Shown: piece after piece, positions 1 through 50,929 of the stretch | Position numbering within the stretch: the stretch's first letter is position 1 | Layout of the letters: every line of letters starts with the position of its first letter | Assembly: GCF_016743215.1 (NCBI RefSeq) | Contig: NZ_VRZC01000006.1 | Location: 1-50,929 of the forward strand | From: Geminocystis sp. GBBB08 | GTDB taxonomy: Bacteria; Cyanobacteriota; Cyanobacteriia; Cyanobacteriales; Cyanobacteriaceae | DNA: 50,929 bases | Direction of reading: 5' to 3' | Program-made: the position numbers and the translations under genes | Notes under the pieces: model-generated | The model's database searches: none | Told to the model about the DNA's origin: nothing | The model's input: the letters and a program-made list of their open reading frames with translations, nothing else

Positions 1-1136
1 ATGACATTACCAGTAATAGAATCAGGAAAACTATTATTTTCACTTTTAATTATCGCTTTTTGTCCTAATTTTAATTTACTAATATCACTTTCATAAACTT
101 CCGCAATGATTAACATTTGTTTTGTGTTAGCCATTTCAATTACTCCCTCAGCATTGTCAATGGTTTCACCTTCATAGGCTTTTATGTCAATCACCTGCCC
201 ATCATTTGGGGCTTTAATTTGAGTTAGACTTAATTCTATGGTAGCTTGATGAACCATTGATATTGCTTTTTGTACTTCAGCTTGAGCTTTGACAACATCA
301 ACCTTCCTAATTTCTGAAATTTCCTCTAACCGTGCTTGGGCTTCTTTTACCTGTTTTGTTAAAGTATTAATATTTTGTAAGGCTAGGGCTTTTATTTCCC
401 TGATTTCTTCGGTGATGGTGGTGACAGTTTTTTGATAACTACCCTCTGATTCTTGATAACGTTTTTTGGTAGTTTCAACGGTTAATTCTCTGGTTTCAAA
501 ATCTGATTGCGAAATAACCCCTTCTTTAACTAATTCTTGATAACGGCTTAATTCACTTTGGGCATTATTTAATTCTGCTTGTAGTCTTTCTATCGTTGCT
601 TGTCTTTCTTTTTTTTCAGCAACTAATTGAGCTTGTAAACGAGTAATTTTTGCCCTATCTACTTCTTTTTGTGCCGTTAATTGAGCATTTAATCTTTCAA
701 TGGTTGATTTTTGAGCATTAATTTCACCTTCTTTCGCTCCTGCTTTGATAATCGCTAAATTAGCTTGAGCAACTTCTAAATCTTTTTGTGCACTAATCAA
801 TTCGGCTTTTTTGGTATCGTAATCAGAAGTAATAGCAATTATATCTCCTTTTTTGACAATACTACCTTCTGAAACCAGTAAAGATTTAACCTTCGATCCT
901 GACATAGAAGGATTTGCAGCTACTTTAATTATTTCTCCTTGAGGCTCAATTCTACCTAAAGCACTTACGGCGGTTATGGGGGCTTTTTCGACTATAGGGG
1001 TATCGGGTTGTGTTTGAAAACTCCCTTTTTGCAGAAAATAAACGCTTGTACTAATCAAAGTAATTATTCCTAACGCCGTAGAAATTATTACCCACTTTTT
1101 ACCGTTGTCTCGAAAAACAGAGGTATTTTCGCTCAT
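1..1136 (-). CDS. DevB-family ABC exporter membrane fusion protein (HlyD-like), 3' end cut by window edge
   Basis: Reading leftward from the ATG at 1136, the frame stays open to the window edge (about 378 codons), so the C-terminus is missing. It starts MSENTSVFRDNGKKW, has one membrane segment at about residues 18-36, then a 'GRIEPQGEIIKVAA' lipoyl/beta-barrel half typical of the DevB subfamily. A long Gln/Glu/Ala-rich coiled coil follows (about residues 95-310), then the return half beginning 'LTQIKAPNDGQVIDI'. DevB proteins sit in the inner membrane and link an ABC transporter (DevC/DevA) to a TolC-type outer-membrane channel; devC and devA would be expected beyond the left edge. The divergent TetR gene and the operator in the shared spacer suggest local repression. 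The family assignment is firm; the exported substrate is unknown. Confidence 0.85.
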   Translation of the reverse strand, partial: MSENTSVFRDNGKKWVIISTALGIITLISTSVYFLQKGSFQTQPDTPIVEKAPITAVSALGRIEPQGEIIKVAANPSMSGSKVKSLLVSEGSIVKKGDIIAITSDYDTKKAELISAQKDLEVAQANLAIIKAGAKEGEINAQKSTIERLNAQLTAQKEVDRAKITRLQAQLVAEKKERQATIERLQAELNNAQSELSRYQELVKEGVISQSDFETRELTVETTKKRYQESEGSYQKTVTTITEEIREIKALALQNINTLTKQVKEAQARLEEISEIRKVDVVKAQAEVQKAISMVHQATIELSLTQIKAPNDGQVIDIKAYEGETIDNAEGVIEMANTKQMLIIAEVYESDISKLKLGQKAIIKSENNSFPDSITGNV

Positions 1137-1187
1137 TTTGTTCTGAGTTATACTAAACTGCAAAATTTAATTGATCTAATCTAATAA

Positions 1188-1219
1188 TCATACTAGACGG
1201 TATGGTATGATATTGTCAA
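1188..1219 (-). promoter_or_regulatory. Putative TetR operator overlapping the devB-like promoter
   Basis: Positions 1188-1210 form an imperfect palindrome: TCATAC at the left, GTATGA at the right, and matching inner bases (AC/GT around the centre at 1199). On the minus strand a TTGACA (1219-1214) is followed after 18 bp by TAGTAT (1195-1190), a plausible -35/-10 pair driving the exporter adaptor. The palindrome lies between and over these boxes, as expected for repression by the divergently encoded TetR protein. Seen: palindrome and promoter-like boxes. Inferred: the regulator that binds. Confidence 0.6.
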
Positions 1220-1288
1220 GAATAAATAATTAGGTGATTAGTCATGGGTGATTCATCATTGGTGAGAGGGTGACTTTCTCATTCCTAA

Positions 1289-1308
1289 CAAGGGGTTTAA
1301 ACCTCTTG
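1289..1308. repeat. Dispersed palindromic repeat (CAAGGGGTTTAAACCnCTTG)
   Basis: A 20-bp near-perfect palindrome with one mismatch. Related copies occur at 7258-7275 (perfect), 17203-17227 (degenerate) and 25453-25474, always intergenic. It is followed by another palindromic stretch at about 1328-1350 (AGGGTTGAATATTATTCAAT). Function unknown. Confidence 0.6.
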
Positions 1309-1391
1309 CTAATACCTAATTCGGTGTAAGGGTTGAATATTATTCAATCCCTACTCCTAATTCTTAATTCCTTATTGCGTCAAATAAAAAA

Positions 1392-1985
1392 ATGATTTCC
1401 AATTATCAACAAAAAAAAGCTGAAGCAAAAGCCGAGCAAATATTCAAAGGGGCATTATCCCAATTTTTAGAATTTGGTTATGTGGGTGCAAGTATGGATA
1501 AAATTGCCCATGCGGCAGGAGTTTCTAAACAGACTCTATATAGTCATTTTGGCGATAAAGAAAGTTTATTTAAAGCCTTGATTAAACAAGTGGCAACCCA
1601 AGAATTTCAGTTAGTTTGGGGTAAACCGTTACAAGGAAAACCAGAATTTGTTTTGAGGGAATTAGCACAAAGAATTATTCAAGAAATTAGTGATTCACAA
1701 TATTTAGCTTTTGTACATATTATTGTTACTGAAGCCAAAAATCAGCCAGAGTTAACCCAAATATTTTTGGAGAATGTTTGTAAACCCGCCATGGCAACTT
1801 TAACTAATTATCTCTCGAACTGTGATGACTTACAATTAGATGACCCAGAGGCGATCGCCGTTATTTTTGTTTATACTTTAATTCACTATGTTATTACACA
1901 AGAAATACTAGGAGGAAATATTATTATTCCCATTGTACCAGAGAGAGTTATTGATAATTTAATTAAAATGATCGTCAAAATTTGA
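1392..1985 (+). CDS. TetR/AcrR family transcriptional regulator
   Basis: 197 residues, a normal TetR length. The N-terminal helix-turn-helix is clear at about residues 18-62: 'GASMDKIAHAAGVSKQTLY' followed by SHFGDKESLF. The C-terminal two thirds is the divergent ligand-binding and dimerisation domain ('ELAQRIIQEISDSQYLAFVHII' region), so the ligand cannot be predicted. It is divergent from the DevB-like exporter adaptor and 255 bp away, with a palindrome in the exporter promoter. By analogy with other TetR-exporter pairs it probably represses that exporter until a substrate or signal binds. The ATG at 1392 is the only reasonable start; no strong ribosome binding site is visible. Confidence 0.85.
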   Translation: MISNYQQKKAEAKAEQIFKGALSQFLEFGYVGASMDKIAHAAGVSKQTLYSHFGDKESLFKALIKQVATQEFQLVWGKPLQGKPEFVLRELAQRIIQEISDSQYLAFVHIIVTEAKNQPELTQIFLENVCKPAMATLTNYLSNCDDLQLDDPEAIAVIFVYTLIHYVITQEILGGNIIIPIVPERVIDNLIKMIVKI

Positions 1986-2178
1986 GCTAAAAAATGACAA
2001 GATAGATAGGTATGCTTAAATAATTAGGTAGGCAAAATTATTGGTATGTTTGTAGTAAGCTATTGAGGGCTTATTGTTAATTTATAACAGCCAAAACCTT
2101 GACTACGAACTTTGAAAAAACATACAGTTAATTTTACACTAACTACTACGGATAAGGCAGAATGGGAAGTTGTCAAAA

Positions 2179-3465
2179 ATGTTGTATTTTTTATGTGGGT
2201 TAAGCGTTGGTTTAGCTATTTGTTTATGGAAAAATTATCAAGTTAATATTCAATTAACAGATATTTTACATTCCCTATCACAATTTGAAACTCTTGATTC
2301 ATTCCCCAAAATAGTTCAAGTTAGACGAAATGTTAACTTACTAAATAACCGTTTTTATTATACCCAATTAGAGTTAGATCTTCATCGTCATTTAATTAAT
2401 CAAATTCCTCTGGCTTATTTAAGAATAGATGCAGAAAATTGCTTACAAGAATGTAATGAAGAAGCAAAAAAAATCTTACATATTCAGCGTTGGAATCCAG
2501 AAGTGTTAAGATTATTTTTAGAATTAGTACGATCTTATGAATTAGATCAATTAATTCAACAAACTCGAAAAACTCAGCAAAAATTAGTTATTGAATGGCA
2601 GTTTTTTCCTACTACTAATTATATTTTAGAAAAAGAAGATAACCTCGAAATAGAAAATTATAAACCCGTTTTTTTGAAAGCTTATAGTTATCCTTTACCG
2701 GCAAGACACGTTAGTATTTTTATCGAAAATCAACAACTAATCAAAGAATTATCTAACCGACGAGATGAGGCTTATTCAGATTTAAGTCATGAATTGAGAA
2801 CTCCTTTAACTTCTATGTTATTACTAGCCGAAACTTTGCTAAAATATACTGATGGAAAAGGTAAAATTTGGGTGGAACAAATGTCCCAAGAAATTAACCG
2901 TTTAATCGATTTAGTAGAAAATTGGTTAGAAATTGCTACTTTAGATAAAAATCCTTATGAAACCTTAAATTTTCAACAATTAGATTTAAAACAATTAATA
3001 TTATCTGCATGGAAATCTTTAAAGATATTAGCAGATCAAGAACAAATTTCTTTGGAATATCAAGGAGAAGAAAAAATAATTATTTCCGCAGATATTAACC
3101 GTTTAACTCAAGTATTTGTTAATTTATTTGATAATAGTATTAAACATAGTTCTTACGGTGGTTTAATTATAGTTAAAGTTAATATTAAAAATAATGATGA
3201 TGATGAGAAATACTTAGAAATAAATTTGATTGATTCTGGTACCGGTTTTAATACAAATGATTTACCTTATATTTTCGAGCGACTATATCGAGGAGATAAA
3301 TCCAGAGTAAGAAATGCAAGGGAGGGTAGCGGTTTGGGATTAAGTATTGTTAAGCAAATTATTGAAGCACATCAAGGCTTAATTACAGCTAATAATCATC
3401 CTAAAACTAAAGGTGCATGGTTTCAAATTATATTCCCTTTTGATAAATTGAATGGTAAAAATTAA
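2179..3465 (+). CDS. sphS: Two-component sensor histidine kinase, SphS (PhoR)-like phosphate sensor
   Basis: About 428 residues. One hydrophobic segment at the N-terminus (LYFLCGLSVGLAICLW), then a PAS-like region with 'LELVRSYELDQLIQQTR', a segment I associate with cyanobacterial SphS. The kinase core follows: H-box SDLSHELRTPLTS (His at about 204), N-box VNLFDNSIKHS, G1 DSGTGF, F-box IFERLYRG, G2 GSGLGLSIV. SphS senses low phosphate and phosphorylates SphR, which activates pst, sphX and phoA genes; the Pst locus lies 24 kb away in this window. No response regulator is adjacent. I chose ATG 2179, with GGAAG at 2165-2169 as a spaced binding site, over TTG 2170, which lies too close to it. Kinase assignment is certain; the SphS identity is likely. 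Confidence 0.75.
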   Translation: MLYFLCGLSVGLAICLWKNYQVNIQLTDILHSLSQFETLDSFPKIVQVRRNVNLLNNRFYYTQLELDLHRHLINQIPLAYLRIDAENCLQECNEEAKKILHIQRWNPEVLRLFLELVRSYELDQLIQQTRKTQQKLVIEWQFFPTTNYILEKEDNLEIENYKPVFLKAYSYPLPARHVSIFIENQQLIKELSNRRDEAYSDLSHELRTPLTSMLLLAETLLKYTDGKGKIWVEQMSQEINRLIDLVENWLEIATLDKNPYETLNFQQLDLKQLILSAWKSLKILADQEQISLEYQGEEKIIISADINRLTQVFVNLFDNSIKHSSYGGLIIVKVNIKNNDDDEKYLEINLIDSGTGFNTNDLPYIFERLYRGDKSRVRNAREGSGLGLSIVKQIIEAHQGLITANNHPKTKGAWFQIIFPFDKLNGKN

Positions 3466-3595
3466 GAGATTTTTTAAGATTAAATTAAATAATATTTTAA
3501 TTCAATAAAGTGCAACAAATTGTAAGGTAGGCATTGCAGTTATTTAATGTAGTTTACCAATTTTTAAAAGTGCTGTCAGATAAATTTAATTATGA

Positions 3596-4543
3596 TTATT
3601 GTTCTTCAAAACCGTAAGTTTCCCTGATAAGATATAATGGTCTTCCTTTTACTTCTTCATAAATTCTAGCGATATATTCTCCCATAACACCTAAAGTAAT
3701 TAACTGAATACCACCTAAAAATAAAATTGCCACAATAGTGGAAGCATAACCGGGTAAGTCAATGCCAAAAATCAGAGTTTTCAGTAATAAAAATAATCCA
3801 TATAGTAAAGCAATTAAAGAGATAAAGACACCAAAATAACTCCAAATTTTAAGGGGAATTGAGCTAAAAGAAGTGATACCATCTAAAGCAAAATTCCATA
3901 ATTTCCAATAATTAAAACTACTTTTTCCCCCGTATCTTGGCAACCTTTCAAAATATATCGCTGCCTGTCGATAACCAACCCATGAAAATAAACCTTTCAT
4001 AAAGCGATTTTTTTCTGGTAATTGTCTTAAAGCCTTGACAACTTTTTCATCTAATAAACGATAATCTCCTGTGTTGGGAGGAATAGGAATAACACTAATT
4101 TTGCCAATAATACTATAAAAATAATCAGCAGTTTTTTTCTTTAACCATGACTCTCCTTGACGAGATTTTCTCACGGCATAAACCATGTCATAACCTTCTC
4201 GCCATTTTGCCATTAAATCAATAATTAATTCTGGTGGATCTTGTAATTCGGCATCAATGGGAATAACGACTTTTCCTGTGGTATAATCTAATCCAGCACT
4301 CATGGCGATTTCTTTTCCAAAATTGCGAGATAAATTAATAATTTTAATGCGGTTATCTTGACGGTGATAGTTAATTAGTTGTTGTAAAGTATCATCTTTG
4401 CTACCATCATTAATGCAAACTATTTCATAATCTAAATTGAGGGGATTTAATACTAATTGTAAATGAGAAAAAAGTTTTTCTAAATTTTCTTCTTCATTAT
4501 AACAAGGTATTAATAGAGATAAATCTGGTTGATTTTGCTTCAC
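3596..4543 (-). CDS. Family 2 glycosyltransferase (GtrB/DPM1-like) with two C-terminal membrane segments
   Basis: 315 residues. The GT-A catalytic domain is N-terminal: SLLIPCYNEEENL, the nucleotide-sugar site CINDGSKDDT, and a metal-binding IDAELQDPPE (about residue 98). Two membrane helices follow at about 232-256 and 266-290, then a short tail ending IRETYGFEEQ. This is the architecture of polyprenyl-phosphate glycosyltransferases (GtrB, ArnC, dolichol-phosphate mannose synthase types), which load a sugar onto a lipid carrier at the inner membrane. The sugar cannot be read from sequence. It is a single gene on the minus strand, convergent with the sphS-like gene. Confidence 0.85.
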   Translation of the reverse strand: MKQNQPDLSLLIPCYNEEENLEKLFSHLQLVLNPLNLDYEIVCINDGSKDDTLQQLINYHRQDNRIKIINLSRNFGKEIAMSAGLDYTTGKVVIPIDAELQDPPELIIDLMAKWREGYDMVYAVRKSRQGESWLKKKTADYFYSIIGKISVIPIPPNTGDYRLLDEKVVKALRQLPEKNRFMKGLFSWVGYRQAAIYFERLPRYGGKSSFNYWKLWNFALDGITSFSSIPLKIWSYFGVFISLIALLYGLFLLLKTLIFGIDLPGYASTIVAILFLGGIQLITLGVMGEYIARIYEEVKGRPLYLIRETYGFEEQ

Positions 4544-4686
4544 AATGTATTAATGATTCTTAATTCTTCAGGCAATGGGCAATGGTAAAATCAGAGTTGG
4601 TGAATTAAGCTATGATTTTTGGTTTTGGTTTTGGGTAGGGAATAGGCAATAGTGACAATATTTGAATTAACCAACGCCCTTAATTT

Positions 4687-5253
4687 TTAATTAATTATAA
4701 TTTTTCCTTGTCGTAAAGTTTGCCAATTTTCTCCTGTCCATTTTATAACAGTAGAGGCAATTCCAATATTTTTATTATCATAGTCTAAAACAGACACAGA
4801 AGGAAACTTTTTGGCAATGGCTGACATATCTGTTAAGGCTTCTTCTCCTGATAGGTTAGCACTTGTGGTAGCTAATGCACCAGTATGTTTAAGAATTTCT
4901 TGGGCGATCGAAAAATCAGGAACACGAACCCCTATACTGTTAGGATTAAGAGGATTCATTGTGGGGGGAATGAGAGAAGAAGCAGGTAAAACCATTGTTA
5001 AACCTCCGGGTAAATATTTATAGGCTATCTCTTGCCAAATTTTTAATTCTGCTGATGTACCTTTGACATATTGCCAAATTTCTTCTATACTGCTAGTCAT
5101 TAAAATTAAGGGTTTTTCATAACTTCTTTGCTTCAACTTAAAAATCAATTCGCTGTAACTTGGTTTTACACCTAAAGCTGGTAACGTATCAGTAGGAAAA
5201 CTAATTACTTGATTGGCGATCGCCTTTTCAATTAAAACAGACAAAGAAACCAT
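4687..5253 (-). CDS. tsaC: L-threonylcarbamoyladenylate synthase (Sua5/YrdC/TsaC family)
   Basis: About 188 residues from the chosen start. The YrdC fold is recognised from VISFPTDTLPALG, the substrate-binding 'KLKQRSYEKPLIL' (K-x-R...K-P), LPGGLTMVL, IGVRVP and TTSANLSGE. The enzyme makes threonylcarbamoyl-AMP from threonine, bicarbonate and ATP for the t6A37 modification of ANN-decoding tRNAs. It has the short TsaC form without a Sua5 C-terminal domain. The frame extends 24 codons upstream to 5325, but that extension is encoded by heptamer repeats (GAGGAAT, GACAAAT) and has no family similarity, so I place the start at the internal ATG (5253). It is divergent from fmt, 92 bp away; both serve translation. 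Confidence 0.88.
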   Translation of the reverse strand: MVSLSVLIEKAIANQVISFPTDTLPALGVKPSYSELIFKLKQRSYEKPLILMTSSIEEIWQYVKGTSAELKIWQEIAYKYLPGGLTMVLPASSLIPPTMNPLNPNSIGVRVPDFSIAQEILKHTGALATTSANLSGEEALTDMSAIAKKFPSVSVLDYDNKNIGIASTVIKWTGENWQTLRQGKIIIN

Positions 5254-5262
5254 AAAATTAAT

Positions 5263-5318
5263 GAGGAATGAGGAATGAGGAATGAGGAATCGCCAATGAC
5301 AAATGACAAACGACAAAT
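5263..5318. repeat. Heptamer STRR: (GAGGAAT)4 then (GACAAAY)3
   Basis: Four perfect GAGGAAT copies at 5263-5290, a short spacer, then GACAAAT/GACAAAC/GACAAAT at 5298-5318. The heptamer period matches cyanobacterial short tandemly repeated repetitive sequences. It lies between the divergent tsaC and fmt genes and creates an artificial N-terminal extension of the tsaC frame. Confidence 0.8.
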
Positions 5319-5345
5319 CACCCATTATCTATTACTTATCATAAA

Positions 5346-6341
5346 ATGCGTCTAGTTTATTTTGGTACACCTGAATTTGCAGTCACTACGTTAGAAAAAT
5401 TATTAGACAATTCTTCCCATAAAATAATCGCTGTTGTCACCCAACCAGACAAAAGACGTGGCAGGGGTAATAAAATGATACCTTCTCCAGTGAAAGAATT
5501 AGCATTAAAACATAATTTACCAGTATGGCAACCCACGAGAATCAAAAAAGATAAAGAAACTCTCGAATTGTTACAAAAAAGTCATGCTGATGTGTTTGTG
5601 GTTGTTGCTTACGGGCAAATTTTATCGTCTAAAATTCTTAATATGCCGAAATTAGGCTGTATTAATGTTCACGGTTCAATTTTACCAGAATATCGAGGTG
5701 CTGCACCTATTCAATGGAGTATTTATGATGGCAAAACAGAAACGGGAGTAACAACTATGTTGATGGATGAAGGCATGGATACAGGAGATATGTTACTGAA
5801 AGCCTATACCTCTATTGATTTATTTACTAATGTTGAGGAATTATCCTTAGCTTTAGCTTCTCAAGGTGCTGATTTATTGCTAGAAACTTTAACACAATTA
5901 CAGAAAAATGAGCTAAAACCGATTCCTCAAAATGAAGATTTAGTAACTTATGCCCGTTTAATTGATAAAGTTGATTATCGTATCGATTGGCATAAATCTT
6001 CCTTACAAATTCATAACCAAATTAGGGCATTTTATCCCCATTGTATCACCACTTTTCGATCGCAAATTTTAAAAATAATGAGGAGTTTACCTTTAACAGA
6101 AATAAAAACCTTAGATTTACCCTCAAATTTAAGAAAATTATCATCATTGCTACAAGATTTAGAAACACTTTTTGGGGAAATTGGCGAAATAGTAAAAACT
6201 ATTAAAAATTTTGGTTTTGTTGTGCAAACAAGCTCAGGTTTATTGTTAGTATTAGAAGTACAATTAGCTGGTAAAAAACAGCAATCTGCATGGAATTTTG
6301 TTAACGGCACTCATTTACAATTAGGTGAAAAACTCAGTTAA
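5346..6341 (+). CDS. fmt: Methionyl-tRNA formyltransferase
   Basis: 331 residues, close to the usual 310-340. The N-terminal formyltransferase domain starts MRLVYFGTPEFAV and has the hallmark VHGSILPEYRGAAPIQW with the N...H catalytic residues (CINVHGS), plus the DEGMDTGDML segment. The C-terminal OB-fold domain (about 210-331) includes VDYRIDWHKSS and the tail NGTHLQLGEKL. The enzyme formylates the Met on initiator tRNA using 10-formyl-tetrahydrofolate. It is divergent from tsaC and followed about 100 bp later by the c-type cytochrome gene. Assignment is firm. Confidence 0.95.
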   Translation: MRLVYFGTPEFAVTTLEKLLDNSSHKIIAVVTQPDKRRGRGNKMIPSPVKELALKHNLPVWQPTRIKKDKETLELLQKSHADVFVVVAYGQILSSKILNMPKLGCINVHGSILPEYRGAAPIQWSIYDGKTETGVTTMLMDEGMDTGDMLLKAYTSIDLFTNVEELSLALASQGADLLLETLTQLQKNELKPIPQNEDLVTYARLIDKVDYRIDWHKSSLQIHNQIRAFYPHCITTFRSQILKIMRSLPLTEIKTLDLPSNLRKLSSLLQDLETLFGEIGEIVKTIKNFGFVVQTSSGLLLVLEVQLAGKKQQSAWNFVNGTHLQLGEKLS

Positions 6342-6441
6342 TTTTAATCCTTTCAAATGCTAAGATAAGTATAATAATTTGTTGCTAAAAATGTTAACTT
6401 AAAATATTTAGATTAAATTAGCTAACTATTCATAATACAAT

Positions 6442-6789
6442 ATGCAAAAAACTCTCTTATTTTTCTTAAGTTTAAGTTTCTTTTTCTTATTAAATTTATA
6501 CCTAATTTCACCTATACAAGCTCAAACTTTAAATAACTTAACTGGGAAAGAAATTTTTTCTATTAACTGTGCCGGATGTCACCCTAATGGTAGTAATATT
6601 ATTCGTAGAGGTAAAAATCTGCGGTTAAAAACTTTGCAAAAAAATGGTTATAATTCTGTAGAAGCTATCGCTAATATAATTACTAATGGTAAAAATAATA
6701 TGTCATCATTTAAAGATCGTCTCACAGAAAAAGAGATTAATCAAGTAGCAAAATACGTTATTGAACAAGCCGAGAATAATTGGCAATAA
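6442..6789 (+). CDS. Exported c-type cytochrome, cytochrome c6-like
   Basis: 115 residues. A signal peptide (residues 1-27, LFFLSLSFFFLLNLYL...IQAQ) targets it to the thylakoid lumen or periplasm. One haem site CAGCH lies at about residues 43-47 and the axial Met is in NGKNNMSSF. The C-terminal 'VAKYVIEQAENNW' matches cytochrome c6. The segment after the haem, PNGSNIIRRGKNLRLK, differs from photosynthetic PetJ and resembles the c6B/c6C-type paralogues, which have a lower redox potential. It may be an alternative soluble electron carrier rather than the main plastocyanin substitute; that functional reading is inference. The MAPEG gene follows after 39 bp, so the two may form an operon. Confidence 0.85.
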   Translation: MQKTLLFFLSLSFFFLLNLYLISPIQAQTLNNLTGKEIFSINCAGCHPNGSNIIRRGKNLRLKTLQKNGYNSVEAIANIITNGKNNMSSFKDRLTEKEINQVAKYVIEQAENNWQ

Positions 6790-6828
6790 TTCAATTTTTA
6801 ATATTTAATAAAAAGGATTAATTTTATT

Positions 6829-7227
6829 ATGTTATTAGGTGCAAGTATTATAACAGTTTCTGCCCTTTTAGTTTATTTTGTAACAATTATTAATGTTGGC
6901 AGAGCGAGGGCAAAATATCAAGTAATGCCTCCGGCAATGTCAGGAGAGCCTAATTTTGAAAGGGCATTAAGAGTACAAGAAAATATGTTAGAACAACTAA
7001 TATTCTTCTTACCTTTAATGTGGATTTTTTCTTATTATATTAGTGAATTATGGGGAGCAATTTTAGGAGGTATTTGGATTTTAGGAAGGGTTTTATATGC
7101 TTGGGGTTATTATCAAGAAGCGAAAAAAAGAGCTTTAGGTTTCGGAATTAGTAGTTTTAGTAGTGTCACTTTATTATTAGGTTGTTTAATTACGTTAGGA
7201 ATATTAATAATCAAGAATATTGTATAA
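6829..7227 (+). CDS. MAPEG family integral membrane protein
   Basis: 132 residues with four predicted membrane helices. The conserved N-terminal part 'FERALRVQENMLEQLIFFLP' carries the R-x-x-x-N-x-x-E motif, and 'GRVLYAWGYYQ' is the G-R-x-x-Y motif of the MAPEG superfamily (microsomal glutathione S-transferase and leukotriene C4 synthase relatives). Bacterial members are glutathione-dependent transferases or peroxidases acting on membrane lipids; the activity here is unknown. An AAAAGG-like site precedes the ATG. It lies 39 bp after the c6-like cytochrome gene and ends before a palindrome plus T-run that looks like a terminator. Confidence 0.8.
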   Translation: MLLGASIITVSALLVYFVTIINVGRARAKYQVMPPAMSGEPNFERALRVQENMLEQLIFFLPLMWIFSYYISELWGAILGGIWILGRVLYAWGYYQEAKKRALGFGISSFSSVTLLLGCLITLGILIIKNIV

Positions 7228-7280
7228 GTACCAGTGCAAAATTAATTATATATAAGGAAGGGGTTTAAACCCCTTTTTCT
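7224..7280 (+). terminator. Perfect 18-bp palindrome plus T5, within a dispersed intergenic repeat
   Basis: Positions 7258-7275 (AAGGGGTTTAAACCCCTT) are a perfect palindrome followed by TTTct, placed 30 bp after the MAPEG stop codon and so plausible as an intrinsic terminator. The preceding 7224-7250 (TATAAGTA..TGCAAAATTAATT) matches 17160-17190, where a degenerate copy of the same palindrome follows. The hairpin is therefore part of a larger dispersed repeat. The rest of the gap to 7500 shows only a CTTTGCGTCTTTGCG-type low-complexity stretch (about 7371-7387). Confidence 0.55.
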
Positions 7281-7500
7281 GCTAGATTGCCCGAAAATAA
7301 AATGGAGGATTAATTTGACTAATCCTACTTAGATAAAATTCAGATAATGAGTTATAAAAACTTTGTGCCTTCTTTGCGTCTTTGCGAGAGAAAATATTAG
7401 AACTATTTGAACGAACCGAATATTAAATATAACATTAAAAATATTCTTAATTAGCTTTTAGTAAAGGATTCATCCCTTATTTCCTCCTTGATAGCAAATA

Positions 7501-8496
7501 TCAAATCTTTACTTTGTTAAACACATCATGTAAAACTTGTGCTGATTGTTGTAATAATTTTTCTTCATCATCGCTGAGGGTAAGATTAACTGTTTTTAAG
7601 ATACCCCTCTCATTGATAACCCTAGGGATACTTAAACAAACATCTTCAATGCCATATAAACCTGTCATTAATCCACTAACGGTTAAAATGCGCTCTTGAG
7701 AATATAAAATCGCTTTGACAATGTCAGTGGTAGCTAAACCAATAGCATAAGAGGTATAACCTTTCCTTTGAATAATCTCGTAGGCGGCATTTGTGACATT
7801 GAAGGAAATACTCGATAATTTATTTTGCTCTTCGGTGGTCAAATTTTCCCATCCATCAGGTACAATTTTCATACCGCCAATATTTGCTGTACTCCATACT
7901 GGTACTTTACTATCTCCATGTTCACCAATAATGTAGGCGTGAACGCTACGCGCATCAATACCCATTTCTTTGGCAATTAATGAACGAAAACGAGCGCTAT
8001 CTAATACTGTACCAGAACCGATGACTCTTGAGGAAGGAAAACCAGTGATTTTTAAGGTAGCGTAAGTTAAAATATCTACAGGATTACTAACTACTAAAAT
8101 AATGGATTCAGGGCAATATTTAACTACATCTTTTAAAATACTTTTATAAATATTAATATTGCGATCTAGTAAACTTAAACGACTTTCTCCTTCTTGTTGT
8201 GCAACTCCGGCAGTTATTATTACTATGTCAGCATTTTGTCCTACATCAGCAACAGTGCCCATTTTTAAATCCGTTGGTGGTAAAAATGAAATTCCATGGG
8301 ATAAATCCATTACTTCCCCTTCTAATTTCTCTGTGTCTATATCCTGTAAAATTAATTCATCAAAACAATTTTGAATTAGTAGAGAATAGGCACAGGCTAA
8401 ACCAACCTGCCCTAAACCGATAATAACTCCTTTACGAGGACGAAGAGAAGAGGGTTTTTCTGAACAAGGATTGGGTATTAAAATTTTTTCAAACAT
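7501..8496 (-). CDS. ldh: L-lactate dehydrogenase
   Basis: About 331 residues from the chosen start. NAD-binding Rossmann motif GLGQVG near the N-terminus, catalytic IGEHGDS, Asp/Arg pair in VLDSARFRSL, and the active-site loop 'AGVAQQEGESRLSLLDRN'. The discriminating position (102 in the standard numbering) is Gln in that loop, as in lactate dehydrogenases; malate dehydrogenases have Arg there. It reduces pyruvate to L-lactate with NADH, a fermentative route in the dark. The frame is open 15 codons further (ATG at 8541), but homologues usually begin with MFEKI, so I chose 8496. The thioesterase gene lies upstream on the same strand, 82 bp from this start. Confidence 0.85.
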   Translation of the reverse strand: MFEKILIPNPCSEKPSSLRPRKGVIIGLGQVGLACAYSLLIQNCFDELILQDIDTEKLEGEVMDLSHGISFLPPTDLKMGTVADVGQNADIVIITAGVAQQEGESRLSLLDRNINIYKSILKDVVKYCPESIILVVSNPVDILTYATLKITGFPSSRVIGSGTVLDSARFRSLIAKEMGIDARSVHAYIIGEHGDSKVPVWSTANIGGMKIVPDGWENLTTEEQNKLSSISFNVTNAAYEIIQRKGYTSYAIGLATTDIVKAILYSQERILTVSGLMTGLYGIEDVCLSIPRVINERGILKTVNLTLSDDEEKLLQQSAQVLHDVFNKVKI

Positions 8497-8577
8497 ATTT
8501 AAAGATCTTTTTGTGAGTTTTAACCATTTTAGTATAAACAAAAAAGATATTAATATCAGGTTAATTTAAAGTTAAAT

Positions 8578-8970
8578 TTATAAATTTTTTTTAATAATGA
8601 GAGGAATTTCTTGAGTTTTTCTTGTTTGTGGATTTATGCAAATATGCCTTGTTAAAGCTGAGGCAATTAACACATTATCTTGATTGATTTTGTAGCTAAT
8701 TTCAAAAATTTTGTCATTAATTAATTTAGTGCTAAGATCAATCATAATTAAATCACCACAAAAAAGAGGTTTAAAAAAATCTATTTCAGCATGAATAATA
8801 GGAATAGCAATTATATTATTCCTAAAAAAATCTGGTAAATTAATCTTTAATTTAGTTAAATATTCTTCGTAACTTTCATGACAAATTGATAATAAATTAG
8901 CAAAATAAACTACTCCCGCTGCATCAGTATCAGCAAAATATATTTTTCTTTGATAGGTAAATTTATTCAT
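8578..8970 (-). CDS. Acyl-CoA thioesterase, probable 1,4-dihydroxy-2-naphthoyl-CoA hydrolase
   Basis: 130 residues, a single hot-dog domain. The N-terminal 'YFADTDAAGVVYFANLLS' contains the catalytic Asp of the 4-hydroxybenzoyl-CoA thioesterase family (D-T-D-x-x-G-V-V-Y-F). In cyanobacteria the member of this size (Slr0204-type) hydrolyses DHNA-CoA in phylloquinone synthesis for photosystem I. That pathway role is inferred from family size and lineage; no other men gene is in the window. The lineup 'ESYEEYLTKL' and 'IIHAEIDFFKPLFCGD' also fits. It lies upstream of ldh on the same strand. Confidence 0.8.
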   Translation of the reverse strand: MNKFTYQRKIYFADTDAAGVVYFANLLSICHESYEEYLTKLKINLPDFFRNNIIAIPIIHAEIDFFKPLFCGDLIMIDLSTKLINDKIFEISYKINQDNVLIASALTRHICINPQTRKTQEIPLIIKKNL

Positions 8971-9108
8971 TATTTTAGGGAAAATAATTAAGGTTAATAA
9001 TTAGTAATATTTATATGTTGCAGTTCAATATTTCTAATTTCTCATGATTTTAAGGTACATTAGTCTTAGGATTTAGATTTTATTGAGTTACTTTGGTGCA
9101 AATTACAA

Positions 9109-11022
9109 GTGTTTAAGGAAATTATCGCTCGTTGGTGGTCAGAATTTACCCTTCAAACTAAATTAATGGCGATCGCCACCCTCGTGGTATCGTTAGTGAT
9201 GAGTAGTTTGACTTTTTGGGCGGTTAACTCTATTCAACAAGATGCTCAAATTAATGATACTCGTTTCGGACGAGATTTAGGCTTACTTTTAGCTAGTAAT
9301 GTGACACCTTTGATTGCCGAAGATAAGTTAACAGAAGTAGCACAATTTTCTGGACGTTTTTTTCACAGTACATCTAGTGTCAGATATATTATTTATGCCA
9401 ATGAGGAAGGGCATATTTTTTTTGGTATTCCTTTTTCTCAAGATGAAGTCAAAAATTCCCTTACTATTCAACGAAAATTAGAATTACCAGAAGATTATAA
9501 CCCAGAGGTTAACAATCCCGTAGTTAGACAACATTTAACTCCAGATGGTAAAGTTACCGATGTTTTTGTGCCTTTATCTTTAAAGAATCAATATTTAGGG
9601 GTGTTAGCTATTGGTATTAACCCTAATCCCACGGTTGTAGCCTCTTCTAACCTTACTAGAGATGTAACTATTGCGGTTTTTATTTCCATTTGGGCAATGG
9701 TTATTTTAGGAGGTGTATTTAATGCTTTAACCATTACTCAACCGATTAAAGAATTATTGTTGGGGGTGAAAAACATCGCCACTGGAAATTTTAAGCAAAG
9801 AATTGATTTACCTCTTGGTGGTGAATTAGGTGAATTGATTTTAAGTTTTAATGATATGGCAGAAAGATTAGAGAAATTTGAAGAACAAAATATCGAAGAA
9901 TTAACCGCAGAAAAAGCTAAACTTGAAACTCTTGTTTCCACTATCGCTGACGGAGCAATTTTATTAGATTCACAACTAAAATTAATCTTAGTAAATCCCA
10001 CCGCACGAAGAATGTTTAAATGGGAAGAAACCCATATTATTGGTGAAAATTTCTTGGAATATTTACCTCCAGAAGTAACTGAACAATTGCAACAACCTCT
10101 AACTCATATTTCTCAAGAAGAACAGACAAAAGAAGAAAAAGAACATCATAATATTTTACCCTCAAGAGGAGAATTTATTATAAGTTTAAATCCACCAAAT
10201 CAAAATACTTTTAGGGTTTTACTTACTCAAGTATTAGATCAAAATAGAGAAAATATTAAAGGAATTGTGATAACTGTACAGGATATAACAAAAGAGGTAG
10301 AGTTAAATGAGGCTAAAAGTCAATTTATTAGTAATGTTTCCCATGAATTAAGAACTCCTTTATTTAATATTAAATCTTTTATAGAAACTCTTTTTGAATA
10401 TGGTGATGACTTAACAGAAGCAGAAAAATTAGAATTTTTACAAACTGCTAATCATGAGACTGATCGTCTAACTCGCTTAGTCAATGATGTCTTAGATTTA
10501 TCTCGTTTAGAATCCTCTCGTAATTATGAATTTACACCCTTAGATTTAGCACAACCCATCGAACAAACTTTAAGAACTTATCAGTTAAATGCTAAGGATA
10601 AAAATATAGAATTAATCCAAGATATTCAGCCTTCTTTACCACCTATTTGGGGTCATTATGATCTACTTTTACAAGTATTTACTAATTTAGTTGGTAACGC
10701 TCTTAAATTCACCTTAGAAAAAGGTACTGTTACCATTAAGGCTTATGCCGTCAAAGCTAACCCTGAAAATCCTCAAGAATATTCTCATGTAAGGGTAGAA
10801 ATTACAGATACGGGAATAGGTATTGCCCCTGAAGATCAAGAAGCTATATTTGATCGCTTTTTCCGAGTCGAAAACCGAGTACATACTTTAGAAGGCACTG
10901 GGTTAGGTTTATCCATTGTGAAAAATATTATTGATAAACATAATACTCGAATTCATTTAGTCAGTGAAGAAGGAGTGGGTACAACTTTTTGGTTTGATTT
11001 ACAGATATATAATGTAGCATAG
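9109..11022 (+). CDS. nblS: Stress sensor histidine kinase NblS (Hik33/DspA)
   Basis: 637 residues. Membrane helix at about 20-42, an extracytoplasmic sensor loop to about 185, second helix 186-208, HAMP (about 208-262, QPIKELLLGVKNIA), a PAS domain (about 268-395), then HisKA with ISNVSHELRTPL (His 412), N-box FTNLVGNALKF, DTGIGI, FDRFFRVENRV and GTGLGLSIV. The order TM-HAMP-PAS-kinase and the N-terminus FKEIIARWWSEFTLQTKLM match NblS/Hik33, the conserved cyanobacterial kinase controlling high-light, cold, osmotic and nutrient-stress genes and phycobilisome degradation. The start is GTG at 9109; no ATG fits better. No response regulator is adjacent, as is usual for this orphan kinase. Confidence 0.9.
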   Translation: MFKEIIARWWSEFTLQTKLMAIATLVVSLVMSSLTFWAVNSIQQDAQINDTRFGRDLGLLLASNVTPLIAEDKLTEVAQFSGRFFHSTSSVRYIIYANEEGHIFFGIPFSQDEVKNSLTIQRKLELPEDYNPEVNNPVVRQHLTPDGKVTDVFVPLSLKNQYLGVLAIGINPNPTVVASSNLTRDVTIAVFISIWAMVILGGVFNALTITQPIKELLLGVKNIATGNFKQRIDLPLGGELGELILSFNDMAERLEKFEEQNIEELTAEKAKLETLVSTIADGAILLDSQLKLILVNPTARRMFKWEETHIIGENFLEYLPPEVTEQLQQPLTHISQEEQTKEEKEHHNILPSRGEFIISLNPPNQNTFRVLLTQVLDQNRENIKGIVITVQDITKEVELNEAKSQFISNVSHELRTPLFNIKSFIETLFEYGDDLTEAEKLEFLQTANHETDRLTRLVNDVLDLSRLESSRNYEFTPLDLAQPIEQTLRTYQLNAKDKNIELIQDIQPSLPPIWGHYDLLLQVFTNLVGNALKFTLEKGTVTIKAYAVKANPENPQEYSHVRVEITDTGIGIAPEDQEAIFDRFFRVENRVHTLEGTGLGLSIVKNIIDKHNTRIHLVSEEGVGTTFWFDLQIYNVA

Positions 11023-11246
11023 TACTAAAGAAAAAACCGTTATAAAAGATGATTAAACAAAATTATAAATACAGTAAGAAGAAAAAGATAAACTAATTAT
11101 TCATCAAATGGCTATGTAATTTTTGTTAAGAATAACGGCTAAAGCCATTACGACTAACCTCAGTTAAGTAATGTAACGATTATTGCTAACTATCACTATA
11201 ATAATTAAAATATTAAACAGCAATATAACTATTAAGTGATAAATAA

Positions 11247-12305
11247 ATGACTGCTACAGCGATTAAACCCGGTATAAAAAAAACCTCTGTGAAAGAAACT
11301 CTCCTTACCCCTAGATTTTATACCACTGATTTTGATGCCATCGCCAAAATGGATTTATCTCTTCAAGAGGAAGAATTGAAAGCGATGATTGCGGAAATGA
11401 AAACCGATTATAACCGAAATCATTTTGTTAGAGATGAAGATTTTGAGAAAAGTTGGGATAACATTGACAAAACCACAAAAACCGCTTTTGTAGATTTTCT
11501 TGAACGTTCTTGCACTTCAGAATTTTCGGGGTTTATCCTTTTTAAAGAATTATCTCGTCGTTTAAAAGAGAGTAACCCTATGTTGGCAGAGATTTTTCAT
11601 TTAATGGCAAGGGATGAGGCACGTCATGCAGGTTTTATTAATAAAGCCATGAGTGATTTTAACATTTCTTTGGATTTAGGCTATTTAACCAAACATCGGG
11701 TTTATACTTTCTTTAAGCCAGAATGGGTAATTTATGCCGTGTATTTGTCAGAAAAAATCGGTTATTGGCGTTATATCTTAATGTATCGTCATTTAGAGCG
11801 TAATCCTGAATATCAATTCTATCCTATTTTCAAAAAATTTGAGCATTGGTGTCAAGATGAAAGTCGTCACGGTGATATTTTTAACGCTTTATTGCGATCG
11901 CAGACTTCTATGTGGAAAGGATGGAAAGCTAAATTATGGTCAAGATTTTTCTTACTATCAGTTTTTGCTACTCATACCTTAACAGTCCATGAAAGAGCAG
12001 ATTTTTATGCTTCCGTAGGATTAAATGCTCAACAATATGATCGTGAAGTTACTATTAATACTAATAACACAGCGGCCAAAGCTTTTCCTGTCATTTTAGA
12101 TACTAATCATCCTGAATTTTTTCCTCGTTTAGAAAAATGTTCTGACTATAATCTACAATTATCAAATATCGAGAAAAATACTAACAATAAACTGGTTAAA
12201 TTTTTCCGTCAATTACCTTTACAAATTGCTATTTTTTGGAATTTATTATGCCTATATTTGATTAAACCCATTGAAACAGAAGAATTAAGAGGAGTTGTAC
12301 GTTAA
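11247..12305 (+). CDS. acsF: Mg-protoporphyrin IX monomethyl ester oxidative cyclase (aerobic, AcsF/ChlE/CycI)
   Basis: 352 residues, the usual length. Two carboxylate/His di-iron motifs are visible: Glu in FIL..ELSRR followed by ARDEARHAGF, and CQDESRHGDIF. The enzyme forms ring E of chlorophyll from Mg-protoporphyrin monomethyl ester with O2 at the membrane. Cyanobacteria often carry two paralogues, one for oxic and one for low-oxygen growth; which this is cannot be told here. The 225-bp upstream gap holds no gene. The ArsR-type regulator starts about 140 bp downstream in the same direction. Confidence 0.93.
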   Translation: MTATAIKPGIKKTSVKETLLTPRFYTTDFDAIAKMDLSLQEEELKAMIAEMKTDYNRNHFVRDEDFEKSWDNIDKTTKTAFVDFLERSCTSEFSGFILFKELSRRLKESNPMLAEIFHLMARDEARHAGFINKAMSDFNISLDLGYLTKHRVYTFFKPEWVIYAVYLSEKIGYWRYILMYRHLERNPEYQFYPIFKKFEHWCQDESRHGDIFNALLRSQTSMWKGWKAKLWSRFFLLSVFATHTLTVHERADFYASVGLNAQQYDREVTINTNNTAAKAFPVILDTNHPEFFPRLEKCSDYNLQLSNIEKNTNNKLVKFFRQLPLQIAIFWNLLCLYLIKPIETEELRGVVR

Positions 12306-12447
12306 TAAATTAATAAGTAATAAGTAATGAGAGGAGAAATTTTTTTCAAAACTACAACAGAAGAATAAATTTTAACTTCATACTTAAAGAGATTGGGAAA
12401 AAGTACAAGAACTAAGTAAAATATAGATGTTAATTATCTCTAGTTTT

Positions 12448-12813
12448 ATGACTGTAGTTAAATCTGTACCACCTGAAATTCTCGAACAAGTAGCAGAATA
12501 TTTTAATATATTAAGCAACCCTATGCGTTTACAAATCTTAAATTTATTAGGAGATGGGGAAAAGTGTGTGCAAGAATTAGTGGAAAAGACAAAAACCAGT
12601 CAAGCAAATGTTTCTAAACACCTTAAAATAATGTTACAGGCAGGAATTATTAATCGTCGTGCCGAAGGGACTTCCGCCTATTATTATGTAGAAGACTCTC
12701 TTATTTTCGAGTTATCTCATCTTGTTTGTAATCGTTTAGCTGATAAAATTGAAAAACAAGCACTTCAGTTTCGTAATTTTAGTCTTGCCAAAATAATCAG
12801 TAATGAAAAATGA
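12448..12813 (+). CDS. ArsR/SmtB-type winged-helix transcriptional regulator
   Basis: About 121 residues from ATG 12448; an ATG at 12427 gives 128. The winged helix is clear: SNPMRLQILNLL, recognition helix TSQANVSKHLKIMLQAGII, wing RRAEGTSAYYYV. The classical metal-binding ELxCxCxL motif is not intact: EKCVQEL keeps one Cys (47 in the longer numbering) and a second Cys sits in HLVCNRL (101). A redox or thiol switch, or a non-classical metal site, is possible. Position after acsF hints at a tetrapyrrole, iron or oxygen link, but the target is unknown and the two genes are 140 bp apart. Confidence 0.82.
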   Translation: MTVVKSVPPEILEQVAEYFNILSNPMRLQILNLLGDGEKCVQELVEKTKTSQANVSKHLKIMLQAGIINRRAEGTSAYYYVEDSLIFELSHLVCNRLADKIEKQALQFRNFSLAKIISNEK

Positions 12814-13019
12814 AAAATTCAGAAGGGCGAATAGAGAATGAGAAATGATTGATTAATAATTGTGGAATAAATATAGCAATCGGAAAATAGATTGTAGTAA
12901 ATTAAATATTAATAACTCCCAAACTCAAGTCATTTCTAAATTCTAAATTTTTACCGAGGGAAATGCCACAAATCAAATAAGATTACTATATCTTGCCCAT
13001 AATTGTTAATTGTTAATTG

Positions 13020-14222
13020 TTAATTATTAACTAACATTATTAATTGTTTTTTGACCAGCGATCGAACTTGATCTAAAGTAAAATTAGTTTGAGAAAGAAT
13101 ATCTCCTACTGTTAAATTTTCCGCAGGATTTTTACCACAGTATTGCATAAAAGAAAATTCCTCATCATCAATAGTTATAGGATGAAATTGATAGTTTAAT
13201 AAACTTTTACTTTCCCAACCTAACAAACAAGGATTTAATTCTGGTTTTGCTTGTTTTAGTAATTGATTATCTTGCCAATTTTCTTTAATTAAAGGAGGTT
13301 TTCCTAAGAAAAATTCATAGTGAGTGATATTATCAGGATCTAGTAATTCTATCAAACGATAACGTTGTTGATCTGTTAAATTTTTTGCTCGATTAATTAA
13401 GTCTTGATTTTTGCCAATTAACCTCTCTAATTGCCATGACTCAGGGTTAGAAAAACCAATAAATTCTAAACCAGAAACAGCAATGAATTTAAACAAAGTA
13501 TCAATATTATAGTCAACCTCTTGAGGATGCACATACATATCCGCAAAACATTCATCTCTTTGATTTTCCCACTGCCAACGCAGTTTTTCTTTAGTGACTA
13601 GGCGGTTATCTTCAGGTAAGGTGGCAAAAATTTCCCTACCAACTTTCACCCCGTCAACATAATCACCTCGATTATCACCTTGTAACAAGGCAATGGCTTT
13701 TTGCATCAGTTGAATTTCCCATCTACCTAACTCTCCATAGACAAAAATGTGCATAATACCACCTTCGGCTAACTTTTCCGCTATGGCTTTAATGCCGATT
13801 TCAGGCTCTGGTAAATGATGTAATACACCGACACAGTTAATTAAATCAAAACTTCCCTCTAAAGTATTAACAGATTCAAGAGGAAGTTGTTTAAAAGTAA
13901 TTGTACCTTGAAAATTATTTAATACTCCCGATTTTTCCAGCCGTTTTTGTGCCGTAGCTAAGGCATTTTCACTAATATCAATAGCAACAATATCCGCCGT
14001 AGGATTATGCAATAGTAAATATTCTGTACCAGAACCAGTACCACAACCAGCATCCAAAATACGGATTTTTTCTTTTTGAGGCTTCATTCCCGTACAAAAA
14101 TTATAAGCAGATTGGTAATGCCAACGCCAATTATAACCCGGAGGCGGTTCATCTAATAATGGATCTGGAGGAAAAGGATATGTGTTATAAAGTTTTTGAA
14201 CGGCTTTTCTAACTTCTGACAT
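13020..14222 (-). CDS. Class I SAM-dependent methyltransferase with long C-terminal region
   Basis: 400 residues. N-terminal 'LYNTYPFPPDPLL' precedes a Rossmann-type methyltransferase domain: motif I ILDAGCGTGSGTEYLL (about 55-70), motif II VAIDISENAL, and 'LINCVGVLHHLPEPE' near residue 130. The C-terminal 200 residues (from about DNRLVTKEKLRW) are cyanobacterium-type and unassigned, possibly for substrate recognition. The substrate is unknown. The stop codon lies inside a run of TTAATTGTTAATTG heptamers (about 13000-13027), so the last residues (MLVNN) may have been altered by repeat expansion. It is a single gene with no operon partner. Confidence 0.8.
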   Translation of the reverse strand: MSEVRKAVQKLYNTYPFPPDPLLDEPPPGYNWRWHYQSAYNFCTGMKPQKEKIRILDAGCGTGSGTEYLLLHNPTADIVAIDISENALATAQKRLEKSGVLNNFQGTITFKQLPLESVNTLEGSFDLINCVGVLHHLPEPEIGIKAIAEKLAEGGIMHIFVYGELGRWEIQLMQKAIALLQGDNRGDYVDGVKVGREIFATLPEDNRLVTKEKLRWQWENQRDECFADMYVHPQEVDYNIDTLFKFIAVSGLEFIGFSNPESWQLERLIGKNQDLINRAKNLTDQQRYRLIELLDPDNITHYEFFLGKPPLIKENWQDNQLLKQAKPELNPCLLGWESKSLLNYQFHPITIDDEEFSFMQYCGKNPAENLTVGDILSQTNFTLDQVRSLVKKQLIMLVNN

Positions 14223-14385
14223 TTTAATAGTTAATATAATGCTATTTTATCTCTTTACTATTATCTATTAAAAATGCTGAAAAATCAAAAGTATTAATTA
14301 AGAAAAACTCTCTGTAATTTTTGAAACTAAATCACTAATTTAATGCAGAATAATTGTTTATTGTCAATGATCTATTTTAAATTAT

Positions 14386-14721
14386 TTACATATCTAATAA
14401 CGCATCTTCTTGATTAGTTAAAATAACACAATCTGAGGTAACAAAAGTTCGACAAGTTAATAAAAATCCTGCTTCTTCTTCCTTCGGTTTTAAAAAAGTG
14501 TGATCATGAATAATCGAACCTTCTACCAATTTTGCAGTACAAGTTACACAAACTCCAGCGTTACAGGATGACGGTAATTTTATGCCTTCAGTAATTGCTA
14601 CATCACTAATATATTCATTTTCTTTCACATTTAACACTTTTTTATTCCCACTGGGAAAAACCAATGTTACCTTGTGAGTTTTGATGGCATTTTTAGGTGG
14701 AGTCATTGTCATAGTAGCCAT
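14386..14721 (-). CDS. Plant-type [2Fe-2S] ferredoxin
   Basis: 111 residues. The four cluster cysteines are in CNAGVCVTC and LLTC: spacing C-x4-C-x2-C-x28-C, one residue shorter in the last gap than the common photosynthetic PetF (x29). The N-terminus is about 14 residues longer than PetF (MATMTMTPPKNAI...). It carries one electron at low potential from photosystem I or another reductase to soluble enzymes; the divergence suggests a specialised paralogue rather than the main PetF. A good ribosome binding site (AGGAG, about 8 bases upstream) supports the ATG at 14721. Confidence 0.88.
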   Translation of the reverse strand: MATMTMTPPKNAIKTHKVTLVFPSGNKKVLNVKENEYISDVAITEGIKLPSSCNAGVCVTCTAKLVEGSIIHDHTFLKPKEEEAGFLLTCRTFVTSDCVILTNQEDALLDM

Positions 14722-15327
14722 AGTCTTTATCTCCTAATTAATAGATAAATGAATCAAGAATTATGGAAAGATAATTTTAAATTGTTGACTATTTAAAACA
14801 ATATATAGTAATCCTAAATTATAGGTAAAAAAATCAATGATTAGAAAAAACATCAAAAACACTATTACCATTATGATAAAAGCCGATTCCTTAATTCTCT
14901 ACGAGAACATTTTTTCTAAGGATTAATAGTGGCTACCATATTTATTTAAAACATCATCAATAATTTATCCTTCATTTTTGAGATATTAATTTTCATAAAC
15001 TTTGCTATTTTTATGAGTATATATACTTATTTTTTATCTCAATTTTATTAAACTTGATTTAATGTTTTTTACTTATTTGAGTATAATTTTAACAGAAAAA
15101 AAGTCCATTACTTAACTAAAGAAAATTTACTGTAACAAATGTTAACTTTTTAGCTTAATGTTGAAGAAACGGTAGAATCTTCTTTAATTGACGGTTAAAA
15201 ATTAGGTTGTGCGTATTTATACTTAATTATTGCCATAACTTAATTTATCAAAACTTTATCAAAAAAACTGGATAATTCTGCTCTCGAAAAGTACAATTAT
15301 AAAAAAATTACCAATTCAAAGTAAAAA
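14722..15327. other. 606-bp AT-rich spacer without a recognisable gene
   Basis: Upstream region of the ferredoxin gene plus the space before the gene relic. I see a 12-bp palindrome AGTATATATACT at 15016-15027 and an imperfect inverted pair ATTCCTTA / TAAGGATTAAT (about 14887-14930). No open frame of note, tRNA or known riboswitch is visible. Confidence 0.5.
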
Positions 15328-15698
15328 GTGACATCACCAAAACTTATATCAAAATCGGGGGGGGTAAGCAAAACTTATCTTTAGCTCTTTCCCTTGCAAC
15401 TTTAACTAACCTCGCCTTAACTGTAGATGTAAATTCAGTTCAAGCCATCACCATTTTTAATAATGGTAATCCTAATTTAGCAAGTGGTTATCAAAGTGAC
15501 TTTAATACTACGACTCGAGCAGTTGACAATTTCTCTTTAACTTCGGATAGTAATACTATTACTCAAATTAACTGGTGGGGAATCTATGCTTTCAATAACT
15601 CCGCCCCAACAACAGATAACTTTACCATTCGGATTTTTGAGGATAATGGTGGTACACCAGCTACCAACTTATTACTATTTATTACTATCATAAATTGA
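15328..15698 (+). pseudogene. Relic of an exported (PEP-CTERM-like) protein gene with a G8 tract frameshift
   Basis: From about 15357 to the TGA at 15696-15698 the frame reads a signal-peptide-like stretch (NLSLALSLATLTNLAL ... SVQA) followed by ITIFNNGNPNLASGYQSDF, DNFSLTSDSNTITQINWWG and DNFTIRIFEDNGG, the style of cyanobacterial secreted PEP-CTERM proteins. No in-frame ATG/GTG precedes it. The nearby GTG (15328) is in another frame and would join it only if the homopolymer at 15357-15364 had nine G (or six) instead of eight. The 3' part, including any sorting signal, is missing: the frame stops after LLLFITIIN. So it is broken at both ends. Family attribution is by sequence style. Confidence 0.6.
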
Positions 15699-15799
15699 TT
15701 ATTTCAAGATTTATTATTATTACCTGATATCGGGAAGTAAAAAATCCCCCATTACCCCTAATACCCTAACACCCTAACATTTTTTACCTACTTATGATT

Positions 15800-17068
15800 T
15801 CAGTTAATAGTCGAAATTGCACTTAATCTTACTTTTTGTCCATTTTCTATTTTACCAGTACTTCTGACGATTAAACGATCATCTGGATTTAATCCTGCTA
15901 ATATTTCAACTCTACCATTTTTATTTTCTCCTAAGGTAATTTTTCTAGTAATTACTTGTTCATTACCATTAATATTATCTAAAAGAAAGACGGTATTTGA
16001 TAGTTTTGTTTCTCTAGGATTACCAATTTTTAAAGCTGATTCAGGAATCAAAATAGGTGGAGTTTCATTATTACTAAATCTTACCCTAGCTAATAAACCA
16101 CTATTAATTTTTTGCTCTTGATTATTTAATAAAATTTCTAGAGGAATTTGTCGTGAATCTCTTTCAGCCGCGGGGGATATTCTCTTAATTATGCCTGTGA
16201 ATTTTTGTTCAGGAAAAGCATCTAAATTAACGTTAACTGTTTTGCCTAATTTTAACTTTTCTAACTCTAATTCTGATACAGCAACATTTACTTTTACTTG
16301 GCTAAAATCTCCTATTTTAATAATTTCTCCTCCGGGTTGAATCAAATTACCTTGCTCTTTTAATATCTCTAATACATAACCGCTACTTGGTGCTTTTATT
16401 TGGGTAAAAATTAGCCGTTTTTTCTCCTCTTCAATGGCAGCTTTTTGACTAATAATTCTCCCTTTTGCGGTTTCTACCGCCGCTTTTTTAACATTTACCT
16501 GAGATTCTGAGGCTTTTACCGATTGTTTCGCCGTTTTTGCTTCTGTTATGGCTAACTCTACATCTCTTTTGGCGATCGCTCCTTCGTTGTATAATTCTTC
16601 TAATCTCCTAGCATCAACTTCTAACTGAGCTAAACGTACTTGATTTGATTTTACCTCAGCTTGAGCGGAAATAACATCAGCTTGAGCCTCTATCACTGCG
16701 GAGTTAAGAGAAACCAATTCTGCTTCAGCTTTAGATAATGCCGCCTTTAAAAGAGTATCATCTAATTGAGCTATCACTTGTCCTTGGGTAACTTTATCCC
16801 CTATATCTACTTTAAAATTTAATATTTGCCCTTGGGCTTGAGATCGTAATATAATTTCTTTAATAGGTTCTGTTGTACCAATATATTCTCTGGGTTGAGT
16901 TAATACTCCCCTTGTAACTTTAATGACATCTACTGATGGAGAAAGAGAAGTTTGAGTTATGGGTTTTTCTTCTTGTGCTTCTGTTTTCTTTTCCCAAAAA
17001 CAGCCCGATAAAGGCAGTAGTAATAAAAATAAAAATCCGTATTTCGCAATAGTATTAATTTGTATCAT
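15800..17068 (-). CDS. RND efflux periplasmic adaptor lipoprotein (HlyD/MFP family)
   Basis: 422 residues. The N-terminus has a lipoprotein signal, LLLLPLSGC, with the acylated Cys at 23. Domains in order: lipoyl half 'GQILNFKVDIGDKVTQGQVIAQLD' (about 78-100), long alpha-hairpin coiled coil (about 100-215), returning lipoyl half IKAPSSGYVLEILKEQG, beta-barrel (VNVAVSELELEKL) and a membrane-proximal domain to the end. It would bridge an inner-membrane RND pump and an outer-membrane channel. No pump gene is adjacent, so the partner is elsewhere or the adaptor is orphaned here; the substrate is unknown. Confidence 0.85.
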   Translation of the reverse strand: MIQINTIAKYGFLFLLLLPLSGCFWEKKTEAQEEKPITQTSLSPSVDVIKVTRGVLTQPREYIGTTEPIKEIILRSQAQGQILNFKVDIGDKVTQGQVIAQLDDTLLKAALSKAEAELVSLNSAVIEAQADVISAQAEVKSNQVRLAQLEVDARRLEELYNEGAIAKRDVELAITEAKTAKQSVKASESQVNVKKAAVETAKGRIISQKAAIEEEKKRLIFTQIKAPSSGYVLEILKEQGNLIQPGGEIIKIGDFSQVKVNVAVSELELEKLKLGKTVNVNLDAFPEQKFTGIIKRISPAAERDSRQIPLEILLNNQEQKINSGLLARVRFSNNETPPILIPESALKIGNPRETKLSNTVFLLDNINGNEQVITRKITLGENKNGRVEILAGLNPDDRLIVRSTGKIENGQKVRLSAISTIN

Positions 17069-17482
17069 AATTTAAACTTAAATAAGATCAAGATTTCTTT
17101 ACAAAAATTTTATTTTATTCTACCATGTGAACTTTTGTACTAAGAAATCAAACTCAGTTTATAAGTATTTATGCAAAATTAATTGTATAGTAGGAATGCA
17201 AGGCAAGGGGTTTAACTCAAATCTTGCACCTACCCACAAATTGACTGGTAAGAGGGAGTAATGAGTAAGGAGTATAAGAATTGGCATTAACCATAAGAGA
17301 ATTGATTTGCTCACCTTTAACTATTAAGTATTAATGTAAGTCATGCAAGATCTTAGTTTAAACTCTTTGTTACTTATTGTTATTTATTGTTACTGATTGT
17401 TACTATAGCTTTGAGAAAAATAAAGGGCATCGATTAATTTTACTCACTCACTTATGGAAAAAATGAGCAAAAAATGGTTTTT
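17069..17482. repeat. 414-bp gene-free spacer with dispersed and tandem repeats
   Basis: No gene is seen. Positions 17160-17228 hold a copy of the dispersed repeat also found at 7224-7280 (shared TGCAAAATTAATT then AAGGGGTTTAA), with a degenerate palindrome here. Positions 17369-17407 hold a 10-bp tandem repeat (TGTTACTTAT / TGTTATTTAT / TGTTACTGAT / TGTTAC). Confidence 0.6.
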
Positions 17483-18082
17483 CTAGGGGTAAATAAGAGG
17501 ATAATTTTCAGGAGGAATAAAAACTTGATCACAATTAGGTTTATGACGATATTCTTTTAAGACAAATGCTGAATTTTGCCATTGATATTTCACAAAACTA
17601 CCACAATCCCCTAAACTTCTTGTTTTGGTTTCGAGAATTAAAGTTTGACTAAGAGAATCAAATTCTGCTGTACCATTTAAAATATTAGTATTTGTTAACC
17701 TTAATTTATCACTATTACTGTCAAAAGTAACAAAATCAATTATTTTAATTTCTGAAGATAGGTTATTTAATAAAAGATATTGATAATTATTTTGATAAGC
17801 ACCTAAAAAACATAAAATTTCTACTAAATATTGTTGCTTATTTAAGAGATATATATTAGCTGAGTCTTTTGATAATGCTTTATCTCGTTCTTGATTACAT
17901 AAATTTAAAGTTTTTTGTTGAGCGTAAATCTTATTAATTATTTTTTGTTTTTTTTCTGGAGTTATAATAGCTAATTGTTCAGATTTTTTAACGAGTTTTT
18001 GACAGCTAAAAAGACTGATTATTAACCCATAAACAATAAAATTAATAATTTTGAAAGAAAAATTAGACAATTTAGTTGTCAA
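17483..18082 (-). CDS. DUF1176-like lipoprotein of unknown function
   Basis: 199 residues. The N-terminal hydrophobic segment ends in ISLFSC (Cys 27), a plausible lipobox. The C-terminal 'GDCGSFVKYQWQNSAFVLKEYR' followed by a Cys and a terminal PLIYP resembles the end of DUF1176 proteins (GDCG...W.G..F.L.EYR..C). It is probably anchored in the periplasm; no enzymatic function is known. It is divergent from metK, 85 bp away. Family call is moderate. Confidence 0.65.
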   Translation of the reverse strand: MTTKLSNFSFKIINFIVYGLIISLFSCQKLVKKSEQLAIITPEKKQKIINKIYAQQKTLNLCNQERDKALSKDSANIYLLNKQQYLVEILCFLGAYQNNYQYLLLNNLSSEIKIIDFVTFDSNSDKLRLTNTNILNGTAEFDSLSQTLILETKTRSLGDCGSFVKYQWQNSAFVLKEYRHKPNCDQVFIPPENYPLIYP

Positions 18083-18167
18083 GAAGATTTTTTTAATAGT
18101 TTGCTCTATGGCAATATTAACTTAGATCATGTAAGATTAGATCCAAAATCATTGAGGTAAAAAAGAA

Positions 18168-19424
18168 TTGAGTCGTAACTATTTATTTACGTCCGAGTCC
18201 GTTACAGAGGGGCATCCGGACAAAATTTGTGACCAAATCTCTGATACTATTTTAGATGCCTTGTTAACTCAAGATCAATATAGTCGAGTGGCGGCAGAAG
18301 TAGTTGTTAATACTGGTTTAGTATTAATTACTGGGGAAATGTCATCAAAAGCACAGGTCAATTATATTGATTTAGCTCGTAAAAAAATTGCTGATATTGG
18401 TTATAATGATGCTAGTAACGGTTTCTCTGCGGAGAGTTGCTCAGTTTTAGTAGCTTTGGACGAACAATCAGCGGATATTGCTCAAGGGGTTAATCAAGCA
18501 CAAGAACAACGAGAAAATCTTAGTGACGATGAACTTGATCAAATTGGGGCAGGAGATCAAGGTATCATGTTTGGATTTGCTTGTAATGAGACTCCCGAAT
18601 TAATGCCTTTAACCATCAGTTTAGCTCACCGCATCGCCAGACGTTTAGCGGTAGTCAGAAAATCAGGAGAGTTACCCTATTTAGGCCCCGATGGTAAAAC
18701 CCAAGTTACCATTGCTTATGAAAATGATAGACCAGTGGGAATTGATACTATTTTAGTTTCAACTCAACACGCTCCTACTATTGGTAATATTACAGATAAT
18801 AAAGCTATTCAAGCAACCCTTAGAGAAGCGGTTCAAGAGGTAGTAGTTGATCCGGTATTCCACGATTTACAACTTAAACCTAGTGATCAAACTCGTTTTT
18901 TACTCAATCCTACAGGTAAATTTGTCATCGGTGGTCCTCAAGGTGATTCTGGTTTAACAGGACGTAAAATTATTATTGATACCTACGGCGGTTATTCTCG
19001 TCACGGTGGTGGTGCTTTTTCTGGTAAAGATCCCACTAAAGTCGATCGTAGCGCTTCTTATGCCGCTCGTTATGTAGCTAAAAATATTGTTGCGGCTGGT
19101 TTAGCTAGTAAGTGCGAAGTACAAGTCAGCTATGCCATCGGTGTTGCTCAACCTGTTAGTATTTTTATAGAAACTTTTGGTACTAGCACCGTTCCTGAAG
19201 AAAAACTCTTACCTTTAGTTAAGGCACATTTTGACTTACGCCCGGCGGGAATTATTCAAATGTTTAACTTGTGTTCTCTTCCTTCCCAAAGAAATGGTCG
19301 TTTTTATCAAGATGTTGCTGCTTATGGACATTTTGGACGCACTGACTTAGATTTACCTTGGGAAAAAACGGATAAAGCCGCTTTACTCCTTGATTCTATA
19401 AGTAAAACTTTGGCGATCGCCTAA
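18168..19424 (+). CDS. metK: S-adenosylmethionine synthetase
   Basis: 418 residues, slightly longer than bacterial MetK (about 384), as usual in cyanobacteria. Signature motifs: [14 protein letters not shown] near the N-terminus, [12 protein letters not shown] in the middle and [16 protein letters not shown] towards the C-terminus. It makes SAM from methionine and ATP, supplying chlorophyll synthesis (substrate pathway of acsF) and methyltransferases. The start is TTG at 18168 ([11 protein letters not shown] follows), with GAGG about 12 bases upstream; no ATG fits. Overlap with a HIP1 site occurs at the end. Assignment is firm. Confidence 0.95.
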
Positions 19425-19551
19425 TTCCTTTAGAGGCGGAAGAGGAGGTAATAAGTAATAAGTAATAGTGATTAGGTAATAAATAGTAAATAGTGATGGG
19501 GTGAATAGTTGATAATTTTATTTCTCCTAATTTCTAATTCATCATTGCCTC

Positions 19552-19654
19552 ATTCTAAATTCTAAATTCTAAATTCTAAATTCTAAATTCTAAATTCTAA
19601 ATTCTAAATTCTAAATTCTAAATTCTAAATTCTAAATTCTAAATTCTAAATTCT
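19552..19654. repeat. Heptamer STRR (ATTCTAA), about 14.7 copies
   Basis: A 103-bp run of ATTCTAA in perfect 7-bp register, ending at TTCTTCATT. It occupies the 320-bp gap between metK and ccmO (19425-19744); the rest of the gap contains shorter heptamer-like runs (GTAATAA at about 19450) and no gene. This is the STRR type known in cyanobacteria. Confidence 0.9.
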
Positions 19655-19744
19655 TCATTATTAATGTATGATTAGATTATAAGAAAGAGTTTTGAGTTTT
19701 GTTCTACATATAAAGAGAATATATAATTATTCTCAATATCATTC

Positions 19745-20548
19745 ATGAGACATAGGCAGATTAGTCCCGATAGCGCCCTCGGTTTAGTTTCTACATTAAG
19801 TTTTCCCGCAATTGTTGGTACTGCTGACATGATGCTTAAGTCGGCAGAAGTTTTGTTGGTTGGTTATGAAAAAATCGGTGCTGGTCATTGTACAGCAGTT
19901 GTAAGAGGTAATATCGCAGATGTACGTTTAGCGGTGGAAGAAGGAGCAAAAATGGCAGAACAAATAGGGCAATTACACACAAAATTAGTGATTGCTCGTC
20001 CGATGCCTAATTTAGAGGCAATATTTCCTATTGGTAGTCGTTTGGTGGTAGAAGCACAACAAAAACGAGGTTATAGTAGATTAAGTAATAGATCTATTGG
20101 TTTAATTGAAACCAAAGGATTTCCCGCTATGGTAGGGGCGGCAGATGCGATGTTAAAATCTGCGGATGTACAATTAGCCTCCTACGAAACTATAGGTGCT
20201 GGTTTATGTACGGCTATTATCAGAGGATCGGTAGCGAATGTAGCTGTAGCCATTGAAGCAGGAATGGTAGAAGCGGAAAGAATAGGGGAATTAAATGCGG
20301 TGATGATTATTCCTCGTTTATTAGAAGATTTAGAACATACTTTACCTGTTGCTAATTATTGGTTAGATGAACAATCAAAAGAACAACCTTTACCAATCTT
20401 TACAACTCAACAACGGACTCAAAAACGTCGTAAATTAGTGGCTTTACCTGAATTGGAGAAAGTACCTTTAACTTTTGAAACTAGAGAAAAAGTACAACAA
20501 AAAGCGGAATTAGAGTCAAATTTAGAATTACCGCTACAAGATGAATAA
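19745..20548 (+). CDS. ccmO: Carboxysome shell protein CcmO (tandem BMC domains)
   Basis: 267 residues with two BMC domains: residues about 10-95 (ALGLVSTLSFPAIVGTADMMLKSAEV) and about 115-200 (SIGLIETKGFPAMVGAADAMLKSADV). A charged C-terminal tail of about 55 residues follows. Tandem-BMC proteins with this arrangement are CcmO, an essential shell protein of beta-carboxysomes. The main ccmKLMN cluster is not in the window, consistent with scattered ccm genes in several cyanobacteria. Downstream lies a hairpin made of heptamer repeats. Confidence 0.92.
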   Translation: MRHRQISPDSALGLVSTLSFPAIVGTADMMLKSAEVLLVGYEKIGAGHCTAVVRGNIADVRLAVEEGAKMAEQIGQLHTKLVIARPMPNLEAIFPIGSRLVVEAQQKRGYSRLSNRSIGLIETKGFPAMVGAADAMLKSADVQLASYETIGAGLCTAIIRGSVANVAVAIEAGMVEAERIGELNAVMIIPRLLEDLEHTLPVANYWLDEQSKEQPLPIFTTQQRTQKRRKLVALPELEKVPLTFETREKVQQKAELESNLELPLQDE

Positions 20549-20570
20549 AAAAACTACGCAATTAGATTTT

Positions 20571-20616
20571 AGGTGTTAGGTGTTAGGTATCAAATTAATT
20601 CTAAAACCTAAAACCT
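20571..20616 (+). terminator. Hairpin formed by complementary heptamer repeats after ccmO
   Basis: AGGTGTTAGGTGTTAG (20571-20586) pairs with CTAAAACCTAAAACCT (20601-20616) in 14 of 16 positions over a 14-base loop, followed by TTTTA. It starts 23 bp after the ccmO stop codon. Both arms are themselves heptamer tandem repeats. Terminator function is inference. Confidence 0.45.
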
Positions 20617-20822
20617 TTTAATAAAAACCTGCAACCTGCAACTATTAACCTCAAGAATTTTTTTATCGAACTCAGGTGGTTTTATTCTTCAAATCAACCT
20701 AGGTATTGAAATATAATTGAAACCTTCAATCTTATACCTCTGAGTTAAACAAAAATGATATAATTTTGCACTCTGAACTAAGATTAATTTAATTACTAAA
20801 AATAAATATTAACTTGATTTTT

Positions 20823-22520
20823 ATGAGCTTGACTCAGGGTTATTTTCATCGTAAACTCACAGCTTTAACTTTAAGTATTCTTAGTTTAGGTGCTTTAGAT
20901 ATTAAAAAAGTTTATGCTGCTGAGAATATTCTGTTTGTTTATACTCCGTTTATTGCCAATTTACGAGTAAATTCTTTGGAACAATTTGCTAAAGATGGTA
21001 CTATTAATCAAAACTTAGGTTTTTATCTTAATTTGGCAAGGGTTAATCAAGAACAAACCGCAGAGTTTAGAAGGGCTTTAACTACTCCTGTCATAGTAGA
21101 TCCTGTATTAATTTCTCGTATTTTAAATACAGATGAAGGTGAACGCTTACTTAATTATTTTGGTTCAGTAATTAACATTAGAGGGGGGCGTAATGGCAAA
21201 CATATTCTCAGAGGTGCATTAGTCAAAGCCTCTATGGAAAAAGATGGTTTAACTTTAATTAATGTACTACGAAATTTATCCGTAGATGTTCAAGTTAACA
21301 TTTCCCAAGTATTGAGATATAGTAATCAAATTAATTTAGTTTTTAAAGGTAGTGAGTTATTTAATTCTGAAATAGTAAATTTAGCCACTATAGAAACGAA
21401 GTCTAGTGCTCCTGTTGATTTTAACCAATTAACGGACATTAGAAAACCCGGAACTTTACCGATTAAGAATAGTACTTTAAATTTATTTGATTCCCAAAGA
21501 AATCGAAAATTTTATGTAGAGTTATATCAACCTCAACAATTAACTCCGAATAATCCTGTTATTGTATTATCTCACGGTTTAAGCTCTCGTCCTGAAGATT
21601 TTGCTAAAATTGCTAGTCATTTGGCTTCCTATGGTTATGTAGTGGCAATGCCTCAACATCCGGGTAGTGATCTTCGTCAAACACAAGATTTCATAGCTGG
21701 ATTTTCTCGTCAAATTTTCCTCCTTAATGAATTTATTGATCGACCAAAAGATGTTACTTTTTTATTAGATGAATTAACCCGTTTAAATGGTAGTCAATTT
21801 GGGGGGAATTTAAACTTAAATAGTGTGGGAGTTGCTGGGCATTCTTTTGGGGGTTATACGGCTTTGGCGGTAGCGGGGGCTAAAATTGATTTTGAACACC
21901 TTGAAAATAGTTGTAACCTAGCAATCGGCAACTTAAATAATTCTCTTTTGTTACAATGTCGAGCTTTACAATTACCTAGAAAAGATTATGATTTTCGAGA
22001 TCCCAGAGTAAAAGCGGCATTTACGTTTAATCCCGTTAATGCTTCTCTTTTTGGGGTAAATGGGTTAAATGAGGTAGAAATACCCACTTTTTTTGGGGCC
22101 GGTAGTTACGATCCAGCTACTCCCTTTATTTTTGAACAAGTTCGAACTTTTCCCTTTCTCAAAAGTCAAAATACTTATTTTCAACTACAAGAGGGCCAAG
22201 CACACGTTGATTTTTCTCAGTTAGATGCTGGTATCACTGATTTAGTGGAAACTGTGGGTAATTTAACTTTACCTTCACCTTATCTATTAGATGAATATAC
22301 TAATTCGATGGCTTTGGCTTTTTTCAAAGTACATTTAAGCAATGATGAAAATTATCGAGTTTATCTACAATCTGCCTATGGGAAACATTTAAGTGAAGGG
22401 CAGGAATTTAAAACCCATATTATCACTCATAAATCTGTACCTCTTTTGCGAGAAAAAGTTGAGCAATTTATCAGAGATAATCAAGATCTCATCTTTGGTA
22501 TTCGGGTTTCCAAAAATTAG
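20823..22520 (+). CDS. Exported alpha/beta hydrolase with N-terminal DUF1400 domain
   Basis: About 565 residues. Signal peptide (LTALTLSILSLGALDIKKVYA), then a helical DUF1400-type domain (about 35-165: 'YTPFIANLRVNSLEQFAKDG', VDPVLISRILNT, GLTLINVLRNLS). The hydrolase domain follows: oxyanion loop LSHGLSSRPEDF, nucleophile GHSFGG, acidic residue in GAGSYDPATP and the His in EGQAHVDFSQL. This combination is common in cyanobacteria and resembles platelet-activating-factor acetylhydrolase-like lipases; the substrate is unknown. I preferred ATG 20823 to TTG 20814. The gene ends just before the octamer repeat array. Confidence 0.8.
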   Translation: MSLTQGYFHRKLTALTLSILSLGALDIKKVYAAENILFVYTPFIANLRVNSLEQFAKDGTINQNLGFYLNLARVNQEQTAEFRRALTTPVIVDPVLISRILNTDEGERLLNYFGSVINIRGGRNGKHILRGALVKASMEKDGLTLINVLRNLSVDVQVNISQVLRYSNQINLVFKGSELFNSEIVNLATIETKSSAPVDFNQLTDIRKPGTLPIKNSTLNLFDSQRNRKFYVELYQPQQLTPNNPVIVLSHGLSSRPEDFAKIASHLASYGYVVAMPQHPGSDLRQTQDFIAGFSRQIFLLNEFIDRPKDVTFLLDELTRLNGSQFGGNLNLNSVGVAGHSFGGYTALAVAGAKIDFEHLENSCNLAIGNLNNSLLLQCRALQLPRKDYDFRDPRVKAAFTFNPVNASLFGVNGLNEVEIPTFFGAGSYDPATPFIFEQVRTFPFLKSQNTYFQLQEGQAHVDFSQLDAGITDLVETVGNLTLPSPYLLDEYTNSMALAFFKVHLSNDENYRVYLQSAYGKHLSEGQEFKTHIITHKSVPLLREKVEQFIRDNQDLIFGIRVSKN

Positions 22521-22552
22521 GAATTAGAGGCAAGATGCCCGTTTCAAGAGGG

Positions 22553-22680
22553 ATGAGGAGATGAGGAGATGAGGAGATGAGGAGATGAGGAGATGAGGAG
22601 ATGAGGAGATGAGGAGATGAGGAGATGAGGAGATGAGGAGATGAGGAGATGAGGAGATGAGGAGATGAGGAGATGAGGAG
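22553..22680. repeat. Perfect 8-bp tandem repeat (ATGAGGAG)x16
   Basis: Exactly 16 identical ATGAGGAG units (128 bp), with a degenerate ATGGGAG after them. It sits between the DUF1400 hydrolase and the Rieske oxygenase genes. The minus strand reads as a low-complexity SSPHLLI-type open frame, which I regard as a by-product of the repeat. Confidence 0.95.
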
Positions 22681-22781
22681 ATGGGAGCCCCTTGTTACCT
22701 CTTGTTGTCAAGGGCTTGGGAAAAATAAAATCCACAATAAATTTTACTTACCTACTTATTTATTACTTATTCTTATTATTG

Positions 22782-23825
22782 ATGGGACAATTAGACGTTA
22801 AACCAAATATACGCACTTGCGGTATAAATCTTAATCACTGGTATGTGGTAGCTAGTAGCTCTGAAGTAAAAAATAAGCCTTTGGGTGTTACTTTATGGCA
22901 TGAAAATATCGTACTTTTCCGTAATGAAAAAGGTGAAATTCAGGCTTTAGAGGATTGCTGTCCCCATCGTTTGGTAAAATTAAGTGATGGTCAAGTAGTT
23001 GATAATGATCTTGAATGTGCTTATCATGGTTGGCGATTTGATGGTGAGGGAAAATGCTCTTTTGTACCTTATTTAACGGAGAAACAAAAGTTACCTAATT
23101 GTCAGTTAAGACGTTATCCTGTCAAAGAATTTGATGGTTTTATTTGGTTATTTCCGGGGGATGGTGATAGGAAGAAAATTTCACCGATGGGATTACCTGA
23201 ATGGGAGCATTTAAACTATATCGGTAGTATGACTACTATTGATTGTCCTGGTCATTTTTCTTATCTTATTGAAAATTTGATGGATATGTATCATGGGCAT
23301 TTACATGACAATTATCAGGCATGGGCTTCGGCTTCCTTAAAAGAAATTACCATTAATGATCATCGGGTGGATGTGTTATATGAAGCTCAAAGTTACTATC
23401 GTATTGATAAAATTTGGTCAATTTCTCAGTTATTTTTTCCTGCTTTACGCCGTTTACATCCTGAACCTTTGATAGTAAGCTATGGTTATCCTCATTGGAG
23501 TTCTACATTAGGTAAGGATTTTAAAATTTACTGCCTTTTTTGTCCGATAAATGAAACTACCACGAAGGCTTATTTAGTTCATTTTACATCTTTAGAGGCT
23601 TTTTGGCGTTTACATAAGTTACCGGTTACTTTTCGTCGCTTGGTGAAAAATAGTCTTTTTGGTGCGGCTAAAGGATTATTAGATGGTTTAGTGCGTCAAG
23701 ATGTGGCGATGATTAAACAAGAACAAGAAGCATTTTTAACTAATCGACTTGGACGTACTTATGAATTAAATCCGGCGATCGCCAAAGTACAACAATTAAT
23801 TTTAGATCAAGTAAAGGATAAATAA
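22782..23825 (+). CDS. Rieske [2Fe-2S] non-haem iron oxygenase, alpha subunit
   Basis: About 347 residues from ATG 22782. Rieske domain: CCPHR ... CAYHGW gives the C-x-H and C-x2-H ligands (about residues 54-80), and the N-terminal WYVVASSSEV is typical. The C-terminal catalytic domain has ENLMDMYHGHLH, with the Asp/His/His iron ligands; here the two His are three residues apart if the outer ones are used, where four is common. It probably oxygenates a lipophilic or pigment substrate using electrons from ferredoxin; the substrate is not known. An upstream extension of 30 codons exists but begins in the repeat-flanking sequence, so I rejected it. Confidence 0.82.
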   Translation: MGQLDVKPNIRTCGINLNHWYVVASSSEVKNKPLGVTLWHENIVLFRNEKGEIQALEDCCPHRLVKLSDGQVVDNDLECAYHGWRFDGEGKCSFVPYLTEKQKLPNCQLRRYPVKEFDGFIWLFPGDGDRKKISPMGLPEWEHLNYIGSMTTIDCPGHFSYLIENLMDMYHGHLHDNYQAWASASLKEITINDHRVDVLYEAQSYYRIDKIWSISQLFFPALRRLHPEPLIVSYGYPHWSSTLGKDFKIYCLFCPINETTTKAYLVHFTSLEAFWRLHKLPVTFRRLVKNSLFGAAKGLLDGLVRQDVAMIKQEQEAFLTNRLGRTYELNPAIAKVQQLILDQVKDK

Positions 23826-23898
23826 TTAATTAAGCCAAAAATTGAGATATAGTAACTTAAAGAAGTAGAGAAAAGTGAGACGAAAATCAGCAATAATT

Positions 23899-24153
23899 AT
23901 GGAAAACTTATTAAACATTGAAAATATTGACTTAGAAACCATTATCACCGCTATTTTATATTTAAGTCTTAGTGGTTTATATTTATTAGCACTTCCGGGT
24001 GGGGTTTATTTTTATCTGAATAAAAGATGGTATGTAGCGAGTTCTTTTGAAAGAGGATTTATGTATTTTATGGTGTTCTTTTCTTTTCCGGGCATGATAT
24101 TATTAAGTCCATTTTTAAATTTTCGTCCTCATCGCCGAGAATTAACTGAATAA
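23899..24153 (+). CDS. ndhL: NAD(P)H-quinone oxidoreductase subunit L
   Basis: 84 residues from ATG 23899 (an upstream GTG at 23875 would add eight). Two membrane helices (about 15-38 and 52-76) surround the family motif YFYLNKRWYVASSFERGFMY, and the end SPFLNFRPHRR is diagnostic. NdhL is a small membrane subunit of the cyanobacterial NDH-1 complex used in cyclic electron flow, respiration and CO2 uptake. It is followed by the DUF3007 gene and trpA in the same direction, an order often kept in cyanobacteria. Confidence 0.92.
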   Translation: MENLLNIENIDLETIITAILYLSLSGLYLLALPGGVYFYLNKRWYVASSFERGFMYFMVFFSFPGMILLSPFLNFRPHRRELTE

Positions 24154-24191
24154 GAAAAAAGCTTAAATAAGAAGATAATTAGGACTTAATT

Positions 24192-24476
24192 ATGAGAAGA
24201 ATAGATGCTATTTTCATTGCTTTAGGAGTGTTTTTTTTAGGGGGTTTAGTCTATGTTGTTTTTAAATTTTTAGGAGTTGATTCGACTCAAGCCGGTATTT
24301 GGAGTCAGGGAGTTTTAGTGTTAGGTTTAATTGGTTGGGTATCAACTTATTTATTCCGAGTTTTTACTAATAATATGACTTATCATCAACAAGTAAAAGA
24401 TTATGATGACGCTTTTTTTGCTAAACAATTAGAAAAAATGTCTCCTGAAGAGATAGAGAAGTTGATGAAAAATTAG
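24192..24476 (+). CDS. DUF3007 family small membrane protein
   Basis: 94 residues with two membrane helices (about 7-27 and 38-58) and a charged tail (FFAKQLEKMSPEEIEKLMKN). The motif RVFTNNMTYHQQVKDYDDAF matches the cyanobacterial and plastid-lineage DUF3007 family. It lies 38 bp after ndhL, so co-transcription is likely. No function is established; position next to ndhL suggests, but does not show, a link to NDH-1 or thylakoid membranes. Confidence 0.8.
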   Translation: MRRIDAIFIALGVFFLGGLVYVVFKFLGVDSTQAGIWSQGVLVLGLIGWVSTYLFRVFTNNMTYHQQVKDYDDAFFAKQLEKMSPEEIEKLMKN

Positions 24477-24549
24477 GGGAACAAGGAATTAGGAATGAAC
24501 AGTTATGAATTACTTTGATCATTAACTATTAATTATTAACTATTAAAAA

Positions 24550-25377
24550 ATGACATCAATTTCTGAAAGATTTAAACAATTAAAAGACAAAAATAAATGT
24601 GCTTTAATTCCTTTTATAACAGCTGGAGATCCTGATTTACAAACAACTGTTAAAGCTATTAAAATTTTAGCCCATAATGGTGCCGATATGATTGAATTAG
24701 GTGTGCCTTATTCTGATCCTCTTGCGGATGGTCCTGTAATTCAAGCAGCAGCTACTCGTGCTTTAAAAAATGGGGTATGTTTAAATGATGTGCTAGAAAT
24801 TGTCAAAAATCTTCAAGATGAAATTAGCATCCCCATTATTTTATTTACTTACTACAATCCTATTTTTTATCGAGGGGTAGAAAATTTCCTGAAAACCATT
24901 GCTGATGTTGGGGTTAAGGGTTTAGTTGTACCTGATTTACCCTTAGAGGAAGCCGAAAGTTTCTTAGAAATAGCGGAGAAATTTGGTATTGAAGTGACTT
25001 TATTAGTTGCACCAACTTCTCCTATAGATAGAATTAAGCATATTGCCGAAAAATCTCAGGGTTTCATTTATTTAGTTAGTGTCACTGGTGTTACTGGTAT
25101 GCGATCGCAAGTAGAAAGTCGAGTAGAAGATTTAATTAGTAAGTTAAAAAGCGTCACGGAGAAACCCATAGGGGTAGGTTTTGGTATTTCTGAACCGAAC
25201 CAAGCAATACAAATGAAACAATGGGGTGCAGATGGCGTAATTGTGGGTAGTGCCTTTGTGAAAAAATTGGCAAATAATAACCGAGAAGAAGGCTTAAAAG
25301 AAGTTGAAAAATTGTGTCATAACCTAAGAGAAGCGATAAATAATGAGCAACGAGGAATAGACATCTTTACCGCTTAA
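24550..25377 (+). CDS. trpA: Tryptophan synthase alpha chain
   Basis: 275 residues, the usual size. TIM-barrel motifs: [12 protein letters not shown], the catalytic Glu and Asp in [34 protein letters not shown] and phosphate-binding GVGFGISEP with [10 protein letters not shown]. The alpha subunit cleaves indole-3-glycerol phosphate to indole for the TrpB subunit. The gene is preceded by a heptamer run (TTAACTA / TTAATTA / TTAACTA, 24522-24542) directly before the start, leaving no clear ribosome binding site. It lies 73 bp after the DUF3007 gene. Confidence 0.95.
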
Positions 25378-25452
25378 TTTCTAATTCCCAACCATCAAGA
25401 GGTATCAAATTTTCGGTGGTGTAAAGGTGCCGCAGTGTTGGGTGTTAGGTGT

Positions 25453-25474
25453 GGCAAGGGATTTAAACCCCAAG
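25453..25474. repeat. Dispersed palindromic repeat copy (GGCAAGGGATTTAAACCCCAAG)
   Basis: A copy of the AAGGGGTTTAAACCCCTT family, with one changed base in the left arm. It lies in the 150-bp gap between the convergent trpA and aminotransferase genes. Confidence 0.5.
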
Positions 25475-25527
25475 AAACAAGAATTCAAAAAAAAATATCT
25501 TAAGTGCAATGAGCAAATTTCTTGATT

Positions 25528-26682
25528 CTAAATTCTAAATTTTTTTGATAAACCTTCAATTAATCTATGGATTCCGATGGATGCTGTTTCATAGTTTAAT
25601 GAACCATAAGCAACTCTTAAATAGCAATCATTTTCGACACCAAAAGTTGTACCGGGTATAACAGCTACTCGATGATTTTCTATTAGTTTTTTAGCTAAAT
25701 CAAAAGAATTCATTTTAGTATTAATTTTTAGGAAAAAATAAAACGCTCCATCAGATTGACTTACTTGACAAATTTCACTAATTTGCTCTAAGGAACTTAA
25801 CATTATTTTTCGTACTTTATTAATTTCTAATAAATATTTTTGACAATAATTAATGCCTATTTTTAAGGCTCCTAATGCGATATATTGAGAAATTACCGGG
25901 GGGCATATTAAAATAGTATCTTGAATTTTTTTGACTCCCATTTCTAAATGTTGAGGAATTACCATATAACCAATACGACTACTAGCAAAACCGTAGGCTT
26001 TCGATAAACTAAATAAAGAAATTGTATGTTTATAACTATTAGCAAAAGAAGCTGGTGAATAATGTTTAACCTGATTATAAATAAAGTATTCATAAGCCTC
26101 ATCACTGATATGATAAATACCTTTTTCTCCACAAATATGATTAATCATTAATAAATCATTTTTAGAATAAACAACACCTGTGGGATTATTAGGAGAAATA
26201 GTCACAATCGCTTTAGTTTTTGAAGTGATAGCACTAACAATTTTATTAATATTTGGTTGATATTGATCATCTGTTTCTACAATTATGGGTGTACAATTTG
26301 CCAATCTAATCGCCATTTCATGATTGAAATAATAGGGAGATAAAATAATAATTTCGTCTTCAGGATTAGTAATAGCTAAAATTGCATTCATGAAAGCCAT
26401 ATTAGAACCAGCGGTAACAAAAATTGATAATTGATCATCAACTAAAATATGATTATCTACTGCTAATTTTTCCTTTATTTGTGCTAATAAAAGAGGTATT
26501 CCTTGAACTGATTGATATAAATTATTTAAAGGATTTTCCAGAAAATTGTTAATCTGATTAAAGGCTTCAGGAGGAGGAGGATAAAAAACAACTCCTTGCC
26601 CTAAGGAAATAGTATCGGGATTATTTTTGATTAATTCATTAATGATAGGAATTAGTGGTAATTGAATGGCATTAGTACGCAT
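25528..26682 (-). CDS. PLP-dependent class I/II aminotransferase
   Basis: 384 residues, fold type I. Visible residues: ISPNNPTG (carboxylate-contact Asn), SDEAYEYF (Asp/Tyr to the cofactor), SLSKAYGFASSRIGYM with the Schiff-base Lys, and LRVAYGS near the C-terminus with the substrate-binding Arg. N-terminal TISLGQGVVFYPPPPEA is typical of aspartate/aromatic aminotransferase relatives. The substrate cannot be assigned. It is convergent with trpA and upstream of nothing co-directional except pstB beyond it, 105 bp away; operon membership with the pst genes is unlikely. Confidence 0.85.
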   Translation of the reverse strand: MRTNAIQLPLIPIINELIKNNPDTISLGQGVVFYPPPPEAFNQINNFLENPLNNLYQSVQGIPLLLAQIKEKLAVDNHILVDDQLSIFVTAGSNMAFMNAILAITNPEDEIIILSPYYFNHEMAIRLANCTPIIVETDDQYQPNINKIVSAITSKTKAIVTISPNNPTGVVYSKNDLLMINHICGEKGIYHISDEAYEYFIYNQVKHYSPASFANSYKHTISLFSLSKAYGFASSRIGYMVIPQHLEMGVKKIQDTILICPPVISQYIALGALKIGINYCQKYLLEINKVRKIMLSSLEQISEICQVSQSDGAFYFFLKINTKMNSFDLAKKLIENHRVAVIPGTTFGVENDCYLRVAYGSLNYETASIGIHRLIEGLSKKFRI

Positions 26683-26787
26683 ATTTTGAAATAAATATCC
26701 ACGATAAGCTTAAACCGAAAAAGACTAAGAAAATAGATTAACGGGCTTATAATTCATCCGAAAAATTTTGGATACAATTCCTAATTA

Positions 26788-27603
26788 TTAACCAAATCTA
26801 CCACTAACATAATCTTTTGTGGATTGTTCTTCAGGATTACTAAAGATTTTTTCAGTTTGATCAAATTCAACCAAATAACCGACTTTATTACCTTTATTAC
26901 CCACTGCTTCGGCGTTAAAAAAGGCAGTCATATCCGCAACTCTAGTGGCTTGTTGCATATTATGAGTAACAATAACAATGGTATAATTTTCCTTAAGTTC
27001 TTGCATTAATTCTTCTATCTTTAAAGTAGAAATAGGATCAAGAGCAGAACAAGGTTCATCCATTAAGACTACTTCTGGTTGGGCAGCAACAGTACGAGCA
27101 ATACATAATCGTTGTTGTTGTCCCCCAGATAACGAAAAACCGCTTTCCCCTAATTTATCTTTAACTTCATCCCATAAAGCGGCACGGCGTAAAGAAGTTT
27201 CCACTAACTCGTCTAAATCACCTTTATAGCCATTAACTCTGGCACCATAGGCAACATTATCATAAATAGTTTTTGGGAAAGGATTAGGTCTTTGAAACAC
27301 CATACCTATACGTTTTCTTACTTCAACAGGATCAATATCTTTAGCGTATAAATCCTGTCCGTGATAGGTAACTCTACCTTTGAGTTTAAAAGAACTAATT
27401 AAGTCATTTAAGCGGTTTAAACACCTTAAAATTGTACTTTTCCCACATCCAGAAGGTCCAATAAAAGCAGTAATTTTGTTTTTAGGAATGTTGAGATTTA
27501 CTTCTTTAACGGCTTTATAAGTACCATAAAATATATCGACATCCATTAATTCTATTACTGATTGCCTTAACAATTCTTCATCATTCCTTAGTGACTCTTG
27601 CAT
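26788..27603 (-). CDS. pstB: Phosphate ABC transporter ATP-binding protein PstB
   Basis: 271 residues. Walker [11 protein letters not shown]-loop [16 protein letters not shown] (PstB-type), signature [13 protein letters not shown], Walker [14 protein letters not shown] and the switch VTHNM. PstB-specific features include '[21 protein letters not shown]' and the YVSGRFG end. It powers high-affinity phosphate import through PstC and PstA. It is the last gene of the minus-strand pst cluster, 93 bp after pstA. Confidence 0.95.
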
Positions 27604-27696
27604 TTTTTCTCTTTTATTTATTTATTTATTTAATTAATAATTTTTTTTAGTTTGCTCGTTCACTTGTTTTTTTTAATACAAATATTTTCAGTTTAC

Positions 27697-28581
27697 TTAA
27701 TAAACTTTTCTACGGGTAGCTAAACGAGCTAAAATACTCGTACCTAATACTAATAATACCAAAATCAATGACCCTGCCCAAGCTAATTCTTGTTGGGGTT
27801 TAAAAGGTAAAATCGCAAAGTTATAAACTAATACCGATAACGTAGCGATGGGCTCGGCTAATCCTTGAGGGGAAATATTAGGCCAAAAGTTTGAGAATAA
27901 TGCGGTAAAAATTAAAGGTGCAGTTTCTCCAGCAGCTCTGGCGATCGCCAAAGTAATACCAGTTACGATACCAGGTAAAGCGGCGGGAAGGACGATTTTT
28001 AAAACCGTTTGATAGTTATAAGCACCAACTCCTAGGGCAGCCCAACGAATTTCTTGAGGTACAATTTTTAAAGCCTCATCGGTGGTACGAATAATAGTCG
28101 GTAACATCAATACCGCTAAAGCAACACCTCCAGCGATGGCAGAAAATCCAACAATACCACTAGATACTAATAAACCGAAAGCAAAAATCCCTGCAATAAT
28201 AGAGGGAACACCGCTAAGGACGTTAGTAGCGAACCGAATACTGGTGGCAAACTTATTGCCGTGACTAAATTCTGAGAGATAAACGGCAGCTAAAACTCCT
28301 ACAGGTACCGCAATTACTACTGCTATTCCAACCACGACAAGAGTACCGATAATAGCATTGGCTAAACCCCCTTCATCTAAACCAGGAGGAGGCGGTAATT
28401 GGGTAAATAAATCAGTATCAAGGCGACTAAAACCTTGTACAAAGACAAAGAAAAGTACTGCTATTAAAGGGATTAAAGTTAAGATCATACATAAACCACT
28501 TAATCCCGTCATCACCGTTCCTAGTATAACTCTAGGACTGGAGGAATTCTTTTTTAAACTGCCGATCGTAGTAGTAATCAT
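27697..28581 (-). CDS. pstA: Phosphate ABC transporter permease PstA
   Basis: 294 residues with six membrane helices. The EAA-type cytoplasmic loop is AALGVGAYNYQTVLKIVLPAA followed by LPGIVTG. Periplasmic N-terminal part LDTDLFTQLPPPPG and the DEGGLANAIIGTLVVVG segment are PstA-like. It pairs with PstC to form the membrane channel for phosphate. It lies 57 bp downstream of the first pstC copy. Assignment is firm. Confidence 0.93.
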   Translation of the reverse strand: MITTTIGSLKKNSSSPRVILGTVMTGLSGLCMILTLIPLIAVLFFVFVQGFSRLDTDLFTQLPPPPGLDEGGLANAIIGTLVVVGIAVVIAVPVGVLAAVYLSEFSHGNKFATSIRFATNVLSGVPSIIAGIFAFGLLVSSGIVGFSAIAGGVALAVLMLPTIIRTTDEALKIVPQEIRWAALGVGAYNYQTVLKIVLPAALPGIVTGITLAIARAAGETAPLIFTALFSNFWPNISPQGLAEPIATLSVLVYNFAILPFKPQQELAWAGSLILVLLVLGTSILARLATRRKVY

Positions 28582-28638
28582 ATAAACTAATTTTTAATAA
28601 ATATAAATACAGATATAATAATTATTCATTGTTCATTG

Positions 28639-29601
28639 TTATTCGTATTTTGCTTTAACTTGATTAACGATATATTCAGCAAGAATATTGACAATTAAAG
28701 TTAAAAGCATTAAAACTAAACCAGCATACATTAAAGCTGAAATTTGTAAACCACTGGCTTCTGCGAATTGGTTGGCAATTAGAGAGGCGATGGTATTAGC
28801 AGGATCTAGTATAGAAATACTTAAACGGTTTGAGTTACCAATAATCATAGTTGCAGCCATAGTTTCACCCATAGCACGACCTAAAGCTAACATGACACCG
28901 CCCATAATACCGGAAATAGCAGCGGGAATTAAAACTCGAAAAATGGTTTCCCAACGAGTTGCCCCTAATCCTAAAGAGGCTTGACGTAAATCAGGGGGTA
29001 AAGAAGCTAAAGAATCACGAGAAATGGCAATAATAATCGGTAAAATCATGATGGATAAAACTATCCCTGCCGGTAACATACCCGGTCCTGCTGGCGGACT
29101 ACTAAACAGAGGAAACCAACCAAAATTCTGATTTAACCAAGTACCAAAGACAGTAGTAATTGGAATTAAAACAAAAATACCCCAAAGTCCATAAACTACG
29201 CTAGGAATTGCCGCTAATAATTCTACTAAAAAAACTAAAACTGTGCGGATTTGTTCAGGAATAAAATCTTCACTCAAAAAAACCGCAGCACCTACTCCTA
29301 AAGGAATGGCAATAATAAGGGAAATTAAAGAACTAACAATTGTACCATAAATTACCGCTATAACACCATATTCATCGGTAACGGGATTCCAATTACTGTT
29401 AGTAAAAAAACTAAAATTAAATTGTTTAATAGCCGGAAAAGCACCAACGGCAATAATAACCGCTATACTAATTAGAATTAAACCGATACTTATGGCAAAA
29501 CCAAGGGTTAACCACCTGAAACCCTGATCGAAAGTCTTTTCTAAAGGAGATCTCTCTCCCATCATTATCTTATCTGTATTAGAATAATCGGATTGTGTCA
29601 T
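28639..29601 (-). CDS. pstC: Phosphate ABC transporter permease PstC (copy adjacent to pstA)
   Basis: 320 residues with six membrane helices. Family features: NWNPVTDEYGVIAVIYGTIV, the motif IPLGVGAAVFLSE, LAAIPSVVYGLWGIFVL, and the EAA loop LGLGATRWETIFRVLIPAA. This copy keeps the conserved Pro and Gly (I-P-L-G, residues 99-102). It is about 85% identical (271 of 320 residues by my alignment) to the second pstC at 29953-30915, showing a recent local duplication. It directly precedes pstA and is the copy most likely to work with it. Confidence 0.94.
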   Translation of the reverse strand: MTQSDYSNTDKIMMGERSPLEKTFDQGFRWLTLGFAISIGLILISIAVIIAVGAFPAIKQFNFSFFTNSNWNPVTDEYGVIAVIYGTIVSSLISLIIAIPLGVGAAVFLSEDFIPEQIRTVLVFLVELLAAIPSVVYGLWGIFVLIPITTVFGTWLNQNFGWFPLFSSPPAGPGMLPAGIVLSIMILPIIIAISRDSLASLPPDLRQASLGLGATRWETIFRVLIPAAISGIMGGVMLALGRAMGETMAATMIIGNSNRLSISILDPANTIASLIANQFAEASGLQISALMYAGLVLMLLTLIVNILAEYIVNQVKAKYE

Positions 29602-29834
29602 TTTTTAGTTATCTTTTTATTAATAAGAACACCACTAAATAATTAATAATTAACCATTAACTTTTGATTTTTTCGTTTTAATCTAATTTTTGTAGTAATT
29701 GTTACCATCTTAACATTAATAATGTTACTACCTGAAGGAAATTCAATCTTAAAATTTAAAAATAGTTAATTTTCAGTTTTCCTTTCTCAGTGTCTTAATT
29801 ACTTTCTATAAATTTAGACCATCAAGGTTAAATT
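29602..29834. other. Spacer between the first pstC and the pstS relic
   Basis: AT-rich, no gene. The segment 29815-29840 is similar to the sequence just beyond the pstS stop codon (31050-31075), so the duplication extends beyond the coding sequence. A GTA-N8-TAC string occurs at 29692-29705 but is weak evidence for NtcA. Confidence 0.5.
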
Positions 29835-29939
29835 CTAGTTAACAGTTATCGTAAAATCTGGACTAATTTTATCGGCTACTTTAGCCACCGTTGTAATTAC
29901 GTTTTGTGGTAAAAGAATGTAACCTATTACTTGATTGTT
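29835..29939 (-). pseudogene. pstS: 3' relic of a second pstS
   Basis: Read on the minus strand this stretch encodes GYILLPQNVITTVAKVADKI then SPDFTITVN and a TAG stop. Over these 29 residues, 21 are identical to the C-terminus of PstS encoded at 31070-32203 (GYVPLPANVVEKVAKVADQI, SPDFTIKVN). Upstream of it the frame meets a TAA after NN, 13 bp from the end of the second pstC. It is a leftover of a duplicated pstS whose body has been deleted. Confidence 0.85.
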
Positions 29940-29952
29940 TTAATCCATTAAT

Positions 29953-30915
29953 TTATTCATATTTGGCTTTAACTTTATGAACGATATATTCTGCGAGAAT
30001 ATTGACAATTAAGGTTAAAATCATCAAAATTAAACCAGCATACATTAATGCTGAAATTTGTAACCCAGTAGCTTCCGAGAATTGGTTAGCCATCAAGGAA
30101 GCAATGGTATTAGCAGGATCTAGTATAGAAATACTTAAACGGTTAGCATTTCCGATAATCATTGTTGCTGCCACCGTTTCACCCATAGCACGACCTAACC
30201 CTAACATAACACTGCCCATAATGCCAGAAATCGCACTAGGAATTAAAACTCGAAAAATAGTTTCCCAACGGGTAGCCCCCAATGCTAAAGATGCTTGACG
30301 TAAATCAGGGGGTAATGAAGCTAAAGAGTCTCGGGAAATGGCAATAATAATTGGTAAAATCATGATAGATAAAAGTATTCCAGCAGGTAACATTCCCGCT
30401 CCGGCCGGTTCACTACTGAACAAAGGAAACCAACCAAAATTACTATGAAGCCAAGTTCCAAAAACATTAGTAATAGGTATTAAGACAAAAATACCCCATA
30501 ATCCGTAAACTACGCTAGGAATTGCCGCTAATAATTCTACTAAAAACACTAAAACTATGCGAATTTGTTCGGGAATAAAGTCTTCACTTAAAAACACCGC
30601 CGCACCTACTACCAAATGCATAGCAATGAGAAGAGCAATTAAGGAAGAGACGATCGTCCCGTAAACTACAGCTATCACTCCATATTCATCGGTAACAGGA
30701 TTCCAATTACTATTAGTAAAAAAGCCAAAATTAAATTCTCTAATACCAGGAAAAGCGGCAACGATAACAATAAGTGCTATGTTAATTAAAATTAGACCAA
30801 TGCTAAGAGCAAAGGCAAAGGTAAACCATTTAAAACCATTATCTAAAATTTTTTCTAAAGGAGATCTTTCTCCCATCTTTAGATTATCTGTATTAGAAAA
30901 ATAGGACTGTGCCAT
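29953..30915 (-). CDS. pstC: Phosphate ABC transporter permease PstC, second copy adjacent to pstS
   Basis: 320 residues, same length as the first pstC and about 85% identical. The EAA loop LALGATRWETIFRVLIPSA is intact, but the conserved I-P-L-G before VGAAVFLSE has become M-H-L-V here (Pro100 to His, Gly102 to Val). The frame is complete and start and stop match, so it may still be made. Whether it pairs with PstA or is a decaying copy is unclear. It lies between pstS (155 bp upstream) and the pstS relic downstream. Identification as PstC is firm; functionality is open. Confidence 0.9.
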   Translation of the reverse strand: MAQSYFSNTDNLKMGERSPLEKILDNGFKWFTFAFALSIGLILINIALIVIVAAFPGIREFNFGFFTNSNWNPVTDEYGVIAVVYGTIVSSLIALLIAMHLVVGAAVFLSEDFIPEQIRIVLVFLVELLAAIPSVVYGLWGIFVLIPITNVFGTWLHSNFGWFPLFSSEPAGAGMLPAGILLSIMILPIIIAISRDSLASLPPDLRQASLALGATRWETIFRVLIPSAISGIMGSVMLGLGRAMGETVAATMIIGNANRLSISILDPANTIASLMANQFSEATGLQISALMYAGLILMILTLIVNILAEYIVHKVKAKYE

Positions 30916-31069
30916 TTTACTTAGTTATACTTTATTGAGTATCAAAAGAATTTTAAAAGCTATTATTGTTGTTTGTTTATTAGATGTAGTTTATCCTTTA
31001 ATCCTCAGGAGGAAAAATCTATTTAATCTTTTATATTTTGGAACTAGCCTAGACTATGATAGTTAAATT

Positions 31070-32203
31070 TTAGTTAACCTTGATGGTGAAATCTGGACTA
31101 ATTTGATCAGCTACTTTTGCTACTTTTTCGACAACATTGGCTGGTAAAGGTACATAACCCAATGCTGGAGCGACTTTTTGACCTTCTGTTAAAGCATATT
31201 GAATCATCGCTTCCATGGCGATCGCTTTATGGGGATCATCGTATTTAGGAAAAGCTAAAATCCAGCTATAGGTAACAATCGGATAAGATTTTTCTCCTTC
31301 AGGATCGGTAATAAAAGCGCGTAAATTTTCCGGTAACTCTACGTTAGCTAAAGTTTCTGAAGCCGCCTCATCGGTAGGAGGAATAAATTGACCGGCTTTA
31401 TTTTGAATGGCAGCCATAGTTAATTTATTATTTTTAGCATAACCATATTCGACATAGCCAATAGCTCCCTGATTTTGCATAATGGTAGCCGTGACCCCCT
31501 CATTACCTTTGCCACCAAGGAATTTTCCTCCATCTGGTCCCCATTGAACAGTTTTACCCTCTCCTACTTTCTTTTTCCAATCTTCACTAATAGAGGCTAA
31601 ATGTTTGGTAAATACCCCAGTTGTGCCACTACCATCGGAACGATGTACAAAAGTGATGGGTTTATCGGGTAAAGTTAAATCAGGTTTATCAGCCACAATT
31701 TTAGGATCATTCCACTTAGTTATTTTTCCTAAAGCAATCTCGACATAGGTTTCTCTACTTAACTTTAAACCTTCCACCCCGGGTAAATTATAAGCAAAAA
31801 CGATGGAACCGGCGGTAACAGGTAACATTAAAAAACCCTTACTAACTTTTGCTATTTCATCATCTTTCATGGCAGTGTCACTAGCACCAAAATCGATGGT
31901 ACCGGCAGTAAATTGTTCAACTCCTGCACCACTACCCACAGACTGATAATTTACCTGTAATTTAGGTACTTTTTGGTTTAGTGCTACAAACCAATTTTGA
32001 TATAAAGGGGCCGGAAAACTAGCACCAGCACCCGTTAAACTAACGGTATTTTCAAAAGGAACATTCAAACTACTGGTTTCTCCTCCTTCAGGAGTTTTTT
32101 CGGGAGTGGTAGTTGTCCCACCACCGCCTCCACAAGCCGTTAAACTTAAGGCAAAAGTTAGTATTGATAAAGATCTAATTAATCTATTGTTTCTTTTAAA
32201 CAC
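31070..32203 (-). CDS. pstS: Phosphate-binding lipoprotein PstS
   Basis: 377 residues. Lipoprotein signal ALSLTACGGGG (Cys at 24). Phosphate-binding motifs: LTGAGASFPAPLYQNWF, SVGSGAGVEQFTAGTIDFGASD and RSDGSGTTGVFTKHL, with GAIGYVEYGYA. It captures phosphate in the periplasm for PstCAB. It is the first gene of the minus-strand cluster, and its upstream region carries a Pho-box pair. Synechocystis-type genomes have similar sets. Confidence 0.95.
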   Translation of the reverse strand: MFKRNNRLIRSLSILTFALSLTACGGGGGTTTTPEKTPEGGETSSLNVPFENTVSLTGAGASFPAPLYQNWFVALNQKVPKLQVNYQSVGSGAGVEQFTAGTIDFGASDTAMKDDEIAKVSKGFLMLPVTAGSIVFAYNLPGVEGLKLSRETYVEIALGKITKWNDPKIVADKPDLTLPDKPITFVHRSDGSGTTGVFTKHLASISEDWKKKVGEGKTVQWGPDGGKFLGGKGNEGVTATIMQNQGAIGYVEYGYAKNNKLTMAAIQNKAGQFIPPTDEAASETLANVELPENLRAFITDPEGEKSYPIVTYSWILAFPKYDDPHKAIAMEAMIQYALTEGQKVAPALGYVPLPANVVEKVAKVADQISPDFTIKVN

Positions 32204-32271
32204 GATATTTTCTTAATTTTTTCCTTTTATACTGTTCAAGTTTTTATATTAATATAGTATTGACTTTTTTT

Positions 32272-32290
32272 AGGTAAAGAGAAGGTTAAG
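32272..32290 (-). promoter_or_regulatory. Putative Pho box (SphR site) in the pstS promoter
   Basis: On the minus strand this reads CTTAACCT, three bases, CTTTACCT: two 8-bp repeats at an 11-bp period, the form of the cyanobacterial Pho box bound by phosphorylated SphR. A TACTAT/TATATT -10-like segment follows 12 or so bases later (32259-32250), and the pstS start is about 70 bp away, so a Pho box replacing the -35 region is plausible. Confidence 0.65.
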
Positions 32291-32386
32291 ACCTTAAAAT
32301 TTTGTAAAATATTTAGGTTCTTTTTGGCAAATATTGTAAGATAAGAAATAAGAAATATGGATATTTTTAAAACTCAAAATGAAAAA

Positions 32387-32405
32387 AGGTTAAGAATAAA
32401 TTAAG
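32387..32405 (-). promoter_or_regulatory. Second putative Pho box between pstS and sphX
   Basis: On the minus strand: CTTAATTT, three bases, CTTAACCT, again two 8-bp repeats with an 11-bp period. It is 97 bp from the other pair and about 200 bp before sphX, so it may serve either divergent gene. Both pairs have the same orientation. Confidence 0.55.
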
Positions 32406-32605
32406 GAATTTTCTCTTTAGTTAATCTATAATTTCTTTGCAAAAATATCAATAAAAAAATGACATAGCAGTCTTTCATGGTGGTAAAAATGATCAAATAT
32501 TATTCTTTACAATTATAAAGATTAGAGCTAATTTAATATGACAACTAATTAAGAATTACTATAATGTACATAAAGGTTTTATTAAAAAATATTAACTGGC
32601 GATTT

Positions 32606-33649
32606 ATGATAAATAATCTCTCACTATCTCCTTACAAAATTTTGTTTTCTGCTTTTATTTTATCAGCTATATTATCGGGCTGTAATGGAACAAAATCTGA
32701 ATTATCAGGAAATATAAAAGTAGATGGTTCTAGTACTGTTTATCCTATTACTAACTTAATTGTTGAAAAATTTAATGCTTCTAATAAAAACAATATTGAA
32801 GTAGAATCAGAATTTTCAGGCTCTGTAGGCGGATTTAAAAAATTTTGTGAAGGCAAAACCGATATTAATAATTCATCTGTACCTATTCCTCAACGTTTTA
32901 TGGATGAATGCAAACAAAACGGTATTGCTTATATCGAATTACCCGTTGCTTTTGATGCCTTAACTGTTGTTATTCACCCTACCAATGATTGGGCAAAAAC
33001 CATCACAGTAGAAGAATTGAAAACCATGTGGCAACCATCGGCAGAACATAAAATCACCCGTTGGAATCAAGTTAATAGTCAATGGGCGGATAAACCCCTT
33101 AATCTATTTGGTCCGGGTGAAGATTCTGGTACATTTGAATACTTTACGAAGGCGATTATCGGCGAAAAAGGTAGTAGAAAAGATTATGTTTATAGTGAAG
33201 ATGATGAAGCATTAGTTAATGGTGTAGCACAAGATCCTAACTCTCTTGGCTATTTTGGTTATGCTTATTATATGGAACACAAAGACAAATTACAAGTCGT
33301 AGCGATCGATAACGGCAAGGGGGGAGTAATACCTTCTGATGCCACAATTATTGATAATTCCTATCGCCCATTAACTCGCCCTTTATTTATTTATGTAAAT
33401 GCTAAAAAAGCCCAAGAAAATGATGATTTAGTCAATTTTGTTGCTTTCTATCTTGAGAATGCGTCTAAAGTAGTTCATGAAGTGGGATATTTACCTTTAC
33501 CAGATTCGGCTTATAAAGTAGCCATGATTCATTTTAATCAAAACCAAGTTGGCACAGTATTTAATGGTGTACCTGTTTTTGATGTTACCATTAACGAATT
33601 ATTAAATAGAAGTTATGCTGCGGAAAATAAAGAAGGCTATGTATTCTAA
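32606..33649 (+). CDS. sphX: Phosphate-binding lipoprotein of the SphX type
   Basis: About 347 residues from ATG 32606 (an ATG at 32564 adds 14). Lipobox ILSGC; then VDGSSTVYPITNLIVEKFN, FSGSVGGFKKFCEGKTDINN and GPGEDSGTFEYF, the phosphate-binding-protein layout but clearly distinct from PstS. SphX is the cyanobacterial paralogue induced by phosphate limitation, often near pst genes. It is divergent from pstS with Pho boxes between. The lower start removes a short extension before the signal peptide (NNLSLSPYKILFSAFIL). The exact SphX name is by context and sequence type. Confidence 0.82.
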   Translation: MINNLSLSPYKILFSAFILSAILSGCNGTKSELSGNIKVDGSSTVYPITNLIVEKFNASNKNNIEVESEFSGSVGGFKKFCEGKTDINNSSVPIPQRFMDECKQNGIAYIELPVAFDALTVVIHPTNDWAKTITVEELKTMWQPSAEHKITRWNQVNSQWADKPLNLFGPGEDSGTFEYFTKAIIGEKGSRKDYVYSEDDEALVNGVAQDPNSLGYFGYAYYMEHKDKLQVVAIDNGKGGVIPSDATIIDNSYRPLTRPLFIYVNAKKAQENDDLVNFVAFYLENASKVVHEVGYLPLPDSAYKVAMIHFNQNQVGTVFNGVPVFDVTINELLNRSYAAENKEGYVF

Positions 33650-33910
33650 TTGATACAAATAGTAGAAAAAAAGGAGAGGTTTAACAATACCAAATGACGA
33701 CATCAGAAAATTGATGAAAGCAAGAGGGGGAGGAGGCGGAAGAAAAGGGAAGAGGAGGAATTTTCTCGTTATCAAGATTTGGGTTCATCTGGAAGTACAT
33801 AACATATATGATCAGTTTTAGCAGTGGTAAGACGAGTACAAATTGAAGGAATTAGCAAAACAGATACCGGCTTTAGAAGGATTGTGATAAAAATTTAATT
33901 TTATTCCTTC

Positions 33911-34318
33911 TTGCCAAGCTTGATCGTTCGCCATTTCGTGATCGACCTTTCCATTAAACTAGACAGGATTGCAGAGTTTGAAGGGGAAGAATATAATTTT
34001 ATCATTGATAGGGAGTATCGTTGGTCAAGTTGGGCAGTACCCAGAAACGAGAAGGGAGAATATGATAAGGATAAGGCAAAAACAAGAGTTAAAACAGTAG
34101 TGTTATTTTTTGAGAAGAAACCCTTACAACTATTTGGGGAAACTGCCACTAAGAAAATATGGTATTATCAGTTAAGTCCAAAGAGTAATTTAGGTAAAAC
34201 AAACCCCCTCAATGACGAGGATTTAAGGGAGTTTGTTGAGTATCAAAGTAGTTTGAAAGAGGGCGATCGATCGTGGTTAATAAACATAGAAGAAGTGGAG
34301 AAAGAGTCCTCAGTATGA
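33911..34318 (+). pseudogene. Fragment resembling a type I restriction-modification methyltransferase (HsdM) C-terminus
   Basis: 135 codons from a TTG, with open frame from 33899. The end part, TVVLFFEKKPLQLF, TKKIWYYQLSPKSNLGKTNP and LNDEDLREFVEYQ, resembles the C-terminal region of HsdM/N6-adenine methyltransferases. The first half (FEGEEYNFIIDREYRWSSWA) precedes it with no SAM-binding (GxGxG) or NPPY motif, so the catalytic core is absent. It may be two HsdM pieces joined by an internal deletion near 34075. No hsdS or hsdR is nearby. The 33650-33910 stretch upstream is a purine-rich spacer with no recognised gene. Confidence 0.5.
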
Positions 34319-34391
34319 TTTAGCCCAAGTATGGGGAGTTGTTTTGTTCTTACCCCAAAATTGGGGGATCAAGGGGGCAAAAGATTTATAA

Positions 34392-34676
34392 TCGAATGAG
34401 GAATTAAACAACTTAAATGAATTGAAAAAATGGCTAGAATTTTTACCTATTGATGAAACTGTTTTAGACTTAGCGGCAATAAACTGGGCAAAAACTAGAA
34501 ACACAGGAATACCAACCGCAGATAATAAAAGTTTAGATGCAGATATTATTATTTGTTCAACTTACCAGCTTTTACAAGAAAGATGGAGGGGTAGATATGT
34601 TGTCATTGCAACCAAAAATGTTAAACATTTGAGAAACTTTTGTCATGCTCAATTATGGCAAGATATTCGCTTTTAA
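34392..34676 (+). pseudogene. C-terminal fragment of a PIN-domain (VapC-type) protein
   Basis: About 94 codons in an open frame with no proper start. The visible part, VLDLAAINWAKTRNTGIPTA, then SLDADIIICSTYQLL and YVVIATKNVKHL, matches the second half of a PIN nuclease domain (the D-x-D/D-x-I-I-x-A acidic residues). The first strand with the initial catalytic Asp is missing; upstream sequence stops at a TAA near 34389. No antitoxin gene is seen. With the HsdM-like fragment it forms a small cluster of broken defence or toxin genes. Confidence 0.6.
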
Positions 34677-34789
34677 GGATTGCCCATTATTTGCCTATCA
34701 TAACAATCCCTCTACCGTTATTAAAAAAAATCCGTCTAGCGTCTCAATTTAAAGCGTCAATTCCTTATCATAAAAACACTGTCAGTCTA

Positions 34790-34808
34790 ATTAAGAATTT
34801 TTCTTAAT
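34790..34808. promoter_or_regulatory. 19-bp palindrome upstream of the siderophore receptor, possible Fur-type site
   Basis: ATTAAGAATTTTTCTTAAT is an inverted repeat with 8-bp arms around TTT, 33 bp before the receptor start; GTGAGGAG at 34823-34830 is the ribosome binding site. A 19-bp AT-rich palindrome before an iron-import gene fits a Fur-family site, but the bases do not match the standard box closely. Confidence 0.4.
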
Positions 34809-34840
34809 ACTGTTCAATTATTGTGAGGAGTTATAGCTAG

Positions 34841-37360
34841 ATGAAATTAGATCAGTTTTCTCAACATTTTTTACTATCGGGCTTAATGATGGCTTTTATG
34901 GCTACTCCTGCTCAAAGTGAGGAATTGGAAAATAAAGTACTTAGGTTAAGTGATATTGAAGCTATTTCTCAAAAAGCAGAGTTACTTTTAAGTCAAAATC
35001 TAACACAAATTAGGGGCATTAGGGTAGAATCATCGGAAAAAGGATTACAAATTATCCTTGAAACAGATACCCCCACCAGTTTACAGCCATTAATCTACAC
35101 TCAAGAAAATACCCTAGTTATTGACGTTTTAGATGCAGTTTTAACGGAGGAGTTTAGGGTAGAAAACCCCAGTAACAACATCACTGAAATTAGAGCAACG
35201 TCCCTTGATTCGGACGCTATCAGGATTACGGTAACGAGTAAAACGGGAATCCCCACTGCTCAGGTTATCCCCTCTGAAATTAATTTAGTCTTGGGTTTGA
35301 CGGCTGGAGATACAGCAACATCCCAGACACAAATTGAGATTATCGCAACTCAAGAAGCACAACAATCACGAGGATATTTTGTTCCTAATGCTTCAACGGG
35401 AACACGAACTGATACACCTATTATTGAAACTCCTTTTTCTGTGCAAGTTGTACCTCAACAGGTAATTAGATCGCAACAAGCAACCAATATTCAGGAGGTT
35501 TTACAGAATGTTAGTAGTGTGGTTTCTCAAAGTACTTCTCAAGGACGCTCGGCTAACTTCAATATTCGAGGATTTGGTAATCCTTTAGGGACTTCTGTTC
35601 CAGTTTTAAGGGATGGATACAGAGTTTACGGGAGTTTTGATCCCATTCCAGAGGTTGCAAACCTTGAACAAGTTGAAGTGCTTAAAGGACCATCTTCGAT
35701 TTTGTACGGACAAATTCAACCCGGTGGAATGATTAATCTGGTGTCGAAAAAACCTTTAAATGAACCTTTTGCAGAAATAGAACTTCAACTAGGTAATTAT
35801 GGATTAGTACGTCCTCGTTTTGATCTTTCTGGTCCTTTAAGTCGTGATGGTCAATTTTTGTATCGCTTGAATGGGTTGTATAAACATGAATGGAGTTTCT
35901 GAGACTTTGACATAGCAATGGAGAGGTATTCTATCGCTCCCGTTATCGCTTTGAAAATTGATGATCGCACTGATATGGAGTTTTCCGTTGAGTATATCAA
36001 CGATAGAGGACCTGCAGATTTTGGAATTAGTCAATTTGGCAAAGGAGTTGCACCAATTCCTCGATCACGAGTGATTAACGATCCCAATGACACAATCAAC
36101 AAGGATTATGTTAGTGCCGGGTATAGCTTTGAACATCGCTTTAATGATAACTGGAAAGTACGAAACGGTTTTCGTTATCTCAGCTATAACTATAACTACA
36201 GCGTTGTTGCCCTTCCTCTTGCTGTTGATGGTCCTACCGTCACCCGTTTTTATGCGGATCAAGATGGTGAACAGCAATCATATTCCCTAAACACCAGTGT
36301 CGTGGGCAAGTTTGCAACGGGATCAGTTAAACATGAATTATTGACAGGGATTGACCTGAATCACAATGAGGACAGAATTATCTCACTCTTTGGTGGTCCT
36401 TCTTCCATCAACATCTTTAATCCAGATTACAATCTCGCTTCTAAACCTAGTCGTGCTGATTTGTTACCTTTTAATAACACCCTGAATACTTCTAGTCGCT
36501 TAGGTATTTATCTTCAAGATCAAATTTCCTTCTTCGACAACTTAATTTTGGTTGCTGGATTACGTTATGACACCGTGAGTCAAGACACAACGAATGTGCA
36601 AACTGGTTTTGTTGATGGAGGAAGATTGGAACAAAGCAATGATGCTGTGACTCCAAGAATAGGTTTGTTGTATCGCCTAATTCCAGAACTCAGTCTCTTT
36701 GCTAATTATTCTCAATCCTTCGATCCTAGCTCGGCCACAACAGCCAGTGGTAATCCCCTAAAACCTGAACGGGGAGAAGGATTCGAGGTGGGAATCAAAA
36801 CAGAATTATTTGACCAAAAATTACTAGGAACATTGACATATTTTAATATTACCAAGCAGAATGTGGCGGTTACTGATCCTGTCAATCTGCTCTTTTCTTC
36901 TGCCATAGGAGAACAACAAAGCCAAGGGATTGAATTTGATATTGTCGGTGAGATTTTACCCGGTTGGAATATTATCGGTTCTTACTCTTACATAGATGCC
37001 AAAGTAACACAGGATACTGATCCCGATTTTGTTAATAATCGTTTGTTTGGAGTTCCCTATAATATGGCGAGTTTGTGGATGACTTATGAAATTCAATCAG
37101 GAACTTTAGAAGGATTAGGATTTGGCGCCGGTTTTAATTATGTTGGTGATCGTTATGGAGATTTAGCAAACAGCTATACAGTAGGCGACTATATCATTGG
37201 TAACGCAGCTATTTTTTATCGCCGTGACAACTACCGTTTTGCTCTCAACTTTAAAAATATTTCTAATGTTGATTACATTCAATCGGTAACGGGAAATCAG
37301 ACAGGGATTGAGCCAGGACAACCCTTTAGCCTTATTGGCTCATTTTCAGTACAATTTTAA
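34841..37360 (+). pseudogene. TonB-dependent siderophore receptor interrupted by one in-frame TGA
   Basis: The frame of 839 amino-acid codons is intact apart from TGA at 35900-35902 (codon 354). It gives HEWSF-stop-DFDIAMERYSIAP, where related receptors have an Arg or similar (SFRDFD), so a single CGA-to-TGA change would explain it. Parts in order: signal peptide (to about 29), AMIN domain (about 50-150), TonB-dependent plug (about 180-300, ETPFSVQVVPQQVI, NFNIRGFG, VLKGPSSILYGQIQPGG) and a 22-strand-type barrel ending in SFSVQF with terminal Phe. It would import ferric siderophores through the outer membrane. The following genes encode its partners. No TonB gene lies in the window. Confidence 0.85.
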
Positions 37361-37371
37361 TGGAGGATTGA

Positions 37372-38343
37372 ATGAAAAATTTTTTCTGTTTTTCACGCTA
37401 TTTATTTAGTTTGTTAACAATACTATTTATTAGTGGTTGCAATCCCCAAAATTTAGAAAATAATAATTCTTTACCATCTCAATCCCCAGAAAAAAATTGC
37501 CGTGTGATTAAACATGAGTTAGGAGAAACTTGTATTCCTAAAAATATTAAAAAAGTTATAATCCTTCACCCATATGATTTAGCCAATAGTATTGCTTTAG
37601 GAGTTATACCGATCGCCCATACTGAGTTCACTGGTTTTCCCACACCTAAATATCTTGAGGATAAGCTACCAGAAATAGAGTCTGTAGGTGCGTTTGATTC
37701 ACCAAATCTGGAAAAAATTTTACAGATCAAACCAGATTTGATTATTTCTTATACTCAGTTAAAACAAATATATAGTAAACTTTCTCACATTGCTCCCACT
37801 GTAATGATTAAGACTGATTATCCGTCAGCACCTTCTTTTTGGAAAGAGCGTTTAAATAATTTAGCTGTAATACTTGATAAAGAAGATATAAGTAGTCAAT
37901 TAATGGATGAGTATTGGAAACGAGTAAATGAAATTAAAGAAAAACTTGGTGATTCTGTAAATTCGATGGAAATTTCTGTAGCAAATACTTCATCGGAGTA
38001 TGGTATTTGGGCTTATGGAGAAAATCATTATTCTGGCTCTGTTTTAAAAGATATTGGATTTGAGCACCCTGAGTCACAGAAAGGAGATTATTTTTATATT
38101 GATAATATTTCCTTAGAAAGAATTTCGGATATTGATGGTGATGTTCTTTTTTTTGTCAGTTGGGAAAGACAAGATGATCAAACTACTTTAGATAAATTAA
38201 GACGTAATATACTATGGAATCAACTCAATGTGGTTCAACTCGATAAAGTTTATTTAGTGGGGTTTCACTGGCATAATTCAGATATTTTTGCTATAAATGC
38301 TATTCTTGATGACATTGAAAAATATCTAGTAAATATCCCTTAA
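37372..38343 (+). CDS. Iron-siderophore ABC transporter substrate-binding lipoprotein
   Basis: 323 residues. Lipoprotein signal LTILFISGC (Cys about 23), then a FecB/BtuF-type class III binding protein: CRVIKHELGETCIPKNIKKVIIL, a SVGAFDSPNLEKILQIKPDLII segment typical of the family, and a C-terminal half from about 170. It hands siderophore iron from the periplasm to an inner-membrane FecCD-type permease, which is not in the window. Strong ribosome binding site (GGAGG, 37362-37366). It starts 12 bp after the receptor stop, so it shares its transcript. Confidence 0.88.
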   Translation: MKNFFCFSRYLFSLLTILFISGCNPQNLENNNSLPSQSPEKNCRVIKHELGETCIPKNIKKVIILHPYDLANSIALGVIPIAHTEFTGFPTPKYLEDKLPEIESVGAFDSPNLEKILQIKPDLIISYTQLKQIYSKLSHIAPTVMIKTDYPSAPSFWKERLNNLAVILDKEDISSQLMDEYWKRVNEIKEKLGDSVNSMEISVANTSSEYGIWAYGENHYSGSVLKDIGFEHPESQKGDYFYIDNISLERISDIDGDVLFFVSWERQDDQTTLDKLRRNILWNQLNVVQLDKVYLVGFHWHNSDIFAINAILDDIEKYLVNIP

Positions 38344-38731
38344 ATTTATGGCTAAACATACTCTATTTGTCTGTAAATTCAAGATACATAAAACTTAGAA
38401 AAGTACAGTTAGTGTTGAGATAATAAAGAAATTGTCCAAAATATTTCAGGATTATTTTTCCCTAATGGTAAATGAAATTTCGAGGTTTGATCCCCATTAA
38501 TTAATTTTAAAATGGGATTATAATTTGTTTTTTCTCCTACTCAATTAATATAATTAATTCACAAAAATTTTGTAATTTTCACTCCCTAAACTAACTTAAG
38601 ATTTTTATGTTTGCTGATAATGTTCCAAAATTGATGACAGTTATTGATATTTATTTGCGTTAGTTATCAAACTTTGCTATATTTAGAATCTTAGAATAAT
38701 TAATAAAAATTTGCTATTACTTGAAAAATCG
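38344..38731. other. 388-bp spacer without a recognisable gene
   Basis: Between the siderophore-binding protein and exbB. AT-rich, with no open frame worth reporting and no convincing regulatory motif. A promoter for exbBD could lie here. Confidence 0.5.
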
Positions 38732-39391
38732 ATGTTAGAATCAATGTCGGCATATGAATTTTTAGTCGCTGGGGGTATTGTCTCAATTCCTCTTGTAGCT
38801 TTCTCAATAATGACGGTAGCTTTAGTTATTGAGCGTTTTTGGTTTTGGAATCGTATTAAATCAAGGGAAAAACCTTTAATCAAAGAAGTTTTGAAAATTT
38901 ATCGTTCTGACTATGTAACTGCGATCGCCAAGTTAAGAAAAAATGCTGATTTACCTACAGCTCGTATTTTTTTAGAAGCCTTAGAATTAGAACAAGCAAA
39001 TGCAACAGAGTTTCGTTTAGCGTTAGAAACAGCGACTCAAGCAGAGTTACCTTTATTAAAAAGATTTAACACTTTTTTTCAAACCGTGATCACTATTGCT
39101 CCTTTATTTGGGTTATTAGGCACAATATTAGGTTTAATGCAATCCTTTGCATCCCTTGATTTAGGTAACACAGGAGGCACAAGCACCACTGGAGTAACTG
39201 GAGGTATTAGTGAGGCTTTAATTTCTACAGTTATGGGAATAGTGGTAGCGATCACTACTTTAATGTTTGCTAATGTTTTTCGTTCTCTTTATCTCCGTCA
39301 AATCGCTTTAATTCAAGAATGGGGAGGGCAATTAGAACTTTTATATCGTCGTATCTACGAAAAAGGAGAAAAAGTATATGCAAATAGATGA
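38732..39391 (+). CDS. exbB: ExbB/TolQ/MotA-family proton channel protein
   Basis: About 219 residues from ATG 38732 (a TTG at 38711 would add seven). Three membrane helices: near the N-terminus (IVSIPLVAFSIMTVALVIERFWFW), about 112-135 (TIAPLFGLLGTILGLM) and about 165-195 (ALISTVMGIVVAITTLMFANV). The motif APLFGLLGTILG(L)M is the family hallmark. ExbB forms with ExbD a proton-driven motor that energises TonB and the outer-membrane receptor. It overlaps exbD by 14 bases, implying translational coupling. Confidence 0.92.
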   Translation: MLESMSAYEFLVAGGIVSIPLVAFSIMTVALVIERFWFWNRIKSREKPLIKEVLKIYRSDYVTAIAKLRKNADLPTARIFLEALELEQANATEFRLALETATQAELPLLKRFNTFFQTVITIAPLFGLLGTILGLMQSFASLDLGNTGGTSTTGVTGGISEALISTVMGIVVAITTLMFANVFRSLYLRQIALIQEWGGQLELLYRRIYEKGEKVYANR

Positions 39392-39779
39392 ACGGGAAGA
39401 GGTACAAGGGGAAATTAATCTTGTGCCAATGATTGACGCTATTTTCTCGATTTTGGCATTCTTTATTATATCCAGTGTTTCTTTAATTCGATCAGAAGGA
39501 TTACCCGTTAATTTACCTTCGGCAAAAACCACTGAATCGCAAAAAGTTGCCCAAATCAATGTCACCATTCAAGCCGATGGCAAGGTTTTCTTAAATAAAC
39601 AACCCGTTCAAGTCAATAGTTTACCGAGTGCAGTGACAAAATTAATCCCTAACAATCAGCAGGGAATGGTAATTATTAACGCCGACGAAAAAGTATCTCA
39701 TGGCGTTGTTGTCGCCGTCATGGATCAATTGAGACAGGTAAAGGGTGCAGGATTGGCGATTGCAGCAAAGAAAAAATAA
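39378..39779 (+). CDS. exbD: ExbD/TolR-family biopolymer transport protein
   Basis: 133 residues. Short cytoplasmic N-terminus, one membrane helix (about 15-35) with the conserved Asp in VPMIDAIFSILAFFI, then a periplasmic domain ending in KGAGLAIAAKKK. It pairs with ExbB. The start (ATG 39378) lies inside the end of exbB. Together with the upstream receptor and binding protein these form a siderophore-uptake set, lacking only TonB and the inner-membrane permease in this window. Confidence 0.92.
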   Translation: MQIDEREEVQGEINLVPMIDAIFSILAFFIISSVSLIRSEGLPVNLPSAKTTESQKVAQINVTIQADGKVFLNKQPVQVNSLPSAVTKLIPNNQQGMVIINADEKVSHGVVVAVMDQLRQVKGAGLAIAAKKK

Positions 39780-39785
39780 AGCCGG

Positions 39786-39910
39786 TATAGAACCTATTTG
39801 ATATTTACATCTGTAACCGAAATAACAAAAGGTTTTGACGAGATTAAAGCATTTATTCTCAAATCATTACTATGTAATTCTTCTAAAAAAGATACCAAAT
39901 GGGTTCTATA
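39786..39910. mobile_element. MITE-like element with 19-bp inverted ends
   Basis: TATAGAACCTATTTGATAT (39786-39804) and the reverse complement of ATACCAAATGGGTTCTATA (39892-39910) match at 17 of 19 positions. They bound 125 bp with no coding frame. It lies in the 493-bp gap between exbD and katG. A small non-autonomous insertion is likely; the transposase family is not identifiable. Confidence 0.5.
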
Positions 39911-40272
39911 AAGAATTTATAACCCTTGATAAATAACAGCTAAAGCCTTACTAAGAACATTATAAAACACAAGTATAAGATCTAAATTGATGAAGCAAAT
40001 CTAGCAAGGCTCTCATCGGGAGTAATCTAAATCTAAAACAGAAATATAGTCTAGGTTTTAGAAACCAACAAAGAGCGATCTCGCTAAGAACTGCTTCCCA
40101 ACACGCATCTAATCCTAAATATAGCAAACATTGTGTTACTCTGATACGGAGATTTAGTATTAGGCTTAAGCTATAGCAATAAACCGGTTAGTTAAGACAT
40201 TCTCAAAATCTATAGTTATCATTCCGAGATAACGAGAGGAATCTCAAAACGTCCTAATCAACTCGTTATCTG
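39911..40272. other. Spacer with inverted repeats downstream of katG
   Basis: No gene is visible. AGATAACGAG (40227-40236) and CTCGTTATCT (40262-40271) form a 10-bp stem with a 25-base loop, ending at the katG stop codon. There is no T-run on the katG side, so terminator status is doubtful. Confidence 0.4.
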
Positions 40273-42465
<2,193 letters not shown>

Positions 42466-42698
42466 TTATTTTAACTGATGAGTCTCAAATCTTTGTAAAG
42501 GTTTCGAGGGAATGATTATAGCGATCGCCTTAAATAATCAACAGTAAAATAGGTATCGAGAAAAGTAATAATAACTACATTTAACACTATTAGAATTTAT
42601 GAAAAACTAGAATCTAAAAAGATAATAAAGTTATTGCAAAATATTCCTAAAAAGTGCAGGATTAAGATACGATCAAAAAAAAATAATTGAAGTAGTTT

Positions 42699-43697
42699 AT
42701 GTTGTTAGAATCACCGTTAACCCTAAATGATTGCCAATTTTGTAACCTTGTCTCTCAAAATAGTGGCGAAAATCCATTAGGGAGCGCAGGATGTTATGAT
42801 CAATGGTTAATGATAGAATTACCCCAACCGTGGGAAGCCAAATTTTGGACTAGCAGAGAAGAATTAAAACCCTTTGTTTCTCTCATGTCTGAATTAATCT
42901 CTCAAGGAAAATTAGATAAATTTCGTCCGTTAGCGATTGCACCTGATAAGATATACTCAAGAAAAGACTTAACCCGTATAATTTATTACCATCGCCCGGC
43001 GGAATTATTTGCCAACCTAGAAAAGAGAGAATATCTTTTACCCCTTGACAAAATCAACGACTTAGCCATTAGCCTAATTACATCGTCGAATCTTGATGAA
43101 TTTGAAGAATATCGACAAAATTCGGACAATATCAGAGAAATTTTAGTTTGCACCCATGGTAACGTGGATATAGTCTGTAGTCGTTTTGGCTATCCTATTT
43201 ATGAAAAATTAAGAAAAGAATATAGTAAAGAAAATATGAGAATATGGCGTTGTAGTCATATTGGAGGACATCGTTTTGCACCGACTTTAATTGACTTTCC
43301 TAGTGGTAGATTTTGGGGACATTTAAACTTAGATATATTAGATACATTAATTCACCATTCTGAAGATATTAACAAATTGCGTCCCTATTATCGAGGTTGG
43401 AGTGGTTTATCATATTTAGAGCAAATTTTTGAGGCTAACTTATGGCAAGAAATCGGCGAAAAATGGTTAATTTATCCAAAAACTGGTAGAGTTATTGCCC
43501 AAGAAAAGGTAGAAAATGAGGAAGAAGACGAGCCAAACTGGGCAGAAATTGAAATAAGTTATTTAGAATTAGAAAGTCAAAAAATCATTACTCGTCAAGG
43601 TAGAATAGAAGCAAAAAAAGAGGTAATGACATTAGGAAAATCAGGGGATGATCAGTTATTTACGGTAAAAATATATCAAGTTATTGAAAAAAAATAG
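42699..43697 (+). CDS. Sucrase/ferredoxin-like family protein
   Basis: 332 residues. N-terminal cysteines in DCQFCNL, then a thioredoxin-fold ferredoxin-like core: 'CTHGNVDIVCSRFGYPIYEKLR' (C-x8-C) and WRCSHIGGHRFAPTLIDFPSG with conserved His residues, the hallmark of the Suc_Fer-like family. The C-terminal 100 residues are acidic and unassigned. The name comes from a historical sucrase report; members probably carry a [2Fe-2S] cluster and their role is unclear. It is divergent from katG, with a 266-bp gap holding no other gene. Confidence 0.8.
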   Translation: MLLESPLTLNDCQFCNLVSQNSGENPLGSAGCYDQWLMIELPQPWEAKFWTSREELKPFVSLMSELISQGKLDKFRPLAIAPDKIYSRKDLTRIIYYHRPAELFANLEKREYLLPLDKINDLAISLITSSNLDEFEEYRQNSDNIREILVCTHGNVDIVCSRFGYPIYEKLRKEYSKENMRIWRCSHIGGHRFAPTLIDFPSGRFWGHLNLDILDTLIHHSEDINKLRPYYRGWSGLSYLEQIFEANLWQEIGEKWLIYPKTGRVIAQEKVENEEEDEPNWAEIEISYLELESQKIITRQGRIEAKKEVMTLGKSGDDQLFTVKIYQVIEKK

Positions 43698-43811
43698 TGT
43701 CAAGTTATTTCGATAATACTTTCTTTAAAAAATAGCGAATTTGTCGGCTTTTATTTTGATTTACTAAAATTGTTTTCCCAATATACCAATTAGATGTGGT
43801 AATTAGGGTAG

Positions 43812-44771
43812 TCATAAATTCCTTTCTGTAACTTTAGATACATTTACATAGCACTCTTGGTAGAACCACCATTGAAATAATAATTGATGAAATAAATTGG
43901 GATTTTCGTCATGAAGACAATGCCCCAGATTATCTAATAATTTTAGTTCAATTTTAGGGTTGATTTGTGAGAATTTAGTAGCTAAAGTGGGGGGAATTAA
44001 TCGATCGCCTTTACCCCAAAGTAATAAAATAGGAATGTTAACTTGTTGTAATAATTCTGTGGCTGATAAAGAAAAATTACTCACCGACTTAGTTAAAGCA
44101 ATTAAAGCACGAACTGCACCTTGATCACGGGGGGGAAGACTGATAATATTTACCAATTGGTCATCAACATTAGTATGATCTATATAAGCAAGTTTCAAAC
44201 TACGGCGAATAATGCTAGGTTGACGCACTAAATAAAAAATGAGACGGATAAGTAAAGGAGAAGCAAATAAATTTTCTAAGGTATTGATAAGGGGTTGAAT
44301 TTTAGGAGGAATTAATTTTTGTCTTGCGCATATATCAGGGAGACTCAACATAACTAAACCTTTAGCTATCATGGGATATTCTACTACCGTGTTTAAAGCA
44401 ATTAATGAACCAATGGAGTTACCGATAAGAATACAAGGTTGAGCAATAAAGGTATTCCAGAAATCATAAACTAATTCTGACCACAAGGGTACACCATAGT
44501 TAGTATAGACTTTTTGGGAAGCACCAAAACCGAGTAAATCAAGGGCGTAAACGGTGTGATGTTGACTTAAAACAGGGATATTATGTCGCCAATGCCCCAG
44601 GGATGCACCAAAACCATGTAAAAGTAGAATGGGAATATCCACCGATTTGTGTTCCTTTGCGACTCGTTGAAAAGTATAATGAATATGCCAACCGTGCCAA
44701 ATCCAATCCCTTTGATTACCTAAATTTTGTTTCATAAAATTACGAAAATCACTTTGCACCATGAGCGTCAT
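43812..44771 (-). CDS. Alpha/beta-fold hydrolase, start region next to an insertion element
   Basis: About 319 residues from ATG 44771 (or 316 from 44762). The hydrolase residues are complete: oxyanion loop LLLHGFGASLGHW, nucleophile GNSIGS, Asp in LLLWGKGDRLIPP and His in LGHCLHDENP. The fold is common in cyanobacteria and the substrate is unknown. The frame continues upstream to TTG 44786, but this codon lies in the right end of the IS605-type element (TTGTCAA), so the original N-terminus or promoter may have been displaced. The true start is uncertain by a few codons. Confidence 0.8.
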   Translation of the reverse strand: MTLMVQSDFRNFMKQNLGNQRDWIWHGWHIHYTFQRVAKEHKSVDIPILLLHGFGASLGHWRHNIPVLSQHHTVYALDLLGFGASQKVYTNYGVPLWSELVYDFWNTFIAQPCILIGNSIGSLIALNTVVEYPMIAKGLVMLSLPDICARQKLIPPKIQPLINTLENLFASPLLIRLIFYLVRQPSIIRRSLKLAYIDHTNVDDQLVNIISLPPRDQGAVRALIALTKSVSNFSLSATELLQQVNIPILLLWGKGDRLIPPTLATKFSQINPKIELKLLDNLGHCLHDENPNLFHQLLFQWWFYQECYVNVSKVTERNL

Positions 44772-44803
44772 GAGCGAGATTGACAACTCCCCGCCTTTTA
44801 CGG

Positions 44804-46005
44804 CTAGGATTCTTCCTTCACAGAGTGATGCCTTGTAAAAGCAGTACCTTTACTCGGTCTTACTCTCTCTCCAGAAGCTATAGCGATGTGTCCCACCGCT
44901 TTTAAAATACGCAAACCTTCATCCCTGATATTGATAGCGGCATTAATATCCCTGTCATGTATCGTTCTACATTGAGGACATTGCCACATTCTAATATCTA
45001 AACTTAATTTATCTATTTGATGTAAGCAGTTATTACAGGTTTTAGAGCTAGGGAAAAATCTATCTACTTCGAGGTAAATTTTACCTTCCGATTCTGCTTT
45101 ATATTTAAGCATAGTGCAGAATTGTCCCCAGCCACAATCACTAATAGACTTAGCTAATTTATGATTTTTTACCATGTTTTTCACTGCTAAATTTTCTAGA
45201 CAAATGACTTGATTTTCGTCAACTATTTTGCGTGATAGTTTATGCAAGAAATCTTCTCTACATCTAGTTATCTTTTCATGTACTTTAGCAACGGCTTTTC
45301 TGGCTTTCTGACGATTATTAGAACCTTTTTGCTTCTTAGCTAACTGTTTTTGTCTCCTAGCTAATTTTTTTTCATGTTTTCGGTAATGTTTAGGATTACC
45401 ATGTTTACTACCATCAGAGGTAATACAAAAATGAGTTAAGCCTAAATCAATCCCTATTGCTTTACAACCCCCCTTTAATTCTTCCCTTACTAAGGGGGAT
45501 TGGGGGGATGGTAAATCAATACCGTCATCATAAAGACAACTAGCAAAATATTGTCCAGATGGATTTACTGACACGGTAATTGATTTTAATTTACCTACAG
45601 GTAAACGAGATACTTTACATTCTACCTTTTTCAATTTAGGTAAAGTTAAATAATCACCATCTAACTTAATTTTTTGGGGAAACCTGATTGATTGCCTGTT
45701 ACCTTTCTTTTTAAATTTAGGGAATTTTGCCCGTTTTTCAAAGAAATGAAGGAAAGCTCTCGACAAATCTAAAGCTACCTGTTGCAAAGACTGAGAAGGT
45801 ACTTTAACCATTCATACTCTTTTTTTAATTCAGGTAGTTTATTGATTATTTCATTACGACTTAATCCTTTTCCAGTAGCCTTGTAAGTTTCATTAGTTAA
45901 GTTGAGTGCATAGTTGTAAAACCAACGACAACAACCGAAAGACTTAGCTAGTAAGACTTTTTGCTCAGTGGTTGGGTAGATTCTGTAACGATATGCTTTT
46001 AACAT
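44804..46005 (-). pseudogene. tnpB: TnpB (IS605 OrfB) RNA-guided nuclease gene, frameshifted
   Basis: Two frames, 45775-46005 and 44804-45811, together give a complete TnpB. The first ends EYEWLKYLLSLCNR, the second begins MVKVPSQSLQQVALDLSRAF; a normal protein would read EWLKEVPSQSLQQV. About four bases appear missing near 45808, causing the shift. The catalytic RuvC-like residues are present: GIDLGLTHF (Asp), CLENLAVKNM (Glu), HDRDINAAINI (Asp), with a zinc ribbon CNNC...CPQC. TnpB uses an omega RNA from its 3' end to cut DNA, but the frameshift makes this copy inactive unless translation slips. Confidence 0.85.
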
Positions 46006-46082
46006 TTAACTAATACTTTAAACTCGTCTTTATATATTAACATACATTTTTGAGAATGGTAAGAAGATTAAGAAATATAAAG

Positions 46083-46099
46083 CCGTCCTAGAAGGACGG
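46083..46099. repeat. Short hairpin CCGTCC-TAGAA-GGACGG
   Basis: Six-bp perfect stem with a five-base loop, next to GGGTTTTAAACCC. It may be the subterminal hairpin of the left end of the IS605-type element, or a terminator for the RTX gene that ends at 46167 on the minus strand; T-rich sequence follows on that strand. Confidence 0.45.
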
Positions 46100-46166
46100 G
46101 GTTTTAAACCCAAAATTTTGATAAATCAAGGTTTAATGGTGGTTGATACCGACCCTACTATAAACT

Positions 46167-49100
46167 TTAAATGACCACAAGATCAGCATTAGTCAAGGCT
46201 AAACCAGTACTTAAAGTGGCAAATTGCACCGCCGCCGTTGCACCGCTACCATCGGAATCAAAGAATAACCCTCCCGTACTAGAATTATAGAAGAAACGAT
46301 GAGCCGAAGTAGTCGCCGATGAACCAATGGTAAACTGAGTTGGTAATAATGTACCAGTTATTAAACCACCGCCAAAACCACTACCTAAAACTCGAAGGGT
46401 GTCATCGGTTATATTAAAGTCCGTAAGACGATCAATTCCTTCAGAAGTAGAATTAAAACGGAATGAATCATTACCACTACCGCCGGTTAAACTATCGTTA
46501 CCACTGCCACCGGTTAAAGTATCATTACCGTCACCACCACTAAGATTATTATTGCCACTGTTGCCGGTGATAAGGTTATTCAATGTATTGCCTGTACCGT
46601 TGATAGCCGTTGTGCCTGTTAAAGTCAGATTTTCTAGGTTATCTGTCAGGGTATAAGTAACGGAGGAGAATACTAAATCTGTACCTTCATTCAATAATTC
46701 GACTACCATATCGCCACTGCTATTATCGACATAATAGGTATCATTACCGCTACCACCGGTTAGAGTATCATTACCTACACCACCGTCTAGGGTATCGTTA
46801 CCACTACCACCGGTTAGGGTATCATTACCACTACCACCGGTGAGATTATTAGCGCCACTGTTGCCGGTGATAAGGTTATTTAAGGTGTTGCCGATACCAT
46901 TTATTGCCGTTGTGCCTGTTAAGGTGAGGTTTTCTACGTTACCTGTCAGGGTGTAAGTAAGGGAGGATAAAACGGTATCAATGCCTTGATTGGCAATTTC
47001 TACCACCATATCGCCGATGTTATCGACAGAGTAGGTATCGTCTCCTAAACCTCCTACCATACTATCAACACCAGTACTACCGTTGAGGGTATCATTACCA
47101 CTACCTCCTGTTAAAGTATCGTTTCCATCACCACCGTTAAGGCTATTATTACCACTGTTGCCGGTGATACGGTTATCTAAAATATTACCGGTAGCGTTGA
47201 TATTCTCTATACCTGTTAAGGTGAGGTTTTCTAAGTTAGTAGCTAGAGTATAAGTGACGGAGGAGAATACTAAATCTGTGCCTTCGTTTAAGGCTTCCAC
47301 AATGCGATCGCTGCTGGTGTTATCGACAGAGTAGGTATCGTCTCCTAAACCTCCTACCATACTGTCTGCACCAATACCACCGTCTAGGGTATCATTACCA
47401 CTACCGCCGGTTAGGGTATCATTACCACTGCCACCGTTGAGGGTATCGTTACCGTCACCACCACTGAGATTATTATTGCCACTGTTGCCGGTGATAAGGT
47501 TATTCAATGTATTGCCAATACCGTTGATAGCCGTTGTGCCTGTTAAAGTCAGGTTTTCTAGGTTATCTGTCAGGGTATAAGTAAGGGAGGAGAAGACTAA
47601 ATCTGTACCTTGATTAGCTAACTCTATAACTACATCTAAACTGCTATCCACAGTATAGCTATCATTGCCAACACCGCCCGTCATGGTATCATTACCTACA
47701 CCACCGCCAATACTATCATTGCCATTGCCACCGACAATACTATCATTACCGTTATCACCCATGAGGGTATCGTTTCCATCCCCACCTAAAAGAGTATCGT
47801 TACCATCACCTCCATTAAGGCTATTATTCCCAGTGTTACCAGTAATAAAGTTATTTAAAGTATTACCTATACCATTGATATTCGTACTACCGTTTAAAGT
47901 AAGATTTTCGACATTAGCTATCAAAGTATAGGAGATGGTAGAAATTACCGTATCTGTGCCTTGACTAGCTAACTCTATGACTACATCGCTAGTGTTATCA
48001 ACATAGTAAAAATCATCCCCTAAACTACCGATGAGAGTATCATCCCCAACTCCTCCGTTAAGAGTATCATTACCATCGCCACCGTTAAGACTGTTATTAC
48101 CACTGTTACCTGTAAGACGGTTAGCCAAAGCGTTACCAATACCATTAATATTAGTTGTACCTGTTAAAGTAAGATTTTCGACATTTACGGCTAAGGTATA
48201 AGTTACGCTACTGTTAACTAAGTCTGTACCAGCGTTTAATGTTTCTGTGACGACATCCCCAAGGTTATCAACGGTATAAGTATCATTGCCGTTACCACCA
48301 ATAAGAGTATCTGCACCACTAGCACCATTGAGGGTATCGTTACCATCACCACCGTTGAGGTTATTATCACCACTGTTACCTGTAAGACGGTTGTTTAAGG
48401 TATTTCCCGTACCGTTAATATTAGCCGTACCACTTAAGGTGAGGTTTTCTAGGTTATTGCCTAATGTATAGCTGATGGATGATTGTACCGTATCTGTTCC
48501 TTCATTGAGATTTTCGGTGATTTGATCGCCCGTATTGTCCACATTGTAAGTATCGTTACCATTACCTCCTACCATACTGTCAGCACCCGTGCCACCCACT
48601 AGGCTATCATTTCCGTCTAACCCTTGTAGGGTGTCGTTACCGCCTAATCCTTGTAAGGTATCATTTTCTGTATTCCCTGTTAAACTATCATTACCGCTAG
48701 TGCCTATGAGAGAAAGACTTGTTACTCTACCAAAAATGATATAACTTTGTCCTGAATCAGTGCCATTGACATCTGCACCATATGCGCCGATAATGAGATC
48801 ATCAAAACCATCACCGTTAACATCCCCCGCACTACTTACTGTCCCTGAGAAGTCATGTGCATTAATACCGTTGATGATAAAACCGTTTGTACCGTTTAGA
48901 GTTGATAGATTAAGAATAGGGGAAAAACCACCACTTTTACCAAATACTACATAACTTTGTCCTGATTCATTACCATTGACATCTTTAATTGGTGCGCCAA
49001 TAATGAGATCATCAAAACCATCGCCGTTAACATCCCCAGCACTACTTACCGAATAACCTGACCAGTTACTTGCGCTAATACCATTAATGGTAAAACCATT

Positions 49101-49994
49101 TGTACCGTTTAGAGTTGATGGATTAAGAATAGGGGAAAAACCACCACTTTTACCAAATACTACATAACTTTGTCCTGAATTATTAATAATGCCATTGGCA
49201 TCTGCAAACGGTCCACCGATAATGAGATCATCAAAACCATCACTGTTGACATCTCCAGCATTACTTACCGAAATCCCTAATTCCTCACCGTCGTTACCAT
49301 TAATGATAAAACCATTTGTACCGTTTAGAGTTGATAGATTAAGAATAGAGGAAAAACCACCACTTTTACCAAATACTACATAACTTTGTCCTGAATCAGT
49401 GTCATTGGCATCTGTAACTGGTGCACCAATAATGAGATCATCAAAACCATCGCCATTAACATCCCCCGCACTACTTACCGAATACCCTGACCAGTTACCG
49501 TCGTTAATACCATTAATAGTAAAACCATTTGTACCGTTTAGAGTTGATAGATTAAGAATAGAGGAAAAACCACCACTTTTACCAAATACTACATAACTTT
49601 GTCCTGAATCAGTGCCATTGACATCTGCACCCTTTGCACCGATAATGAGATCATCAAAACCATCACCGTTGACATCCCCCGCACTACTTACCGTCCCTGA
49701 GAAGTCACCTCCGTTAAGACCGTTAATGGTAAAACCATTTGTACCGTTTAGGGTTGATAGATTAAGGGTAGAGGAAAAACCACCACTTTTACCAAATACT
49801 ACATAACTTTGTCCTGAATCAGTGCCATTGACATCTGCACCCTTTGCACCGATAATGAGATCATCAAAACCATCACCGTTGACATCCCCCGCATTACTTA
49901 CCGTCCCTAATTCGTCACCTATGTTAATACCGTTAATGATAAAACCGTTTGTACCATTGAGACTGGATAATTCAAAAACTGCCGGAAAACCCAT
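46167..49994 (-). CDS. Large secreted protein with FG-GAP propeller and RTX calcium-binding repeats
   Basis: 1275 residues. N-terminal half (about 1-430): six FG-GAP/VCBS-type repeats of about 70 residues, each with SSAGDVNGDGFDDLIIGA, giving the DxNxDGxxD calcium loop and an integrin-like beta-propeller. Then about seven modules of 95-120 residues: NLENLTLTGTTAINGIGNTL, LITGNSGNNNLSGGDGNDTL and GGxGNDTLxGG RTX nonapeptides. The C-terminal 90 residues (DRLTDFNITDDTLRVLGSGF to LALTNADLVVI) are a type I secretion-style end with no cleaved signal peptide. Likely a calcium-stabilised surface or exported protein. Nearly identical DNA repeats make it prone to recombination. The role is unknown. Confidence 0.85.
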   Translation of the reverse strand: MGFPAVFELSSLNGTNGFIINGINIGDELGTVSNAGDVNGDGFDDLIIGAKGADVNGTDSGQSYVVFGKSGGFSSTLNLSTLNGTNGFTINGLNGGDFSGTVSSAGDVNGDGFDDLIIGAKGADVNGTDSGQSYVVFGKSGGFSSILNLSTLNGTNGFTINGINDGNWSGYSVSSAGDVNGDGFDDLIIGAPVTDANDTDSGQSYVVFGKSGGFSSILNLSTLNGTNGFIINGNDGEELGISVSNAGDVNSDGFDDLIIGGPFADANGIINNSGQSYVVFGKSGGFSPILNPSTLNGTNGFTINGISASNWSGYSVSSAGDVNGDGFDDLIIGAPIKDVNGNESGQSYVVFGKSGGFSPILNLSTLNGTNGFIINGINAHDFSGTVSSAGDVNGDGFDDLIIGAYGADVNGTDSGQSYIIFGRVTSLSLIGTSGNDSLTGNTENDTLQGLGGNDTLQGLDGNDSLVGGTGADSMVGGNGNDTYNVDNTGDQITENLNEGTDTVQSSISYTLGNNLENLTLSGTANINGTGNTLNNRLTGNSGDNNLNGGDGNDTLNGASGADTLIGGNGNDTYTVDNLGDVVTETLNAGTDLVNSSVTYTLAVNVENLTLTGTTNINGIGNALANRLTGNSGNNSLNGGDGNDTLNGGVGDDTLIGSLGDDFYYVDNTSDVVIELASQGTDTVISTISYTLIANVENLTLNGSTNINGIGNTLNNFITGNTGNNSLNGGDGNDTLLGGDGNDTLMGDNGNDSIVGGNGNDSIGGGVGNDTMTGGVGNDSYTVDSSLDVVIELANQGTDLVFSSLTYTLTDNLENLTLTGTTAINGIGNTLNNLITGNSGNNNLSGGDGNDTLNGGSGNDTLTGGSGNDTLDGGIGADSMVGGLGDDTYSVDNTSSDRIVEALNEGTDLVFSSVTYTLATNLENLTLTGIENINATGNILDNRITGNSGNNSLNGGDGNDTLTGGSGNDTLNGSTGVDSMVGGLGDDTYSVDNIGDMVVEIANQGIDTVLSSLTYTLTGNVENLTLTGTTAINGIGNTLNNLITGNSGANNLTGGSGNDTLTGGSGNDTLDGGVGNDTLTGGSGNDTYYVDNSSGDMVVELLNEGTDLVFSSVTYTLTDNLENLTLTGTTAINGTGNTLNNLITGNSGNNNLSGGDGNDTLTGGSGNDSLTGGSGNDSFRFNSTSEGIDRLTDFNITDDTLRVLGSGFGGGLITGTLLPTQFTIGSSATTSAHRFFYNSSTGGLFFDSDGSGATAAVQFATLSTGLALTNADLVVI

Positions 49995-50312
49995 AATTTT
50001 TTGTTAGTAATTTTAAAAAGTCGTAACATATTAATACAGTTACAAAACTAACATTATTTTTGTCAAATTGGTGAACCTTTTTAGCTTAGATCACGAAAAC
50101 TTAAAATTTGATTTTTTAAGGCTGATTTCTTCTCTTTTGAATTGTTAACATTTACTGCACAATTGTTACGGCTATACTAGCCAAGTTTGTATTTTAAGTA
50201 TTTCATAAATATTTCTTGGCTGTAGCAAGAGTGCCTTTTGCCTACCCTCACTTTGTATCTTTTATTCCCTTACTGAGTGTTCCTTTAAGCCCTCTTGGGC
50301 AAACTACCAACC
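49995..50312. other. 318-bp spacer upstream of the large RTX gene
   Basis: No gene seen. It should contain the promoter of the RTX gene, but no strong ribosome binding site precedes its ATG. A short GCCC-AAGA-GGGC hairpin (about 50291-50302) lies just after the stop of the next RTX gene and could be a weak terminator. Confidence 0.45.
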
Positions 50313-50929
50313 TTAAATTACGCCAATATCAGCATTCGTCAAAGCTAAACCAGTATTTAAAGTAGCAATTTGCACCGCCGCCGTTGCACCGCTACCATCC
50401 ACATCAAAGAATAACCCTCCACTACTAGAATTATAGATGAAACGATGAGCGGAAGTAGTCGCTGATGAACCTATTCTCAACTGAGTAGGTAATAATGTAC
50501 CAGCTACTAAACCACTGCCAAAACCACTACGGGAGATCAGAATAGTATCATCAATGATGTTAAAATCAGTAATACGATCAACTCTTTCAGTGCTAAAATT
50601 AAAACGGAAAAAGTCACTACCAGTACCACCAGTAAGAGTATCATTACCAGCGCCACCAGTAAGAGTATCATTGCCATCCCCTCCAAAAAGTTGATCAACT
50701 TCACTCCCACTTTTTAGGTTATCGTTGCCTTCTTGTCCGAATAAAATGACAGAGCCATTGAAATTAACCGTATCAAGAGTATTATTACTAACCCCCCCCG
50801 TTAACTGTGCTTTTTCAATACTAGAAAGAGCATCTGTGCCTAATCCCGTCAGTTTTGTGGAAGTTAGTACAAAGTTGACATTACCTGATTCTATCAAAGT
50901 ATCAGTAGCGCTACTTCTACCTTTTAAAG
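50313..50929 (-). CDS. RTX calcium-binding protein, 5' part cut by window edge
   Basis: At least 205 codons, with the frame open to the right edge (GRSSATDTLIESG), so the first part is missing. It contains a VNFVLTSTKLTGLGTDALSS segment, three RTX nonapeptide blocks (GQEGNDNL, GGDGNDTL, GGAGNDTL) and a 90-residue C-terminal domain ending LALTNADIGVI. That domain is closely similar to the end of the neighbouring large RTX protein (RITDFNIIDDT, GTLLPTQLRIGSSATTSAHR, DGSGATAAVQ), which points to a shared secretion module or duplicated gene. It ends 318 bp before the large RTX gene on the same strand. Confidence 0.85.
   Translation of the reverse strand, partial: LKGRSSATDTLIESGNVNFVLTSTKLTGLGTDALSSIEKAQLTGGVSNNTLDTVNFNGSVILFGQEGNDNLKSGSEVDQLFGGDGNDTLTGGAGNDTLTGGTGSDFFRFNFSTERVDRITDFNIIDDTILISRSGFGSGLVAGTLLPTQLRIGSSATTSAHRFIYNSSSGGLFFDVDGSGATAAVQIATLNTGLALTNADIGVI

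Follow-up and report, generated by a model that had tools for sequence, protein, structure and literature searches.

The pst operon of Geminocystis sp. GBBB08 contains two pstC genes and, between them, a short stretch resembling the end of pstS. Which gene left this remnant, and by what steps did the operon acquire its second pstC? We addressed these questions in a stretch of 50,929 nucleotides that carries the operon (hereafter the window) and in related genomes. PstC and PstA form the channel of the transporter, PstB is its ATPase and PstS its binding protein. All five complete genes of the operon (PstS, PstC, PstC, PstA and PstB) passed their NCBIfam cut-offs, and both PstC copies exceeded the curated TIGR02138 cut-off of 196.45 bits, pstC_dn with 315.2 bits and pstC_up with 295.8 bits. 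The features are listed below; G001 to G004 are related genomes of the same genus.

31070 to 32203, minus strand: pstS, S1 type (TIGR00975, E 1.6e-111)
30916 to 31069, minus strand: shortened spacer from pstS to pstC_up (by blastn to the relatives' spacers)
29953 to 30915, minus strand: pstC_up, the upstream pstC copy, intact and accelerated (TIGR02138, 295.8 bits)
29927 to 29952, minus strand: 26 nt from the pstC_up stop to the relic, a deletion or duplication junction
29835 to 29926, minus strand: pstS2 relic, last 29 codons and stop (26/29 to G004 PstS2)
29602 to 29834, minus strand: ancestral pstS2-pstC spacer, retained beside the relic (single blastn block with the relic)
28639 to 29601, minus strand: pstC_dn, the downstream pstC copy, conserved orthologue (92-94% amino-acid identity to G001, G002 and G004)
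27697 to 28581, minus strand: pstA, single copy (TIGR00974, E 2.4e-88)
26788 to 27603, minus strand: pstB, single copy in the operon (TIGR00972, 392 bits, cut-off 343)

The remnant between the pstC genes

The initial annotation had described similarity between this region and the 3′ end of pstS, and at the nucleotide level it takes the form of a direct repeat in which 29815-29934 matches 31050-31169 over 120 nt at 73% identity (blastn E 1.5e-14 for the best part). The likeness proposed to extend past the stop codon (29815-29840 against 31050-31075) is real as well. The pstS-like frame of the relic comprises 29 codons and a stop (29924-29835) and encodes GYILLPQNVITTVAKVADKISPDFTITVN. Its end had been correctly placed at 29835, but the proposed start at 29939 lies about 13 nt too far, as pstS homology begins at 29926. 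The peptide agrees with the PstS of the window at 21 of 29 residues, as first counted, and with PstS2 of G004 at 26 of 29.

Used as a query, G004 PstS2 matches the relic at 87% amino-acid identity (E 9.7e-9), and the relic is the sole remnant of that gene in the genome. Together with the adjoining spacer, the relic forms one blastn block with G002 (329 nt, 74%, E 6.5e-51), with G001 (309 nt) and likewise with G004; in these relatives the block runs collinearly from the 3′ end of pstS2 through the spacer into the first part of pstC. The relic has S2-type bases at the sites by which S1 and S2 can be told apart. Judged by sequence, it is the 3′ end of pstS2, a distinct and older paralogue occupying the pstS2 position before pstC. 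The diagnostic sites rule out a copy of the neighbouring pstS, and so correct a natural but wrong reading in which a gene relic is taken for a copy of its neighbour.

As a functional PstS the relic does not qualify: its 29 codons include neither a signal peptide nor a complete domain, and no ATG, GTG or TTG precedes an internal GTG in its open frame, so that no functional binding protein is expected from it. Measured from a majority-sequence ancestor set by hand, its branch carries 4 replacing changes and 6 silent ones, whereas under neutrality 74% would be replacing (P 0.023); this would place the truncation late, after much of the branch. With that hand-set ancestor, the ratio suggests that the pstS2 in question stayed whole for much of its time before it was cut.

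The 26 nt after pstC_up had appeared by eye to resemble the 3′ flank of the G002 pstC, but the match was no better than shuffles (0.33), and the similarity of this junction to any pstC 3′ flank never rose above shuffles. By eye, loci L038-L041 of the relatives have a possible short hairpin (TAACCT...AGGTTA) after the pstS or pstS2 stop, part of which is missing from both copies in the window (29810-29834 and 31045-31069).

Relatives and the surviving pstS

G002 (Cyanobacteria bacterium CG_2015-22_32_23; loci L039 and L048) and G004 (locus L041) share the gene order pstS1-pstS2-pstC-pstA-pstB. The order is pstS1-decayed pstS2-pstC-pstA-pstB in G001, where the decayed pstS2 lies in pieces between pstS1 and pstC (L038, 5547-5991), and pstS1-pstC-pstA-pstB in G003. 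The G002 and G004 loci resemble the window in gene order, in the flank upstream of pstS1, and in the divergent PstS-family gene, the pstS2-pstC spacer, pstA and pstB; unlike the window, they have one pstC and a full pstS2. Syntenic relatives with two full pstS copies, to which the initial annotation had looked, thus exist, but with a single pstC only. It follows that the pair of pstS genes is ancestral to the genus and that nothing but the additional pstC is particular to this genome. Most simply, the order in the ancestor of the genus would have been pstS1-pstS2-pstC-pstA-pstB. In G001, G003 and the window, three of the five genomes of the genus, pstS2 has been lost or broken, a repeated loss of a tandem binding-protein paralogue by different routes.

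The surviving pstS bears a trace of the missing gene. Across 84 diagnostic sites it is S1-type along the gene and mostly S2-type in the last ~40 nt, and S2-type sequence continues for ~30 nt past its stop. These sites make its 3′ end an S1::S2 chimera, the apparent mark of S1 x S2 recombination. The G003 pstS switches similarly from S1 to S2 near its stop, and G003 lost its pstS2 by a similar path. Had pstS1 and pstS2 recombined at their similar 3′ ends, a switch of this kind and a missing pstS2 would be expected. Upstream of the switch point in the window's pstS, the relic has S2-type bases, which indicates that it came from S2 rather than from the chimera. The spacer at 30916-31069 is likewise composite: its first ~25 nt resemble DNA found after pstS2 (88% over 25 nt to G003), and its last ~50-70 nt resemble the pre-pstC spacer of the relatives (blastn identities of 83% with G002 over 47 nt and 74% with G001 over 72 nt).

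The two pstC genes

The two PstC proteins (30915-29953 and 29601-28639, minus strand; 320 residues each) are identical at 271 positions (84.7%), in keeping with the roughly 85% first reported, and the genes at 83.9% of nucleotides. Their dS of 0.645 is close to that between species (0.59-0.73 to G002). The two therefore parted long ago, and the extra pstC is an old duplicate unless it was acquired from a sister species. For pstC_dn, pstA and pstS, dS to G002 is 0.66-0.73, and for pstC_up it is 0.59.

The copies have evolved at unequal rates. There are 23 private residue changes in pstC_up (P100H, G102V and M248V among them) against 1 in pstC_dn, and 36 unique changes against 10 with G001 as outgroup (p 1.6e-4); a relative-rate test gave p 2.5e-5 to 0.005, depending on the outgroup. 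Private silent and replacing changes stand at 10:25 in pstC_up and 9:3 in pstC_dn (p 0.007). At 54 positions conserved in ≥95% of 75 other aligned PstC proteins, pstC_dn breaks none and pstC_up two (G102V and M248V), where the other proteins have a median of 0 breaks and some have 4-7. By sequence, pstC_dn is the copy that retains the ancestral state, and pstC_up is accelerated. The excess of private amino-acid changes indicates that pstC_up is probably redundant and under relaxed selection with its frame still open; it keeps a full reading frame with a PstC domain, which aligns to the solved PstC 9k3s (E 1.7e-58). The duplicated permease gene has thus had an asymmetric fate, the copy adjacent to pstA staying ancestral while the other drifts.

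On the simplest view, PstC_dn would be the working, ordinary permease partner of the single PstA and PstB, and PstC_up a redundant, still translatable protein that may be drifting or slowly specialising. A search of the genome gave no second Pst permease set. The two further permease pairs that were checked proved to be sulfate CysT/CysW; the weak matches of C110, considered as a second pst permease set, were identified as CysT/CysW, and the matches of C279 and C267 are weaker still. Further PstS proteins are encoded twice elsewhere in the genome (C290 and C21) and once, in divergent form, beside the operon (32564-33649). An alternative PstC-PstA pairing serving one of these three would give PstC_up a distinct role, and one operon would then make two phosphate transporters of different behaviour; we regard this as improbable. 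Apart from the relic, PstS proteins of this genome reach 73, 55 and 46% identity to G004 PstS2, and two that were considered as an intact pstS2 elsewhere were rejected at only 55% and 46% identity. The divergent gene at 32564-33649 lies on the plus strand and points away from the pst operon; its product (TIGR02136, 266 bits) is 72-77% conserved across the genus.

History of the locus

We favor, with a probability of about 0.6, a history in which pstS2-pstC was duplicated, the first pstS2 was lost by fusion into pstS1 and the second was deleted from its 5′ side. In the first step, tandem duplication of pstS2-pstC would have produced S1-S2a-Ca-S2b-Cb-A-B. Recombination between S1 and S2a at their similar 3′ ends would then have removed S2a, leaving two pstS-pstC units in the order S1-Ca-S2b-Cb-A-B, and a later deletion that began directly behind Ca and reached the final 29 codons of S2b would have created the relic. 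This history is supported by the synteny of G001-G004, by the collinearity of relic and spacer with S2, spacer and pstC, by the closer match of the relic to S2 (26/29) than to S1 (21/29) and its S2-type diagnostic sites, and by the conservation of pstC_dn, the acceleration of pstC_up and the age of the two copies. Against it, three events are required, the 26 nt of the junction are not accounted for, and the trees join pstC_up to G002 and not to pstC_dn (bootstrap 86-97, RELL 0.85-0.91), though an AU test of duplication within the lineage gave p 0.06-0.20 and did not reach rejection. The intermediate S1-C-S2-C-A-B was seen in none of the genomes examined. Duplication followed by loss, as originally proposed, is supported as to a stage with two pstS-pstC units and the later loss of one pstS body; the relic did not derive from the neighbouring pstS, and the proposal has no place for the chimeric 3′ end of the surviving gene. 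Gene duplication and decay of an ordinary sort shaped the locus, which shows operon remodelling clearly on a small scale and in steps that are unusually easy to read.

The grouping of pstC_up with G002 is what introgression would predict. A fragment carrying the S2 3′ end, spacer and pstC of a sister species near G002, taken up by natural transformation, would have recombined with the resident S1 through its own pstS 3′ end and formed an illegitimate junction within the S2 already present. This single event would yield the chimeric pstS end, the extra pstC, the truncated S2 and all junctions; the lowest dS of pstC_up is to G002, and a conserved relic fits a recent truncation. We nonetheless consider introgression unlikely, if still a serious contender. 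Besides the AU result, the last 180 nt of pstC favor pstC_up and pstC_dn as sisters, and the informative sites form a mosaic (runs test P 0.03), a pattern expected from gene conversion. The single-copy pstA and pstS have a similar dS to G002 (0.66-0.68), so the value of 0.59 for pstC_up is not unusual, and its 25 replacing private changes imply long redundancy.

Two events would suffice if a 1.3-kb unit (S2 3′ end, spacer and pstC) had been doubled once, with a relic that was never a whole gene and an upstream S2 lost separately; the unit spacing of 1314 nt is in keeping with this. The relic's silent-to-replacing ratio, which suggests constraint over much of its branch, and the age of the pstC copies make such a truncated duplication very improbable. 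Less probable still is a tandem duplication of the present pstS-pstC with deletion of one pstS body: it explains two pstC genes, one pstS and an in-register pstS 3′ remnant, but at diagnostic sites where the present pstS has S1-type bases the relic has S2-type ones, relatives have pstS2 at this position, and the relic is followed by the S2-C spacer of the ancestral order. That two strains were joined here in assembly is scarcely credible: the genome is a draft in 325 contigs, but it is 99.9% complete with 0.06% contamination, the rest of the assembly contains neither another close pstC or pstA nor an intact pstS2, and the pstC copies are 15% apart and therefore not a doubled identical repeat. 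The assembly at the pst locus looks sound.

Among five genomes of the genus and 15 of the family, two close pstC genes occur in this genome only, and among the matches listed from 130 genomes of the order there is no other adjacent same-strand pair of close pstC genes. A phrase search for tandem pstC found nothing in the collection of papers searched. A short contig of G024 has the order pstC-pstA-pstS-pstC, the last gene cut, with ~50% identity to the pstC studied here. Synechocystis PCC 6803, which also has cyanobacterial Pst phosphate ABC transporters, carries two whole operons, Pst1 and Pst2, studied as such (PMC3199254), whereas the window has one operon in which only pstC is doubled. Several Cyanobacteriales have tandem pstB pairs (pstS-pstC-pstA-pstB-pstB; for example L049, L050, L051, L052, L055 and L080), where one component is likewise doubled within the operon, but it is pstB rather than pstC. 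A PstC 55% identical to this one, with its match spread over 1365 nt, lies on a contig of a MAG named Tatlockia (L095), possibly through mis-binning or as a broken gene. Elsewhere in the window, an apparently single TonB-dependent receptor gene (34841-37360, plus strand) is split into ORFs 34841-35902 and 35918-37360; in the ORF list, from which this was read, the split points to a sequencing error or to a frameshift around 35900.
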